Shown in pieces: positions 1 through 64,000 of a stretch of DNA of 64,000 nt. Below the pieces are notes generated by a model. The model saw only the letters and a program-made list of their open reading frames with translations, did not search any database and was not told the DNA's origin. Source of the DNA: Pelagomonas calceolata (Eukaryota > Sar > Pelagophyceae > Pelagomonadales > Pelagomonadaceae); assembly GCA_918797485.1 (NCBI GenBank), contig CAKKNE010000001.1, positions 5,456,001 through 5,520,000 on the forward strand, given 5' to 3'. The first letter of the stretch is position 1, and each line of letters starts with the position of its first letter. Position numbers and translations under genes: made by a program.

Positions 1-1
1 A

Positions 2-493
2 GGCGACTCGGAGGCGGACCGGCCCGCGCCCGAGGCGCAGCCGCCGACGACAAAACCGTGGACGGACGACGACCGCGCGCTCGTGGATGATATGAGACGG
101 TTAGCGCGCGCGCGACGGGCCCAACCCGACTTTTTGACCATGGAACGCGCGAGGCGAGCAAGACTGGGCCAGGCCGTCGACGACGCCGCGCCCTTGAATG
201 ATGGCCTCCCGACGGACCCCGCCGCGCGGGCGTTGCTGCCGCCCGAGTTGCTTGGACATGCGCCGCGCCGGCCGCCGCCTGCGCCCCGACGGCCCGCCAA
301 GAAGCGGCCGCGGTCCATGAGCGAGGCGGCGGTGTTTAGCGACCGGCTCGTGGCCCTCGACGAGGCGCAGCGCGAGGAGCCCGAGGAGGAGGAGCCGCCC
401 GTCGAGGAGGACGAGCCCGACGACTACATGCGCGATTATTATGATGAGGACCAGGACCCGGTGGACGGCGACGGCGACGAGCAGGTGCTGTAG
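2..493 (+). CDS. Acidic-tailed protein, possibly RNA polymerase III subunit RPC7 (5' partial)
   Basis: The reading frame is open from the window edge, so the start lies outside. The visible 163 residues have a basic middle (rich in Arg, Ala and Pro) and a strongly acidic C-terminus containing DDYMRDYYDEDQD. An acidic tail with a DY-x3-YYDxDED-like motif is typical of Pol III subunit RPC7/C31, which joins the subcomplex used for initiation. The match rests on composition and this one motif, so any nuclear protein with an acidic tail remains possible. It converges on the aldolase gene, leaving only about 170 bp between the stops. Confidence 0.45.
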   Translation, partial: GDSEADRPAPEAQPPTTKPWTDDDRALVDDMRRLARARRAQPDFLTMERARRARLGQAVDDAAPLNDGLPTDPAARALLPPELLGHAPRRPPPAPRRPAKKRPRSMSEAAVFSDRLVALDEAQREEPEEEEPPVEEDEPDDYMRDYYDEDQDPVDGDGDEQVL

Positions 494-523
494 GCACGCC
501 TAAAATGTGAGAACCTTCTCCTG

Positions 524-562
524 CACGCCGTCGACGCGACAGCCTCGCTTCGATGGCGTCGG
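524..562. repeat. Introner-core palindrome outside a gene
   Basis: CACGCCGTCGACGCGAC is followed by CTTCGATGGCGTCGG. These are the two arms that occur inside the introners of this window, but here they sit between two convergent stop codons and no CTGTGTGG terminus flanks them. Confidence 0.4.
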
Positions 563-663
563 AGGCGAACGTGAGCAAACGAGTGTAAGCGATATGTCAT
601 TTACCGACGGGAGGGGGTGGGAATGTGGGCACAGGCGTCTTCAGGCTTGGTCGTTCAACTGCT

Positions 664-1746
664 CTAGTACGAGTAGTTGGCGACGAAGGTCGACGCCGTC
701 GCGGCGGCGCCGCCGGCGCCGCCCTTGTACGTGCCGAGGTTCGCCTCGCTGTTGGCCTTGGACCGGATCATGAGCTCCTTCTGGGCGGCCGCGATGTTCG
801 CGTCGGAGCCCTTCCAGGCTTTGAGGACGGACTGCTGGAGCGCGCGGCCGTAGGAGAAGGTCAGCGACCAGGGCTTCTTGCCCGGGCAGACGTTCATGGC
901 CTGGAGCGCGAGCGACGCGTCCTCCTCGGACATGCCACCGGACAGGAAGGTGATGCCGGGGACCGCCGGCGGCACCGTGCGGCTGAGGCAGCGGACCGTG
1001 CGCACGGCGACCTCGGTCATGTCGCACTTCGTGGCAGCACTCTCGCCACTGCGGACCATGTTGGGCTTGAGGAGCGTGCCCTCGAGCAGGACGTGGTGGT
1101 CCGACAGCTTCTTGTAGACGGCGGCCAGGACCTTCTCGCAGACCTTCTCGGCGTCTTCCGCCGAGTGGGGGCCGTCCATCAAGACCTCGGGCTCGACGAT
1201 GGGCACCAAACCATTGGCCTGGCAGATGGCCGCGTAGCGGGCCAGCGTCTCGGCGTTCTGGTCAATCGATAAGGGCGTGGGGCAGTGCGTCGCGGCGTCG
1301 ATCTTGAGCACCGCGCGCCACTTGGCGAATCTAGCACCTTGAGCATAGTACTTGGCGCATCTTTTGCCGAGGTCGTCGATGCCCTGGGTCACGGTCTCGC
1401 CGTTCGTGCCGAACAAGGGCTGGACGCCCTTGTCGACCTTAATGCCCGGGATGATGCCCTCCTTCTTGAGGAGGTCGACCATGGGCGTGCCGCACGTCGC
1501 GGTATCAAAAAGGGTCTCCTCGTAGGTGATGGCCCCCGAGATGTACTGGCCGAGGCCCTTGGTCTTGAAGAGGAGCTCGCGGTAGCGCACGCGGTTCGGC
1601 TGCGTGTTCTCGACGTTGATCGGCGCGAAGCGCTTGCCGATCGTGCCCGTCGACTCGTCGGCCGCGAGGATGCCCTTGCCCGGCGCCGCGATGGCGTTGG
1701 CCGTGGCGATGAGCTCGTCTTTGTAGGTGCCGGTGAAGGACGCCAT
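664..1746 (-). CDS. FBA: Fructose-bisphosphate aldolase, class I
   Basis: A 360-residue class I aldolase, the usual length for the family. It cleaves fructose 1,6-bisphosphate to dihydroxyacetone phosphate and glyceraldehyde 3-phosphate through a Schiff base. Seen: the N-terminal [14 protein letters not shown] block, the Schiff-base lysine in [12 protein letters not shown] (Lys about 227), [10 protein letters not shown] near 280, and a C-terminal Tyr, the residue whose tail closes over the active site in animal and plant enzymes. The start has no targeting extension, so a cytosolic glycolytic role is the simplest reading. There is no intron. It is divergent from thioredoxin reductase. Confidence 0.97.
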
Positions 1747-2311
1747 CTTGTTTTAACCTGCGGGGCGGTTTGCGTCGCTGCCAGCTTGCGTAGGGGGGGG
1801 GCGGCACGCCAACGACAGCGATGCAAGGGAAACCGGCGCGTCGGCGGTCCCGCGCCCGTCGCATATCAGCTTTTAGAAATTGGCTATTTTTGGCCACCAC
1901 GTAGTACCAACGTGCTTTTTTGGCGGCGGATCTCGCGCGCTGGCGTCCGCGCTGTGGCGCAGTGCTCTGGCTGCAACGGCTGTGTTATGCGACGCTGCTG
2001 CACGCGGTTAATTAGGTCGAGACTAATATCGATGACATGGAGGCCGGAGAGGACCTCCTGGGCCGAGGCTTCGAGACGCCTCTCTTTTCGCGATGTATGT
2101 CTCCCTATCGTTCCGCCGACGCTGCTCGCCCGTTTACAGGTCCGAATCCCGAGCTTGAAAACCCGTGATTTAGTAAAAGAGCCAAAACACGCGCACGAGG
2201 GCAAAGACCTCTGCCTCAGCTGGCCACGCGGCTCAGAAAGCATCACCAGCAATAGCGCAACAGCTCCAGCCCAAACTCTAGCCCAGAAGCCCGCCCGCGC
2301 CGCGCCACGCC
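1747..2311. other. Divergent intergenic region, aldolase/thioredoxin reductase
   Basis: It holds the 5' ends of both flanking genes. A run of nine G lies at about 1793-1801. The GCTAGCGGC/TAAGACACTAG element found in many other promoters of this window is absent. No further gene is supported. Confidence 0.5.
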
Positions 2312-3415
2312 ATGGCTCTCCCAATCCAAGCAAGGCGGCGGCGCCCCCCCAGCCGCCTCGCGTTGTTATTCGCTGTATGTAAATGCTCCGATGCCCTCAC
2401 GCTGTCGAGGCGACCACTTCGCCAAACACGACGGACGCAACTGAGGATGATGGACGAGGTCGAGTGCGACGTGGCTATTGTCGGCGGCGGCCCCGCGGGC
2501 TGCTGCTGCGCGCTGTATACAGCTAGAGCGGACCACCGGACGGTGATTCTGGACAAGAACCCGAGCGTGGGTGCCCTGGCCATCACGTCGCACATCGCGA
2601 ATTACCCCGGCGTCGACAAGACGATGGGTGGGGATGAACTGTTAGACAAGATGCGCGAGCAGGCCGTGAGCTATGGTACGGACTACCGGAGGGCTCAAGT
2701 GTTTATGGTCGACGTCGAAGGGGAACAAAAAGTGGTATACACGCCTGATGTGACCGTGAAAGCCAAAACGTTGGTTCTGGCGACCGGGGCTCTGGGCCAC
2801 GAGCCGTCCTTCGCCGGCGAGGCGGAATTTCTGGGGCGGGGCGTCAGCTACTGCGCGACCTGCGACGCCGCCTTCTACAGAGATGCCGAAGTGTGTGTGG
2901 TCGGTTCAGGAAATGAGGCGATCGAGGAGGCCGAGTACTTGACAAAATTCGCGTCGACGGTGCACTGGGTGACGCAGTTCGACCCGCGCTGGGACGAGGT
3001 GCCGCATGCTGTCGAGTTAAGAGATCATCCGAACGTCAAGCACTGGTCCGCGACTAGATTAATGGAGGTCGTGGGAGATGATGCGGGCGTCAACGGTGTC
3101 GTGCTCAAGCGGAAAGGTGGCGAAGAGCAAGAATCATTAGCTGTGGAGGGCTGCTTCATCTACGTCGCCGGCTCGAAACCGATCACGGACTTTTTGTCGG
3201 AGAACGCGGTGGAGCTGCAGGACGACGGCGGCGTGGCCGTGAACGACGAGATGGAAACCAGTGTTCCTGGCGTGTTCGCCATCGGCGACATTAGAAATAC
3301 GCCCTTTAAACAAGTGGTGGTCGCGGCGGCGGACGGGTGCATCGCCGCGATGAGCATAGACAGGTTCCTCAAGGGGCGAAAGAAGGTCCGCGTGGACTGG
3401 GTCCACGATCTCTAG
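2312..3415 (+). CDS. NADPH thioredoxin reductase, low-molecular-weight type, probably plastid-targeted
   Basis: A 367-residue FAD/NAD(P)H disulfide reductase that passes electrons from NADPH through FAD and a Cys pair to thioredoxin. Seen: FAD-binding GGGPAG (about 58-63), active site CATC (Cys181 and Cys184), NADPH-binding VVGSGNEAIEEA (about 196-207), and the C-terminal GVFAIGDIRNTPFKQVVVAAADG FAD block. The catalytic body begins near residue 48. The preceding extension has a short hydrophobic run (LALLFAVC) and then DALTLSRRPLRQTRR, which fits a signal peptide followed by a transit stretch as in algae with secondary plastids. Targeting is inference; the enzyme family is clear. It is divergent from aldolase. 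Confidence 0.93.
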   Translation: MALPIQARRRRPPSRLALLFAVCKCSDALTLSRRPLRQTRRTQLRMMDEVECDVAIVGGGPAGCCCALYTARADHRTVILDKNPSVGALAITSHIANYPGVDKTMGGDELLDKMREQAVSYGTDYRRAQVFMVDVEGEQKVVYTPDVTVKAKTLVLATGALGHEPSFAGEAEFLGRGVSYCATCDAAFYRDAEVCVVGSGNEAIEEAEYLTKFASTVHWVTQFDPRWDEVPHAVELRDHPNVKHWSATRLMEVVGDDAGVNGVVLKRKGGEEQESLAVEGCFIYVAGSKPITDFLSENAVELQDDGGVAVNDEMETSVPGVFAIGDIRNTPFKQVVVAAADGCIAAMSIDRFLKGRKKVRVDWVHDL

Positions 3416-3659
3416 GTTTAAGAATTCGCTTCGGTCTTTGCTTTCTTTTGCTTTGCTTAGACCTAGGCCTGCGCAAGTCCTGAGCCAACGCCTCCCCGCA
3501 TGACCGCACCGTGACCGTGACGCCCACCTCTTTTTGTGGGTGCGTCGACGGCGTCCTCGAGGCCGCTCGCGCGCACGGGTCGCGTGACGCCGACGGCGTA
3601 CGGGGCACGCCATCGCCGCGGGAGACCAACTAATCACAGCATAGTATAAGTACCCCCTT

Positions 3660-4817
3660 CTAGGGCGGCGTCGACGCACCGGACAGGTCCAGCTTGTGCG
3701 CGTCCTTCATGACGATGTGCTCGATGCGCACGCACCCGAACAGCTCCTCGGGCAGCTCGGCCGGCGCCGCGCCCTGGAGCAGGAAGGCCATGTCTGCCAC
3801 GACGACCGACGCGCGCCCAATAGCCAACCCTATGGTATATTGGGCGATCTTCGACGAGGCAATGTTGCAGTCCGTCTCGAAGTAGTCTCCACCTTCAGGA
3901 CCGTAGTACAGGAGCTCGATCTTGTTCCCGAGCAATGTAGGCACCTCGCCCACCGCCTTCTTGACGACGAACGGCGCGTTGACGCACCGCGGAATGAGTT
4001 TAAAGGTGTTGTTGCGCCACTCGTGGAGTTGGTCGTTCGAGGAAAAGGTGCCTTTGCCCGTATTCACGCCAGCATTTGATGGAGAGGTCACGCGCTGGAA
4101 GAAGCGTTTCGATAACCTCGCAATAGGAGTATCTTCGTCGAACAGCTTCGATCGGTCGGCACATCCAAAGTACATGCAGAACGACTTGTAGGGCGGGCCC
4201 GGGACTTGCAGTTGAATCAACCACGTGAAGGGCTTCTTGTCCGGCTCGAGTAGACCGCTCTCCCGCCACAACTGCTCCATCCTGGCGCCTAAGTGGCGGC
4301 CCATGTGGTTTTCCGGCTGGTCCACATCGAATAGATCACAATCTAGCAAGTGGAAGAGGGGCTCGCCGCACTTTATTTTGACTCTATCAACTAAATAATT
4401 TGGACCGCGAACCACAAACGCCGACGCCTCCGGCGACCCGCACCAGTACGCGCCGTCCCTCAATAGTAGTCTTTTGGTGCGGGGGCACCGCACCGCTTTG
4501 CCCGCTAATGACGGGAGTTGCGCCGGCTTCCACCCTTCATCGTGTTCATCCGCAATGCCCGTCTCCTCGACCGACGGCACGGACGCCGTCCGCCTTCGAG
4601 ACATGGTCTTCGGGGCGACCCAGTCGTCGTCGTCGTGCGTCGGGCTCGCGGGTTCTCTATTAATAACGGACCGCGGCGGCGCGAGGACATACACTCTTCC
4701 AGCGAGGACGGCCCAGGTCAATAACACGACCAAGACGGCCGTCGCGCAGCGGCCCTCGGCCGTCGCGCAGAGGCCGATCGCGCCGTCGAGCGCCGCGGCG
4801 TCGAGGAGGAAGGACAT
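3660..4817 (-). CDS. EDR2 C-terminal (DUF1336) domain protein with one membrane anchor
   Basis: 385 residues. One hydrophobic segment (about 24-42, TAVLVVLLTWAVLAG) is followed by a polar linker and then a full EDR2-C domain from about 118 to the end. Seen: FVVRGPNYLVDRVKIK, HMGRHLGARM, the FKLIPR...VKKAVGEVPTLLG block, DCNIASSKIA, and VVVADMAFLLQG with ELPEELFGCVR. In plants this domain follows PH and START modules; in algae and oomycetes it often stands alone and may bind lipid. Here the anchor replaces PH/START. The lipid role is from family knowledge; no substrate can be read from the sequence. Confidence 0.88.
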   Translation of the reverse strand: MSFLLDAAALDGAIGLCATAEGRCATAVLVVLLTWAVLAGRVYVLAPPRSVINREPASPTHDDDDWVAPKTMSRRRTASVPSVEETGIADEHDEGWKPAQLPSLAGKAVRCPRTKRLLLRDGAYWCGSPEASAFVVRGPNYLVDRVKIKCGEPLFHLLDCDLFDVDQPENHMGRHLGARMEQLWRESGLLEPDKKPFTWLIQLQVPGPPYKSFCMYFGCADRSKLFDEDTPIARLSKRFFQRVTSPSNAGVNTGKGTFSSNDQLHEWRNNTFKLIPRCVNAPFVVKKAVGEVPTLLGNKIELLYYGPEGGDYFETDCNIASSKIAQYTIGLAIGRASVVVADMAFLLQGAAPAELPEELFGCVRIEHIVMKDAHKLDLSGASTPP

Positions 4818-5077
4818 GCGCTAGTTTCGCGCAGCGCAGCGTTGGCCTGCCGTCAGCCGGTGCTGCGGAGGCGTCGCTTGCGCAGCGAGACCGCGCGCAG
4901 GGCAAATGACTCGATTTGACTCTCTAGGTGCACGCGCCTCGGCTGAGGCGCGGCGGGCGAGACAGCTCGCCGAGCGCGCTGTCGCTGCTCGAATGGCTGC
5001 TCAGAGAGCGCCAGCACGCGACAGGTGTCCTCGTTAGCCCTCGCAAAGCCGATGGTCGAGACAGGGGAATCGCGCTT

Positions 5078-5100
5078 GCTAGTGTCTTAGGCCGCTAGCA
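5078..5100 (-). promoter_or_regulatory. Shared promoter element, copy 1
   Basis: On the minus strand it reads GCTAGCGGC, C, TAAGACACTAGC. It lies between the EDR2-C gene (starts 4817, minus) and the SDR gene (starts 5267, plus, about 167 bp away). I see nothing else gene-like in 4818-5266. Confidence 0.6.
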
Positions 5101-5266
5101 CGCGTCCGCGCGCTTTTGTTCGAACACCCACTACCATACGCCAATTAAGACTGGTGGCCCCGCGTTCGGCGTTTTGGCCTCTCAGCTCGTGAATCTGAAG
5201 CCTCTTCGAGCGAGCTGCAAAAAGCTGCATATTGTGCTCTAAACTTCACGCACGAGGCTAAAGAGC

Positions 5267-7132
5267 ATGGCATCGCTGGACACCTGCGAGCCATCGATCG
5301 ATGCCGCACGAAGAAACGGCACAAGTGCCACTGCTGAGGACATGAGCGCTGCAGGCACCGCACTGTGCGACGCCAACGACGCGACGGTCACGCCGGACAC
5401 GAGCGCCGCGCAACGAACGATCACGCCGGACACGAGCGACGAGAACGACGACAACCCTTTGTTGGATGACGTCTCGGACCCCGACGTCGACGCGTGCCTC
5501 CGCGTGCTCGACAGGATCACAAAAGACCCCGCGGCCTTCGGGACGCCGCAACATCGAAGGTTGCGCGGCGCGGTGCGCGCCGCGCACGGGGCCCTGACGG
5601 CCGGCGACTTCGGTGGCATGGACGGTTTGGTCCACGGGAGAAGGCGGCAGCTCCGGAAGGAGAGGGAAGCTAGAGCGACGCGGCGCCGCGACCTAGACCA
5701 GAAGCACCGCGACTCGACGCAGTTGAGAAAGCAGCGCATCGACAAATTGAAAGCCTTGGAGAACGACCAGGGGCCCCTTTTGCTGGCGCCGGACGGCGCG
5801 GCCAAGGAAGGTACATCATCTTTGAACGCCGAGACGACGGATAGTTTCCGACACTGCTACACGTGTAAAAAACGCTTCGACGGCCTCCACGAGTTCTACT
5901 CGCAGCTCTGTCCGTCTTGTGCTGCGCTCAACTGGCGCATGCGGTCGCGCACCGAGGACCTGTCGGGCCGCGTCGCGCTGCTCACGGGCGCGCGCGTGAA
6001 GATCGGCTTCGAGACGGGCCTCAAGCTGTTGCGGGCCGGCGCTTATTTAATAGCGACGACGCGCTTCCCCCACGACCTCGCGGCGCGCTACGGTATGCTT
6101 GCGGCGTTCTTTTTTGTGTCTTCGCCCCCGAACGCACGCGTCCGCGCAGGGCGCGAGGCCGACGCGGACGAGTGGCGCGGTCGTTTGGAGGTGCACGGCT
6201 TGGACCTGCGGGATCTGCGGGGCGTCGAGACGTTCTGCGCGTTTATCGCGGAGAGGCACGAGGCCCTGGACGTCCTGGTGAACAACGCGTGCCAGACGGT
6301 AAGACGGCCGGCGCGCTACTATTCGACGCTCGTCGAGGGCGAGCGGCGCATGAGCCTGACGGACGGTAGTGGTGGTGAGAATGGCATCGCCGTCGTGTCC
6401 TGTGTGGAAATCAAATTTTGGGCGCCCCACGCCATCGACGCGATGCTGTACCTATAATTGCGTCTGCTCGATGGCGTAGAGTTTCACGCCATCGACGCAA
6501 CCTAACTCATTGGTTGATTTCCACAGGTCGTGTCGCGCAACGACGCGTCGAAGGCGTTGGCGGTGGTAGCGCCCGAGGACGAGACCGTCTCTTTTGTCCA
6601 AGGCAAGACGGACGTCAACGGCCAGCAGCTCGACCTCCGGGAGCACAACTCCTGGACGGCGACGCTGGACGAGGTGGCGACGGCCGAGGTCGTCGAGGCC
6701 CAGGCGATTAACTGCGTGGCGCCGTTCATCCTGTGCTCGAAGCTCCAGCCGTTACTGGCGAAGGCGGCGCAGTTGCGAGATCGGGCCTTCGTCGTGAACG
6801 TCTCGGCCATGGAGGGCAAGTTTTATCGGTATAAAACCCCGAACCACCCGCACACGAACATGGCCAAGGCGTCGTTGAATATGTTGGTGAGGACCTGCGG
6901 CGCGGACCTCGCCAAACGACTACATATCTACATGACGGCGGTCGACACGGGCTGGATCAACGACGAGAACCCCGCTCCCAAGGCGTACCGCACGGCGCAG
7001 ACGGGCTTCCAGACGCCTATCGACGAAGTGGACGCGGCGGCGCGGATTCTTCATCCCGTGTTCGATGGAATCGTGTGCGAGACGCCTCTGTCAGGTGTGT
7101 TCCTGAAGGACTATGGGGAGACGGAGTGGTAG
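5267..7132 (+). CDS. Zinc-finger short-chain dehydrogenase/reductase (three exons)
   Basis: join(5267..6092, 6150..6391, 6527..7132), 557 residues. The N-terminal ~200 residues are polar and unrecognised. A CYTCKKRF...LCPSCAALNW zinc knuckle (about 202-226) is followed directly by the Rossmann start GRVALLTGARVKIGFETGLKLLRAGA, then LDVLVNNACQTVRRPARYY and a C-terminus GVFLKDYGETEW. This knuckle-SDR pairing is a known bacterial and protist family of unknown substrate. In the second half the usual SDR Ser and YxxxK are represented by VNVSAMEGKFYR...PHTNMAKASLNM. Intron 1 (57 nt) is short and in frame; intron 2 is an introner whose removal restores a continuous phase-0 frame. Confidence 0.88.
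6093..6149 (+). other. Very short in-frame intron in the SDR gene
   Basis: 57 nt, GTATGC...CGCGCAG, with a T-rich middle. It is stop-free and a multiple of three, so a naive frame reads through it. Family members read straight from the RFPHDLAARY block to the EADADEWR block, which supports splicing. Confidence 0.7.
6392..6526 (+). mobile_element. Introner element (intron 2 of the SDR gene)
   Basis: The left flank GTCGTGTC (6392-6399) is repeated exactly after the element (6527-6534). The element runs from CTGTGTGGAAATCAA to TTGATTTCCACAG, an imperfect terminal inverted repeat. Inside are CACGCCATCGACGCGA and GCTCGATGGCGTAG. The 5' splice site GT is the first two bases of the left target copy and the AG is the end of the element, so splicing removes element plus one target copy and restores the frame. 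Confidence 0.92.
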
Positions 7133-7239
7133 GCCTGTCTAACTTGTCACAATGTTACTTACTCGCCACCTCTAGTAGAAGCCGACGTGGAACGAGAACT
7201 CGACGATCAGCGGCACGAGCTCTTTCGGAACGAGGTGCG

Positions 7240-7595
7240 TAGCAGCCCTCAACTACGCGTCGACCCTGGTTGATCTACAGCGCTTCGAAGAAGTCAAATT
7301 ACTGTATCGCAAAACGATACCCGTGGCGCGGCGCGTTGTCGGCGAGAATGATTCTCTCACGCTCCAGATGAGGGGTAATTATGTACGGATGCTCCACAGC
7401 GACCCAGGCTCCACGGTCAACGATCTCCTCGAGGCCGTAGAGACGGGCGAAGAGACGGTGCGGATTGCGCGGCGCGTGCTTGGCGGCGCGCACCCTATCA
7501 CAACGGGAACTGAGGGCGAACTTCGAAGAGCGCGAGCCGCCCTCCGCGCCCGCGAGACGGGCGGCGCCAGGGAGCCAGTAAGCACAGCGAACTAA
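7240..7595 (+). pseudogene. Kinesin-light-chain-like TPR fragment, copy A
   Basis: An open stretch without a credible start encodes LNYASTLVDLQRFEEVK, RKTIPVARRVVG, IARRVLGGAHP and RRARAALRARETG, then a stop. This is the tetratricopeptide pattern of kinesin-light-chain-like repeat proteins, but only about two repeats are present. A second copy sharing the same words lies near 10944-11240. It looks like a truncated, dispersed piece of a larger repeat-protein family rather than a working gene. It sits between the SDR gene and the F-box-like gene. Confidence 0.6.
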
Positions 7596-7615
7596 ACTAC
7601 CGTATTAAATGTCTT

Positions 7616-8431
7616 TCAGCCTCCAAAGCTCCGCGCCAGGCGCAGGAGCCGCCCGATCTGCGCCGCGGGCGCGTCGCCAGGCGTCGTCCTCTGCGGCACG
7701 ACGACGGCCCAGAGCGTCGCGGCGTCGTGCCTGGCGTCGCCGCGCGGCGGGAGCGCCGCCAAGCGCCGCGCCGCCGCCGCCTGCAAGTCGAGGTCCTCCG
7801 CGTGGCGCGCCTCGACGGCAAGGCAGTCGTCGAGCCACTTGAGGACCGCCTTGCGCGGCACGAGCAGCAGGTCGCACGTCGCCGCCGCCACGACTCCGCA
7901 CTCGCCCTTTTGATCCAACACCTCGGCGAAGGCGCTCAAGGCCGACACGGACTCGGGGTCCCGCGCGACGAGCTCGCAGACCGGCGGGATGGGCGCGACG
8001 CGCCGAACCTCGCGCGCCGCATCCACCTCCGCCGCGAAGCGCAGGCCGAGGGGCATCCACGGCCGCCAGCTGCGCCGCGGGCAGCGGAGCTCGACGTTCC
8101 GGGCGCAGCTGGCGGCGTCGACCCGGAGCCGCGGGATGACGCCGACGCCGACGCTCTTGCTGTCGTCGGCCAGCGAGCAGTGCTGCAGGAGCGCCAGCGT
8201 CTCGGTGAGAGACGAGGGCGGCGGCGCCGGCGCGTGCACGAGCTTCTGGAGCTCCGCGGCGCGCGCCCGCCAGGGGTGCAGCAGCGCGGCGAAGGCGGGC
8301 GTCTCCCAGCCCTTGGCGGTGATCCGGAGGCGCGCCCAGTTTTCCGGGTCCAGGTACTTCATGAGGATGGCGCCGACGACGGCGGACGGGAGATGCGCGT
8401 CCAGAGGGCTTGCTAACGAGGGCTTTTCCAT
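7616..8431 (-). CDS. F-box-like protein
   Basis: 271 residues from the ATG at 8431; an upstream in-frame ATG at 8491 would add 20 residues. Near the N-terminus LPSAVVGAILMKYLDPENW followed by ARLRITAKGWETPAF fits the F-box pattern of Leu-Pro, hydrophobic helix and terminal Trp. F-boxes bind SKP1 in SCF ubiquitin ligases. The remaining 220 residues contain several Cys and Trp and resemble no repeat I can name, so the substrate-binding part is unknown. The call rests on this one motif. Confidence 0.7.
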   Translation of the reverse strand: MEKPSLASPLDAHLPSAVVGAILMKYLDPENWARLRITAKGWETPAFAALLHPWRARAAELQKLVHAPAPPPSSLTETLALLQHCSLADDSKSVGVGVIPRLRVDAASCARNVELRCPRRSWRPWMPLGLRFAAEVDAAREVRRVAPIPPVCELVARDPESVSALSAFAEVLDQKGECGVVAAATCDLLLVPRKAVLKWLDDCLAVEARHAEDLDLQAAAARRLAALPPRGDARHDAATLWAVVVPQRTTPGDAPAAQIGRLLRLARSFGG

Positions 8432-9248
8432 GGTTGCGCCGGGCGAGGTTCGCGCGGTGGCCAGGAGCAGGCTTTGGTGGAGTGGTACCACCCGCGTGGG
8501 CGGCTATGAGCTCGTAACGTTGCTGTCTCACTTTCGCCGCGCTGGGCCGTTTCCGCGTCGTTTCGACCGCTGGAAACGCGGTCTTTCGAGAACGCTACTC
8601 CGGTCGCACTGTGCTAACCGTTTTTGTTGTTGCGCTGTGGGCGTGCTCGTCGCGCGGCACGCAACAACGAGGAGCTTGGCAGCTTCGCGCTCGACTTTGG
8701 TCCGGGGGGTAGCAGTCCTCCAGATCTCCGTATAGGAATCAGGCGCTGGAAGACTGCTTCACGAGGTCTTTTCCGACTTTTATACTTACCTGCTCAGCGT
8801 GTGGCAATGATCATTTAGATTGCTGCCGACGTGAGGCGCCGGCCATTGCACTCGGACCTCGGTCCGTACGGTACGGCAAATCACGTGCCCCTTGGCACAA
8901 GCCTTGAGGGTCTGGGATAATTTTTTTAGAGTGAGGTGTCGCGATTTCGCGCCCTCGCGCCGCCGCCCCCCCCAACACAACAACAACACCCCAACAACAC
9001 GCCACGCGTCGCGTCGTTCGCGGCGTCGTCAACGTCGCGAATAAAAAGAAATTACTTTTTCGCCTCCCCTATGTCTGACCCCAGCCTCCAGCCCCTCTGG
9101 AGACGTGCAAGGAATCGCGCTCAAGTTTACGCCGGCATCCGGAACCCGATTTGAGCTCCAAGTGGCGCTCCTCTCTGGCACATTGCAGGCTGCTAAAACG
9201 CAGCGCATTGATCACCAAACTAGCTGCACAGACGTGATAACAGAAGCC
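8432..9248. other. Divergent intergenic region, F-box-like/SIL1-like
   Basis: About 820 bp. I see a small palindrome GTGCCCCTTGGCAC (8885-8898), a CA-rich stretch at about 8970-9005, and no shared promoter element. No ORF here has convincing composition on either strand. Confidence 0.45.
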
Positions 9249-10681
9249 ATGCGAGCACTGCTGCTGCTGCTAGCAGCAGCAGCCAGCGCCGAGTGGGTAG
9301 AGTGGCCCGCAGGCCAGGCCGTCCCGGAGGGCGCGTCGACACGCATCAACATCAATACCAACAAAGTAGAAGTAGATATAGACGTGAACGCGACGCTCCT
9401 AGAGCACCGCTACCGCACATCTGTCAACGAGGCGACGCGCGCCGAGGACACGACGGCGAACCTCACGAGGCGCGAGACTATTATCAGTTCACTAAAACGC
9501 CTGCCGCCCGACGAGGTCGGCGACGTCGAATCGTTAACGGACGCCGAGCTCGACGCGCTCTGGGCGGACCGGCAGGAGTCATTACGAAAGTGGTCGGAGC
9601 AGCTCAGCGACGCCGCCAAGTCCCTGCAGAATCGGCTACAAGCGCTGCTCCGGGACGACCACGAGGCGAAGCTCGAGGCGCTCGACGAATTGTGCGTATC
9701 AGTGTCGCGTCGATGGCGTGGAGGTGGGAGCGGTCCCAATTTCGCGTCGACCGCGTGGTGCTCGGTATATGCGAGAGAGGGGTCTGCGCGATGGCGTCGG
9801 AGGTGGACCCTCGTCCCTCAGGACATAGAGAGGAGAGGACAACAGCCTGATCGATGGCGTTGGACGCAGAGAGTGGGGCGCAGAGAGAAGACGCAAACAT
9901 CGCAAAACGCAGGGACTTCGAGCTCTCCGACCTCGACAACGCCAAGGACTTCCACGACGCGCTCGGCGGCTGGCCGGCGCTCGCGGGCCTCCTCTCGGCG
10001 GACGCGTCTGAAGTAAGACGGCGCGCGGCGCAGTGCGTCGGCACGGCGGCGAAGCACGGCTTCCAGGCCTGGGTCCTCGAGGCCGAGGTGCTCCCGCGAT
10101 TGGTGAATATGCTCGACGAGGCGACCTGGCCCGCGCGCAAGGCGGCCGTCTACGCGCTCGGCTGCGCTTTACGAAGTTCGGCGCCCGTCCAGCGCGCCTT
10201 TGGAAGAAGGGGCATGGCGGCTCTCTCAAAGCTTGCATCAACAGCGTTGGAAGACTCAGGGAATCAACAAGCCTGGGCCGTCGCGGACAAGGTCGCGGCG
10301 CTGATCGGCGACCTCGTGCAGGAGGGCCGCGCGGTGCCGCCCGACGCGTGCGACGCCGTCGCGGCCGTGTTGGCGAAGGCGCCGGCCGACGGCCGCGCGG
10401 ACCGCCCGCTGCGCGCGGTGCTGGCCGCCGTGCCGCACTGCGGCGCGGGCTGGCGGTCCCGTAACGCGGTTGACGTCTCCGCGCTCCGGGACGCTTTCCC
10501 CGGCGACGAGTACGGCCGCGACCTCGTGCAGCTGTGCGACGACGTCACGGAGGCTATCCGAACGGCCGAGGAGCCCCCGGCGCCGCCGAAGGAGCCGCTC
10601 GCGGACCTCGAGCTGCTGCCGCCGAAGTTGATCGAGCGGCTGGCAGCGGCGGCGGGGCGTCGCGGTGGGGGAGAGCTCTAA
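9249..10681 (+). CDS. SIL1: SIL1/HspBP1-like nucleotide exchange factor of the ER (two exons)
   Basis: join(9249..9691, 9913..10681), 403 residues. It begins with a clean signal peptide, MRALLLLLAAAASA. Exon 2 carries the family's armadillo-type core: DLDNAKDFHDALGGWPAL, EVRRRAAQCVGTAAKHGF, and WPARKAAVYALGCALR. SIL1 and its cytosolic relatives HspBP1/Fes1 release ADP from Hsp70; a signal peptide points to BiP in the ER. Joining the exons gives EALDEL-DFELSDLDNAKDF, matching the usual lead-in helix. There is no obvious ER-retention tetrapeptide (it ends GGGEL), so retention is unproven. Confidence 0.88.
9692..9912 (+). other. Intron of the SIL1-like gene, with introner-core words
   Basis: 221 nt, GTGCGTAT...AAAACGCAG. 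The donor is in phase 2 and the acceptor supplies the missing base. It contains GTCGCGTCGATGGCGTGG and GCGATGGCGTCGG, the internal motif of the introners, but no clear terminal repeats or target duplication, so it may be an eroded introner. Confidence 0.75.
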
Positions 10682-10695
10682 GTAATAGTGTGATT

Positions 10696-10950
10696 TTATA
10701 ATCCATGCTCGAAACGCCTTTTTCGCCGTCGACGGCGTCGAGGCCGCTTGGGCGCGCCCCCGCGAGTATGCATGCGGGTCTTGGCCCAGCGGTCCTTGTC
10801 CGCCGCAGGGAGCGCCTGCCACATGCCGACGAGCGTATCAATAACCTTCCTCTCGCTCGGCCGCTCCGCTTCCCTGACGATCCTGCCCCGGCTCGTGGAA
10901 CGATGCGCCGCGCCAAAGAACAGGTATGTCCCTTTTTGGTCTAAAACGCT
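10696..10950 (-). pseudogene. HMG-box fragment
   Basis: Read on the minus strand: KGTYLFFGAAHR, IVREAERPSERKVIDTLVG, MWQALPAADKDRWAKTRM, then a basic tail and a stop. Spacing and the W...DKxxW pattern fit one HMG box, a DNA-bending domain. Upstream of KGTY the sequence becomes the antisense of a TPR fragment, so there is no native 5' end. It may be a 5'-truncated copy, or the last exon of a gene whose other exons were lost. Confidence 0.5.
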
Positions 10951-11240
10951 TCGAAGAAGGCAAGGCACTGGTGCGCAGAACGATACCCGTGGCGCGACGC
11001 GTTTTGGGAGAGGTTCATGATCTCGCACTCACGATGAGGTGGACTTACGCGGCGGCGCTCTGCGACGACCCCGGCGCCACGCTCGACGATCTCCACCAGA
11101 GCGCGACGACGCTCGAGGACACGACACGGATCGCGCGGCGCGTGCTGGGAAGCGCGCATCCGGAAGTAGTGAATATGGAGAAAACCCTGCGAAACGCGCG
11201 AGCCGCGCTCCGCGCCCGCGAAACGGGGAGTGCTCCGTAA
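10944..11240 (+). pseudogene. Kinesin-light-chain-like TPR fragment, copy B
   Basis: LKRFEEGKALVRRTIPVARR, then ATLDDLHQSATTLED, IARRVLGSAHPEVV and ARAALRARETG. It matches copy A word for word in several places and ends at the same point of the repeat. Homology starts abruptly at the RFEE block, next to the HMG-box fragment on the other strand. Confidence 0.6.
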
Positions 11241-11282
11241 GTATCGAAGGGTAAAATTGTTAGCCGCGCGGAAAAGAAGCAC

Positions 11283-14200
11283 CTAGCAGACGCCCGCCAC
11301 GCACCGCGCCACGTCGCGCACGACGGCCTCCACGGGCACGGCGTTCCCCTGCACCTCGCCGAGCAGCGCCTCGAGCTCGCTCTCGTCCAATTCGACGCCG
11401 AGCTCCCGCAGCACCTGCCCCACGTCCGTCGGCGCGGCGACGGCGCCCGCGCCCGACCCGACCATGCCCCTCGCTCCAAGAAGTAACAACGCGCCGCCGC
11501 CCGCGGACACGCCGCGCCGCGCGTGGCGCTTGAAGGCGTGGCGCAGCCGCACCGCCGCCGTCTGCGCGTTACCAGAGAAGGCCACCGAGTTCTTGAGCTT
11601 GTCCCTCACACTATTGCGCACGTCGACGGGGCTCCTTCGACCCGACTTACGGGCCTCGAGGCGCTTCTCCCGTGCATCCAAATCATCCCCCCGAAACTCC
11701 TCGGCGCCCGCCGCCCGCGCTATTAATGAAGGGTCGGCAGGTAAAGCGTCGACCATCGGCCGGATGCGCTTCTCGGGCGTCGCCGTCTCCCAGCGCATGT
11801 GGAGCTGGTCGCCGTCGTAGTAGTGGCGGTGGTAGTGCGTCTGGTTGCGCTGGCCCGCCCTTCCTACCTCGTCCACCAAGCTGTGCTCCTCGTTCGGCAC
11901 GAGCGAGGGCCCGAGGTCGTCGCCGTCGCCGTGGTAGCGGTGGAAGTGGCGCAGCGACTCGCCGCCAGCCTGTGTGGATAGAATTCGTGACGCGTCGCGG
12001 CGATGGCGTGGGGCGCTCATACGCCATCGACGCGACACACCAGAACGTTGCGACAACGAAGGGGGACGCCGCGCCCGGACCACGCCCTCCCTATAATGTC
12101 TAGCGTGCTCCTGCGGCACCAGGCCGTCCCCGAACTCGTCGCCGTCGTCAAAGTGTCTATGATAACGTTTGGGATCGCTCCCGAAGTGCCGCTTCTGCGC
12201 GATGGCAAAACTCCCATCTGACGAAAAGCCGCCGACCGCGCCCGCCCGATTGCTAATGTCGACGTCGACCATCCTCCTGCCTTTATTGGGCGGCTGGCCG
12301 TCGCTGCCGACCCAGCCCGGGAGTAGTGGCGTGTGGGCCGCGTCGTACTTGACCGCTAATGAGTCCTGCGTCAACCGGTTCGATGTTTTCTTAGGCACGT
12401 CCAGGTCCTTCCGCAGCCGCCGATCCTCGGCCAACACGCGAGACAACGTCTCGTACAACGCTGCATAGTCGACCTTGCCCTCGACGGCGCACCAGTCGCA
12501 GATGTCTTCTCGGTCTTTAGCATCTGAAACTAAGGCGTCCGCTCTCAAAGCGGCATCGAGCGCTCTAGTACCGCAATATCCAAAACCCTCGGCGTCGGCG
12601 GCCTCACATTTACGGGAGACGGCGTCCGACGCCCGCAGGACACGATAGCACGCCCTCCTGGCCGACGCGGAAATAGCAGAAAAACCTCGTCTACCTCGCA
12701 ACCTAGCAGCCCGTTCACGACAAGCGGCAGCCTCTTCCAAATGCCCCTGCCGCTCCAACCCAAGCAGCGCCCGCAAGGAATCGTCGCGCTCCTGCAAAAC
12801 TCTTCCATCGACATCGTACACTACATTGGAATGAACAATACCAGACGCCAGCCACCGCTCGACCCGATCTACGTCCGCCGCCGTGAAGGGCACGCAGCCC
12901 AAGTGCTGGGCCAGGCCCGAGATCTCACCTCTTGATAAAGACGAAGGTCCCGTTCGGAACTGCGACCTAGCTGTAGATGCCAACTTCTCGTCATTTTGAG
13001 CCGCTTGACGCATCCTTCTAGCTAATTCGGGCGTCCGCTCACCCAACCCCTCCTCCATGCGATCCGAACCGGCGCCCTCGACTGTTGGACCCCCAAAAAA
13101 GGGCTTCCGCGACGGCTCCCTGACACCTCTATGGATATGCCGCTTCGTCGTGTGGTCCCCACAACCATGGGGTGGAGGCGGTGGCGGCGCGTCCGCCGTC
13201 CAGAAGGGCGGCACGACCTTGCCTTCGAGGAAGTGCGTCTCCGATTTCCGTTTCGGCGACGGCGGGCAGACCGCAAAGTCACCCTTCGACGCGGGACGCT
13301 TCTCGACCATCTCGAGGTGGTTCCACCCATCAAACGCGCCCTCCGTCTCCTCGTCGGCGCGCCAGACGCCCGACGTGCGAGACGGGGGCCTCCGCGGCTG
13401 CCACAGGTTCCGGGGGTCCCCACCACAGGCAAAGGGCGCTTCCTCCCGCACGCATGTCGGGACCTTGGGCGGCTTCTCTTTTGTGGGCGGTAGGCGGAAG
13501 AACCGATCCAGAGAAGCAAGGGAACAGTCGCCTCGGCGACCAGCAGCACGCCACAACCCCAGCACGTCATCCGACCCCAGCGGCAGCCCGGCCCGCGCTA
13601 GCGCAGCACCTAAGCCGTCGGCGCTCGCGTCGACATAGAACGCTCTCGCTTCGGGCCAGACCTCCTCCGCTTCCCTCCACACGCCCGCGCCCGGCGCGTG
13701 GTGCTCTAGTCTTTCCGCATCCGCACCATCTAAGTCAAGAAGTAAACGGTAGTCGTGTCTACCATCGTCTCTCGGTGGCGCCACCCTCTTCAACACGTCC
13801 TTGGACGGAGCGGCCAAACCAGCGTCCCTACAAGCCAACGAAAACGCGTCGCCATGCAACGCGCCGAGGCCGCTCACGTCCAATCGTTCGCAGGCATCGG
13901 CCAACCGCTTCTTGAAGGCCCGGGCGTCGGCCAGGAAACACTGAGCCTCATGGTCGTACGTCGCGTTGATTTCCGCGAGGGGCGTCCTCTCTTCCTGTAA
14001 GGGACTGCGCCGCCAGTGCGCGCAGAGCGCCACCAAGACCTCGGCGTCGCAGCGGTTGCAGCGCGCATAATCTAAACTCTCGAAAAACCTCCGCTTCTCG
14101 TCCTTGTCTAGATTAATACCGCACGCGTCCAAGGCGAGGTCGAAGACGCCCGGCCGCACCAGCCCGTAGCCGTCGAGGTCGTAGCGGCGTAAAGCTGCTG

Positions 14201-14378
14201 ATAGCGTCGCGTCGTCGCACTTTGGCGCGGTCTGCACGGCGCGCTTCCAGGTCCTCGCGTTTGAGTGGGGCGCCGGCGACGCGAGCGCTCGTAGTAGGGC
14301 GCACTGCTCGCCCGATAATCGGGCTAGTTTTTTCGGGCGCAGCTTCAGGGCCGTTAATGGTTCGATGATGTCCTCCAT
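11283..14378 (-). CDS. EF-hand-like protein with an HxHRH-DGD repeat (two exons)
   Basis: complement(join(11283..11969, 12084..14378)), 993 residues. Degenerate EF-hand-like segments are spread through the N-terminal 620 residues (YDLDGYGLVRPGVFDLALD, RLDVSGLGALHGDAF, AEGFGYCGTRALDAAL). Near the C-terminus is a threefold motif: YHRHFDDGDEFGDGLVP, FHRYHGDGDDLGPSLVP and YHRHYYDGDQL, at a spacing of about 30-35 residues. The intron falls between the first two copies, and removing it gives them even spacing. I do not recognise the family. Most EF loops lack the full set of acidic ligands, so calcium binding is uncertain. Confidence 0.75.
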   Translation of the reverse strand: MEDIIEPLTALKLRPKKLARLSGEQCALLRALASPAPHSNARTWKRAVQTAPKCDDATLSAALRRYDLDGYGLVRPGVFDLALDACGINLDKDEKRRFFESLDYARCNRCDAEVLVALCAHWRRSPLQEERTPLAEINATYDHEAQCFLADARAFKKRLADACERLDVSGLGALHGDAFSLACRDAGLAAPSKDVLKRVAPPRDDGRHDYRLLLDLDGADAERLEHHAPGAGVWREAEEVWPEARAFYVDASADGLGAALARAGLPLGSDDVLGLWRAAGRRGDCSLASLDRFFRLPPTKEKPPKVPTCVREEAPFACGGDPRNLWQPRRPPSRTSGVWRADEETEGAFDGWNHLEMVEKRPASKGDFAVCPPSPKRKSETHFLEGKVVPPFWTADAPPPPPPHGCGDHTTKRHIHRGVREPSRKPFFGGPTVEGAGSDRMEEGLGERTPELARRMRQAAQNDEKLASTARSQFRTGPSSLSRGEISGLAQHLGCVPFTAADVDRVERWLASGIVHSNVVYDVDGRVLQERDDSLRALLGLERQGHLEEAAACRERAARLRGRRGFSAISASARRACYRVLRASDAVSRKCEAADAEGFGYCGTRALDAALRADALVSDAKDREDICDWCAVEGKVDYAALYETLSRVLAEDRRLRKDLDVPKKTSNRLTQDSLAVKYDAAHTPLLPGWVGSDGQPPNKGRRMVDVDISNRAGAVGGFSSDGSFAIAQKRHFGSDPKRYHRHFDDGDEFGDGLVPQEHARHYREGVVRARRPPSLSQRSGVSRRWRMSAPRHRRDASRILSTQAGGESLRHFHRYHGDGDDLGPSLVPNEEHSLVDEVGRAGQRNQTHYHRHYYDGDQLHMRWETATPEKRIRPMVDALPADPSLIARAAGAEEFRGDDLDAREKRLEARKSGRRSPVDVRNSVRDKLKNSVAFSGNAQTAAVRLRHAFKRHARRGVSAGGGALLLLGARGMVGSGAGAVAAPTDVGQVLRELGVELDESELEALLGEVQGNAVPVEAVVRDVARCVAGVC
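11970..12083 (-). mobile_element. Introner element in the EF-hand-like gene
   Basis: In the sense direction the 3' end is TTCTATCCACACAG, and the inside has GTCGCGTCGATGGCGTAT and CCACGCCATCGCCGCGACG. The left terminus is worn and the target duplication is not convincing (GTGGTCCG against GCTGGCGG). The donor at 12083 is the best phase-0 GT, and the boundary could shift by one codon. Confidence 0.65.
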
Positions 14379-14605
14379 GGCTGCCGCGTCGCTAGCACAG
14401 CTCCAAAACCGGCAGCGCGGCTAAAGCGCTCCGATTCGCGTCAACTGTGGTTTGCTGTTTCCGACGGTTGTGGGGCTACGCCGTGCAAACCACGCCACCC
14501 AGAGGCAAAGTAACGATCACGCAAGGTCCTGAACACTGTCCTAGCCCGTTGCTGTGCTCACGCGATTCGGTTCAGGCCAAAACGGCTTTGCGAGCTTGCC
14601 GTAGA

Positions 14606-14627
14606 GCTAGCGGCCGTAAGGCACTAG
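14606..14627 (+). promoter_or_regulatory. Shared promoter element, copy 2
   Basis: GCTAGCGGCC then GTAAGGCACTAG. It is 171 bp before the CIA2 start and 227 bp from the divergent EF-hand-like start. I see nothing else gene-like in 14379-14798. Confidence 0.6.
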
Positions 14628-14798
14628 AAAAAAAGCACAGCAATCGACGCAAGCCAAAGCGCTGCCTTCCCGCACTTGCCGAGGTACACAACAAGTTCCC
14701 AGCACTCCCTGAGCTGCTGTGACCAGTCCTGCCCAGTTTCAAGCGCGCCCGCGCCGCAGACGCACAGCTAAGCCCTGCACTGCGATAACACTGGTGCA

Positions 14799-15434
14799 AT
14801 GGCCGAACCGATCAGTGCAGCCGAAAGCAAAGCCGCCGAGGAGGCGGGCCAGAATCTGAATCCAGAAATCCATCGCGTGGCGCGACGAAAACGCATCACC
14901 ATCGACCTGCGAGGAGCGACGAACGGAGAAAGAGAGCCCGTCACAAGGGAAGAGATCTTCGACCTCATAAGAGACGTGCGGGACCCGGAGCACGAGGAGG
15001 CGACGCTCGAGGAATTGCGGGTTGCGAGAATCGAGGACGTGCACGTCGGGGAATCACCACCGTACGTCGACGTCTTTTTTACGCCGACGATCCCGCACTG
15101 CTCCATGGCGACGCTGATCGGTCTCTGTCTGTCCGTGAAACTACTACGATCATTGCCATCAAAATTCAAGCTGCGCGTGGCCATCGCGCCGGGCGCGCAC
15201 GCCTCGGAAGACGAAATTAACAAGCAGCTGGCGGATAAAGAAAGGGTCGCGGCCGCGCTCGAGAACCCCCATTTATTAAAGGTGGTGAACAAGTGCGTCT
15301 CGCAGTCGAGCAAGTTCCCGGAGCCGCTCTGGGCCCACGACGAACTTATACAAGGGGGGTTGCCCGTCTTGTTGCCGTTCGACCCCTACCGAGCTTTGGA
15401 ATGTGAGACTGATGAGGAGGATGAGTTAACTTAG
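14799..15434 (+). CDS. CIA2: CIA2/MIP18-family cytosolic iron-sulfur assembly factor
   Basis: 211 residues. Seen in order: REEIFDLIRDVRDPEHEEATL, the strand IEDVHV, the signature VDVFFTPTIPHCSMATLIGL with its conserved Cys, LPSKFKLRVAIAPGAHASE, and NKQLADKERVAAALENPHLL. This is the FAM96/CIA2 family, which with CIA1 and MMS19 passes Fe-S clusters to DNA polymerases, helicases and other targets. The usual family C-terminus ends soon after KVVNKCVS; here about 40 more residues follow (PLWAHDELIQGGLPVLLPF and an acidic end). The stop overlaps that of the next gene. Confidence 0.95.
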   Translation: MAEPISAAESKAAEEAGQNLNPEIHRVARRKRITIDLRGATNGEREPVTREEIFDLIRDVRDPEHEEATLEELRVARIEDVHVGESPPYVDVFFTPTIPHCSMATLIGLCLSVKLLRSLPSKFKLRVAIAPGAHASEDEINKQLADKERVAAALENPHLLKVVNKCVSQSSKFPEPLWAHDELIQGGLPVLLPFDPYRALECETDEEDELT

Positions 15435-17410
15435 AATGTGAGTACTTCCTTGGGGGCGAAGAGGTCGGGAGGGATGGATGTGGTGGGCTCGACCCTCAAA
15501 CGCCAGCCGTCCCAGGGGTTCGCCGCGATTCTAGCTTTGAGCGAGGCGGTCTGGCGGAGCGGGTCGCCGGCGCCTTCACTTCTTTGTCCGTTGCGCACCT
15601 CGACGACGGGGCGGAGGCGTCCCGTGTCGAAGCCGAAGCGCCTCAGTGAAACCTCGTAGACCCGGGACCCGTGCCGCACGCGTAGAGTTTGGGCGCCGAG
15701 GTCCGCGAACAAGTCGATGCGGTCCCCCGCGCAGACGGTTGCGGCGTCTTTGCCCGCCGTGGCGAAGCGGAAGGCGTCCCGGCCGTCGACCGACGCGTCG
15801 CCGTTCTCGGCACAAAGTAGCGGATGTTTGCCGGCTCGGAACCGCAAGACCCACGACGTCTGGCGTAAGAGCGCGCCCCTCCGGACTTGGCCATCGGCGG
15901 AGCGGGAAATCACCGAGAAGTGCTCGACGCGGCGCGTCTTGTCGAGACCGAGCCCGACCGCGAGGTGGGCGCGCCGCGCGTCGGGCGGCGGCGCCGCAAC
16001 GACGTGGACGGTCCAGGCCTGACGGCCCCGCGCCGGCGCCGTCGCGACGACGTTGACCCTCAGCGGTCCATTGACATGGGTCGTATCTAAAACGTTTCCG
16101 ATCTCGACGCTCGTCGCGTCACTCAGTCCAATATCGCGGGCCGCCTTCGCCCGCAGGCCGGGCGGCCCGAAGACGACCATCGCATCCACAATCTCGTCCA
16201 CGGACCTCGACGGGTTCACGCGAGCACAAAAGGCCGCGGATCCAGCGTCCCGCGCCAGGTGCCACGCAGCCTGGCGCGCCGTCGCGACGCGGCGCAGGGC
16301 CCGCTTGATGGCCGCGGCGGCGCCTTCGTCGGACGGCGACCGCAGGAGCGCGTCGGAGACGCGCGACCGCCGCGCGGCCGGCGCCTTGCAGAGCGGACAC
16401 GTGTCGCCGCCCCGCCGGCGCCACGCGGCGAGGCAGCTCGTGTGCAGCGCGTGGCCGCACCTGAGTATCGTCGCCTTGTCCCCGAGCGCGTCGAAGCAGA
16501 CGCAGCAGTCGTCCGACGCTCCCGCGGCGCGCCGCCGCGGGGGCGTCGCCTCGCCGTGGACCCGTCGGAGGTCGCGCCGCGTCGCCACGTCCACCGCGGA
16601 CGCCGTCGCCTTGGCGCACACGGAGAATCGCGCCGCGTCGCGGACGGCCAGGAACGACGCGACGCGCGCCACCGCCGTAGGCTTATCCCGCAGCGGCCAC
16701 GTACGAGGAGGAGGCTTGGCGGCGCCGACGCTCAAGGCTCGGCGGACGTTGGGCGAGAGGGCCGCGAGCGGCGCGCGCGCGTCGAGGGCCCGCCGCAGCC
16801 GCGCGACGGAGCGCGCCGCCTTCTCCACCGCCGGCGCGCGCGACCGCGGCGCCGGGCCCGCGCGCAGCACGCCCGCGGCCCAGGCTAATAGAGCCTTTGC
16901 ACCTTCGGTGTGACCCGAACCGACGGCGGCGACGGCGAGCGGCTTCGCAACGAGAGCTAATTCGCGGTTCGCGATCTCAGGCGCGAGCGCCTCGGACGCC
17001 TGCGCGGGGTGACGCCGTCACGGCACTGTTCCACAGCACGCCATTGCCGCGAGCGTCACTGAGGGACGCCGGGCGCGCACCGCCAACGCCAACTTGACGG
17101 CGTCCTCGGCGGCCGCCCAGTCGTCTCTCGCCACGCTGACTTCGGCCAAACCCGCTGAGGCTCGGATCACCGTGTACAGCTCGCGCGTCGACAGGGTCTC
17201 GGCGGCGCGTGCGCGCGCAGCACCAGCAACTGCGAGGAGTGTTTCTTCTGCGCCCGCGAGGTCTCCACACGCTGAAAGTGTTCTCGCGACCTCCAGTTCC
17301 TCCGACGCCCTGCGCATGGCTTGCGGTGCCGCCGGCTCATCTGTCCGCGGGAGCGCTGCCAGCAGCTCGGCGCCGAAGGATTTTAGCAAGTCGGTGCTCG
17401 GGGCGGCCAT
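15431..17410 (-). CDS. RING-H2 protein with helical N-terminus and SPRY-like C-terminus (two exons)
   Basis: complement(join(15431..16999, 17081..17410)), 632 residues. Exon 1 and the start of exon 2 form Ala-rich helices that look TPR-like (ARTLSACGDLAGAEETLLA; DDWAAAEDAVKLAL). The RING-H2 finger is complete: CCVCFDALGD, then CGHALHTSC, then CPLC, the signature of E3 ubiquitin ligases. The C-terminal ~200 residues alternate beta-strand-like stretches; GDRIDLFADLGAQTLRVRHG resembles the core of a SPRY domain. Without the 81-nt intron the gene would seem to begin at a GTG near 16870, which misses about 153 residues of good coding sequence. Confidence 0.82.
17000..17080 (-). other. Intron of the RING gene, possible introner relic
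   Basis: 81 nt in the sense direction, GTGCGCGC...CCGCGCAG, phase 0. GCGTCCCT near the left end and GCGTCCGA after the acceptor are similar, and GCAATGGCGTG recalls the introner core, but the terminal repeats are gone. Confidence 0.6.
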
Positions 17411-17551
17411 GCTCGGGCGCTACGTGCGCGGCGGCTCCAAAAAGCAGAGATCAAGGCGGGCTGACAGTGAAAGTGCTGCAGAATGCACGGAATTTGTTTG
17501 CCAGGGCGGTGGCTGGCCAGGAAAGGCTGGCAAAGTCTTAACGTGCTGAGG

Positions 17552-17575
17552 GCTAGCGGACTGTAAGGCACTAGC
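17552..17575 (+). promoter_or_regulatory. Shared promoter element, copy 3
   Basis: GCTAGCGGAC, T, GTAAGGCACTAGC. It lies 141 bp upstream of the RING gene (minus) and 253 bp upstream of the sulfotransferase (plus). Confidence 0.6.
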
Positions 17576-17744
17576 GAACAGTAAAACCTGCTTTGGAAGC
17601 TGCGCTACTCGCGCACACGTGCAGCGCGACGCTGCGCCGCGGCGAAAGACGCAGCGGTGTGGCTGCGGTAGCAGCTCAGCATAACTTCGCGCGCATTAAT
17701 TGGGCCAAAAATGCCACACAACACCAAGTCTTGACCCAGCGGCG

Positions 17745-17815
17745 ACACAGCGCTCGCGAGGAGCAAGCCGCGCGAAAGACACACAGCGCTCGCGGAGGAG
17801 CAAGCCGCGCGAAAG
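17745..17815 (+). repeat. Tandem duplication in the sulfotransferase leader
   Basis: Two near-identical units of 34 and 35 bp (17745-17778 and 17781-17815) beginning ACACAGCGCTCGCG and ending AAGCCGCGCGAAAG. They differ by one inserted G. The second ends 13 bp before the ATG. Confidence 0.85.
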
Positions 17816-17828
17816 GCTCACAAAAAAA

Positions 17829-19463
17829 ATGCGCTGCAACCTCAACGCCTGCGTCGTCGCGCTCTGCGTCTTCACGATCGGGCTGCACGTCTACCTCCAC
17901 ACGCACCAGCGCGAAGCATTACGACCGGCACCGGAGGTGCGGGACCACCACCGGCCAAAGCCGCCCCGTCCCCCAAGATCACCGTCGCGAATCAGAGTCT
18001 CAAAATGGGGCGGTCGCATAAGAATAGGACGGTCCAGGCAAAACCGAGAAAAGGACCGGGCCATCGGCAAGGCCTCGATGTGGGACCGGAGATATGCGCA
18101 CTCGCCGCGGCCGCCGCACAACGCGACTGTGGACGACTGGCTGCCTCAGTTCGGCGGCGTCTGTACGCCCACCGGAGAAGACGAGGACGATGACTCATTA
18201 CCGGAGGACCAGAACGCTCGATCATTGTTCAAATCGACGCAAAATCGCATCAAGGCCTTTGAGCTCGTGAAGCACGCCCAGCGACGGCGACCGGCTTTTT
18301 CCGAAGAATTCATGTTACCGGACGGCTGCGTGCCTTTGCATAAGCGGACGTGGCGCGAGGCCTTCGAGGCGGACCGCAAGAAGCCGCAGGAGAAGCTTGG
18401 CGACTTAGATGACGTCGCCGGGGATGATGCTGATGATGATCAGAATAACGAGTGTAGCGCGGCGGCGTGCCTGCCGAACTTGTTTCTGATTGGCGCGTCG
18501 AAGTCCGGTACGACAACGCTCTATGAAGCTCTGGCAGCGCACCCACGCATCGCCCCCATGTATCCGGAGCCCCATACCCACGGCGAGACGCACGTCTGGA
18601 GCCCGCCCCAAGGGACGAACATCATGCGGCACGACGGCGAGAACACGTTACGAGCGTTGCGGCGGGCCTTACCTCTACAGCGGAAATCGTTAGCGAAGAA
18701 GGCTTTACAAGGGAGATGGCGTCTTGAGAATTCTAGGGATGGTCCATACTTCATACTAGAGTACACGCCCCATTACTTGGTGTTGGGCGGTCTGCGAGAC
18801 AAGATCTGCTCGTCTCTCCAATTAGGCAATGTAAACTGTATGAACGCGAGGTACATCGCCATGCTCCGGGATCCTGCCAAGAGAGCTTTCAGCCAGTACG
18901 TCATGAAGACGCACATGCGCGTCGCGTTGTATAATGACAAAAGGACGTTCTGGAAGGCGGTCACCGACGGCATGAAGCATACGGCGGACTATTCAAAGTG
19001 CTGGGACGACGCTCTGGGTTTATCGGTGAACGAGTCCGCAGCACATGAGGTGGCCTGGACGCGAAGTGAGAAGATCGGCGACCTAGCTTCCGGAAGGTGC
19101 GCCCCCATCAACTTCCACGGGAACCTCTTCCAGGCCTACGTGCTGAAGTCGGCTTATTATTATCAACTGCTGCCCTGGTTCGCGCACTTCCCTTCGCGCG
19201 TCTACGTTGATGTGTTAGAACGCTTCGACGATGCGGCTATACAAAGAATGGTGGCGTGGCTCGAACTCCCCTACGTCGGCGAGAACGGCTACAAAGATCA
19301 GGAGGCGGTCGTCGCATTGGCGGGCGCGAAGCGCAATGTGGCCAGAGACGGCGGCGTCTCGGCTTTGAGCGACGAGCACGCGGCGGCGCTCGATGACTTT
19401 TTTCGACCGATGAACCGCAAGCTCGATTTGTTACTGGGGCGGCGGACGGGCTATCCGGTCTAA
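17829..19463 (+). CDS. Type II membrane sulfotransferase, Golgi type
   Basis: 544 residues. One N-terminal hydrophobic anchor (ACVVALCVFTIGLHVYL) follows a very short cytosolic tail, the layout of Golgi carbohydrate sulfotransferases. A basic, Pro-rich stem runs to about residue 215. The catalytic domain has the PAPS 5'-phosphosulfate loop NLFLIGASKSGTTTLYEAL and the 3'-phosphate segment YIAMLRDPAKRAFSQYVM. It transfers sulfate from PAPS to an acceptor, probably a polysaccharide or glycoprotein. The closest kind is the heparan-sulfate/GlcNAc class, but the acceptor cannot be read. An ATG at 17829, after an A-rich leader, begins the anchor; the frame is open further upstream without need. Confidence 0.92.
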   Translation: MRCNLNACVVALCVFTIGLHVYLHTHQREALRPAPEVRDHHRPKPPRPPRSPSRIRVSKWGGRIRIGRSRQNREKDRAIGKASMWDRRYAHSPRPPHNATVDDWLPQFGGVCTPTGEDEDDDSLPEDQNARSLFKSTQNRIKAFELVKHAQRRRPAFSEEFMLPDGCVPLHKRTWREAFEADRKKPQEKLGDLDDVAGDDADDDQNNECSAAACLPNLFLIGASKSGTTTLYEALAAHPRIAPMYPEPHTHGETHVWSPPQGTNIMRHDGENTLRALRRALPLQRKSLAKKALQGRWRLENSRDGPYFILEYTPHYLVLGGLRDKICSSLQLGNVNCMNARYIAMLRDPAKRAFSQYVMKTHMRVALYNDKRTFWKAVTDGMKHTADYSKCWDDALGLSVNESAAHEVAWTRSEKIGDLASGRCAPINFHGNLFQAYVLKSAYYYQLLPWFAHFPSRVYVDVLERFDDAAIQRMVAWLELPYVGENGYKDQEAVVALAGAKRNVARDGGVSALSDEHAAALDDFFRPMNRKLDLLLGRRTGYPV

Positions 19464-19474
19464 TCGCGTCGACG

Positions 19475-19579
19475 GCGTCTGCTCGATGGCGTGGTGGCGG
19501 CGACGCGCGACGCCGCGGACTCGTCTGCTCGATGGCGGCCCAGAGAGGCCTCCGTCGGCCTCCACGCCATCGAGCAGAC
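19475..19579. repeat. Introner-core inverted repeat 3' of the sulfotransferase
   Basis: GTCTGCTCGATGGCG (19523-19537) pairs perfectly with CGCCATCGAGCAGAC (19565-19579) across a 27-nt loop, and a third partial copy lies at 19475-19494. The same words occur inside introners, but this copy is outside any coding frame. It lies at the end of a gene and could fold in the 3' UTR. Confidence 0.7.
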
Positions 19580-19627
19580 ACAAGCCCCCGAAATTTGAGT
19601 TAACCTTATGTTATTAACACTCCTAAG

Positions 19628-22600
19628 TTAGAACTCGAGCGCCTCCCCGCACAAGAACCTCGTCATCAGTGCCCTCCTCACGTCCCACTTCGGGTCGCAG
19701 CCCTTCCCTTTATCAGAAGTGTAGCGCAGCCGTAGTCTACCGAACCGCCGCGGACCTCCGTCGTCTTTGTCGGGAGACGCCCACTCCGCCGGCAGCTCCC
19801 AGCCAGGGACGTAAGGGTCTTTTATAGACCATCTATAACCCTCATCATTCCAGTTCGCGCCCGGTTCACTCACAGCTAACTTCACGAGCACCTTGCACAT
19901 TTCTCTGTCTTCATACCGTCTTAAATCTAACACATAGACTCGTTCCGGGTGCAGCGGGTTCATTACGTTCAGCCACCCCAGTCGATGGACGAGCTCGTGC
20001 TGTTCTCGCGGCTCTAAGAACTTGAAGATCGTATGAAAATTCTCCAAATCCAAACACCGAGCATGGAGGATGACACACGCGTAGACGCGACAGAAATCAT
20101 GTGAAGGGAATTGTTTGATAATAAACTCGATCTGTTCCGTCGACAACCATAAGGACGTCGTCGCGACCCTTAGTAAAGCCAATCTATGGTAGACGATGCC
20201 GTAAGCTCGACAGGGCATGGACTTCGCGGCCTCCGAGGCAGATTGGACTTGTATAGGAAATACCTCGAACTCATCTATCGAAGGTTCGCCCTCGCTGTCC
20301 GAATGGTCGACAACTTCTTCGACGGCGGGCTCTTTCTTGCCCTTCTTCTTCTTGTCCTTCACCTTACGAGCCTTCTCCGCGGGCAGCCACTCCGTTACTA
20401 AGTAGGTAGACTGCTTGTACGCGCGCCACCTTGACACGACATCCCGCCGCTTGAGATACCACGGCAGCTCGCAGGCGAGAATTGTGGAACCACGCCGCAT
20501 TTTGACCCTTGCGTCGTCGTCCGACTCCTCGTCGGTCGTCGAGTCGTCTTCGAACGCGGGCGTCTCGGTCCTTGCTATTGATGCTCGTCGATACGAAGCG
20601 CGTCTCTCTTCCAATTGTTCTGCTTGAACAGCGCGTTCATCCTCCCGCCGCGCTTGACGCCAGGCTTCCGCGTCGGCGCGCTCCTCTTCAGGGATCGATG
20701 TGTCGTCCTCCTCCTCATCAGGTTCGACGCCGTAGTCCCGCTTCCGGCTCCCCACACCAACCCTCTGCTCATGACCGTGGTAGAACGACGCTAGGTTCCG
20801 CCGCAAAGGATTCATCGACTCGTAGAAGCTTGACACCCTTGATAATTCGCCCAAACCAAGCACCTTGCACAGGCTCAAGAATCTTTTCGTCGACAGCGCT
20901 TTGCAAGACCGCTTCGGTCTACGAGTAGACACGAAGTCGAACGTTAACCTACCTCTGATAGGGCAATCTGCGAAAAATGCCGAAGATAGTGATATAGCTT
21001 TACCTTCGTAAAACTCGTTCCGGTAGTTCGACCAGTCGCCCTTTTGCGACGTGTCGCTTCTGTTCGAGGACTTTGACGTTAAGGATTGGGCGTTGTTTAT
21101 TTCGCACAATTTCCTAGCACATAGTTTATCTCTCGGGTCCCTTAAGTCCAATGAGTAGAAACCAGATACACTACCAGTCACAGCGTCATACAAAGGACCC
21201 ATCGTTTCTCTCAGACGAACTCGCTGGTCCAAGCTCAAGTTCTTTTCTAGTAACAGACAAGCGTCATGCGTTGAAGCCATGACTGGCAACAGCTTCTCCA
21301 CGACATAAAACAAGTCCAAACTCATGACATCTATCAGTGATTGGGCCTGGTAGCAGGTAAAATAAACATCAGTGTTCGCTACGGCTCGCTCGAACAACTT
21401 CGTGCGGTCCGATTCTATGGCACACAATCGTAAGTTGCGCACGAAGCCGTCGTTCCCCAAATTCGTGCAGCACATGTCGTAGGACGGCGGGTGCGGTTCT
21501 TGTACAAAAATGATCTCGAGACCGCCCTCGTCCGGAATCTTCCATGCTTTATTTGTCTCCGCATCTAACAGTTCTGGTAAGGTTGTCGGCGGCTTGGCGA
21601 GGAACTTGGCCAGACTCCACTGCACGAACTCCTCCCGCTCTATGGTATTTGATTCGTCACTATCGAAGGATTCAATAATTCTAGTGGCAGCTTCTAGGGA
21701 GCTGTCGACGCATCCTAGATGCTGTAGACCTCTCTGCAACTCTCGTACGTCAATCGCTTCTGATCGATCTTCATCGATACCATCAAACAACGCAAAAAAC
21801 AAAGCACTCAAAACGCCGTCCACATCCTTCGCTATTGACTTGTCAAAATGTTCTGCTACGAACTGCATACAAGTTTCATCAGGCGCGAGACCCATGCTCT
21901 TCAGGCACTCCAGGATATATCCATGTAAATCCTTTTCTCGGCTACGAACAGCGGCATACAGACTCATAACCGCGTCGTACCAGGGCCTTTGGCTATCGGT
22001 CTCGTGCGACGACAGCGACGTCCTCTCTTTTTTACCTTTTTTGACCCGTTTCCGCTTGAACGTGAACTCGACCCGCCCTTTGCTCATGGGGTCCTCGTCG
22101 TCGTCCTTCTTCTTGTCCTTCTTTTCTTCCTCCTCGTCGTCCTCGGGTTCCGGCGGCTTGAAGGACCACACGCATTTCTGGAAGGAACAGCCCATCCTCG
22201 TGGAGGCCAGTTCGTACAAGCGACGAGCGATCATCTGCGAGTAGGGCGTGCGCATGTCCAATCTATATCGGCCCGTCGGATCGACCGAAGAAAACTGCAC
22301 GCCGCCGCCCCGAGCTCCTAGATCGGTGTCCACATCAGCACTCGCGAAGTCGATGTGTAGGAACCTCGATTCGGTCTGATGTCTTCTCAAAGCTGTTATG
22401 AGCGCTTCGGCACCTGCTCTACCGAGGGGGTTGCCCGCGACACTGAGGTAGTGTAATGTCGTGTTCGTTGCGAAGGATGCAGCGATCACAATGGCCGCTT
22501 GCGGCGACAAGGAGTTGTACGACAGATCTAATGACTGTAGAGTATTGTTGGAAGCTAGAGAAATGCCGAGGTATTGACCCGGCAAATCGCAGAACGCGTT

Positions 22601-24615
22601 GTGGGCCACATTCAATTGGGTAAGCGTTTCGTTCTCTGCCAATGCTTGAGCTAAATCCTGCGCCGAGTCCCTCCTGATCTTATTCCACGACACATCTAAG
22701 TAAGTAACGTGTTTGTTCGACCGGAGCATCGACGCGAGCGCCTCGCCACCTGTTTCTAACTCAGGTTGGACGCTATTTAAGGCTTCCGCATCTCCAATCA
22801 AATTTTCGGATAACGACAACGACGTCAGACTCGCATTACTTTGGAGCGAGGCCATGAAGTCCTGCGTGCGGTCGCGCGGTGATGGCGTGGGCGTGAGCGT
22901 CCTATGGGCGACTCGCGTCGATGGCGTGGAGTGCCTGACGACGCTCTTGGACGCCGTCGACGCGAAGCGAGCGGGGATTCACCAAAAATAGGACACTGAA
23001 GAACTACCGCGCACTCCCAGTCGTCGACGTCAGCTCTACTCATTACTAGCGATGTCAACGCGCAACTTGGTGAAGCGAGGTACTCCCTCAGTTTAGCTGA
23101 TGATGCATCCATCTTCGCTCCGGACAGGTCCAGGGACGTTAGGTGCGGGAGTGAGGCTATGGCTTCGAGGAGCGGTTCCAACGATAGATCGGTGAGGCGG
23201 TTGTCCGCTAAGAGTAGAGTGTCTACGTCATGCAAACCGTCCAGGACTTGCGCTAGGGACTCTACTATGACGTCACCCACGCCGGCGCCCGTCAGATCCA
23301 AAGTACCAGGCTTGTCCTTTCTTCTTCGACAGAGCACGGGGTACGGGAGGGCCTTCTTCCGTAAAATCTCTCTCAAGTATTTCTGGCGCGGCGTCATCGC
23401 TTCCCTCGTAAGTAAATTGTCGTCGACATCCCCGGAAGGCGTCTGCCAGGTCGTGTAAGAAATTGCTGTAGACGGCTCTTCCGTGACGACGCTGTCGTCC
23501 TCGGGCTTGGGCATGTTGATCAGCGTGAGCTCTTTGAGACGCCTCCGCCCGTCGGCCGTCGTCCCCGACCCCAACGTAGTGGACTCTTCACTGGATACGA
23601 TGGTAGAACTCTCTTCAGTATCAACGGTATCCGCGTCCCCGTACTCCTTGACATGAACAACTGATGCGGGCACGATCTCCCGCTGTTGATGACACAGGCG
23701 CAACCTCCCGAAGAAGCGCTTCCGCGCGCCCGCGCCGACGAACCGCCTCGCATCTTCCTCGAGCTTGTACGTAGTAGTTCCAGGTCCGGGATCATTGGCT
23801 TTGAACGATCTAAGGTGGCTCATGGCCGATAGTCGCTGTTTCAGAGCCTTCAGACCTTTGGCCTGCACTTGTACGACTTCCTGCACTTCTTCCTCGTCCG
23901 CCGATGACACGGACGCGTCATCATTCCAATCAAATTCCATCTTCGACGTGACGGGGTATCTAGGTACGGCCTCGTCCATGAGCTCGCCGAGATCCACCTT
24001 TGTACTGCTCGCAAGTAGGGCCTTGGCTTCGTCGGAGACGACATGCTTGATAGGCTTGGGGCCAATACCCTTGTGATACAGGAGCCATGCATCATATTGC
24101 TCGGGGTCCTCTTTTAACCATTCTTGCAAATTAAAATCGGCGGGCAATTCGAAATTGGCCCACTCGTCGGGCTTGTCCACGCAGATCTCTGGTGTTTTTG
24201 GTCTTTCGACCTCCCTTACGACCCTATGTTTTCTGTCCGTCTTGATATGCGTGAAATCGTCTTCGTCGGTGAACGCGCGGTAGGGGCCGACATAAGGCAA
24301 GGATTCGGGGCGCTTCTCCGGGTTCTTCTTCTTTATTGTCTTGCGCGCGACTGCGGGTGGCGTCCTCGGCTTCGCTGTGTTTAGAAATAAGTGGAGCGAG
24401 CCCGTTTCGTTGGAAGGCGGCAATTGTGGTAATGGCGGCTTGGCGCCCCGCTCCTTTTCATATCTCTGCGTCGCGGCGGCCAGCCTTGTGTGCAGCTCTG
24501 CTGCTAGAGCAGCCTCGTCGAGTGGCTCCTCCATGGGAGCGCTCGCGGGCAGCCTGCCGGCTTTGAGTGCGCCTCCTGGCTGATCGCTTACGCCGTTTCC
24601 TGCCATTGCTGCCAA
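19628..24615 (-). CDS. Large LRR and EF-hand protein with LD(L/M)R repeats (two exons)
   Basis: complement(join(19628..22861, 23008..24615)), 1613 residues. The first 430 residues are polar and disordered. Leucine-rich repeats of ribonuclease-inhibitor type occupy about 435-715 (TSLDLSGAKMD, TSLSLSENLIGD, TYLDVSWNKI, QSLDLSYNSLS). EF hands follow near 890-950 (DGIDEDRSEAIDVREL and SFDSDESNTIEREEF), both with good calcium loops. A helical unit ending in LD(L/M)R occurs three times: YRLDMRTPYSQMIARRL, FYSLDLRDPRDKLCARKL and YVLDLRRYEDREMCKVL. I infer a cytosolic calcium-responsive scaffold. Its base composition is visibly richer in A and T than its neighbours. Confidence 0.85.
22862..23007 (-). 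mobile_element. Introner-like intron in the LRR gene
   Basis: 146 nt in the sense direction, GTAGTTCT...CGCACGCAG, phase 0. Inside are GCGTCGACGGCGTCC, CCACGCCATCGACGCGA and CCACGCCATCACC, the introner core. The termini are diverged. Its removal keeps the leucine-rich repeat register (DDWECA joined to DFMASL). Confidence 0.75.
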
Positions 24616-24972
24616 TTGCTGCTCTCCCGCGGCGCTGGGAGCTTAGAGGCCTTGGCTCGGCGTCGCCCCGTCGAACGGGATGCGTGTCTGGCGTGTCGCG
24701 AGGGCTGGAGGACGTCTGGCGTGGTTTCTGGACCGGTTCGCTGGGCGATGTTTCATTGGCTGCTGATTTTGGAGGCAGCCGGAGGCCAGTGATTTGCAGC
24801 CTGCGCAATCGCACACTGGTGAAAACCAGACGGCCAGCTTTCATCATCGCGTTCTCCAGACTGTCTGCAAGCACTCTGCACGCGAATTCTGGTCTGGCCT
24901 TCACTCAGCGGCGGAGCTGAGCTCTGTTCTTGCTTGAACGTCACAAGGGAAACATCCTAGCTACGCGTGGCC
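24616..24972. other. Divergent intergenic region, LRR/CCT genes
   Basis: It separates two divergent starts. CAGCCGGAGGCCAGTG and TTTCATTGGCTGC are visible, but no copy of the shared element is present and no additional gene is supported. Confidence 0.45.
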
Positions 24973-25656
24973 ATGAACACGACGAACCCGCTCGGCGGCA
25001 TCCACGCCGCATTGGACCGCTACGAGGCGGACGGGCGCCCGCCCGCGGCCGAGCTGCCGCCGACGCGCGGCGCCGAGGCGGCGCTCCTCGAGCTGGGCGG
25101 GAGTCGGCCGCGCTTCGCGCTCGCGCCCGAGCCGCGCCTCTCGCTAGAACGCACCGACACGGGCATGACGCGATCGGACTCCATGACGGAGACGTCGGAG
25201 CTGCTGACGTCCCTGGCCCACGCGCGTGTCCCGCCGCCGCCGCCGCAGCGCCGGCCGCCGCCGCCGCCGCCGCCGCGCATCATTACCTTCTCGCCGCCCG
25301 GTCCCAGACGGTTAGGGTGGGTCGGCGCCTACAGCCCCGAGGCGCGGAAGAGGCGCATCGCGCGGTTCCACGCAAAGCGCAAGCGTCGCGTCCTGTGTGG
25401 AAATCAACCAGTGAGTTATTTGCGGTCACGGCGACAACGTGAAAACTCCACGCCATCGAGCAGACGCAGCTTTGGAGACACATCGCGTCGATGGCGTGGG
25501 CGCCCGATGTTTGATTTCCACACAGGCCGCGTCTGGAAGAAGTCCGTGCAGTACGACGTGCGCAAGAACTTCGCCGACACCCGCCTCCGCGTCAAAGGTC
25601 GCTTTGTCAAGAAGGAGGACGAGGTGCTGCTCAAGGAGCTCGTCGGCCTCGCCTGA
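24973..25656 (+). CDS. CCT-motif protein (two exons)
   Basis: join(24973..25384, 25526..25656), 180 residues. The N-terminal 115 residues are low complexity, with a long proline run (about 84-103). The end is a complete CCT motif, known from CONSTANS and TOC1: RIARFHAKRKRR, VWKKSVQYDVRKNFADTR, LRVKGRFVKK. In plants and algae CCT proteins enter the nucleus and contact NF-Y or DNA. The introner falls inside the motif, and only the spliced product has it intact. A GTG six bases upstream is also in frame, but the ATG at 24973 is the better start. Confidence 0.93.
   Translation: MNTTNPLGGIHAALDRYEADGRPPAAELPPTRGAEAALLELGGSRPRFALAPEPRLSLERTDTGMTRSDSMTETSELLTSLAHARVPPPPPQRRPPPPPPPRIITFSPPGPRRLGWVGAYSPEARKRRIARFHAKRKRRVLCGNQPVSYLRSRRQRENSTPSSRRSFGDTSRRWRGRPMFDFHTGRVWKKSVQYDVRKNFADTRLRVKGRFVKKEDEVLLKELVGLA
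25385..25525 (+). mobile_element. Introner element inside the CCT motif
   Basis: Target copies GTCGCGTC (25385-25392) and GCCGCGTC (25526-25533) match at 7 of 8. The termini are CTGTGTGGAAATCAA and TTGATTTCCACACAG, near-perfect inverses. The core has CCACGCCATCGAGCAGAC and CGCGTCGATGGCGTGG. At 141 nt it is in frame and stop-free, so a naive translation carries 47 extra residues. Confidence 0.93.
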
Positions 25657-25782
25657 ACCACTTCCTGAACTGGGCCTGATTGTGTGAAGATTCCCAATGA
25701 TTAATTCCCATGTTTGAAATATTAAGAAGCCTGTACTCCGACACGCTTCGCCGCGCCCGGGGAGACTTTTGCAATACTAAGA

Positions 25783-26475
25783 TTAGCCCGTACTCCGACG
25801 CTTCCCGGGTGCGGCCTTCGCCTGGTACGGGTTCGGGGTGTCGTCCGGGAGGCGCAGCCTATCCAAACGCGCGAGGGCCCGCCGGTGCGCCGCCTCGGTC
25901 TGCTGCCGCCGCCGCCGGTGGCGGTCGCGCCGCGACGACGACGAGGGCGCGGGTGCCGGCGCGGCGCCGGGCGCCGGCTGCGGGCTGCGCGCGTGCCGTC
26001 GCTGCGTGGTCCGCCGGCCGCCGCCCGGCGACGCGGCGCCGGCGGACCCAGTCGAGTCCTGGCGCGGGAGCCACCGCGCCGGCGAGCCCGCGACGGGCGG
26101 TCCGGCGTCGGCGTCCTCGGCGAGATCCTTGTCGAGGCGGTAACTGATCGGCGCCATGGCGTCGATGAGCTCGTGGTCGTCGTGCTCCGTGGCCACGCTC
26201 CGCAGCGCAGCCAAGAGCTGGGGAAAGGTCTTTGGCGACGGCTGGAGACGCATGACGGCCGGCGTCGCGCGCGCCAACAAGTCCAAATCGCGCACGGGAA
26301 AAAGCACGAACGCGTCGGTCCAGGCCTCCCGCAATCTACGAGTCATGTGCAACCGCGCGTCGTGCACCGTCGGCGATTCGTGCGAGCCGCTCCGGCGGCG
26401 GCCGTCATGGCCGCCGGTCGACTCGTGCGAGCCGCTGCGACGGCGGCCGTGGTGGCCGCCGGTGTCGACGCGCAT
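25783..26475 (-). CDS. Unrecognised basic protein
   Basis: 230 residues. It opens with a repeated GRRRSGSHES unit (two copies in the first 35 residues), then a helical middle (REAWTDAFVLFPVRDLDLLA, FPQLLAALRSVATEHDDHEL), and ends in a Pro/Ala/Arg-rich tail. No family is recognised. Codon use in the middle favours this strand. It converges on the CCT gene 126 bp away and is divergent from the U-box gene across one shared promoter element. Confidence 0.55.
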   Translation of the reverse strand: MRVDTGGHHGRRRSGSHESTGGHDGRRRSGSHESPTVHDARLHMTRRLREAWTDAFVLFPVRDLDLLARATPAVMRLQPSPKTFPQLLAALRSVATEHDDHELIDAMAPISYRLDKDLAEDADAGPPVAGSPARWLPRQDSTGSAGAASPGGGRRTTQRRHARSPQPAPGAAPAPAPSSSSRRDRHRRRRQQTEAAHRRALARLDRLRLPDDTPNPYQAKAAPGKRRSTG

Positions 26476-26713
26476 GACTGCCCGACGCGAGGCAGCCCGA
26501 CGCCGCGTCTGCGTGCCGGGCTGCTAGGTCACCTTGTGAAACACCACCGCTGTCCTTGACGACGCATTAGGCTGGCTATCTCTAGGCACGGGCGGGCAGC
26601 TTGGGCCGCGCTACGAAATGAACCCCGCACGAGTGATCCGGGGCCGTTCTTGCGCTTATGGAGCTGTAGCGCGGTTCGAGGGATAGCTGCGCGACGGTTC
26701 CTCGAGACGCATC

Positions 26714-26733
26714 CCTAGCGGTAAGACACTAGC
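26714..26733 (+). promoter_or_regulatory. Shared promoter element, copy 4
   Basis: CCTAGCG then GTAAGACACTAGC, a shortened form. It ends 157 bp before the U-box start. I see nothing else in 26476-26890 apart from a diverged CGCTAGCTCG...TTAGCGGC near 26857-26873. Confidence 0.55.
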
Positions 26734-26890
26734 AAGCTCCAAGTCCAAAGCTGCTGCGGCCGGCGCTGAGCCGAGCAGTGGACGTATAAATTGGGTTGCG
26801 CTTCCGGCAGCAGCAGTGACTCGCAGCGCAGCCACATAGAATAAATTGCAGCAACGCTAGCTCGTTAGCGGCAAGAGGCAGAGCAGCAAG

Positions 26891-28618
26891 ATGGTGACCC
26901 AGGCCGAGCGCATTGCGCGGCAGCGGATTGACGCGTTGAAAATACCAAGGCTCGACGGGATGTCCGTCAGACGCGTGGACAAAATTAACGACACGGAAGC
27001 GGCGTCGATGACAGTCGCGCGCGCGGGACCGGGATGGGACGAACTCCCACTCACCCCACTGATGAACACGGCCCCCGTAACGAAGAACGGGAAACCAGCT
27101 TTGGTGTTCGGCGGCGGCGCGACGTGTGACAACGCCGTCGGGCGACAGATCGAGCGCACGACAAAGGAAGTCTGGGAGGGCGAACCGCTGATCGGAGCAC
27201 GAAAAAAGGGGGGCCCGAAGCCGGTCGTCTGCAACGTATGGCACCTGCAGGGCGGCGGCTTCGTGGCCCCCGCGCCCCGAAGGGGCTCTCCAGCGTTTCT
27301 CACCCACTGGCCGGAAGATCGGCGGAGTAGAGAGTTTGTCATTCACGTTCCCGAGTGGGCGGAACTGCCCATATCCTGGGTTGTGTATGCGTTTTTCGGT
27401 CTGATCGCGTGTGGTTTTCTATGGTTAATTTACATGGTTTCCGATATAAACTCGAACTACCCTAAAGCGATTCCACCAGTAGATGTAAGACCGAACTTAT
27501 TTCAGACCGCCGAGGAAGCACAAAAGTCGATGGCCGAGGAAGTTACGGCCCCCGAACACGTGCCTTTATCTAGTTTTCAAGTCGGCGGCCTCTTGATATT
27601 CTTCTGCGCTGTTATTCTCGAGTTCTGGGTGAGGGAAAATTTTAACACCTCGCTCGATGTATTGGTCAGTGCAATGGCCAGGTGCGCTCTCGCGATGGTC
27701 CGGGCCGTCGCCGAGGGCGTCGCCGCGATAGCATGGCGCGTTATCGAGCCGTTCAAGGCCGTGCTGTCCGCGCGCTGGAGGAGGGGCGCTGACGCCGCCG
27801 CGGTCGCCGCCGCCGACGCCGCCGCGGCCGATCTACTAGCAGACGAGCCCGCGCCGCGCGACGACGCCCGCGCGGGGCTCCGCCGGCGGGCGCCGCGCGG
27901 CCGACGCCGCGAGCGCGCGCGCGGCGCGACGCCGTCCGCGAAGGAACCGGCGCCGGCGGCCGCCGTGCCCGAGTCCAAGCCCGAGACCCCCGCCACGCCC
28001 GAGTCGAAGTCCGAGGCGCCGCCCGCGGCGCCGGAGGCGAAAGGCGAGGAGGAAGAAGAGCCCGTCGCGCAGCCTGTGCCGCGCGGCTACGAGAACGTCG
28101 CGCGCGTGCTCGCGCACCTCGACGAGGCGCGCCTGTTGCCGCTGTTCGAGGCGCGGCAGATCGACGATGCAGTTCTGCCGACGCTCGAGCCCAGCACCCT
28201 CGTCGAGCTCGGCGTCCCGCCGATGGTCTGCCTGGCGCTGTCGGGCGCGGCGGCGAGCGGCAAGGCGAAGAAATTGGAGGCCGACGACCTCCTCGACGGC
28301 GTCGCGAAGCACCAGAGCGTCCTCGAGGAGGCCTTGCGAGAGCACCGCGCCGAGCTCGCGCGGTTGAAGATTTCGAGCGCGAGCGAACTGCCCGAGGATC
28401 TGTGCTGCCCGATCACCACCGAGTTGATGTCGGAGCCGGTCGTGTGCGTCGGAGACGGCAACACGTACGAGCGCGCGGCTATAGAACAGTGGTTCGCGAC
28501 TGGCGCACGGACGTCGCCTACCACCAACGCGCAGCTCGACTCGATCACGCTCGTGCCGAATCTCACGGTCAAGCGACTCATCGCGGCGGAGCTCGAGCGG
28601 CGCGGGCGCACTGTATAA
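26891..28618 (+). CDS. Membrane U-box E3 ubiquitin ligase with SAM-like domain
   Basis: 575 residues. Two hydrophobic segments lie at about 157-180 (SWVVYAFFGLIACGFLWLIY) and 229-247 (VGGLLIFFCAVILEFWV). Basic and Ala/Pro/Glu-rich stretches follow to about 395. A SAM-like helical domain (VARVLAHLDEARLLPLFEA, LVELGVPPMVCL) comes next, then a C-terminal U-box: LPEDLCCPITTELMSEPVVC, DGNTYERAAIEQWF, TSPTTNAQL, LVPNLTVKRLI. U-boxes recruit E2 enzymes without zinc. The layout suggests a membrane-bound E3 with its ligase end in the cytosol. Its stop is 11 bp from that of the convergent neighbour. Confidence 0.88.
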   Translation: MVTQAERIARQRIDALKIPRLDGMSVRRVDKINDTEAASMTVARAGPGWDELPLTPLMNTAPVTKNGKPALVFGGGATCDNAVGRQIERTTKEVWEGEPLIGARKKGGPKPVVCNVWHLQGGGFVAPAPRRGSPAFLTHWPEDRRSREFVIHVPEWAELPISWVVYAFFGLIACGFLWLIYMVSDINSNYPKAIPPVDVRPNLFQTAEEAQKSMAEEVTAPEHVPLSSFQVGGLLIFFCAVILEFWVRENFNTSLDVLVSAMARCALAMVRAVAEGVAAIAWRVIEPFKAVLSARWRRGADAAAVAAADAAAADLLADEPAPRDDARAGLRRRAPRGRRRERARGATPSAKEPAPAAAVPESKPETPATPESKSEAPPAAPEAKGEEEEEPVAQPVPRGYENVARVLAHLDEARLLPLFEARQIDDAVLPTLEPSTLVELGVPPMVCLALSGAAASGKAKKLEADDLLDGVAKHQSVLEEALREHRAELARLKISSASELPEDLCCPITTELMSEPVVCVGDGNTYERAAIEQWFATGARTSPTTNAQLDSITLVPNLTVKRLIAAELERRGRTV

Positions 28619-28629
28619 GAACTAGTGTT

Positions 28630-31600
28630 TTACACCTCCAAATCCCACGGCAGCATCCAGTACCGCCGCGTCGTCCGCGGATGGACTAATGGATTCTTCG
28701 TCGTCCGCATCACGGCGATCGCGAAGTCGCCCGCGTTGTCGATGTCTCCATCATTATCCTCGTCGCCGGCGCTCCTCAACAAAGCCTTGAACTGCTTCTG
28801 GCGCTCTTCCAGCGTATACGCTGCGGGGACCGCCCAATTGAGAATAGCCTCGTACTCGTCGAACGCTAGGCCTTCGTCGTCATCCAAACCTTCAAATTTG
28901 GTAAATGTGCGGGCGAGCATGGTCTCCTGCTGGCTGACGGCGTCCATCAGCGTATCGATGACGACCTCGTGGAACAGATCTAAGTCAACAGGATCGGAAA
29001 CAAAACCCAGGTGCGCGCCGCAGTCGCAGGCCTTGTCCTCCGTTAATGCGAGTAAGTTGTTTACGAGCTCCAGTAGTTGTTGAGGTGTCAACCACGACGC
29101 CAGCAGAGGGCAGTCATACGTTCTAGGTTGTTTCAGGTTGCACGACTTGGCCATGCCCACCAAAGCGTGCACTGCTTGTCTACACGAACACTTCAGTTCG
29201 CCGTCGGGATGCGATTTCAAAATTTCGCCGACGCCCTTGATCGCACCCTTGGGAATGATGTGCAACAACGAGTGGAGAAAAATATCTCCTAGGTCGCGCA
29301 CATAGTCGTGTTCTCGACCGGGCCACACGCCGCACAATTTCGCAAAGTTCCGCACTCTACGAGACGATTCGGCCCAGTGCATCACAGAACCAATAAACTG
29401 CCTCAATCGCGCCTTGGCGATGTTCTTCACCCCGTAGTGGTCGACCATGTAGGTCATTAAGAATGATGCCAAAGGCTTCGTCTCGCGTTCTTCGATGCTG
29501 GACTTCTTGCCCGACAATTCCGACGTATCTTTTTCCAACTTCTTCTCGTAGATGTCGCCGAGCATCGGAATCAAATGCTTCAGGTCGACGCGCTTCATGT
29601 CGCCCATGCCCTTCGAGTGCTTCTTGGGCGAGCCGCGCTTCTTTGCGTGGCCGCCGTGTTTCGAGTCTTTGGAGTGCTTGTGGCCTCCTCCGTGGTGGTC
29701 GTCACCGTCGTGGTCGCCGCCCTTGGAGTGCGCCCCGTGCTCCGACGAACCCGGGCGGCCCCCGTGTTTCCCGCCCTCAGAGTGCGGTCGGCTCCCGTGG
29801 TGGTCGTCGCCCTCCTCATCGTGTTCGCCGTCCTCGTGATCATCCTCGTGATCATGCTCGTCGTCGTGGTCGTCTTTGTGCTCCTCCTCCCCGGCGCCCG
29901 CCTCGAGCTTCCCCGAGAAGGACTTCGTCCTCTTCATCAAGTGGCCGAGGGGCCCGCCCTTGGAACTCTTCACAATTTGCTGGACGTGTTCTTCCCTATG
30001 ATGCGCGTGGGCGTCGGGCTTCGCTGGTGAACTAGAGAAGGCGGCGTCGTCCGTTTGCGTACTATCGTCCGCAAAGTCGAGGTGGGCGTGCTCTTCGAGG
30101 TGCTCGTGGTGTTCCACACCTGAGGCCATGGGCACGACGACGACGTGGTCCTTCTCTATAATTTCCGTTTCGTGGATCACCTTCTCCGGTTGATTGACGT
30201 GCAGGACCATCGGTCTTGGTAGAGAAGCCGCGCGCCGCCTCACGTCGTTGCGCATCTTCTGGAGCTTCTGGAGTTCCCTTCGTATGCGATCGTTCTCGGA
30301 CTTCAAGGCACTACACCGCTTCTCCAACTGGATAGTCTTGGGGTCGGCGACGACCGCGTGCCTGACACCTCGCAGCTGGTCCCAGTCCCACGCGTCGATG
30401 TGGACACCTTCACATTCCTTGGCTCGTCGCAGCTCCTCGGCCTGCTCTGGCTGTTTCGTGGCGTTTTGGAGGATGATCCACTCCTTGTCCGTGAACGTGA
30501 CACCTTTCTGAGACATCTCCTCCCGCTTGGAATCTGGGACCTGAGATGGCTCCATGCCTCGTAGTTTATCCCAGTCGCCCGCGCTGAATGAAAACCCCTT
30601 CGCGGCGTAGTCTCTCCGCAATTCTTCAGCGGCCCGCGCACCGTCCGCGCCGGACCCCGTCGCGCCCCGGATCGTATTCCAATCACCTTCTGAGAACCGC
30701 ACGCCCTTGTGTTCCAGCGTGTGGCGCATGTCCTCCGCGACGGCCTCCGGCGACTTGTGGAGGATGATCATCGGTTTTAGACCTCGCAGCACGTCCCACG
30801 TATGTGCCGTTACGGGTGCCCCTTTATCTTGTAATTCTTTCCGGATGACCTCGGCGTTTTTCGCTTCGATCTTGTCTCCCTCACCGCTTTGGCATAGTGT
30901 AGCAAAGTCCTCATCACTGATAGCGAAGCCGGCCTCTTTTAACCTTTTACGTTCTTGTAACGCCGCGTCCCTATTCGTCATGCGACAGCCGCCGCCGCTT
31001 TGAGATTCCCCAAAACCTCGCAACACGTCCCAGTCATAACTATGGACCTCGCCGCACTGGGGCCGCACCTCTTCCGCTGCTTCGGCCGCCATCTCGGGAT
31101 AGCCATGCGTCCCACCAGCCACCTCGGAAATGGTCTCCCAGGGCGCGTCGGGGATGCTCAGCTCTTGTCTAAGTATTTCGGCGGCGTCCTGCGCCTCCTT
31201 GAGATCGAACGAATGTTGTACCATGGGCGTGGGCGAGGCCTGCCTCTGAACACTGGTACCTGTCTGAGGCCTTCCCATTGTAGTTCGCTCATCCAACCCT
31301 TGGTCCCCAAAGTCAGCACCCCACAAGGCGTTCCACTCCCGATCCCCGAATGAATCACCTTGCGCCGCGTACAACGCTCGCAACTCACCAGGATTGACAG
31401 ATTGCGAAGATTCGTGGTGTACCTCGACAGATATCTGGGAAGAAGAATCCACATGCTCGTGGACCTCGGTGTGGCCCGAATCCAGCTTCCGCACGCAGCG
31501 ATGCAACGCGCCCCGCATCTCCTCCACTGAGCCCTTCTTCATGCATTTCACCACATTAACCTTCATGTGCTTCAGGTCTTCCACGACCTCTTGGTGTTGA

Positions 31601-32859
31601 TGCTCCAAGTCGTGGAACTGCATCGTCACCTTTTTTAACAGATGTCTGAGGTCACCTTCATCGACGTGTTCCAGTTCCAAGGCATGCGTCGCTTTCTCAC
31701 AGGCCTTCTCCGCCTTTTGCCGCATTTTTCTTTCCTTCTGGAGTTCTTTCAGCGTAGATTCGTACTTGAGCGACGCCTCGGCCTCGATAGCTTCTAGGTG
31801 GTCTATGGTCTTCTGATGTTCGTTACAAAACGCGCCCTCGGGCGGCACCCAGCCTAGCCTCCAATTGAGGTCGAGCGCGAACTTGTCCGCCCTCGCATAC
31901 CTCTGCAAGATGTGGAGCATCTCCTTGCCCATCATGTCCGGGTTCATATGTAGTAGAGCTTCCCCAAGGCGCTCCATGTGCATCCTCGGCGTTCGTGTCA
32001 ATTTGTGGGAGAAGCAGTACGTACAACGTTCGCAGTCCGTGAAATGGCACGCCGTACAATACGGTCGCGAGTAGTCGCCGTGCTGGGGCACCTGCCAGTG
32101 CGTTAACTGGTATTCGCTCTTGTCGTCGTCTGGTAACTGAGCGGGGGGTTTATTCAAGTAAATAGAATCCTCGGGGAAGGTGGTGAACGCCGAGACCGTC
32201 GACTGGTCGTCCACAGCAAATCTCGAACCCGTACCGCTCAGACCAGTCCTGTATGATCGAGATGCTCCGATCTCGGACGTAAAAGATAATAGGTCGGAGG
32301 GGAACTGCGAGGCCGTCGTCATGGGCGACAGAGCTGATGTTGCTGAAGCGACCGTCGCGTCGTCAGCCTGCTTGACCGGCGAGACCACTGGGTATTGGCC
32401 AGGACCCTTGTGCAAGCCTCGCAGATAAGATTTCGTGGGAACGTCCTGGGCCACGCGCACACCTTCCGACGTCCTCAACCTCGGATGGGACTTATGAGCG
32501 ATCCTTTTAAAATTCATGGACGTCTCGTAGCCGTGGCCGACGCCCCTCTGTGCTACGGAAGACGTCCGCGGCCGCGGGCCCCTCCTACTGCGCGCGGGAG
32601 TAAAGCCCCTCCTCTGATCCAGCGTGGGCATGAACGGTCTCAAAGGTGAGCGCGGGTCCACGAGCATGGCGTTGACCCTCGAGTCCTTCTGGCGGTACGC
32701 GTCGTCGACGTGCCAGAGGACCTCGTCCGACAGAGAACCTACCCTACGTTCCTCGAAGTTCTGGGGCGGGCGTCTCCTCGCTTCTCGTCGGTGCAGCGCG
32801 TCGTACAGATTCGTCTGCTGCGGCCGCGACCGCGCCTGGTGCTCCCTGGGCCGGCCCAT
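28630..32859 (-). CDS. Large repeat protein with W-D-x-L-R-G repeats and His/Asp-rich region
   Basis: 1409 residues, no intron. About 265-285 holds YCTACHFTDCERCTYC, a likely zinc site. A coiled coil runs at about 355-430. From about 480 to 850 a ~40-residue unit recurs: a charged helix, then a Trp motif such as YDWDVLRG, HTWDVLRG, GDWNTIRG, GDWDKLRG and WDWDQLRG; about nine copies, some eroded. About 920-1090 is rich in His, Asp, Lys and Gly. A helical domain follows, and near the end are two EF-like loops (GLDDDEGLAFDEYEA and DEDNDGDIDNAGDF). I do not recognise the protein; a cytoskeletal or flagellar scaffold is one possibility. Confidence 0.85.
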   Translation of the reverse strand: MGRPREHQARSRPQQTNLYDALHRREARRRPPQNFEERRVGSLSDEVLWHVDDAYRQKDSRVNAMLVDPRSPLRPFMPTLDQRRGFTPARSRRGPRPRTSSVAQRGVGHGYETSMNFKRIAHKSHPRLRTSEGVRVAQDVPTKSYLRGLHKGPGQYPVVSPVKQADDATVASATSALSPMTTASQFPSDLLSFTSEIGASRSYRTGLSGTGSRFAVDDQSTVSAFTTFPEDSIYLNKPPAQLPDDDKSEYQLTHWQVPQHGDYSRPYCTACHFTDCERCTYCFSHKLTRTPRMHMERLGEALLHMNPDMMGKEMLHILQRYARADKFALDLNWRLGWVPPEGAFCNEHQKTIDHLEAIEAEASLKYESTLKELQKERKMRQKAEKACEKATHALELEHVDEGDLRHLLKKVTMQFHDLEHQHQEVVEDLKHMKVNVVKCMKKGSVEEMRGALHRCVRKLDSGHTEVHEHVDSSSQISVEVHHESSQSVNPGELRALYAAQGDSFGDREWNALWGADFGDQGLDERTTMGRPQTGTSVQRQASPTPMVQHSFDLKEAQDAAEILRQELSIPDAPWETISEVAGGTHGYPEMAAEAAEEVRPQCGEVHSYDWDVLRGFGESQSGGGCRMTNRDAALQERKRLKEAGFAISDEDFATLCQSGEGDKIEAKNAEVIRKELQDKGAPVTAHTWDVLRGLKPMIILHKSPEAVAEDMRHTLEHKGVRFSEGDWNTIRGATGSGADGARAAEELRRDYAAKGFSFSAGDWDKLRGMEPSQVPDSKREEMSQKGVTFTDKEWIILQNATKQPEQAEELRRAKECEGVHIDAWDWDQLRGVRHAVVADPKTIQLEKRCSALKSENDRIRRELQKLQKMRNDVRRRAASLPRPMVLHVNQPEKVIHETEIIEKDHVVVVPMASGVEHHEHLEEHAHLDFADDSTQTDDAAFSSSPAKPDAHAHHREEHVQQIVKSSKGGPLGHLMKRTKSFSGKLEAGAGEEEHKDDHDDEHDHEDDHEDGEHDEEGDDHHGSRPHSEGGKHGGRPGSSEHGAHSKGGDHDGDDHHGGGHKHSKDSKHGGHAKKRGSPKKHSKGMGDMKRVDLKHLIPMLGDIYEKKLEKDTSELSGKKSSIEERETKPLASFLMTYMVDHYGVKNIAKARLRQFIGSVMHWAESSRRVRNFAKLCGVWPGREHDYVRDLGDIFLHSLLHIIPKGAIKGVGEILKSHPDGELKCSCRQAVHALVGMAKSCNLKQPRTYDCPLLASWLTPQQLLELVNNLLALTEDKACDCGAHLGFVSDPVDLDLFHEVVIDTLMDAVSQQETMLARTFTKFEGLDDDEGLAFDEYEAILNWAVPAAYTLEERQKQFKALLRSAGDEDNDGDIDNAGDFAIAVMRTTKNPLVHPRTTRRYWMLPWDLEV

Positions 32860-33316
32860 TGGTGTCGAGGGCAGCCCTTTGCGTGGCAGCCACTACTGTT
32901 GGGCAGCCCTTCTCAATAAGGTCGCTGGTAGCTCCTCGACGCCCCAATGAGGACGCTGGGCCCGCCGCTCCTCGCGCCTTTTACAGAGAGCGGATAGCGC
33001 TGCTGCGGTTTCATGGAACGGATGGGTTCCCGCGACGCGTCCGGAGCTAAAATACGCCCCCCCGGACTCCTCTGGTGGCTCCAAGGACGCCTTTTTTGGG
33101 CGCTTGCTAATTGCGTCTGATATTCGGGTTCAAAGTTTGTGCGCCGCGGTCGTTTTGTGCTCGAGCCGCGCGGCTCCGGGCGAGGGCTGCCTAATTGCAG
33201 TCGATAACGGTGCTGCCGTGGTGCCAGGTGCAGTCTCGGGCCGCGGCGGCTGCACCTGCCCCATAGGGCAAGCCCATTGGCAACAGCGGTGCAGCACCAA
33301 GCAATCACCACGCGTA
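32860..33316. other. Divergent intergenic region, repeat protein/GAF protein
   Basis: The downstream frame is open from 33104, but the first ATG is at 33317, so 33104-33316 is treated as leader. No shared promoter element and no other gene are seen. Confidence 0.45.
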
Positions 33317-36300
33317 ATGAAGGCGGAAATCTGGGCCGAGGTGGGAGACGCGGTGGCCGGCGGCGGCCCAACCCCCAAACTCGAGGCTGCTTTGGGCAAC
33401 ATCTTAGCTGGGAGGAGCAACCACTTCCCGCGGCCGCCTCCGCAAAAGCGCGCACCGAGCGACACTTCCTCGGACGCATCGTCGCTCCAAAGCAAGGAGA
33501 ACCGGTCGCCGCGCCGCCGCTTAAGACGCGATTTGTTACCGAGCGACTCTGATGTCTCGGAGCCGCCGACGCCCACAACAAAGCCGGCGAGCGACTTCTT
33601 CAGACGAGCCGCGCGGCGCGCCTACGCTCCCAAGGAGGACCCGCGTTTACAATTGAGGCGGGCCCTCGTCGACGCTCTACTCAAATGCGCGGACGCCACG
33701 GCGGCGGCACAACTCGTCCGAAACGACGGGCCCGCGGCGCTGAACTGCGAGCGGGCCGAGCTTTGGGTCGCGAAGGCCTCGACGAACGAGGAGCACTGGA
33801 GCTGCGACGACGACAAGGCCCTGGCCGAGGCGGCGGCTGTTTCTTGTGAAGCGCGGCAGGGCTCTTCGGATAGGCGCGCGTGGCCCGTGGCGATCGACCA
33901 GGAAGTTGTCGGAGTGTTGGAAATCAGAGGCGCGCCCTGGCCCTTCGATCCAACTGAAGGTGTTGAATTAGCCGAGGCGTGCGCCGCGCCGCTCCGGCGG
34001 TCCGCAGAGGCGGTCGCGCACGCGCGCGAGGTTGAGACATATGAGCGGCGCGTCGAGGAACTCCAGGACAAGGGCCGCGAGCGGAAGCAGCGCCTCGCGG
34101 ACGCGCTGCGGGCGGGCGAGCGCGAGCGCGAGCGGCGTGGTGAGGTCGAGGACGCGCTCCGCGCGGCGACCGCGGCGACGGACGCGCTCCGGGCGGATTT
34201 CCGACGATCATTGAGCTGTCAGAACGACGCCGCGGACTGGGCGGCCGCGCGCAAGGACGCCGCGGGCGCCCGGGCCGTCGCGGACGCGGCGCGGGCGGTT
34301 CTGAGGGCGAAAAGCGACGCGGCGGCGGTGTCGACGGCGTCGAGGGACGATCGCGAGGCGGCGCTGCGCGCCGCGACGCGCGCGATGCGGGCGGCGCAAG
34401 ATCGACAGGATGCCACGAAAGATGCTGCGCTCCGGACGACGCTGGCCGCGCTCGCGGCGGACGGCCGCGCCGCGTTGGAGGCCCGCGACGCCGCCGAGGA
34501 CGCGCGGGCCCGGGCCGAGCACGAGAAAACACGCGCCGAAGAGAAATATCAAAGGGCCGAAGAAATGTTAAGGAACGTCGAGCGCGACGCGGACGCGCGG
34601 ATTTCAGAAATGGAGCGCGCCTGCGAGGACCGCGTCCGGTCTGCGCGCGACGCGCAGCGGGCGCAGCACGCCGCGGGCGCCGCCGCCGCGCGGGAGGTCG
34701 TGGAATTGCGGCGGTTGCTCGACGAGGAGCGACTCATACGACGCGACGAGGCGGCGTGGCGCGCCGCGGGCGAGGAACGGTTGCGGCAGCGGCGCCTCGT
34801 CGCCGTGGCGACGGCCATGCGCCGGGCCCACGGCCGGTGGCGCCGCGAGCGGCTGCAGGAGGCCCTCGCGGTGTGGATCGAGGACATCACCATAACGGCG
34901 CGCGTCGCGGCAATTGCACAACGCGTCGCGCTCCGCGTCCACGGCGCGCCGCCGAACTGGTGGACGCCCGCCGTTGAGAATGCTGCGCGCCAGCTCGCCC
35001 GGCGCGTCGACGCCGCCGAGGCGGGGGCGGCCGCGTCGCGGGCCGCGGGCGCGCTCGCCGCGGAGGAGACGCGCCGGGAACGGAGCTGCGGCGGCGCCGT
35101 CGCTTTAGCTGCGCAAAAGGCCGCCGAGCGCGCGTCACGACTCTTCGCGGCCGCGGCGACGGGCGACGAGGCGGCACTTGTAAAGGCGGTCCGCGACGGC
35201 GCCGCGGCCATCGCGGCGAGCGACGCCGAGGTGACGTTGTTTGGAGGCGCCCAGTGCGGCACGGTTTCAAGAAGGGAGACGTCGCTCCAGATCCCCGCAG
35301 ATCATGGGCCGCTCGGCCTCGTGGCGACGGGTGTGTTGGATGCGGCGGGGCGCGCCGAGCTCGAGGCCTGGTGTTTACTGACGGGGCGCGCCCTCGAGCA
35401 GGCGCGCGCGCTGCAAGCGGCCGCAAAATCTCTGAGAGAGGCCTCGGCGAACGCGGCCCGGGCCGTGCGGGCGGCGGACGCCACGGCCCTCGAGGCCGTC
35501 GACGGCGCGCGACGCGCGGGGGGCGTGCTCGACGCCGTCGCCGCGGGCGGCGACGTCGAGGAGCTCGTGGCGGCGGCGCTCGACGACGGCGGCGCCGACG
35601 AGATCCGGGCGCGCGTCGTCGTCCCGACGGCGGGGTCCTGGGAGTTTGCGGTCTGCGATCGAACGCCCGTCGGCGGGGTCGAGGCGCACGGGAGCGCCTG
35701 GTGCGCCCCCGTGCGGAACGGCTGTCTGGTCGTGCACGCGGCGCGCCCGCGGCCGGAGCACTACGCGGCCCTCGTCGCCAAGTGCGCGGCGATCGCGTCC
35801 AGGACGCGGTCCAAGCCCGCGCCGCGCCGCGCGCGGCTCCGGACTTTGTTAAGGCGAGCGGCGACGTTAACGCAACGGCGCGCGTGGGCGCGGTGGCGGT
35901 CCCACGTGGACCTGTCCACGCGTGGCGAGCTCGCCGCGAGCGAGGCGCGGGGCGTGGAACTGGGCCTCGCCGCCGACGCGGCGCACCGCGCGTGCGGGGC
36001 GCTCGCGCGGGCCTGCGACCAGCGGCGCCTTGCCCACGCGTTCGCTTCCGTCGAGCACTGCGCGCGGCGGTGCGCCTCCGCGGCCGCGGTGGCGGCCGGC
36101 GCCGCCGCATGCGCTCGGTTGGGACAGAAGGCGCGCGCCTGGCGCTCTGTTGCGAAGGACGGGCGCGCGCGGACGAAGGAGGCGCTGGGCGACCTGGAAA
36201 TGCTCAAGACCCAGCTCGAGGAGGCGCGGGCCGCCGAGGCGCGGGCCGCTACTTTAGCCGTCCGCGCGCGGGAGCTGGAGGCGGACCGCCGGAAGTTGCG

Positions 36301-36787
36301 GGACGAGATCGCCACCAGAGACGCGGCGCAGCGTCTCGGGCGCCTCGAGCTGCGAGACGAGATTGCCACCAGAGACGCGGCGCACCGCGTTGGGCGCCTC
36401 GAGCGCGAGCGGCGACCCTCGGTCTCGCCGCTGAGCCCGGCGACGGCGCGGCGCCGATCGCCGTCCCCCCGAGGGTTTAGAAGCGTCGCGTTCGCCGAAG
36501 CAACGCCGCCGCCGCGGGCGAGCCTGACGCCGTCCGACGAGTCGCTCTCGAGCGCGGCCCAGGACCGGCGCGACGCCCTGGCGCTCCGCGCGGCTGAGCT
36601 CGAGGCCCGCCAGCGCGGCGTCCGCGACGCGCTCGCCACGCACCGGTCGCGGACGCCTACGCCGACGACCACGACGTCTTCTTCGTCGTCCGACTCGCTC
36701 GTCTCGCGGACGTTGCGGGTGCTGCGGGACCAGCTGTCTCCCGAGCGGCCTGATTCTTCTTCTTCTTCTCCGGTGGAGGAGGCATAA
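33317..36787 (+). CDS. Coiled-coil protein with three GAF-like domains
   Basis: 1156 residues from the first ATG. A basic, Ser-rich head is followed by a GAF-like domain at about 110-238 (AELWVAKAS...WPVAIDQEVVGVLEIRG), a long Ala/Arg/Glu coiled coil to about 590, a second GAF-like domain at about 600-708 (AEVTLFGGAQC...GPLGLVATG), and a third at about 735-828 (ARVVVPTAGSWEFAVCDRT...NGCLVVHA). More coiled coil and a Ser/Pro tail finish it. Near the end RDEIATRDAA is duplicated in tandem. Long coiled coils with GAF modules suggest a centrosomal, flagellar or signalling scaffold; ligands are unknown. The sequence is extremely GC-rich. Confidence 0.8.
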   Translation: MKAEIWAEVGDAVAGGGPTPKLEAALGNILAGRSNHFPRPPPQKRAPSDTSSDASSLQSKENRSPRRRLRRDLLPSDSDVSEPPTPTTKPASDFFRRAARRAYAPKEDPRLQLRRALVDALLKCADATAAAQLVRNDGPAALNCERAELWVAKASTNEEHWSCDDDKALAEAAAVSCEARQGSSDRRAWPVAIDQEVVGVLEIRGAPWPFDPTEGVELAEACAAPLRRSAEAVAHAREVETYERRVEELQDKGRERKQRLADALRAGERERERRGEVEDALRAATAATDALRADFRRSLSCQNDAADWAAARKDAAGARAVADAARAVLRAKSDAAAVSTASRDDREAALRAATRAMRAAQDRQDATKDAALRTTLAALAADGRAALEARDAAEDARARAEHEKTRAEEKYQRAEEMLRNVERDADARISEMERACEDRVRSARDAQRAQHAAGAAAAREVVELRRLLDEERLIRRDEAAWRAAGEERLRQRRLVAVATAMRRAHGRWRRERLQEALAVWIEDITITARVAAIAQRVALRVHGAPPNWWTPAVENAARQLARRVDAAEAGAAASRAAGALAAEETRRERSCGGAVALAAQKAAERASRLFAAAATGDEAALVKAVRDGAAAIAASDAEVTLFGGAQCGTVSRRETSLQIPADHGPLGLVATGVLDAAGRAELEAWCLLTGRALEQARALQAAAKSLREASANAARAVRAADATALEAVDGARRAGGVLDAVAAGGDVEELVAAALDDGGADEIRARVVVPTAGSWEFAVCDRTPVGGVEAHGSAWCAPVRNGCLVVHAARPRPEHYAALVAKCAAIASRTRSKPAPRRARLRTLLRRAATLTQRRAWARWRSHVDLSTRGELAASEARGVELGLAADAAHRACGALARACDQRRLAHAFASVEHCARRCASAAAVAAGAAACARLGQKARAWRSVAKDGRARTKEALGDLEMLKTQLEEARAAEARAATLAVRARELEADRRKLRDEIATRDAAQRLGRLELRDEIATRDAAHRVGRLERERRPSVSPLSPATARRRSPSPRGFRSVAFAEATPPPRASLTPSDESLSSAAQDRRDALALRAAELEARQRGVRDALATHRSRTPTPTTTTSSSSSDSLVSRTLRVLRDQLSPERPDSSSSSPVEEA

Positions 36788-36808
36788 GTTAGTAGTTTGT
36801 TGATTTTT

Positions 36809-36826
36809 CTAGTGTGTCACGCTAGC
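36809..36826 (-). promoter_or_regulatory. Shared promoter element, variant copy 5
   Basis: On the minus strand: GCTAGCG then TGACACACTAG. It is the same variant as the copies at 42734 and 55554, and 225 bp before the bestrophin start. Confidence 0.5.
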
Positions 36827-37051
36827 TCGATGGAAACTAAAAAGCAAAGAGCAGCCGTCCTCGGCCAGACCCAAATACGCGACTGCAATCGATCGAATTG
36901 AGTCTACATTTGTGGTGCGCGACCAGCATCATCATTGCCACCGCTGGTGCTGTCCTGGGCCCGTGACATTACACAGCACACGAGTACAGACCCAAAGAGC
37001 ACCAGCCACTGCCGGGCGCGACTTGGGACGCGCGCGCACAAACGCAGCAGC

Positions 37052-38977
37052 ATGCGCCTCCTCTTACTGATAACAACGCTGTCGGCGCGCGCCCTCCGCT
37101 TCTCCCCGCGAAAAATCGCGAAGCCCGCCGGCCGCCTCTCGGCCAAAGTCGCGCGAGCGCCGTGGAGGATAGCCACGCAACCGTGGAAGGTCCAGGACAA
37201 GTTCAACGCCTCGCCCAGTGCCGCGTCGGAGCTCTACAAGCCCAACGCGCCGGAAGACGACGAGCCGCTCACGCGGTCGCAATTCCGCGTGGCGCTCGAC
37301 CGCTTGGGCATCAAGACGAGCCCCAAGGATTTGCGGGACCTGTGGCGTATGTTGGATGCGGACAAGAACGAGGCCATCTCCCTCAAGGAGTTCACGCGCT
37401 TCGTGACCAAAGAAGGTGAAGAGGAAAAGGCGCCCAAGATTGCGGGCGAGCTGCGGGAGTCGCTGCGGACGCAGCCGGCCTGGATTCTCAAGAATTTGCA
37501 GGGGACGCGCGGGGCGGGCTCGTCGAAGATCGAGAGCATCGAGGAGATCGACGTTATTAGGCTTGAGTACGACGCGATGCGCGGCGTGAGGGCGGATTCC
37601 AAGATCGTCTACGACGGGTCGAGGTACGCGGCCACGTATGCTTCCCGAGACTGGCTGAAAATTCTAGCATCCATCCAAAAGTCCTTCGTTGCTCGGAGGA
37701 TCGCCTCGCCTCTTCGAATATTGTCTCTGTGGGCGCTCACCATCTCGATCCTGCATAGAGTCGTTGGTAGTGCGTCGTGGAGCGCGTATTGCGGGGCCTC
37801 GGCTCCATTAAAGGGCGTGGCGTCGGCCATGGGGTATGTGGGAAGTGCGCTCTCGCTACTCCTAGTGTTCCGAACAAATACGGCGTATACAAGGTACTGG
37901 GAAGGTAGGGGCGTCTGGAACCGTTTAGTTGTGGCTTCGAGGGACGCGGCGGAGTTCGCCGGCCTGTATCGGGCGGAACTGGGCGCGGACCGGGTCCGCA
38001 AGTTAGGTGACTTATTATGCGCCTTCCCGCTAGCTTTGCAGCTCCACCTCCAGGGCCAGCCGCTGCGGGCGGACCCGTCGGCGGATTTGAGGAGAGTATT
38101 TAGATCCATCCAGCGCCGCGGCGGCGTCGACCCCGACAAATCTTCGAGGGTTCCCCTGGACGCGTTCGTGGAAAGTTGCCGCTACGATGAAAGATTGGCG
38201 GCGCTATTTTCGCTGCCGTCGGACGCCGACACGCGCGTCGCCTTGAATCAATTGCACGCTTTGAAGTACGGTGTCACGCGGCAAAAGGATAGACCCGTCA
38301 CGGTCTACGAACTGGAAACGTACTACAACCCGCTCGCCCTGCGTCGATTGTTGCCGGCCAAGTCCGTGGCCGCTTTGGCAAGGGAACGGTGCCCGCCCCT
38401 AGGCATATGTCGGATGATCGCCCAGGAGGCTTATGAAGTGCCGTACGATAAAGATTTGAGGTGGACTAGTCGCGAGCGGCTGGAGCTCGTGAAGAAGATC
38501 AACGAATTGAGGCAGTGCGTCGGCGCCTCGGAACGAATTGCGCAAACGCCCGTACCGCTGCACTACGCTAGGCATGCCTCACGCTTCCTGTCGCTGTGGT
38601 GCTTCCTATTACCTTTAGCATTGGTGGACCAGCTGGGCCTCTTCACGGCGCCGGCGACGGCCTTTATTGTCTGGGGTTTGTTTGGGTTGCGGGAGATCGG
38701 GACGTTGATCGAGAACCCGTTTACACGATCATTACAACTCCAGATCGTGTCGGACACGCTCGCGCTGGACATCCAGAGTGCCGTCGACACCGCGGCATTG
38801 GACGCGGCGCGGAAGCGACCGCCTCCGAGAACGATACCATTTCCAGAGGCACCACCGCTGCCCGCGCCGCCGGTCACTGGTAATAATGGGCGGAGTGGTG
38901 ACGCTGGTCATGCTGTTGGCGAGGGCGGCGCGACGCCCGGCGACGCGCCGACATCAAGCAACCACGCGCTCGGCTAG
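37052..38977 (+). CDS. EF-hand-bestrophin anion channel, probably plastid-targeted
   Basis: 641 residues from the ATG at 37052; the frame is open upstream but MRLLLLITTLSARALRF reads as a signal peptide and is the sensible start. An EF-hand pair sits near 75-130 (LTRSQFRVALDRLGI; MLDADKNEAISLKEFTRFV), the second with a complete calcium loop. The bestrophin/RFP-TM part follows: helices near 230-290, FRTNTAYTRYWEGRGVWNRL, later PLHYARHASRFLSLWCFLLP and FGLREIGTLIENPF. Bestrophins pass chloride or bicarbonate; thylakoid members act in ion balance and carbon concentration. Fusion to an EF hand suggests direct calcium gating. Plastid location is inferred from the leader. Confidence 0.9.
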   Translation: MRLLLLITTLSARALRFSPRKIAKPAGRLSAKVARAPWRIATQPWKVQDKFNASPSAASELYKPNAPEDDEPLTRSQFRVALDRLGIKTSPKDLRDLWRMLDADKNEAISLKEFTRFVTKEGEEEKAPKIAGELRESLRTQPAWILKNLQGTRGAGSSKIESIEEIDVIRLEYDAMRGVRADSKIVYDGSRYAATYASRDWLKILASIQKSFVARRIASPLRILSLWALTISILHRVVGSASWSAYCGASAPLKGVASAMGYVGSALSLLLVFRTNTAYTRYWEGRGVWNRLVVASRDAAEFAGLYRAELGADRVRKLGDLLCAFPLALQLHLQGQPLRADPSADLRRVFRSIQRRGGVDPDKSSRVPLDAFVESCRYDERLAALFSLPSDADTRVALNQLHALKYGVTRQKDRPVTVYELETYYNPLALRRLLPAKSVAALARERCPPLGICRMIAQEAYEVPYDKDLRWTSRERLELVKKINELRQCVGASERIAQTPVPLHYARHASRFLSLWCFLLPLALVDQLGLFTAPATAFIVWGLFGLREIGTLIENPFTRSLQLQIVSDTLALDIQSAVDTAALDAARKRPPPRTIPFPEAPPLPAPPVTGNNGRSGDAGHAVGEGGATPGDAPTSSNHALG

Positions 38978-39237
38978 GCCCCTTTTTAAACTTGAATTTG
39001 TACTACTACATATCCTTCGAGTATAGGCCACGACTCCTCCGCTCCGAGAAATCCAGGGTAAACCCGAACTACCAGCCTGCTGCGCGACGACGGGCGACGG
39101 GTTGTATGAGGGTCTCGACTGGCTCAAGGAAAATTGTCCTTCGAAACCCGCGTCGTGAGGGCCGAAGGCGCGTGTTTTAACTCCAGCCTGTGGGGGGCGT
39201 CAACCAAGGGGCGCCGATCGCGGCGTACGGGGTTCGC

Positions 39238-39266
39238 GCTAGCGGCCTGTACAGGTAAGACACTAG
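39238..39266 (+). promoter_or_regulatory. Shared promoter element, copy 6
   Basis: GCTAGCGGCC, a 6-nt insert TGTACA, then GGTAAGACACTAG. It is 115 bp before the next start, and a second CCTAGC follows at once. The rest of 38978-39381 shows no gene. Confidence 0.6.
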
Positions 39267-39381
39267 GCATCCCTAGCAAGTAGATCAGATTCTGCTGATC
39301 GATGTGCAGCCCGCGCCTCGCACAGAGCCGAATGACTCGCGCTTCCACCCGCAGTTGCTGCCCCACGCCTAGGAATGGACG

Positions 39382-40956
39382 ATGACAGCAATGGTGCACC
39401 TAGGGATGATAGCAATGCTGACGCTGATCGTCCCAGGGTCTGCGCGGACTCTGAACGCCACCGAGGTCGAGGGCCTCGTCGTGCGTGAGTCGAACGCGTC
39501 GACGGCCTGCGGTCCCGGCCCGGCAGCCGACCGGGGCTGCTCGCGGGTGGCCGTGCTCCTCACCGCGGGCTTCCACGACGTCCGGTACGGCAGAGGGCAC
39601 AGGTTCGACGGACGACAGAATGTCGACCCGGGCCACCCTCTCCTGGCCGCCTGGCTCCGGACGACGAGTCTGTCGCTGCGTCGCCACATCATCGAACCGA
39701 ACCGCGCCGACGTTTTTATCTACAGCTGGAACCCGAGCCTGGCCGACGCCTTCGACAAGCTGTACGCCCCTGTGCGCGCAGCCTTCGCGCGGAACGAGCC
39801 CTTGATGCGCAAGATCAAGCGCGGCGCCTTGGCGGGCTGCCCGGTAGTAAATGCCGTTCTAAGGTGCAGCGAAAACGCCGTGTCCTGGGCCTACACGATC
39901 CGCGAGGCCGAGGTCCTGCTGAGCGGGCACGAGCGCGCGCGCGGCTTCGAGTATGACGCTGTCGTGTTTACACGCCCGGACGTGGTCCTCTTCGCGGACG
40001 TGGACGCGCGGGAACTCCGGGCACCACATGATGTTGTCATGCCGACGCCCAACCGGGGCGATCACTTCTTCATGATGCACCGCCGGACCGCCAGTGTGTT
40101 CGCGACCGCTTTCGACGTCGCGGCGACGGAGCCGGGCTGCGCGGTCGGCTGCCTCGACGCTGCGGGGCTGGAGGCGATCGGAAGGGGGGAGGAGCGGGAG
40201 CGCGAGATCGAGGTGCTGAGCCGCAAGGCCAAAGCGCCCCCGTTCGTCGGGGGCCGGCCGGTGATGCCGGCGCCGGCGCCGGCGTCGGGCGAGCGCTACG
40301 ACGCGAGCCGGCCGCCGCGCGTGCGGGCCTGGAAGTCCGCGCCTGCAGGCCCCGTGCGGCAGGCGCATCCGGACCATCAGCTCTGGAAGTCCGCGTTCCT
40401 CACGCTCCGCGCGAAGGCGACCCTGCGCCCGTCGAGGAACAACCAGCCGGAGCACGTCGCCCCCTACCGCACCTTCGGACTCGCGTGCGAGTTCCAGCCG
40501 CGCAACATGTTTCCAGCTCGGGGAAAAGCACACTGGACGGCTCGTGAAGTAGCCGCGGTGCGCGCGGAGCTCGATGCCATCGCCATCGACGACCGGCTCC
40601 TCGACCTCACGATCGACGCGCACCGCGCGGCCGAGCCCGGCCGCGCGTTTTGCCCCTGGCTCTGCTCCGTCTTTCCGAACCGCTCAAAGGTCAAGTGCCC
40701 CATGCGCCAGCCCTTTCTTTTAGTCGCCAGCTGCTGCCGCCACGGGCCGAATTATAAAGCACCGGCGCCGGCACCTCGAAAATCGAACACAGCCCAAGAG
40801 ACGGCCTTGGATCGAGCCCGTAAAAGGGCCGCCATGCAGCGCGCGGCCCGCAATGAAAAACCGGCCGCGGGGTCCTGGCTCGCGCAGCAGCAGCGCGCCG
40901 AGGCCGTCAGACGGCGGCGGGCGAAGAATAAGCGGGGGCCGTCGCAGGGCGAGTAA
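39382..40956 (+). CDS. Secreted or Golgi glycosyltransferase-like protein
   Basis: 524 residues. It begins with a hydrophobic leader (MVHLGMIAMLTLIVPGSA). The N-terminal half has VAVLLTAGF, ADVFIYSWNPSLADAF and FEYDAVVFTRPDVVLFADVD, where an acidic motif after a predicted strand resembles the DxD metal site of GT-A glycosyltransferases. Cys residues recur (CGPGPAADRGC, CAVGC, CPWLC, SCC), which fits an oxidising compartment. The C-terminal 60 residues are basic and probably disordered. I recognise no named family; the glycosyltransferase call is inference from the fold pattern. Confidence 0.7.
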   Translation: MTAMVHLGMIAMLTLIVPGSARTLNATEVEGLVVRESNASTACGPGPAADRGCSRVAVLLTAGFHDVRYGRGHRFDGRQNVDPGHPLLAAWLRTTSLSLRRHIIEPNRADVFIYSWNPSLADAFDKLYAPVRAAFARNEPLMRKIKRGALAGCPVVNAVLRCSENAVSWAYTIREAEVLLSGHERARGFEYDAVVFTRPDVVLFADVDARELRAPHDVVMPTPNRGDHFFMMHRRTASVFATAFDVAATEPGCAVGCLDAAGLEAIGRGEEREREIEVLSRKAKAPPFVGGRPVMPAPAPASGERYDASRPPRVRAWKSAPAGPVRQAHPDHQLWKSAFLTLRAKATLRPSRNNQPEHVAPYRTFGLACEFQPRNMFPARGKAHWTAREVAAVRAELDAIAIDDRLLDLTIDAHRAAEPGRAFCPWLCSVFPNRSKVKCPMRQPFLLVASCCRHGPNYKAPAPAPRKSNTAQETALDRARKRAAMQRAARNEKPAAGSWLAQQQRAEAVRRRRAKNKRGPSQGE

Positions 40957-40992
40957 GTTTTAGCGGTGTGGTTTTATTTCTGTGCTATCATT

Positions 40993-41008
40993 ACGCCATC
41001 GACGCGTC
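40993..41008 (+). repeat. Isolated introner-core word
   Basis: ACGCCATCGACGCGTC between two convergent genes, without termini. The rest of 40957-41254 holds no gene that I can see. Confidence 0.35.
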
Positions 41009-41254
41009 CCCCATGAGCCACAACCAAGGAACATACCCTCGCTGCCCCCGGAAGTCCCGCCGAGCCAATCGCAGCCCGGCGTCGCGAGGCCGCGGCACGC
41101 CGGGCCGAGTGGCTGCGAACCCTGCCTACCAGTAGCAAGCAGAGGGCCCTCGCGGCGTCGCCTCGGCGGAGTGCCTCTATTACATAAAGTTAACTTAGCC
41201 CCCGGCCTTGAGCCGATCCCCTGGGTGGGGGGAGGTCTTCGACGGGATACGTTA

Positions 41255-42682
41255 CTAGCTCTTACTCAGGACGTAGAGCGTCCCCGGGACGTCGTTCCCG
41301 TTCTCGACGCGCGGGACGATGTCCTCCGCGGACACGACCGAAAAGCCCGCGTTTGAAGCCGTCGCCCGGACGTAGTCGACGGCGTGCGCGTAGCGGCCCG
41401 AAGCTCCCAAAACCCACGTGTCGCCCGGCGCGCGCTCGCACGAGAAGACGCAGTCGCCGCCCGGCGCGAGCGCGCCGTGCCACCTTTCTAGGATCGCCGC
41501 GAGGTCCCCGAAATAACATAGCACGTCCGCCGCCGCGACGAGGTCGAACGCCTCATCATACAACGCCGCGTCCAGGAGGTCGCCTACTAGTAAAGAGTCG
41601 TAGCAGCCGAGCTCCCGGGCCTTGTCGACCATGTTCTGGCTGAGGTCCGCGCCGACGAGCCGCCCCACACTATCGCGGAGCGGCGGGCCCAGCAGCCCCG
41701 TGCCGCAGCCCGCGTCGAAGGCCGCCGCGTACGGCCCACGCTCCGCGCATTTCGCCGCGATGAGCTCGGGCGCCTTGTACTGGAGCACGTTCTGGAGCTG
41801 ATCATCAAAAGTCGGCGCGAAGTCGTCGAAGAGCGCGCGCACGAAGGCCGGCGAGGCCCGGTCCGGCGCGGCGGCGCCCTCGCGCGTCGCCAGCGCGTCG
41901 AGGGCGTGCTGCGCGAGCGGGAAGTCGCCTCCCTTTAATTCGAGGGCGGCCCGCAGCGCGTTCGCCGCCGTCTCGGCGACGGCCGCGTCGGCGTCGGCCT
42001 GGGAGCCGTCGTACAGGTTCACGTTTTCGTCGCGCGCCGTCAGCAGCACCTCGCCGTCGCCGTAGGCCTCGAAGCGCTGGGCGCTATTCAGGTCGGCGAG
42101 GCAGGCCCCGAGGCCGTAGTAGACCTCGCCGAGCGACCGGCGGATGCCTTCCACCAACTCGGCCGGCGTGCCCGGGTCCCGCTCGACGGCCTCGGCCCGC
42201 GTGATGCCCCGCTGGAAGCACTTGATCGCGTCGAGCTTCGGGGCGCCCGCGTCGGCGAGCGCGCTCCCCAGGTTCGCCCAGGCGTCCCACCGCGTCGCGT
42301 CCGCCCGCACCACGTCCCGCAGCAAGAGCGAGGCCTCGCGCGTGCTCTCGTAGCCGCCCCGCGCCTGCAGCACGCCCGCGAGGTTCTGCGCCGCGTCGAG
42401 ATGGAACGCCTCCGCCAGCGCCTCGCGGTAGAGATGCTCCGCCGCGCCCTCGTCGCCGCTGTCGAGGCACACGCTCGCGAGGTTGACGCGGCAGTCGACG
42501 GAGCCCGCCGCGGCGCCGGCCTCGTAGGCTTTTTTGGCGCCTGCTAGGTCCCCGGCCATGTAGCATTTGTTGCCCTCTGTAAGAGCGTCTTGCAGGCGGC
42601 TTGGTCGTCGTACGCTTGTTGGCGGTGCGTAGAGTGCAGTAGTTGCAGGCAAGAGCAGCAATGCTAGCAGTGCTGCGGCCAT
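41255..42682 (-). CDS. TPR-methyltransferase fusion with signal/transit leader
   Basis: 475 residues. The leader MAAALLALLLLPATTALYAPP fits a signal peptide with a following transit stretch. TPR-like helices span about 30-190 (EGNKCYMAGDLAGAKKAYEA, AEHLYREALAEAFHLDAAQNLAG). A class I SAM-dependent methyltransferase follows from about 270: FDDFAPTFDDQL, then motif I FDAGCGTGLLG, GADLSQNMVDKA, FDLVAAADVLCYFG and a C-terminal beta-hairpin region. TPR plus this methyltransferase is known in bacteria and in scattered algae; the substrate is unknown. The methyltransferase assignment is firm, the location inferred. Confidence 0.88.
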   Translation of the reverse strand: MAAALLALLLLPATTALYAPPTSVRRPSRLQDALTEGNKCYMAGDLAGAKKAYEAGAAAGSVDCRVNLASVCLDSGDEGAAEHLYREALAEAFHLDAAQNLAGVLQARGGYESTREASLLLRDVVRADATRWDAWANLGSALADAGAPKLDAIKCFQRGITRAEAVERDPGTPAELVEGIRRSLGEVYYGLGACLADLNSAQRFEAYGDGEVLLTARDENVNLYDGSQADADAAVAETAANALRAALELKGGDFPLAQHALDALATREGAAAPDRASPAFVRALFDDFAPTFDDQLQNVLQYKAPELIAAKCAERGPYAAAFDAGCGTGLLGPPLRDSVGRLVGADLSQNMVDKARELGCYDSLLVGDLLDAALYDEAFDLVAAADVLCYFGDLAAILERWHGALAPGGDCVFSCERAPGDTWVLGASGRYAHAVDYVRATASNAGFSVVSAEDIVPRVENGNDVPGTLYVLSKS

Positions 42683-42733
42683 CGCTGCAATCGATGCGCT
42701 GCTGCAAGCTGAACTTGGGCCGCTTTGCAGGTT

Positions 42734-42755
42734 GCTAGCGGCTGAGACACACTAG
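42734..42755 (+). promoter_or_regulatory. Shared promoter element, variant copy 7
   Basis: GCTAGCGGC then TGAGACACACTAG. It lies only 51 bp before the TPR-methyltransferase start and 245 bp from the divergent kinase start. No other gene is seen in 42683-43000. Confidence 0.55.
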
Positions 42756-43000
42756 AGTGCAGCAACGACGGTTGGGGAGTAGTGATTAAGTCCCAAAGAA
42801 GACTACTAGATTACGTCGAACGCTTTTATGGGAACGGCTTTCTCACCTGGCGTTAGACGCGCGCAGCGCGCATCGTTCAGATCATTTGGTGCGCGCCCGG
42901 AACAGTGGACCACGCCCGGGCAGCCCTTACGAGCGAGACAGCGCCGCAAAAGAACGCCGCCACCGTCCGGCAGCCCTTCGACGTGCGTGGACGCGCAGCC

Positions 43001-46000
43001 ATGAAAAACAAGGACAGCGCCAATACCGCGACAGGCGCAGCAGCGGTGGCGCCGAGCCCGCCCCCGCGCGGACCGAAGAACGCAGCGGCGGCGCGCGGGA
43101 TGGCGAACGGCGCCAGCGACCGCGTCGGAGCGGCGGCGGCGCGCACGATCGGCCGGTGCTCGACGGCGGCTCTTTTTGCTGCTGCGTGCGTCTACACCGT
43201 GTCTTCGGGGAGCGTCGTCCTCGTGCTGTCGGCGCTCACTGCGACGCACGCGACGATGGCGGCGGCCGTGAAGAAGAAGGGCGGCTTCTGCAGTCAGATT
43301 TGGAATTCCACGCTGAATTCGGCGGCGTTTTGGGCGTTCGCGGCGCGCACGACGGCCACGCGCTGCTCTGGCGAGTGGTCCGGTCTGCTCGGCGCGGCGA
43401 GTAGCCTAGGCGAGGACAACAGTTGGCGGTCGCTGGGCGCTGCTGCCGCCTCGGCGTGCGTCTGGGCCTTTTTCTGCGCCGTCGCCGCGCTGCTATTGCT
43501 CGCGGCGGCCCTCAATGACTTTAGAAGCTCCGCGAGGTGCGCGGCCTGGCGCAAGTGCGTCGCGCTACTGGCCTTGCCGGACCTCGCGGCGGCTCGGCTC
43601 GGACCGGCGAACGCGTCGGTCGCGCCGTTCTCGGAAAGGTTTGCTCAGGCGCGACGCAAGCTCACCATGACCGACAGCAACATCTACACGGCCGTCACGG
43701 CGTGGCTTGCGGACGCGACGGCGGCCGAGGCCGTGTACGGCCATATTTCTACGTGGGAGACTTCCGGGGTGACGGACATGTCGGAGTTGTTTTGCGCCGG
43801 GGACTATTGTGACTACTACAACTCGGGGGCAGCGTCCTTTAACGAGGACATTGGCGCGTGGGACACCTCTGGCGTCACGACGATGCGAGAGATGTTCCGA
43901 GGCGCCTCGGCCTTTAACCGAGATATCAGCAGCTGGCAGGTCGGCAGCGTCACGAGCATGGCGCACTTGTTCCTCCTAGCCTCGTCATTTAACCAAGACA
44001 TCGGCAGTTGGGCGGTCGACAGCGTCACGGAGATGAGCGGGGTCTTCTGGTACGCCTCGTCGTTCAACCAGGACATCAGTGGTTGGAACGTACAAAGCGT
44101 TACGAAGATGTCCGCCATGTTCCACCACGCCTCGTCGTTTGACCAGGACATCAGCGAGTGGGACACCTCCAGCGTAACGAACACGGATTCGATGTTCGAC
44201 GGTGCGTCGGTCTTTAACCAAAACATCGGTGGTTGGACGGTCCAGAGCGTCACTTCCATGCGGGACATGTTTGCCCACACGCCGGCCTTTAACCAGGACA
44301 TCGGCGACTGGGACGTCGACAACGTCTATATGATGGACTGGATGTTCGCCGAAGCCTCGGCCTTTAACCAGGACATCAGCGCGTGGGTCACCTCAAGCGT
44401 TACGAGAATGCCCCTGATGTTCAGCGGCGCCTCGGCCTTCAATCAGGACATCAGCGCGTGGGATGTCTCGGGCGTCACGTACATGAGCTTCATGTTCAGC
44501 GGCGCCTCGGCCTTCGACCAGGACCTGGGCTGGTGCGTTGATGAAGACGTTTTTGATCCCCATGATAGAGGCTACGACATTCACGACGCGTTCTTTAACA
44601 CCCCGTGCGCGTCGACGTCGTGCGGCGTCTCGGAAAAGGACGAAAGCGGCATCTGCCCGACGCCGCAGCCTACTCCTCAGCCGACGCCACGCCCAACTGT
44701 GAACAACGTCATGACCGACAGCAACATCTACACGGCCCGCGACGCGTGGTTTGCGGACCCGACGGCGGCCGAGGCGACGTACGGCCATATCTCCATGTGG
44801 GACACATCGGGGGTGACGGACATGGAGACCTTGTTTTGCGTGTCGCCGTCGCCGTCAAATTGGGCTGCTAACTGCAACGCGGCCGCTGCATCCTTCAACG
44901 AGGACATCAGCGCGTGGGATACCTCTAGCGTCACGAAGATGAGCTACATGTTCTATGACGCCGAGGACTTCGACCAACCAATTGGTGGCTGGGCAGTCAA
45001 TCAGGTCACGGATATGAGCTACATGTTCTACAATGCCAGGTCGTTCGACCAACCGCTCGGCGCCTGGCAGGTCGACAACGTTGAGAATATGCTCGCCCTA
45101 TTCAAAAAAGCCAGGTCGTTCAACCAACCAATTAATGACTGGAGCGTCGACAGTGTCACGGATATGGGGGGCATTTTTCACACCGCTGACGGCTTCAATC
45201 AACCGCTCAGCGCCTGGGAAGTCGGCAATGTCGAGAATATGGATGGGATGTTCATATACGCCCGGGCGTTCAACCAACCGATTAGCGGCTGGAGCGTCGA
45301 AAGCGTCACGCATATGGGCTACATGTTCGCCGAAGCTTCGGCATTCAACCAACCGCTCGGCGACTGGAACCTGCTCGACGGCGTGTCGATGACCAACATG
45401 TTCCGCGACGCCGAGGCCTTCGACCAGGACCTCGGCTGGTGCGTTGCTGATGGCGTTTTTGATCCCGATGATAGAGGGTACGACATTCACACCGCGTTCG
45501 AGAACACCCCGTGCGCGTCGACGTCGTGCGGCGTCTCGGAAAAGGATGAAAGCGGCATCTGCCCGACGCCGCACCCTACTCCTCAGCCGACGCCGCACCC
45601 AACGCCGCACCCTACTCCTCAGCCGACGCCACACCCTACTCCTCATCCGACGCCGCACCCTTCGTGGCAACCAACTCGTCGGCCTACGCCGCACCCTACT
45701 CCTCATCCGACGCCGCACCCGTCGTGGCAGCCAACGCCTCGGCCTACGTCGCTGCCAACTCCTCAGCCATCGCCGCGGCCGTCACTGCCTCCGACGCTGC
45801 GGCCGACGCCTCAACCGTCGTGGCAGCCAACACCTCGGCCTACGTCGCACCCGACGCCGATGCCGACACCGCAGCCCACTCCGGGCCCGACGCAAGTGCC
45901 GGTGCATAAATCAAACCGTCGCCGACTCGCCGCGCGTTTGAAGAAGCATGACCTCAACGCCATCGACGCGACGCCAGCTCGATGGCGTGGCGTCGTGGTC

Positions 46001-49000
46001 TGGTACCGCTGGTTCTGGCCAACACGGCGGCGTTCTCGCCGAGAGGGGACTTGGTGCAGAATTCTCGTGCGCCCCCGATTCACTGTTCGAATTGCCCACA
46101 GGCCGATGCCGACGCCGCAGCCGACGCCGCACCCGTCGTGGCAGCCAACGCCTCGGCCTACGCCGCACCCGACTCCGCACCCTTCGTGGCAGCCATCGCC
46201 TCGGCCTACGTCGCGGCCATCGCCGTCGCCCACCGTCGTGCCGGGCAGCCCGACGGCGCGCCCTGTCTTCAACCCGACGCCAAGGCCTACATCTCGACCA
46301 ACTCCCCAGCCCACAGCAAATCCTACGCCCCGACCGACGCCCATGCCGACTCCCGCGCCGAGCGCACGCCCTACGCCTGGGCCAACGCCGAAACCGACGT
46401 CGTCGCCGACCCGGCGGCCTACACCGCGGCCCACGCCGATTCCGTCGCCCCTGCCGTCGCGGCCGCCGACACCCGCGCCGTTGCCGGCTCCGTCGCTCAG
46501 GCCCACGCCGCGGCCGACGCCGCGCCCGACCTTTACTCCGACGCCGGCGCCGTCACCGGTGCCCGGAAGTCCGACGCAGCGGCCGACGCCCAGACCTACG
46601 CCGAGGCCTACTCCAGCGCCTACGTCGAGGCCGACGACGCCGGCCCCAACGCCGACCCAGATGGTCGTCCAGATTACATCGTCAGTGACGCTCGAGGGCA
46701 TCGTCGCCGTCGTTTTCAATGCCGACAAGGACGGCATGCAAGCTGCGTTTGCGCAGTCGATCATCGACAGCGTCGGCGGGCTCTTCGAAGAGATCATCGA
46801 AATCGAGGCCACCGAGCAGCGACGGCGCTTGCAAACAACGTATTCGCCGACAGCTGCGCCGACGTCCATGCAAGACGAGGAGGAGGACGAGGAGGAGGAA
46901 GACGTCGTCGAAATATCATACACGGGCGTCGCGCGCGTCGACGGCACCGACGGCGAGGCTGCCTCGGCGGATTTGTTGGAGCAATCTATGGACGCAATGA
47001 CGTTAGCGATCTATGATGGTAGTTTCTTGGCCACGCTGCAGGCCTCAGACCCTGCGTTCTCTGCCGTGGCCGTAGACGTCGACGCGACGCAAGCGGCGAT
47101 CGAGGCGGCGTCATATACGTTCGTCTTCCTGACGCCGGGGCCCACCGCCGCGCCTACGCTGGGCCCGACCCCGAGAATCACGTTTCCCGGAGCGGCCGAA
47201 AGCTCGTTTGACCCGCCCACGAACTCCAGCGCCAGCGGTTCCGGCACCGGCCCTGCTCTGGCGTCTACCCATATCATATTGATTGCCGTCGGTGGCGCTG
47301 TGCTTTTCTTGATAATGATCGGGTCGGCCGTGACTGTGTGGCGCCGCGAGCACGCGAGGCAGCAGCCCAAGCGGCCGACGGACGAAGCCATCGACGTCGA
47401 ACTCGGATCAAATGAGGCGGCGCTGGAGCGCCACCGGGACGTGACCAAAGTCGTGGCAACGGGCATGAGCCTCGTGAACACGCTGCTCACAGCGGGTTCT
47501 CTCGTGCCCTTCGTCGGAGACATCGCCGAGGTCGCGAACGAGTTCTTTGGCTCCGCCAGCGAATTTGGGGACAAGGCGGACGACGTCGTCACCGCGGCGC
47601 GGCGCGTCGTGGAGGTGCTGCAGCTGGTAGACCTCATGACGAAGAACGCGGACTCGCTGATAGAAGGCAAGGATATCGTGGAGGCGCGGATGCGGCAACT
47701 GCTAGAGCTGCTGCAATCTTTCCACGCCGCCGTGCGGGCCTTTGGCACGCGGGGCTGGTTTAAGAGAATGTGGACGATCCGCGAACACGTTGACTCGTTG
47801 TCGGAGCTGGATCGCGACATCAAGCTGCAGCTCGAGATGTTTCGAGACGCCTACCGGCTCGCGGTGGACAATGTTTACCTGGAGCGAACCTACAGGATCG
47901 AGCAGGCCATTGAGCGGCTTGTGGCCGAGAGAGTGCAGACGACCGGCGAGTCCAAAGCGACGGCCGTCGAGGCGCTGTCCAAGGACGCGGCGACAGTCGA
48001 GGCCGTCGGCGCGCACCTGCCGGCAGAGGAGTTCGCCGCCGAGCTACGAGAGTTCCACATACAGCTCCGGGCCGACGTGAAGGAGCTGCTGCGCCGCGAC
48101 TCGTCCCTCCGGAAGAAGCTGTTGCGTCGCGATTCGTCGCTGAAAAAGAGGCTGGGCAGCCTCGCCAACTCGCTGACGAAGAAGACCCAAGCGGAGACCG
48201 TGCGGTCACTCAAAAGCGACACGCTGGCGCAGCTCGAGGTTACCTTGGATAGCGTGGAGGACGTGCCCTTCGCACAGGGCGGCCAGGGCGAGGTTTTTAA
48301 CGGAACTTTGGCCGGTGAAGAAGTATGCCTGAAGAAAGTGTCGCTGGTCGGGTGCACCGCGGCCGGGCGCGAGCGGCTGCTGCGCCAGTTCAAGACGGAG
48401 CTTCTTATTATGGCGCGCTTGCATTCGCCGCGGACGGTCCGCGTCCTCGGCGTCGTCAGCACAGACCCGCGGTATCTCGGACTCGTCATGGAGTACATGT
48501 CGGGAGGCAGCGTGCGCAACGCGCTCGACTCCGGCTTGGGCTTGGCGGCCGACGTGCGGCGGACGTGGTGCTCCGACATCGCCGCGGGTATGCGCTACTT
48601 GTACGCGCAAGGCGTCGAGCACCGGGATCTCAAGTGCGCGAACTGCTTGCTCACGGCGGAAGGCAGGGTGAAAGTTGTGGACTTCGGGCTCGCGCGCTGC
48701 GAGGAGCTGCGCACCCAGCTCACGTCGACGATCGCGATGCACCTCAAAGGCACGCCGGCGTTCATGGCCCCGGAACTTTTGGAAGACCAGACGTTCACGG
48801 AGAAGTCTGACGTGTATTCCTACGCCATCGTGCTGTGGGAGATTTACGACCGAGGCATCCCGTGGTCGGGCCTCATGCCGGCCCAGATCATTTCCAAGGT
48901 GATCGTCAAGCACGCGCGGCCGCCGGTGCCCAAGGGCATGCCCGCCAACCTCCGCACCCTGATGTGCCGCTGCTGGGCCCACAAACCCGACAAGCGGCCA

Positions 49001-49294
49001 ACCTTCGCCGAGGTCGTCAAGGAGGTCGCGGTGCCGACGCCGCGCCGGCCGAGCTTGAGTTCGTTCGCGGCCACGGCCGCGCCCGGGCTGGCCCGGGACG
49101 AGACGCCGTCGGGGCAGGGTCCGACGCGCTCGCTCGGGAGCGGCGTCCTCGACAGGCTCCGCGGCGTCTTTACTCCGTCGCGCGAGGCCGCGGCCGACGC
49201 GCCGCCGCCGCCGCCGCCGCCGCCTGGCGCGACGGTCTCGGCGGGCGAGTCCGTCGACGTCATGGAGCTGTCTATTGATGGTGTGGATTGCTGA
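43001..49294 (+). CDS. Receptor-like kinase: BspA-type repeats, Pro-Thr stalk, TM, MLKL-like bundle, TKL kinase (two exons)
   Basis: join(43001..45891, 46102..49294), 2027 residues from the first ATG; the true start may be later. Two DUF285/BspA-type arrays (about 43740-44560 and 44780-45440) repeat units like FNQDISxW and VTxMxxMF. A Pro-Thr stalk, a SEA-like stretch with an acidic insert, and one membrane helix ([20 protein letters not shown], near 47280) follow. Inside, a four-helix bundle (about 47430-47960; [20 protein letters not shown]) resembles the HeLo/MLKL N-terminal bundle. The kinase (48260-49035) keeps [19 protein letters not shown] and APELL, so it should be active and of TKL type. 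I infer a surface receptor. Confidence 0.85.
45560..46663 (+). repeat. Pro-Thr coding repeat array interrupted by an introner
   Basis: Imperfect tandem units coding PTPxPTP, PTPHPSW and PTPRPT, with DNA words such as CCGACGCCGCACCC. It is a coding low-complexity stalk. The introner at 45892-46101 splits it. Confidence 0.9.
45892..46101 (+). mobile_element. Introner element with GC donor inside the Pro-Thr stalk
   Basis: Target copies GCAAGTGC (45892-45899) and GCCGATGC (46102-46109) match at 5 of 8. The left end CGGTGCATAAATC resembles the 52-bp introner at 52800, and the right end is AATTGCCCACAG. The inside has ACGCCATCGACGCGACG, GCTCGATGGCGTGG and GACTTGGTGCAGAATTCTCG. It is 210 nt, stop-free and in frame, so translation of genomic DNA shows 70 foreign residues in the repeat. 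Confidence 0.85.
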
Positions 49295-49375
49295 TTCCGC
49301 CACCTCCTGCCCTTGGAGTAAAACAGAATAGTGTGACCCCGGCGGGCGAGCGTTCGAACACAGGGGGCTATATCA

Positions 49376-50062
49376 CTAGAACCGAACCTTAAGGTACACG
49401 ACGAACGCGACGACGGCGCCGAGGCATATGAGCGGCGCGTACTGCTGCCACGCGACCATCAAACTAAACTTCTTCGCGCCCCACTTGTACTTGCCCGCCT
49501 CGGACCGGAGCGTCTGCGACGTCTCCACGAGCGCGTCGAGGCGCTCGCCCCGGTTGAGCACCTCGTCGATGTTCCGCCGCATGATGCTGTGGATGTCCGC
49601 GAGGTCCGCGTCGAGCTGAGACGCCGCGCCCACCCGTCGCGGGTCGGCGTACTGCCGCCGCTTCGCCTGGAGCCGCCGGTCGAACTGGATGTACGCGTAG
49701 GGCCGGCCGACCGTCGCGACCGCCTGCCGCCAGTCGCCGCCGTTGCATGTATTTGTAACTTCCTGGACGAACTCCTGCGCGACCTCGCCCAAATAGCGGA
49801 AGATCGCCCGCTTCGGGTAGCTCTTGGGCGTCATCGCGAGGTAGACGACCGCGTCGGAGATGACGTAGTGGAACGCAAAGGGCCCGCTGTCGATGGAGCA
49901 CTTCGACGGCGAGCGCTCCGTGAGGCCCGCGAGGATCTGTTTGGCCTGGCTCTTGTAGACGTCCATCGTCTCCTGGCTGTCGCTGGAGCGCATCGGGTCC
50001 GTCGACGCGACCAGCAACATGCCGTCGGCGACGCGCGCGATGAAGCAGAGGTTGACGCCCAT
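49376..50062 (-). CDS. SEC22: Sec22-type R-SNARE
   Basis: 228 residues from the ATG at 50062, the usual Sec22 length. An N-terminal longin domain (about 1-125: NLCFIARVADGMLLVAS, FHYVISDAVVYLAMT, AIFRYLGEVAQEFV) is followed by the SNARE helix (about 137-195) with the central Arg in IMRRNIDEVLNRGERLDAL, and a C-terminal membrane anchor (APLICLGAVVAFVVYLKV). Sec22 acts in ER-Golgi vesicle fusion. The frame is open about 100 residues further upstream, but that part has no SNARE character and contains the promoter. Confidence 0.95.
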   Translation of the reverse strand: MGVNLCFIARVADGMLLVASTDPMRSSDSQETMDVYKSQAKQILAGLTERSPSKCSIDSGPFAFHYVISDAVVYLAMTPKSYPKRAIFRYLGEVAQEFVQEVTNTCNGGDWRQAVATVGRPYAYIQFDRRLQAKRRQYADPRRVGAASQLDADLADIHSIMRRNIDEVLNRGERLDALVETSQTLRSEAGKYKWGAKKFSLMVAWQQYAPLICLGAVVAFVVYLKVRF

Positions 50063-50297
50063 CGTGTTGTGTTTTTTTTGTTTTCGACCGGTGCTCTTGC
50101 AGATCAGCGGCGCCGATACGTGACGGCGCGCGTCGACGGCGTATAGATCCAGCCGCAAGAGGAGGCTGGTAGTCGCGCTTTCGCAAATCCGCAGCAGGGA
50201 AAAGGCTGTCGCAGCAACGCTCGTAGCACCTGGCTGCTGCAAATCACACGTTCGGTGCTCAAAAACACGCGGCACTGGAATTTTTGGAGGCGCGCGA

Positions 50298-50321
50298 GCT
50301 AGCGGCCAGTAAGACACTAGC
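50298..50321 (+). promoter_or_regulatory. Shared promoter element, copy 8
   Basis: GCTAGCGGCC, A, GTAAGACACTAGC. It lies between the divergent Sec22 start (235 bp) and the HEAT-protein start (155 bp). Nothing else gene-like is seen in 50063-50476. Confidence 0.65.
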
Positions 50322-50476
50322 GTCCGCAAAAAGCCTAAAACAGCACCGCTACTGCTCGCAGAGCTCACAATTTATCGTTCTTACAGACGCTACACACCAC
50401 AGAGAACGCGGTGCATCGGTGCGGCCCAGCTCTTACAGCTCCAGGACGCAACAAGCACCGCTCGCCGCCAAGCACC

Positions 50477-53278
50477 ATGGTTGTCTCCGGCGTAAAAGAG
50501 CGCACGCCTTCGACAAGAAGCAGCGCGCCGCCGCGCCCGCCCCCAGGCGGCGGAGGCTTCCCGACGCGGCGCTGGACGCCGACGCCGCGCGCCGAGAAGC
50601 CGCCGCCGCCCGCGAGTGCGCGTCCAATCAAGCCGACGGACGACGCGGGCCGCAAGGTCGCCGCCATGTCGCCGGATGAAGTAAGAGACGCGCTCGACGA
50701 CGTGCGCGCGACGCTGAGCCCGGCGAACGTCGAGTTTCTGCGGAAGCGCGGCGCCGCGAAGCTCCAACGACCGCGGCTGCCGCCGGCCCCGAAGCCGCGG
50801 CCCCTGCCGCCGGGCACCATGCCCACGAACGACGCCGAGCTCGCGGCCGCCTGCGCGGCGCTGCCGCCGACCGAACGCGCCAAGCTTGACTGGACGGCCG
50901 AGGCCGACGACGACGACGCCGCGAAGAGCGCCTCGGCGCTCAGCGAGGCCTTCGTGGCCGCTCAAAAAGATTTGACCGTGACGCAGCGGCGCGCGGCCTT
51001 CTCCACCTTGGTGAGGGAGGTCGTCCTCGAGGGCGCCATGACTTTTGCAGATGCGCCTCTTCGATTGCTCGAGGCGCTGGCGCGCGGTCTGGCGGACAAG
51101 GGGAAGTACAAGCGGGAGAACGGCCGCGACGCCGTGTCAGGATTGATCACGTTGTTAAGGCGGTCGCCGGACTACGTTCCTTCAACCAAGGACGACGCGC
51201 GGGCCTTCGCTGGACATGCCTGGGACGCCGCGGCCGTCCAGGGCCTGATCCAGCAGGGGACGAGCGACGCGCTCGCGGTCGTCGCGCGGGCCGCGCTGAT
51301 GTCGGAACCGGCGGCGGCGAAGTTGGTCGACGGGGGCGCCTCGGCGGCAGCCGTCCGGGCCTGCGTTGGTGGCGACGCGAACGGCGCGCTGGCCGCGGCG
51401 GCGCTCGTCGAGCGCGGCGCGCCCGTGAGCGACGCGCGGGCCGCCATGGCGGCGTGTGTGTCGCACGAGGTCGACGCCTGGGCCCTCGCGGCCGCGACGC
51501 TCGCCGCGGCCTTCGCGCGGCGCGCCCCGGCGGACGGCGAGTGGCCCGCCGCGCGCGTCGCGGCGCGGGCCGCGGCCGCGTCAAATGCCGCGCCCGCGGG
51601 CCTCGTCGCGGCCGCGCTCCTGCGCAAGTGTTGTAGGGGAGGCACGGTGGCCGAGGCCGACGCCGCGGACGTTTTGATGGAGCGTCTCGCGGCCTGCGAC
51701 GATCCTACGACCTTGACGGCCTTCTGCCGCGCGGCACACGCGTCGGCGGCCGCGCGGAGCGACTACGCGCGGGCCCTCGCGGCGTTGGCGCGAGGTACCG
51801 GGGCGCTGGCGCCGGTTCTAGAAAGGTGCGAGGCCGGAGCCGCCGACGACGACGACTGGGCCGCGGCGCGCGCGGCCTGCGCGCTCGCGGCGGCGGCGGC
51901 GGCGCGCCTGCCTCAAAAGACGGCGGCCGCGCTGGGCAACGCGCGCGCGGCGTTCGCGGCGACCGCGCGCGCGTCCGAGCGGCGCGCCTGCCGCGACGCC
52001 GTCGCGGCCTTCTACGACGACGCGACCGACGCCCCGGCCAAGCAAAGCGAGGCCGACGACGACGTCCTCGTTGACGACGCGGCCGACGACCGCCGGGGCG
52101 CCTTCCACGCGGCTCACTGCGTCCCCGGTCTGTGTGGAAATCAAGAGATTGCCACGCCATCGAACAGGTGTCGCGTTGATGGCGTGGGGCGTCCGAAATT
52201 TGATTTCCACACAGGTCCTGGCGCGCCGGTTACGCGAGGCGGACGCGGTCTCATTTGCATTGATGGCGCCGTGCGCCTGCCGGCAGGCGCGCTACGCGGA
52301 GCGTTGCGTTGCTGAGAGTGAGCAGGAGGATCCGGGCCTGCAGAACCGCTGCGCGGCCGCGCTGCGCGGCGGCGCTCTGCCTTTTCCCCCGGCCTGGGCC
52401 CTCGCCGCGAGCGATGCCGCGCCCCCGGCGAGCTATGTCGCCGCCTGTGTGGAAATCAAAATTTTACGGCGCGTTACGCCATCGACGCGACGCCTGCTCG
52501 ATGGCGTGGCGATGCCGGTTCCTCACCGCTCGACCGAGCCAGGACGGCCGCTTCATCGCCGAAAAATGACTTGGTGAAGAATTGTCGGGTGCACTCGACG
52601 CACTGGTTGATTTCCACACAGGTCGCCGCGGTCCCGCGCGGCGCACTACTCGCCCACGCACTGCGCCGCGCTGCGCGTCCCTCCGTGGACGTGGAATCCT
52701 TGCTCACGGACACTGTGGCTCGTCTGATAGATGAAGACGTCGTAGAGGGCGCCGCCTTTCTCCATGAGTGGGTCCAGGGCGAGGCCACCAAGTCGCCGGC
52801 AGTGCACAAATCAAAATGTCGCGACGCGTCTCCACATTCATTTGCGCACAGGTCGCCGGAGAGCAGGCGTGACGCCGCGTTCGGTGCTACCATCGAGCGC
52901 CTCAACGGTTTGGTATTGGCGGAGTTTCCCGCCTCCACAAAGTCGGCGCGCCTCGCGCTGGGCCTGCTCCTCCAACCAATATTCCCGCCGGGCGTGCGTG
53001 CGGCCGTGTGGCGCGTATGCGGCCTAGCAGGCACGGCAGCGCACCTTCGCGTAGACGTCGAAGCGTGCGCCTGCTCCGCCGAGGACGCGGAGCTGCTCGT
53101 GGACGACGTGCTGTTGTGTTTGAAGCACGATCCACCGGCCGACGCGCCCTGTGTGCTACTGGCGAAGCAACACCTCGCCGCCTTCCTGCGCGCCGCGCCC
53201 GAGGGATCCTTCGCGCGGGAAAGCCGCGCGGAGCTTCTCCGGGACAGTGGGGCTGGATGGGCTGTGCGACGTGATTGA
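50477..53278 (+). CDS. GCN1-like HEAT-repeat protein, four exons, 3' end disrupted
   Basis: join(50477..52120, 52215..52436, 52622..52791, 52852..53278), 820 residues to the first stop. After a Pro-rich head, MSPDEVRDALDDVRATLSP resembles the short N-terminal motif of RPAP1. Ala-rich paired helices of HEAT type fill the rest (RLLEALARGLADKGKYKREN, AVWRVCGLAG, LLVDDVLLCLKHD). The middle resembles the N-terminal half of GCN1, the ribosome-bound activator of GCN2. GCN1 proteins run to about 2,600 residues, so most of the length, including the eEF3-like part, is missing. Three introners lie within 750 bp. The reading frame is lost near 53250 although similarity continues. Confidence 0.6.
52121..52214 (+). 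mobile_element. Introner element 1 in the HEAT gene
   Basis: 94 nt, GTCCCCGG... with the terminus CTGTGTGGAAATCAAG from 52130 and TTTGATTTCCACACAG at the right. The right target is GTCCTGGC, so the duplication is worn. Phase 0. The core has CCACGCCATCGAACAG and GTTGATGGCGTGG. Confidence 0.88.
52437..52621 (+). mobile_element. Introner element 2 in the HEAT gene
   Basis: Exact 8-bp duplication GTCGCCGC (52437-52444 and 52622-52629). Termini CTGTGTGGAAATCAAA and TTGATTTCCACACAG. At 185 nt it shares an extended interior (GACTTGGTGAAGAATTGTCG) with the introner in the kinase gene. Phase 0. Confidence 0.95.
52792..52851 (+). mobile_element. Mini-introner of 52 bp in the HEAT gene
   Basis: Exact duplication GTCGCCGG (52792-52799 and 52852-52859) around a 52-bp element from CAGTGCACAAATC to CATTTGCGCACAG, whose ends are imperfect inverses. 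The intron is 60 nt, in frame and stop-free; its removal joins EATK to SPESRR. The termini differ from the CTGTGTGG family. Confidence 0.9.
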
Positions 53279-53460
53279 TGATGAGGAGCCTTTGAAATGG
53301 TCCTTGGACGTCGACCCTTGACGCCTCAAGCGGCGATCCCGTTCATCACGTCCCACCTCCAAAGCGACGACAAGGGCCTGCGGCCAGCGGTCTACGACGC
53401 GTGCGCCGAGGTCGTGAAGGAGTCCCGGGAGGAAGTAGATATTTTGCCATTATTTATTAC
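53250..53460 (+). pseudogene. Frame-shifted continuation of the HEAT gene
   Basis: GLDGLCDVIDDEEPLKWSLD lies in one frame (about 53253-53314) and RPLTPQAAIPFITSHLQ with GLRPAVYDACAEVVKE in another (about 53312-53458). Both fit the next HEAT helices. Each switch amounts to one extra base, the first beside a GGGG run, so assembly errors or real decay would both explain it. Beyond about 53460 the similarity stops. Confidence 0.55.
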
Positions 53461-53540
53461 TCACAACACTAAAGTTAGTCTGCGAATTGAAGCGTGCCAC
53501 CCACAGGCGCGTCGCGTTGCCGGACGAGGCGTGGCCGACT

Positions 53541-55439
53541 CTAGAGATTCCACTTGAACGGATTCGGCCCGTACTCCTTCTCGAAGGCCGCGGCGACGAC
53601 CTCGCCGTGGTCCGTTTTGTAGCCCGTTTTGTAAAGCGGGTTCGCGAGGTAGTCGCGGCAATACTCCTCCAGGCCTAATATCTTCATCCACTCGTAGCCG
53701 CTCGCGTAGCGATTCTCGACCTCGGGCAGCAGCCCGCGAAATCCGACCTCGCGGTACCACTTGCCGTCGTCCTTGCCCTGTACCGTGGCCAGACCGATGT
53801 GGTCGATGACCATCTCGATGACGCCGCGGTCCAGGAACTTCGCCGAGAAGCGGCCGCAAGCGTGTTTAACAAAAGACGCCGCGCGCTTGAACGTGAGGCC
53901 CGGGTAGCGCTCCTGCAGCAGCGCCAGTCGCACCGCGTCCGGGCCCTCCAACTCCACTTCGTCGTCGCTCAGAGCTTGCATGGCGCCCTTCAGCAGCACG
54001 CGCCGGATGCGGTCCACCTCCAACCCTTGCTGCTCCGTCCGACTCATCCGATGCCACGTGATAGGGTCGACTTCGAATTTCAATCTAAATACAGTGCGCC
54101 CGCGTGGGTCGTGGCACAACGCGCTGGGGATGTAGGCGTCTATGTACGCGCGCACGGCGGCGTTCTTCGAGTCCAGGTAGAACTCGATGCCCGGGAACCG
54201 CTTGTTCAACGCCTCGTCGCAGAGGCGCCTAATTAAGAGCTTCCGAACGGCCAGCACGGCGCCCTTCCAGCCGCCGTCGACGTGGTCGATGTTCGTCTTC
54301 CGCGGCTGGCCCTTGAAACACGGCAAATCAGATGGCGCCACCGGTGAGACGAACTGGCGTCGGCCATCAAATGTTTTAATTTTGACCAGCGCGGACCCAT
54401 CTAAATCCTCGAACGGCGCCGCGAGCGCGTCCAGGATGTCGTCGCATTTCGCAATCTGATATTTCAACGACTCCTTAGAATTGCCGTAGTACGTCTTCTT
54501 GTCTTGCAGCAGCTGCTTCTCCACCAGCTCGCGGATCAAACTGGAGTACGCGGCGTCGTCGCCGTAGCGCACCCGCTCCTCGCGTCCCCTAGTACCGCCG
54601 TTGAAGCCGTTCGCCTTCGAGAGCTGCAACATATTGTCGTAGGCCTCGTGTTCGGCCTTGTAGAGGTTTCTTGCCAATAAGCTAAAAGCGGCCGCGACGG
54701 CCCAGTCCGCCTTCATCTTGTCCGTCGTGCAGTGTTTCTTGCGCATATCCTCGAGGCTAAGGCCATCCGGGATGTCGCCCTCGTAGAAGGTAAGCGCCCT
54801 TCCTGGCTGGCCCGACTTCGGCGACACAATATCAAACGGCGGACACGCCTTGCTGCCGTCCCAGTCGTTCTCCATGTCCTGCCACCGCGTGAGGTCCGTC
54901 CCCACTAAAGCTTTCCAGAAAGCCCGCTCCAATCGGGCCAACTCCTGTCTCGCCAGTCCTGATGCAGTAGCAGCACGCTGATGCTGAGACAACGTCGCGT
55001 CCGCCGCGATGGCCGGTGCGGGCGTCGGCACGACAACGGGAGCCGCTTCGGGCTGCACGGGCGCCGCGGCCTCGAGAGCGGGGTCCGTTTCCATGGCCCG
55101 CAGCTCCGTCTCGCGCTCGCGCTTCAGCTGCGCAGCGACGATGGCCTGGCCCTCCGGCGAAGCTCTTCGAACAAATCGCGTCTCGGGTTGCTCGCAGCCG
55201 CCGACGGGGCCCTCGACGGTCTCCGGGATATCAATTGACGCAACGTAAGCGTCGACGTCGGGGATTTTCTTCTGGTAGTTCGGCACGTTCCGCATCAAAT
55301 TCGCCAGATCATCGAGGAGGGTCGGAGGCGCTTCCATCGCGGTAATGAGCGACCGTTGGAGCGGGTGTCGGCGAGCAGCAGAGGCGCGGAGGATGCTGCA
55401 AGACGACCCCTTGGTCAGTAGGATACGGCGTAATAGCAT
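53541..55439 (-). CDS. Unrecognised protein with mitochondrial-type presequence
   Basis: 632 residues from the ATG at 55439. The first 34 residues (MLLRRILLTKGSSCSILRAS, then ARRHPLQRSL) are basic, hydroxylated and free of acid, a classic mitochondrial presequence. A second ATG at 55337 would start the mature part. The body is mixed alpha/beta with conserved-looking blocks: RWQDMENDWDGSKACPPFD, DWAVAAAFSLLARNLYKAE, GGWKGAVLAVRKLLIRRLC, and YASGYEWMKILGLEEYCRDY. I do not recognise the family. There are no membrane segments. It converges on the disrupted HEAT gene. Confidence 0.75.
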   Translation of the reverse strand: MLLRRILLTKGSSCSILRASAARRHPLQRSLITAMEAPPTLLDDLANLMRNVPNYQKKIPDVDAYVASIDIPETVEGPVGGCEQPETRFVRRASPEGQAIVAAQLKRERETELRAMETDPALEAAAPVQPEAAPVVVPTPAPAIAADATLSQHQRAATASGLARQELARLERAFWKALVGTDLTRWQDMENDWDGSKACPPFDIVSPKSGQPGRALTFYEGDIPDGLSLEDMRKKHCTTDKMKADWAVAAAFSLLARNLYKAEHEAYDNMLQLSKANGFNGGTRGREERVRYGDDAAYSSLIRELVEKQLLQDKKTYYGNSKESLKYQIAKCDDILDALAAPFEDLDGSALVKIKTFDGRRQFVSPVAPSDLPCFKGQPRKTNIDHVDGGWKGAVLAVRKLLIRRLCDEALNKRFPGIEFYLDSKNAAVRAYIDAYIPSALCHDPRGRTVFRLKFEVDPITWHRMSRTEQQGLEVDRIRRVLLKGAMQALSDDEVELEGPDAVRLALLQERYPGLTFKRAASFVKHACGRFSAKFLDRGVIEMVIDHIGLATVQGKDDGKWYREVGFRGLLPEVENRYASGYEWMKILGLEEYCRDYLANPLYKTGYKTDHGEVVAAAFEKEYGPNPFKWNL

Positions 55440-55553
55440 AATACGCCACAGCGGCGTTCGATCGGCGAGTCTGAGTTGCCTTGCTGCGTCGAGCTGCAAC
55501 GGAAGGCAGCTATGCGGCAGCGGCAACAAGCCACTTGTCCGCAACAAAGAGAG

Positions 55554-55575
55554 GCTAGCGTCGCTGACACACTAG
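55554..55575 (+). promoter_or_regulatory. Shared promoter element, variant copy 9
   Basis: GCTAGCGTCGC then TGACACACTAG. It is 114 bp before the mitochondrial-type gene (minus) and 156 bp before the ATG at 55732 (plus). Confidence 0.55.
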
Positions 55576-56264
55576 GATTGGCCTTGGATGCATCGGAAGC
55601 ACCCATGGACCTGTCCAGCGTGCTCGTGCATGAGTATGCCAAGGCGCCCGTTGAGATAGTGTCACCTGTGAGTGGGTCCTGTGACAGACCTGTGGCGACC
55701 CAATTATTGTGGGCTCATTGAGCATCATTTGATGCGTTTGCTATCAAAACTCGTACTCTCGTACGCCGCCGTCGCTACCGCGTTGACGAACGTGGGCTTC
55801 GGCGGCAAGAGAAAAAGCTACAAGCATCTCCAGGAGTTAGACCTGGGATTAGACTGCGACAGCCACCGCCTCGGCGCGGTAGCGATCGCATTTGTACTCG
55901 GCGCTCAAAACCTGGCGGCGATACCCGGCGGCGCGCCGAACCTCGCGCTCGCGCGGCTCGCCGGCTGGGAGTATTGGCTCCGCGGCGACGGTAACTCGCG
56001 AGGATGCTTCCTCCAGTCCTGTGCGACGCCGTGTCGTCGACGTATCTGCGAGCGCACGCGAACCGTCCACCCCCTCGCAGCATGGTCGGACCCGAATCCG
56101 AAAGGCATGGTCTGCATCATCCCGTCGTCGTTCATCGCCATCTGGAGCACGCTCTGGTACCAGAATTGGCCCGCGACGATGCCTGGCGGCGGAGCCGAAG
56201 TTCCAGGCGCCTTCGAATCGGATCCACGGATACGCCATCGCCACGATATTCGCCATCTACACAG

Positions 56265-56470
56265 GTACGTGAACAACGACATTAACAACCCGGGCACGAG
56301 CGGCCTCCCGGGCAACGGCATCGTGCGCCGCCGGCGTCCCAGTACTCATATATGACCGCGTAGACGCGTCACAACCGCACAGGAGGACTGGCTGCCGTCG
56401 TGCAATGTGATCGCGCGTTTCCGGCGTCTCAGTACTAATTGACCGCGCGAACGCGTCGCGACCCCCGCAG
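56265..56470 (+). other. Probable intron with a duplicated 3' splice region
   Basis: It starts GTACGTGAAC and ends GACCCCCGCAG. Two similar blocks carry GGCGTCCCAGTACTCA and GGCGTCTCAGTACTAATT, each followed by GACCGCG...GACGCGTC or GAACGCGTC. TACTAAT, a branch-point-like word, lies about 35 nt before the final AG. Confidence 0.5.
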
Positions 56471-56696
56471 GTCCACTTCACGCCGACGGGCGCGGTCTAC
56501 CTCGCGGCCGTCGTCAAGGACGACGCTGGTACGGCCGGCGTCGCCGGGGACCATCCCGCCGAGGCCGGCAACGCGTTCCTCTTCGTCCAGAATGCGGTCG
56601 CGGGCGCGACGCTCTACGGCCGCCAGGGCCTGCCGTTCGTCGACGTGACGGCGCACCCGAACCATTGCTGCGCGCCGCCGGACCGGCGCGTCACGT

Positions 56697-56840
56697 GTCA
56701 CGTCCTGTGTAGAAATCAATCTTCGTTGATCTCCACTCCATCGAGCAGACGTTGTTACGGGACCAGCGTCGTGTCGATGGCGTGGACGGACCATGCGGTT
56801 TACAATCGCGTCAATGGCGTGTGACTTGATTTCCACACAG
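56697..56840 (+). mobile_element. Introner element in the decayed locus
   Basis: Target copies GTCACGTC (56697-56704) and GCCGCGTC (56841-56848) match at 6 of 8. Termini CTGTGTAGAAATCAA and TTGATTTCCACACAG. The core has CCACTCCATCGAGCAGAC and GTCGATGGCGTGG. 144 nt. Confidence 0.9.
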
Positions 56841-57029
56841 GCCGCGTCGGCCCCTCTAAGTCGCGCCAGCACCGCGTCGGCCGCCTCTAGTCTCTTGTGG
56901 ACCTCACTTAAGTTTGACGCAAACGCGCTATTTCTGTCAGAAGCGACAGATTTGTCAATAATCGATCAAAAGAATCGCACCGGCGCCCGTGTAAGCCCCC
57001 GCGCGCGTATAACCTGGCTTGCTGGTTCC

Positions 57030-57052
57030 CTAGTGTCTTACATGCCGCTAGC
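57030..57052 (-). promoter_or_regulatory. Shared promoter element, copy 10
   Basis: On the minus strand: GCTAGCGGC, AT, GTAAGACACTAG. It is 141 bp before the STI1-domain gene. The rest of 56891-57193 shows no gene. Confidence 0.65.
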
Positions 57053-57193
57053 TCGGTTTTGTGGCTTTGAAGTTGACGCACGGCACACAGCAATTGTACT
57101 TGCGTTAATAACAGCTCGCAGTCGAATTCGCGTTGAATTTGCCTATAGAAACGGCACTCAGCGCATAAATTTGCGCGTTACAGCTATTGCAAT

Positions 57194-57916
57194 ATGAAGC
57201 TCGCTGCACTGGCGCTCTGCCTCGTCGTCGCGTGCGACGCCTTCCAGCACCTCAGGCCAGGAGTGCGGGCACCGCTCGCGCTGCATGGCAAGACGCGGGG
57301 CGACGGCAGCGAACCAGCCGAGGATGATGGACCGCTCGACATCGACGCTGCCATCGACGAGGCGCTCAAGTCGCCCTCGATAGTAGATGCAATCAGCGAG
57401 GACATCAACGCGGCGCTCGGCAAGGACGACGCCAAGACACCCGAGGAAATGAAGGTCGGCGAGCTGACAGCCGAACTCGACCTAAGAGGCATCGACTACT
57501 CGGACTGCATCGAGGCCGACGAGCTCCGAGCGAAGCTGAAGGATGCCCGGTTATCCGGGAGAGCGGGCAAGGACGTCCTGGACAATTTCAACAAGGCGAC
57601 CGCGGAAGCGATGTTCGACAAGGAGAAGAACCCCATGAATCTGTCCAAAGAAGAACTGGAAGCGATCAAGGGCGAGGACGGCGCCATCCCCGGCGGTCTG
57701 GAGCCCGACGAGGTCTTCAAGCTGATGAACGACCCGGAGGTGATGGCCATGGTCCAGAAGCCCAAGTTCCAGGAGATCATGGCCGACGTGATGAAGGGCG
57801 GCGGGCCCATGACGCTCCAGAAGCACATGGCCGACCCGGAGTCGCGCGAGATGCTCATGACGCTGACGAAATTGCTCCAGAACGCGGGCATGGTGCCGCC
57901 CGGGGCTTCGCGGTAA
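57194..57916 (+). CDS. Plastid-targeted STI1-domain protein
   Basis: 240 residues. MKLAALALCLVVACDAFQHL is a signal peptide with a Phe just after the likely cleavage site, then basic residues: the standard secondary-plastid signature. About 78-115 resembles a SAP/ARMET-type helix pair (KVGELTAELDLRGIDYSDC, ADELRAKLKDARL). The C-terminus (about 175-235) is an STI1-type motif: KLMNDPEVMAMVQKPKFQE, then MTLQKHMADPESREMLMTL. STI1 motifs occur in Hsp70/Hsp90 co-chaperones and in plastid Tic40. I infer a stromal co-chaperone; the N-terminal pairing is unusual for Tic40. Confidence 0.82.
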   Translation: MKLAALALCLVVACDAFQHLRPGVRAPLALHGKTRGDGSEPAEDDGPLDIDAAIDEALKSPSIVDAISEDINAALGKDDAKTPEEMKVGELTAELDLRGIDYSDCIEADELRAKLKDARLSGRAGKDVLDNFNKATAEAMFDKEKNPMNLSKEELEAIKGEDGAIPGGLEPDEVFKLMNDPEVMAMVQKPKFQEIMADVMKGGGPMTLQKHMADPESREMLMTLTKLLQNAGMVPPGASR

Positions 57917-57940
57917 CATTAATTGTGACTTAACAACGAG

Positions 57941-58558
57941 CTAGGGCGCGGCGCAGGCGAGCGTCGGCCAGGGCACCGCCTCGGCCTTGCGCAGCGAGAC
58001 GACGACGCGGTTTTTCTCCGCGACGACCTTGTAGGAGCAGTGTTTCGGGACGATGTCGCACGCCAGGTTCACAGCGAACTCCCGGCGAGAGTCGTCTCCC
58101 GCGGCGTCCGGCACGACGACGACGACGCGTACCCGGCGCCGTTCGAACGACGCCACGACGCCCGCGTCGAGGCAATGGCGCGCCGACCCGTCCTCCTCCG
58201 TCCGGCGCGCGCGCAGCTCGCCCGCCGCGAACTCGATGTAAATTTTGCACGTCTCCTCGCCGTCGGCGAACGCGTACTTTTTCAGTGGACTCGTCTCCGG
58301 CCGCCGCACGCGCGCCGCGTCGGCGAGCCGCGCCCGCAGCCGCGCCACTTCTGCACGCAACCCCTCCATCGATTCATCAGCGGGCGCGTCGGCCACGGTC
58401 GCGGCGGCGCCGTCGAGGCGCCGCGGGCCCTGGCCAGTGTGCGTCAGGCCCTCACCGCTTATGGTCTTTGCATCCTCGGGTACCTCCCAGGCCTTCGCCG
58501 CATGCGCGTAGTAGTACGGGCCATGCTGCTTTGCGAGGTCCACTGCTGCTTTTTCCAT
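57941..58558 (-). CDS. CS-domain protein, CacyBP/SIP-like
   Basis: 205 residues. The C-terminal half (about 95-200) is a CS/p23 beta-sandwich: SPLKKYAFADGEETCKIYIE, VNLACDIVPKHCSYKVVAEK, and NRVVVSLRKAEAVPWPTL. The last segment matches the ending seen in CacyBP/SIP, an adaptor around Siah-type ubiquitin ligases and Hsp90. The N-terminal half is helical with a short coiled coil (LRAEVARLRARLADA) and lacks the full SIP helical hairpin, so the subtype is uncertain. Its stop is 24 bp from that of the STI1 gene. Confidence 0.78.
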   Translation of the reverse strand: MEKAAVDLAKQHGPYYYAHAAKAWEVPEDAKTISGEGLTHTGQGPRRLDGAAATVADAPADESMEGLRAEVARLRARLADAARVRRPETSPLKKYAFADGEETCKIYIEFAAGELRARRTEEDGSARHCLDAGVVASFERRRVRVVVVVPDAAGDDSRREFAVNLACDIVPKHCSYKVVAEKNRVVVSLRKAEAVPWPTLACAAP

Positions 58559-58696
58559 CTATAACGGCTCGCAGGCGTTGCTGCACGCAACACCACTCGA
58601 TCGGCTCCACGAATGTGATGTCGCGGGGCAGCCCCGCACGTGCGCGACGAGCCGTGATAGCGCAGAGCGCCGATCGAGCTCGTCTAGGCCACTTTT

Positions 58697-58719
58697 GCTA
58701 GTACCTTACAGCCGCTAGC
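58697..58719 (-). promoter_or_regulatory. Shared promoter element, copy 11
   Basis: On the minus strand: GCTAGCGGCT then GTAAGGTACTAGC. It is 138 bp before the CS-domain start. Confidence 0.6.
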
Positions 58720-58805
58720 TACGGCGCTTTGCTGGCAGTGTCACTGGCCGGTACGGCGGGTCTATTAGTTTGGACTTGGGATTATCCACCGTAAGCTTCT
58801 CGCCG

Positions 58806-58961
58806 CCCCCCCCCCCCCTTGACTCCTTCGTCGCCGTGGCCACCGTGACCGCCGTGCCGCGCGACCCGTCGACCGTCTCGACCTGCCGGAATTCCTCGTG
58901 TCTTGTAGGGTGTTCGGAAATGAGCTTGAACCTTCTTAGGTGGCGTGGCGGGGGGGGGGGG
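58806..58961. repeat. Poly-C and poly-G tracts in inverted order
   Basis: A run of 13 C (58806-58818) and a run of 12 G (58950-58961) lie about 130 bp apart, in the region after the small coiled-coil gene. They could pair as a stem or, on the G-rich strand, form a quadruplex. No gene is supported in 58559-58984. Confidence 0.8.
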
Positions 58962-58984
58962 CGTTCGCGTCGATGGCGGGGCGT

Positions 58985-59467
58985 TCACCCGCGCCTCGCA
59001 AACTCCAGGTTCAGCATCTCGTTGCACTCCTTGTACGTTGCCTCTTCAACATCTCGCGCCTTCTTTGCCATGGCCTTGTGCGCCGCGTCCATGGCCTTGC
59101 GCTTTGCGGCGGTTTTTTGTTTCGTATCCTGGATAAGCGCTTTCCGGGCTTCCAAAGCTCCCCTCAGATTCGCGAGCTTGTCATCCTTCTGGGCAATGGC
59201 GGCACGCGTCGAGTTGGCGTCGGCGACGGCCGCGTCACGCGTCTGTTGTGCTTTTTTGAAGGAATCTCGGAGAGTGTTGACGTACGTCAGTATGCTCTGG
59301 TACCCGACGTCATCGTTGCCCTCCTGCGGCGGCGCCGCGGGCGGCTGTGGCGCCGCGGGCGGCTGTGCCGGCCGCGGCGCCAGTGGCGAGGCGTCCTTCT
59401 TCTTGGCCGGGCGTGCTTCCGGCTTTCCGCCCAGCTTTTGCGGGCTCAGTGCCGCGGTGTCGGCCAT
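58985..59467 (-). CDS. Small coiled-coil protein
   Basis: 160 residues from the ATG at 59467. The first 55 residues are Pro/Ala/Lys-rich. From about 60 to the end it is one long charged helix (YQSILTYVNTLRDSFKKAQQ, DKLANLRGALEARKALIQDT, AHKAMAKKARDVEEATYKEC) with heptad character. No named family. An upstream in-frame ATG at 59539 lies antisense to a Dpy-30-like ORF, so the shorter start is preferred. Confidence 0.65.
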   Translation of the reverse strand: MADTAALSPQKLGGKPEARPAKKKDASPLAPRPAQPPAAPQPPAAPPQEGNDDVGYQSILTYVNTLRDSFKKAQQTRDAAVADANSTRAAIAQKDDKLANLRGALEARKALIQDTKQKTAAKRKAMDAAHKAMAKKARDVEEATYKECNEMLNLEFARRG

Positions 59468-59476
59468 TGGCCCTCC

Positions 59477-59821
59477 GCGGGACGGCTGGACCTCGGTTAC
59501 CTCGCGGCACAGGAAGGCGTAAAGGAACTGGCGGTGCACGCGGTGCCACGACCGAACGACATTCTGGCATATTTCCTCGTTGGAGTTACGAAGGATATGA
59601 GGCTAAAGGGCTTCTCCAAGCTGGCGGACACTACGTGCGCCGCGTGCACCATGCTCTCCCGAAGGACCTCCGTCGGCGGCGTATCAGCCTCTGTATGGAA
59701 ACAATTGACGACCCAAGACAAGTACGATATCTACAAACAGCACACCCGCACGCGCCGCAAACGACCCCGGGCCGAGCCGGCGCCAGCCGAGGCGAAGCGC
59801 CGACGGCCCTTAGCTGCGTAG
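59477..59821 (+). CDS. Dpy-30-like ORF without a clear start
   Basis: An open frame codes YLAAQEGVKELAVHAVPRP, then NDILAYFLVGVTKDM, and ends in a basic tail (TRRKRPRAEPAPAEAKRRR). The first part resembles a Dpy-30/RIIa dimerisation motif (hydrophobic helix, RPxD, then LAxxL). No ATG precedes it in frame before the divergent coiled-coil gene begins, so an upstream exon, another start codon, or a remnant are all possible. Confidence 0.4.
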   Translation, partial: AGRLDLGYLAAQEGVKELAVHAVPRPNDILAYFLVGVTKDMRLKGFSKLADTTCAACTMLSRRTSVGGVSASVWKQLTTQDKYDIYKQHTRTRRKRPRAEPAPAEAKRRRPLAA

Positions 59822-60841
59822 TTCTGTAGTGGCATGGTATAATGTAACTTAAATAAATTAGGCATATTAACACACACACACTGGCGGAGAGTTGCAAGAG
59901 GCCCGACGTGGACGCGCCGGGACGCGAACGAGGCGCAGCGCCGGGATAACGATGGGCGCGTGAGGCCGGACGAGACGCCGCACGGAATCGACGGGGGTGG
60001 CGTCCCACTCACGAGCGAGGGGGTGATCGCGGTCGCGAATCGTCGCCGCGCGGCGCCCGCCACGATCCGTGTACTCTTCCGGCTTCCGTAAACACATGGC
60101 GTCCCCGCGTCACGATAGGAGCAGCGTGACCAACCCAAGCAGGGCGTCTAGCTACTCCAGTCCGACAACCGCGCGCCGAGCCGTGCGTGGAACCGCCCAC
60201 CGCGTGCCGTCATGCATCGGCGACGTAACGAAGTCGTCGAGGTCGCCGCGGGCAGGGGGCAAGGCCCCTCCGAGGGTCACTTCCGTCCGTGAAGGCGCTT
60301 TACGTCGGCCGCGACGACCGCAAAAAGACCGGATTTTGGTGACATGCCATGTGCGACGCCGCCGAGCATAAAAACGCTGCCCGACCAGAAAGAACATGCG
60401 GAGGGAGCATCGTGTCCGCGCACAGACTGGTTGGGGCCGCTGGGGCCGTTTCCGCCGTCGTTTTTGGCAAGTCCGGCGTCGCTAAAAACACCACTTGTCG
60501 GAAATAAGCATTTACCCCCTACTCTCGGCATTTTTGGCATTTTTTTGTAAAGGTCCGCGAGGAGGGCCCTGTGGCCGCAGGCGTTCGTTGGCAGAGAGAT
60601 CGCGGAGATACCCTAGTTACACTAACTTCACCTACAGGAGAACGGGGGCTGGGCTATTAATACAAACTAATAGAACGCCACGCTGTACCGCTTCGTCGCT
60701 GCATGACCCGGGCTGAATAATCGCTGCAAAGCGATCAAATGCCGCAGTGCTGTCCAATTTTTTTCACCAATTGCAAACTCTACAGCGAGTGCTCTCCCTG
60801 ACGCAGCCGCAGCGTGATGCCAATGCCACGCCGAGGCTGAG
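59822..60841. other. Intergenic region without a visible gene
   Basis: About 1 kb, the longest gap in the window. It has an A/T-rich start with a CA run (59868-59882), then GC-rich sequence, and a T-run before 60550. No shared promoter element, no introner terminus and no convincing ORF on either strand. RNA genes cannot be excluded by eye. Confidence 0.45.
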
Positions 60842-62878
60842 ATGACAGCTGCACTGCAAGCAGCACTGCTGCTCAGCCTCACCCACTCGTTCCAGCCTCG
60901 TCAATTCACCAGTCAAAAGCGGACGCTACACGGCGCTGCGGACGACTATGCGCAGCGCTGGGATGCGCTTGTCCTCGAGGAATACCGCGCGACGGCTTCC
61001 GAGCTCCGCCGGCAGCGCGCGACGTGGCCAAAGCGTCGACTCGAGGAAGCTGGCGTCTCGCTGTTCGGAACCGCGGCGCCGCACTCGGAGCTCTTCGGCG
61101 AGAAGATCTTGCGCGTCACACGCAGCGGCGAGAGCAGTCGCGTGCGGGAATCGTTCACCCGCGGCGACGTGCTGACACTCACCTTCGACGCGGCCGCCGC
61201 GCCGCGCGAGGTGGCCGTTGTCGAGACGGGGGTTGATTGGCTGACCGTAGCGGTCGGCGAGACCTGGCCCGGGAAGACGTGGGAAGCGCGGCGACGGCCC
61301 GGGTCCGTGGCCGTGCGCCTCGACAAGTCGGCGCCGCGCGCGCCGCTCGCGGCCCAGCGCGACGCGCTCTCGCGGGTCGCGGCGGGCAAAGCGGGCGCGG
61401 CTGCGGCGAGCCTCGCGACCGGTCTCGACGACGCTGCGTGTGCCGCTCCGCCGCGCCGCCTGGCTGGAGGCGCGGTCGTTGAGTTCGCGGGAATCCCAGG
61501 CGGAGCGACGGCGCCGACGCTGGAGATCGGCATTCGCAACGCCATCGCTGGAGCTTCTGCCGACGCGCAATTTTTGCCAAACGAGCGGCAGATCGACTGC
61601 GTCGCGTGGGCGCTCGGTCGAAGCGTGGGATTGGTGCGCGGCCCGCCGGGCACGGGCAAGACGCGAACCGCGAGCCTCCTCGTGTCGTCAGCGTTGCGCC
61701 TCGCCGGTGCCGACAAGAAGACGCCACGCGTGCTCGCCGTAACGCACTCGAATGGCGCGGCAGACGTCCTGCTGGCCGCGTTGCACCTCGCGGGTGTGAA
61801 TGCCATCCGAGCCGGCCGCCCCACCGCGGTCGCGCCAGAAGCGCGGCGCTTCACGACCGTGGCGCTCGCCGAGCGGCATCCTGAAGTCATATCGTTGCGC
61901 AAGCGTGCCAACAACGCGTCGCTTCCTTCATATGTGCGGTCGGACGCGATGCGCCAGGCGTATCGGTGCGTCGAAGACGTGAAGGCGAGCCTGGCTCGCC
62001 ACGCCGAGGTCGTCGTCGCCTCGTGCATCGGTGCCCACTCATTAATCGAGGCGGAAGCGGGGCCGTTTGAGCTGGTTGTATTGGATGAGGCCGCACAAAC
62101 GACTGAGCCCGCGTTGTGTTGTGCATTGGCCGCCGCGAAGGCGGAGCAAGTGGTCTTCTTCGGGGACACGCGTCAGCTGCCACCGACCGTCGTGAGCGGT
62201 GATCGCGAGCTACGGTATGCGCTCGGCCGCTCGCCGATGGAACGCCTCGAGCGGAGCGGTGTTGAGTTGGAGACGCTTCACGTGCAATACCGCATGCCTC
62301 CCGCGCTTGTCGAATTTCCCTCGCGGCACTTCTACCGAGGCGTGGTACAAAGCTCCGACAGCGTTCTGCGACGGGTGGTACCGCGCGGTTTCGTCTGGCC
62401 CGTGGGGGGGCTGCCACTGGCATTTTTGGACCTTGACGGAGGAGAGACGAAACACGAGGCCGGATTTTCGAACGCGCCCGAGGCCGAGATCGTTGTGGAA
62501 GTCGTGTCTGAGTTTCTCAGAAAAGAAGAGGGGAATATCGTGGTCCTCAGTCCGTACGCAAAGCAGGTTAGTAAGGTGCGTACTGCGTTGAGACGCGCCG
62601 GCGTCGAGGGCGTGCGTGTGGGCAGCGTCGACTCCTTTCAAGGCCAGGAGGCGGACATCGTGGTCTTCTCGGCCACGCGCTCGAACCAAGACGGCTCGCT
62701 CGGATTCGTGCGCGACGCCCGGCGCCTCAACGTGGCGCTCACGCGCGCCAAGCGAGGGCTCGTAGTCGTGGGAGACGCGGTGACACTGTCGAACTCGCAC
62801 CATTGGAGCGCTCTCATCGCATCGTGCAAGAAGAGGGGCTGTGTTGTTGACCTGAGGGCTACTAGTAGTGATGTGTAA
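60842..62878 (+). CDS. UPF1/SMUBP2-like SF1 helicase with plastid-like leader
   Basis: 678 residues. Helicase motifs in order: Q-like FLPNERQIDCV, Walker A GPPGTGKT (about 267-274), Walker B LDEAAQTTEP (about 413), III FFGDTRQLPPTV, IV-region LHVQYRMPPALVEFP, V VGSVDSFQGQEADIVVFSAT and VI RLNVALTRAKRGLVVVGD. This set is that of the UPF1-like IGHMBP2/SMUBP2 group, which unwinds RNA or DNA 5' to 3'. The accessory beta-barrel precedes the motifs (about 95-160). The protein starts MTAALQAALLLSLTHSFQPR: hydrophobic run, Ser-Phe, then basic residues, as in secondary-plastid leaders. Location is inferred; no zinc finger or R3H domain is seen. Confidence 0.92.
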   Translation: MTAALQAALLLSLTHSFQPRQFTSQKRTLHGAADDYAQRWDALVLEEYRATASELRRQRATWPKRRLEEAGVSLFGTAAPHSELFGEKILRVTRSGESSRVRESFTRGDVLTLTFDAAAAPREVAVVETGVDWLTVAVGETWPGKTWEARRRPGSVAVRLDKSAPRAPLAAQRDALSRVAAGKAGAAAASLATGLDDAACAAPPRRLAGGAVVEFAGIPGGATAPTLEIGIRNAIAGASADAQFLPNERQIDCVAWALGRSVGLVRGPPGTGKTRTASLLVSSALRLAGADKKTPRVLAVTHSNGAADVLLAALHLAGVNAIRAGRPTAVAPEARRFTTVALAERHPEVISLRKRANNASLPSYVRSDAMRQAYRCVEDVKASLARHAEVVVASCIGAHSLIEAEAGPFELVVLDEAAQTTEPALCCALAAAKAEQVVFFGDTRQLPPTVVSGDRELRYALGRSPMERLERSGVELETLHVQYRMPPALVEFPSRHFYRGVVQSSDSVLRRVVPRGFVWPVGGLPLAFLDLDGGETKHEAGFSNAPEAEIVVEVVSEFLRKEEGNIVVLSPYAKQVSKVRTALRRAGVEGVRVGSVDSFQGQEADIVVFSATRSNQDGSLGFVRDARRLNVALTRAKRGLVVVGDAVTLSNSHHWSALIASCKKRGCVVDLRATSSDV

Positions 62879-62892
62879 CATACCCAAGAGTG

Positions 62893-64000
62893 TTATGACT
62901 CCAACGCCTCCACCGCCGCGGCCTTCAGCGCCGACAGGTCCGCGTCGGACAGCGCCTTCGTCGCGTCCACGGACGTCTCCGGCAGCGCCGCAAGCAGCTT
63001 GTCGACCTTGACCGACGCGTCCTCGGCAGAAACGCCGTCGAAGAGGCCCTGCTGCACGGCGACGGCGACGCCGCAGACGCTGGAAAGCGACCGCGGCGGG
63101 TCGTCGGCGCCGACGCGCAGCGCCGCCCGCCACGCCGCGGCGCGCACGAGGGCCTGCTCGTCGGCCGCCTCCTCCTCGTTGACGCGCTCTCGTTCCACGT
63201 TCGTCGCCGCGGCGAGCTCCAACCGTAAACGGTTGCCCACGCCCAGCGTGACGAGCGCCGGCGGCCGCGTGTCCGTGCCGACGTCGGCGCCGACGCCCAC
63301 TCTTTGTAGAGACGCCGACGCGTCGACGTCGCAGACGCCCTTCTCATTCCTCATGACCTCGACGTGCGCGTCGCCAATAGAAGTGAGCATCTCGCAGGCC
63401 TCCGACCGCCGCTTCGTGCCGGGCGCGTCGGGTCTTTTGTTCGTGTTCGGCGCCGCGACGCCGATCTTCCCCAGGATGTCGTCCGTGATGGCGATGCCCC
63501 GCGCGTCGAGGGCCTCCAGGCGGTCCATGATGGACTTGCGCGCGCCCGCCGCCCGGAACTGGTCGAGCGTGTAGGATTCGGTGGACAGAACCTCCTCCTC
63601 CTTCGGGGGCTCGTCCGCCGTCAGCGCGACGACTGTGAGGGACCCGCCGCCCTGCATGTTGCCCGCCCTTTGGAGGACTGCGGAAAAGAACGCTCTACAT
63701 TCCGAGTCGTCCCCCAATCCCACGTTCTCCGCGCCGAACCGCTCCGCCAGGATTGATGTCGACCGCGTCCACAGGTCCACGAGCGGCTCGAAGCCGTCCA
63801 ACACGACCAACGCATCTTTGCCTTGCGCCATGGCCTCGGCGCCGTGCGCCATCGCCGCGTGGGCGCAGAGGACGGCCTCGCATTCCGACGCGAAGGCCGA
63901 CGCCCTTTTCCTAGGTGCCACGATGCCCGTCTCTCCCCAGAACTTCTTCTTCTGGGAGCGCTTATTGCCCGCTTCGTCGAGACCCGCGTAGATCTTGACC
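62893..64000 (-). CDS. F1-ATPase alpha-like protein, divergent (5' partial)
   Basis: The frame is open to the window edge, giving about 369 residues. AEAMAQGKDALVVLDGFEPL, LWTRSTSILAERFG, FFSAVLQRAGNMQGGGSLTV and KSIMDRLEALDARGIAITD align in order with the region of ATP synthase alpha around Walker B and beyond (family form GKHALVVYDDLSK...LLERAAK...GGGSLTALP). The usual Asp-Asp of Walker B is Leu-Asp here, and the C-terminal part is strongly diverged. It is not the regular mitochondrial or plastid alpha chain; it may be a paralogue that lost catalysis. Walker A lies outside the window. Confidence 0.6.
   Translation of the reverse strand, partial: VKIYAGLDEAGNKRSQKKKFWGETGIVAPRKRASAFASECEAVLCAHAAMAHGAEAMAQGKDALVVLDGFEPLVDLWTRSTSILAERFGAENVGLGDDSECRAFFSAVLQRAGNMQGGGSLTVVALTADEPPKEEEVLSTESYTLDQFRAAGARKSIMDRLEALDARGIAITDDILGKIGVAAPNTNKRPDAPGTKRRSEACEMLTSIGDAHVEVMRNEKGVCDVDASASLQRVGVGADVGTDTRPPALVTLGVGNRLRLELAAATNVERERVNEEEAADEQALVRAAAWRAALRVGADDPPRSLSSVCGVAVAVQQGLFDGVSAEDASVKVDKLLAALPETSVDATKALSDADLSALKAAAVEALES

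Follow-up and report, generated by a model that had tools for sequence, protein, structure and literature searches.

The bipartite element and its copies

At positions 14607..14627 (+ strand), in a divergent gap whose start codons lie ~238 bp to the left and ~182 bp to the right, the window carries the copy under study of a bipartite sequence element (half-site spacing 2; score 38.2, 35.5 out of sample). The window is the whole stretch of DNA analysed, 64,000 nucleotides corresponding to C1:5456001-5520000 of the Pelagomonas calceolata genome, and the elements in it neighbour, among others, genes for a sulfotransferase, a U-box protein, a methyltransferase and an STI1-domain protein. The genome totals 32,445,274 bases in 8 contigs, with ~63-64% GC in the parts read; the published genome paper describes six nuclear contigs of 32.4 Mb in total and one contig each for the plastid and the mitochondrion, 63% GC, 16,667 genes and 0.45 intron per gene, and presents Pelagomonas as an ocean picoalga from a class with cosmopolitan, abundant members (PMC9481584).

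An earlier note on this DNA had listed eleven copies, and all 11 coordinates indeed hold an element. According to our gene calls seven lie in divergent gaps, the number given in the note, four in tandem gaps, and none in coding sequence or convergent gaps, from which the note had also reported them absent. The remaining copies in divergent gaps are 5079..5098 (- strand, spacing 1; score 35.1, 33.4 out of sample), 17553..17574 (+, spacing 3; 38.2, 36.5), 26715..26732 (+, spacing -1; 36.6, 35.8), 42735..42755 (+, with a weaker right half; 21.7, 19.7), 50299..50320 (+, spacing 3; 37.5, 36.5) and the weakest element, 55555..55575 (+; 15.7, 13.6). The copies in tandem gaps are 36809..36825 (-, spacing -2, variant TGACACACTAG; 28.3, 24.4 out of sample), 39239..39266 (+, spacing 9, with a GGCATCC tail; 32.3, 30.1), 57030..57051 (-, spacing 3; 40.6, 39.3) and 58698..58718 (-, spacing 2; 35.9, 33.5). 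Exact GCTAGCGGC occurs in 7 of the 11, and the others have GCTAGCGGA (17552), CCTAGCGG (26714) and GCTAGCGT (36809, 55554). After some elements the usual CAAGC is replaced by GGCATCC(CTAG) or GGGATGC (39267-39275 in the window, NZGT01000013.1:2221 on, C2:1166588), as if a second small module could substitute for the usual tail.

A strict scan of the 264-kb sample, i.e. the window and C2:1000001-1200000 (two stretches only), detected 9 sites in the window, missing those at 42735..42755 and 55555..55575, and 37 in the 200 kb of contig 2, with none in the reversed and none in the complemented sequence. One of the 37, a poor match in coding sequence (C2:1075646), was removed before matrix training. 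A bipartite matrix allowing variable spacing of the half-sites identified 54 elements at the main threshold (score >=12), including the 11 of the window; the reversed sequence had none. The distribution of its scores is two-humped, with 58 matches at score 6 and still 51 at score 20; at score 10 there were 1 coding match and 2 reversed matches. Training and scanning with this matrix used one and the same 264 kb; the search was repeated out of sample. A matrix trained on the 36 sites of C2:1.0-1.2 Mb retrieved exactly the 11 window copies at score 12, with no match in the reversed window or in any of eight order-1 Markov shuffles of it; at score 10 a single match appeared in one of the eight shuffles, and at score 15 the weakest window site (55554) was lost. 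The reverse test, with the 9 window sites as the training set and C2 scanned, was noisier: 59 matches (2 convergent) and 16 reversed ones at score 10, 46 and 4 reversed at score 12, and 44 (1 outside gaps) and 1 reversed at score 15.

A genome-wide motif search, which the earlier note had proposed, gave 557 + 530 matches of its main pattern (1,087) versus 0 + 0 in the control read backwards. The pattern CTAGCGGN{1,9}TAAGRCACTAG matched 1,628 times versus 0, the form with the main spacing, allowing at most 3 mismatches, 2,360 times versus 3, and the 12-mer GTAAGACACTAG 2,364 times versus 1, all of these counts being possibly lower bounds. The last three pattern counts, scaled by their local catch (23, 31 and 28 matches per 54 elements), yield estimates of ~3,800, ~4,100 and ~4,600 copies, whereas plain scaling of the local density yields ~6,600; the two stretches sampled must then be rich in elements, or else the pattern counts are low. 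By extrapolation, the element marks some 38-46% of genes. In viral contigs CTAGCGGN{1,4}GTAAGACACTAG, the one exact form tried there, had no match.

Placement relative to genes

Genes were called with a home-made seven-state Viterbi model, so their boundaries are approximate, and the ends of the stretches were left out of the gap count. At score >=12, 35 of the 53 divergent gaps in the 264 kb hold 36 elements and 18 of the 72 tandem gaps (introns included) hold 18; none of the 54 convergent gaps and none of the coding segments (203,034 bp) hold any. At the density of divergent gaps 12.3 elements would be expected in convergent DNA (P-value 4e-6), and Fisher's test restricted to convergent gaps of 150 bp or more (25 gaps) gives a P-value of 4e-9. 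The even spread over coding, 3' and intergenic DNA that the earlier note had set against its own reading is thus not what this sample holds. Moreover, the top-ranked words of the divergent gaps, derived without a prior motif, turned out to be pieces of the element. Among the tandem gaps, an element is found in 15 of the 36 that look truly intergenic and in 3 of the 36 that are intron-like or unclear, and these three gaps may be misclassified. An introner or transposon origin, considered as one candidate, is not supported, the elements lying nearly always in start-containing gaps.

The distance to the start codon is regular, with a median of 205 bp and a 10th-90th percentile range of 123-293 bp (n=88, i.e. 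88 of 90 flanks, two having no ATG call); the elements of the 264 kb thus lie somewhat farther out than the about 50-260 bp given in the note. In tandem gaps the distance is similar (121-284 bp). Could the element be an insulator or chromatin boundary between neighbouring promoters, a role that M1BP sites can play in Drosophila? Its position near the middle of divergent gaps would fit, but in tandem gaps it also precedes single genes, at the similar distance just given, and it is found in none of the convergent gaps; we regard this function as quite improbable. A replication origin, or another site for a protein with a non-transcriptional role that happens to lie in open promoter DNA, would likewise be intergenic, free in orientation and present in thousands of copies; nevertheless, the steady distance to the start codon and the absence from the 54 convergent gaps tie the element to gene starts and make such a role highly improbable.

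In tandem gaps 9 elements point in the direction of the gene and 9 against it, in agreement with the occurrence of both orientations reported from the window. In this the element behaves unlike a core promoter element of the INR, TATA or FPR type, for which a fixed orientation toward the gene would be expected; 9 of these 18 elements point that way. Or perhaps the element acts in RNA, given that it contains GTAAG, which resembles a splice donor? This reading was set aside because both orientations occur, 9 to 9, and it appears extremely improbable. In divergent gaps the element points to the nearer start in 23 of 34 cases and to the farther one in 11 (P-value 0.058), a weak tendency that would be unexpected for a fully symmetric site.

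Two copies are present in only one of the 53 divergent gaps, whereas 9.2 such gaps would be expected with a separate copy for every promoter (P-value 0.0005; the expectation is built on the tandem rate of 15/36), and in the 30 single-element divergent gaps shorter than 700 bp the element lies near the middle (P-value 0.0009). One copy therefore appears to serve both divergent genes. The element is not universal, as 18 of the 53 divergent gaps and 21 of the 36 tandem intergenic gaps lack it. Another word, GGGCAGCC, is enriched in divergent gaps, at 0.87 per kb where they lack the element and 0.43 where they have it, compared with 0.07 in coding sequence and 0.1 in convergent gaps, and is a possible second promoter word. 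ACGCCATC, GCCATCGA and similar words occur in 22-23 of the 49 tandem gaps longer than 150 bp, versus ~2 expected, and are perhaps introner sequence; words of the ACGCCATC type, typical of tandem and intron gaps, do not belong to the element.

Pfam scans of 20 of the 72 eligible genes with an element gave matches at 1e-5 for 9, namely cyclic phosphodiesterase, TauD, phosducin, aldehyde dehydrogenase, ankyrin, SAP, RabGAP, NUDIX and VASt. For genes without an element (20 of 27 scanned) there were matches for 12, including fructose-bisphosphate aldolase, methionyl-tRNA synthetase and MA3. Codon GC3, used as a proxy of expression, does not differ between the 72 element genes and the 27 others (P-value 0.82). 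The element marks neither one obvious pathway nor housekeeping genes only, and the unrelated functions that the earlier note had remarked upon are borne out by these scans. If the element were instead the target of a conventional activator or repressor whose regulon is very large (for light, the cell cycle or nutrients) and which has no general part in opening chromatin, this would be consistent with the presence of the element in some promoters and not in all (35/53 divergent gaps), and with its absence from several very conserved genes, reflected in the 12/20 versus 9/20 Pfam matches of a small, unweighted sample. On the other hand, a regulon would have to comprise the extrapolated 38-46% of genes, with unrelated functions and equal GC3 in both sets; on balance we consider it unlikely, though it deserves to be kept in view.

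Anatomy, information and conservation in a wild relative

The consensus of the element is [GT]AGCTAGCG[GT]C NN GTAAGACACTAGCAA, with a variable spacer, and its outer parts form a dyad, GCTAGYGKC and the inverted GMCRCTAGC, in line with the near-palindrome described earlier. The spacer between CTAGCGG and GTAAG, previously given as 0-7 nt, actually varies between -2 and +9 nt, and 3 is strongly preferred (31 of the 54 elements; 2 in 9, 1 in 6, 4 in 4, and -2, -1 or 9 in the other 4), and the previously proposed extent was too short, the conserved unit spanning from [GT]AG before to CAA after. The edges are sharp, as the information falls to about zero outward of -4 on the left and of +18 on the right. 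Altogether the element carries 37.0 bits (12.9 in the left half-site and 24.0 in the right one), or ~35 bits after subtraction of the spacing uncertainty, a value somewhat inflated because site selection by the matrix is biased toward good sites. About 13.8-14 bits would suffice to find 4,100-4,600 sites in the genome, so the element holds ~2.5 times what is needed. According to the usual argument, Schneider's, such an excess points to more than one reader or to copies that are still to be randomised. A search for a reader protein, restricted to zf-C2H2, gave 5 scattered matches, 3 of them over the cut-off and none in an array, which does not favour a many-fingered reader, although its fingers may be divergent ones.

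Over the first 120 bp outward of the element GC is 55-60%, and apart from the innermost 20 bp A and T are about equally frequent; past ~160 bp GC is ~65% and T falls to ~14%, as would be expected of a transcribed leader. A-rich words cluster next to the element, and 26 of the 76 occurrences of AAAAA within 300 bp of it are in the first 25 bp. The observed/expected ratio of CpG dips to 0.78 at 140-160 bp outward, versus 1.04 and 1.26 in the adjoining bins (90 flanks), a dip that could reflect transcription starts, linker DNA or chance.

A search of a collection of prokaryotic genomes with the element pattern yielded 4 matches, where chance would give ~7.5 at even base composition. All four are in marine metagenome bins, in stretches that align to the P. 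calceolata genome, and we therefore read them as pelagophyte DNA in bacterial bins. NZGT01000041.1 is 82% identical to C6:477195-485026, NZGT01000013.1 is 83-94% identical to C6:2236569-2246679, and CAJWOS010000634.1 has 339 bases at 89% identity to the P. calceolata genome; from this range of 82-94% the three look like mis-binned pelagophyte DNA. In CAJWEZ010000013.1 the part at 2043-3615 is 90-96% identical to C1, the reading frames in the rest of the 77-kb contig look bacterial by eye, and the contig is probably a chimeric assembly. The three contigs that look mis-binned had been filed in Spirochaeta MED672 and a proteobacterium bin (marine bacterial MAGs). Relatives of one protein of the window, 13 in number, are all on contigs of at most 3.6 kb. 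NZGT01000013.1 also carries, at 299-455, a ~156-bp repeat with matches at 80-88% identity (40 of 271 candidates were scored), 39 of the 47 matches listed being spread over the P. calceolata genome; it is possibly an introner or another repeat family.

The matrix found five elements in NZGT01000041.1 and NZGT01000013.1, DNA of a wild relative, and all five have a counterpart in the matching P. calceolata gap, parts of these gaps aligning poorly. By itself this number is not strong evidence, because some two thirds of divergent gaps have an element anyway, and the pairs include weak members (NZGT01000013.1:7636 in the relative, score 18.6, and C6:2244499 in P. calceolata, 15.9). One pair shares the unusual variant CTAGCGT[TC]GCAAGACACTAG and another the GGCATCC tail, and the elements of CAJWOS010000634.1 and CAJWEZ010000013.1 are identical to their counterparts. 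The element at NZGT01000013.1:5353 is inverted with respect to C6:2239186, with 25 of 27 aligned positions identical and the flanks colinear, a configuration that fits inversion as well as loss and independent regain.

These features raise the question whether a tiny mobile or copied unit has spread and was later kept as promoter sites. Its case lies in the ~35 bits versus the 14 needed, the sharp edges, and the ortholog in which the 27-nt unit alone is inverted. Against it, no convincing target duplications, the signature of a tiny transposon that the earlier note had named, flank the 54 elements: at the best offset 4-mers match in 3 of the 54, versus a control maximum of 2 at any offset, and 5- and 6-mers in at most 1. 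Furthermore, only 3 pairs of flanks are similar at E < 0.01, one of them over 87 bp, the copies are confined to start-containing gaps, and the element is conserved while its flanks diverged. A mobile origin is accordingly improbable. A more far-reaching proposal takes the excess of information and the inverted unit between colinear flanks as hints that copies were moved or rewritten as units and not built base by base. In it, the extrapolated 38-46% of genes would be marked by one extraordinarily information-rich (~35-bit), dyad-like site that needs two cooperating proteins or one large DNA reader. We regard it as a rather doubtful proposal.

Proposed function and comparison with known systems

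The reading that we favour, and consider probable, is that the element is a bipartite site of the general regulatory factor type, which opens promoters shared by divergent genes. The earlier note's 'general promoter element or broad regulator site' agrees with the placement in the 264 kb, binding and promoter activity being putative. A sequence-specific protein that acts widely, or two proteins together, would bind the near-dyad element and, like a general regulatory factor, mark and open the promoter. In the middle of a divergent gap one bound site could serve both genes, and in a tandem gap it would serve the downstream gene. Helped by the A-rich flank, the factor may keep the stretch free of nucleosomes and so let transcription start further out on either side, with a presumed effect on expression. 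The ~35 bits, far above the 14 needed and more than in yeast factors of this type, speak against a general factor, as do the many gaps that lack the element and the weak tendency to point to the nearer start.

In the open-licence literature we found neither a promoter element for Pelagomonas nor a description of this motif, in agreement with the earlier note, which knew of none. An element at such a large share of promoters may be useful as bait in the search for its regulator, in guiding annotation and as a part for genetic tools. The mismatch between carried and needed information also opens to testing the basic question of how, and for what reason, long sites are kept nearly identical in a genome by the thousand.

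The site is of a known general kind, and its length and information are unusual. In budding yeast the sites of Reb1, Abf1 and Rap1 lie upstream of many unrelated genes, irrespective of orientation, often between divergent genes and with A-rich tracts. The algal element resembles them in the variety of genes, the free orientation, the divergent position and the A-rich tracts nearby; however, the yeast sites are much shorter, whereas the element has ~35 bits, two half-sites with variable spacing and a different sequence. Motif 1 of Drosophila, bound by M1BP, is also a promoter motif of many genes, and its sequence, TCACACTR, is superficially like the variant GACACACTAG; it is a shorter, single motif of an insect protein, and the likeness is probably due to chance. 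The RE1/NRSF and CTCF sites share with the element the length, the high information, the two modules and the tolerated variants of spacing, but they are not restricted to promoters and are read by many-fingered C2H2 proteins, unlike the element with its confinement to start-containing gaps. Closer to the alga, the oomycete motifs INR, FPR and DPEP are likewise recurrent stramenopile promoter elements upstream of many genes; they are located within ~50-100 nt of the start codon and favour the forward direction, with a forward:reverse ratio of 5.9 for INR+FPR (PMC3599244), whereas the algal element lies ~205 bp out with a tandem orientation of 9:9. The same paper mentions unnamed motifs at 75-300 nt upstream of the transcription start that show no orientation bias, and it is these that the algal element resembles in its placement (PMC3599244).
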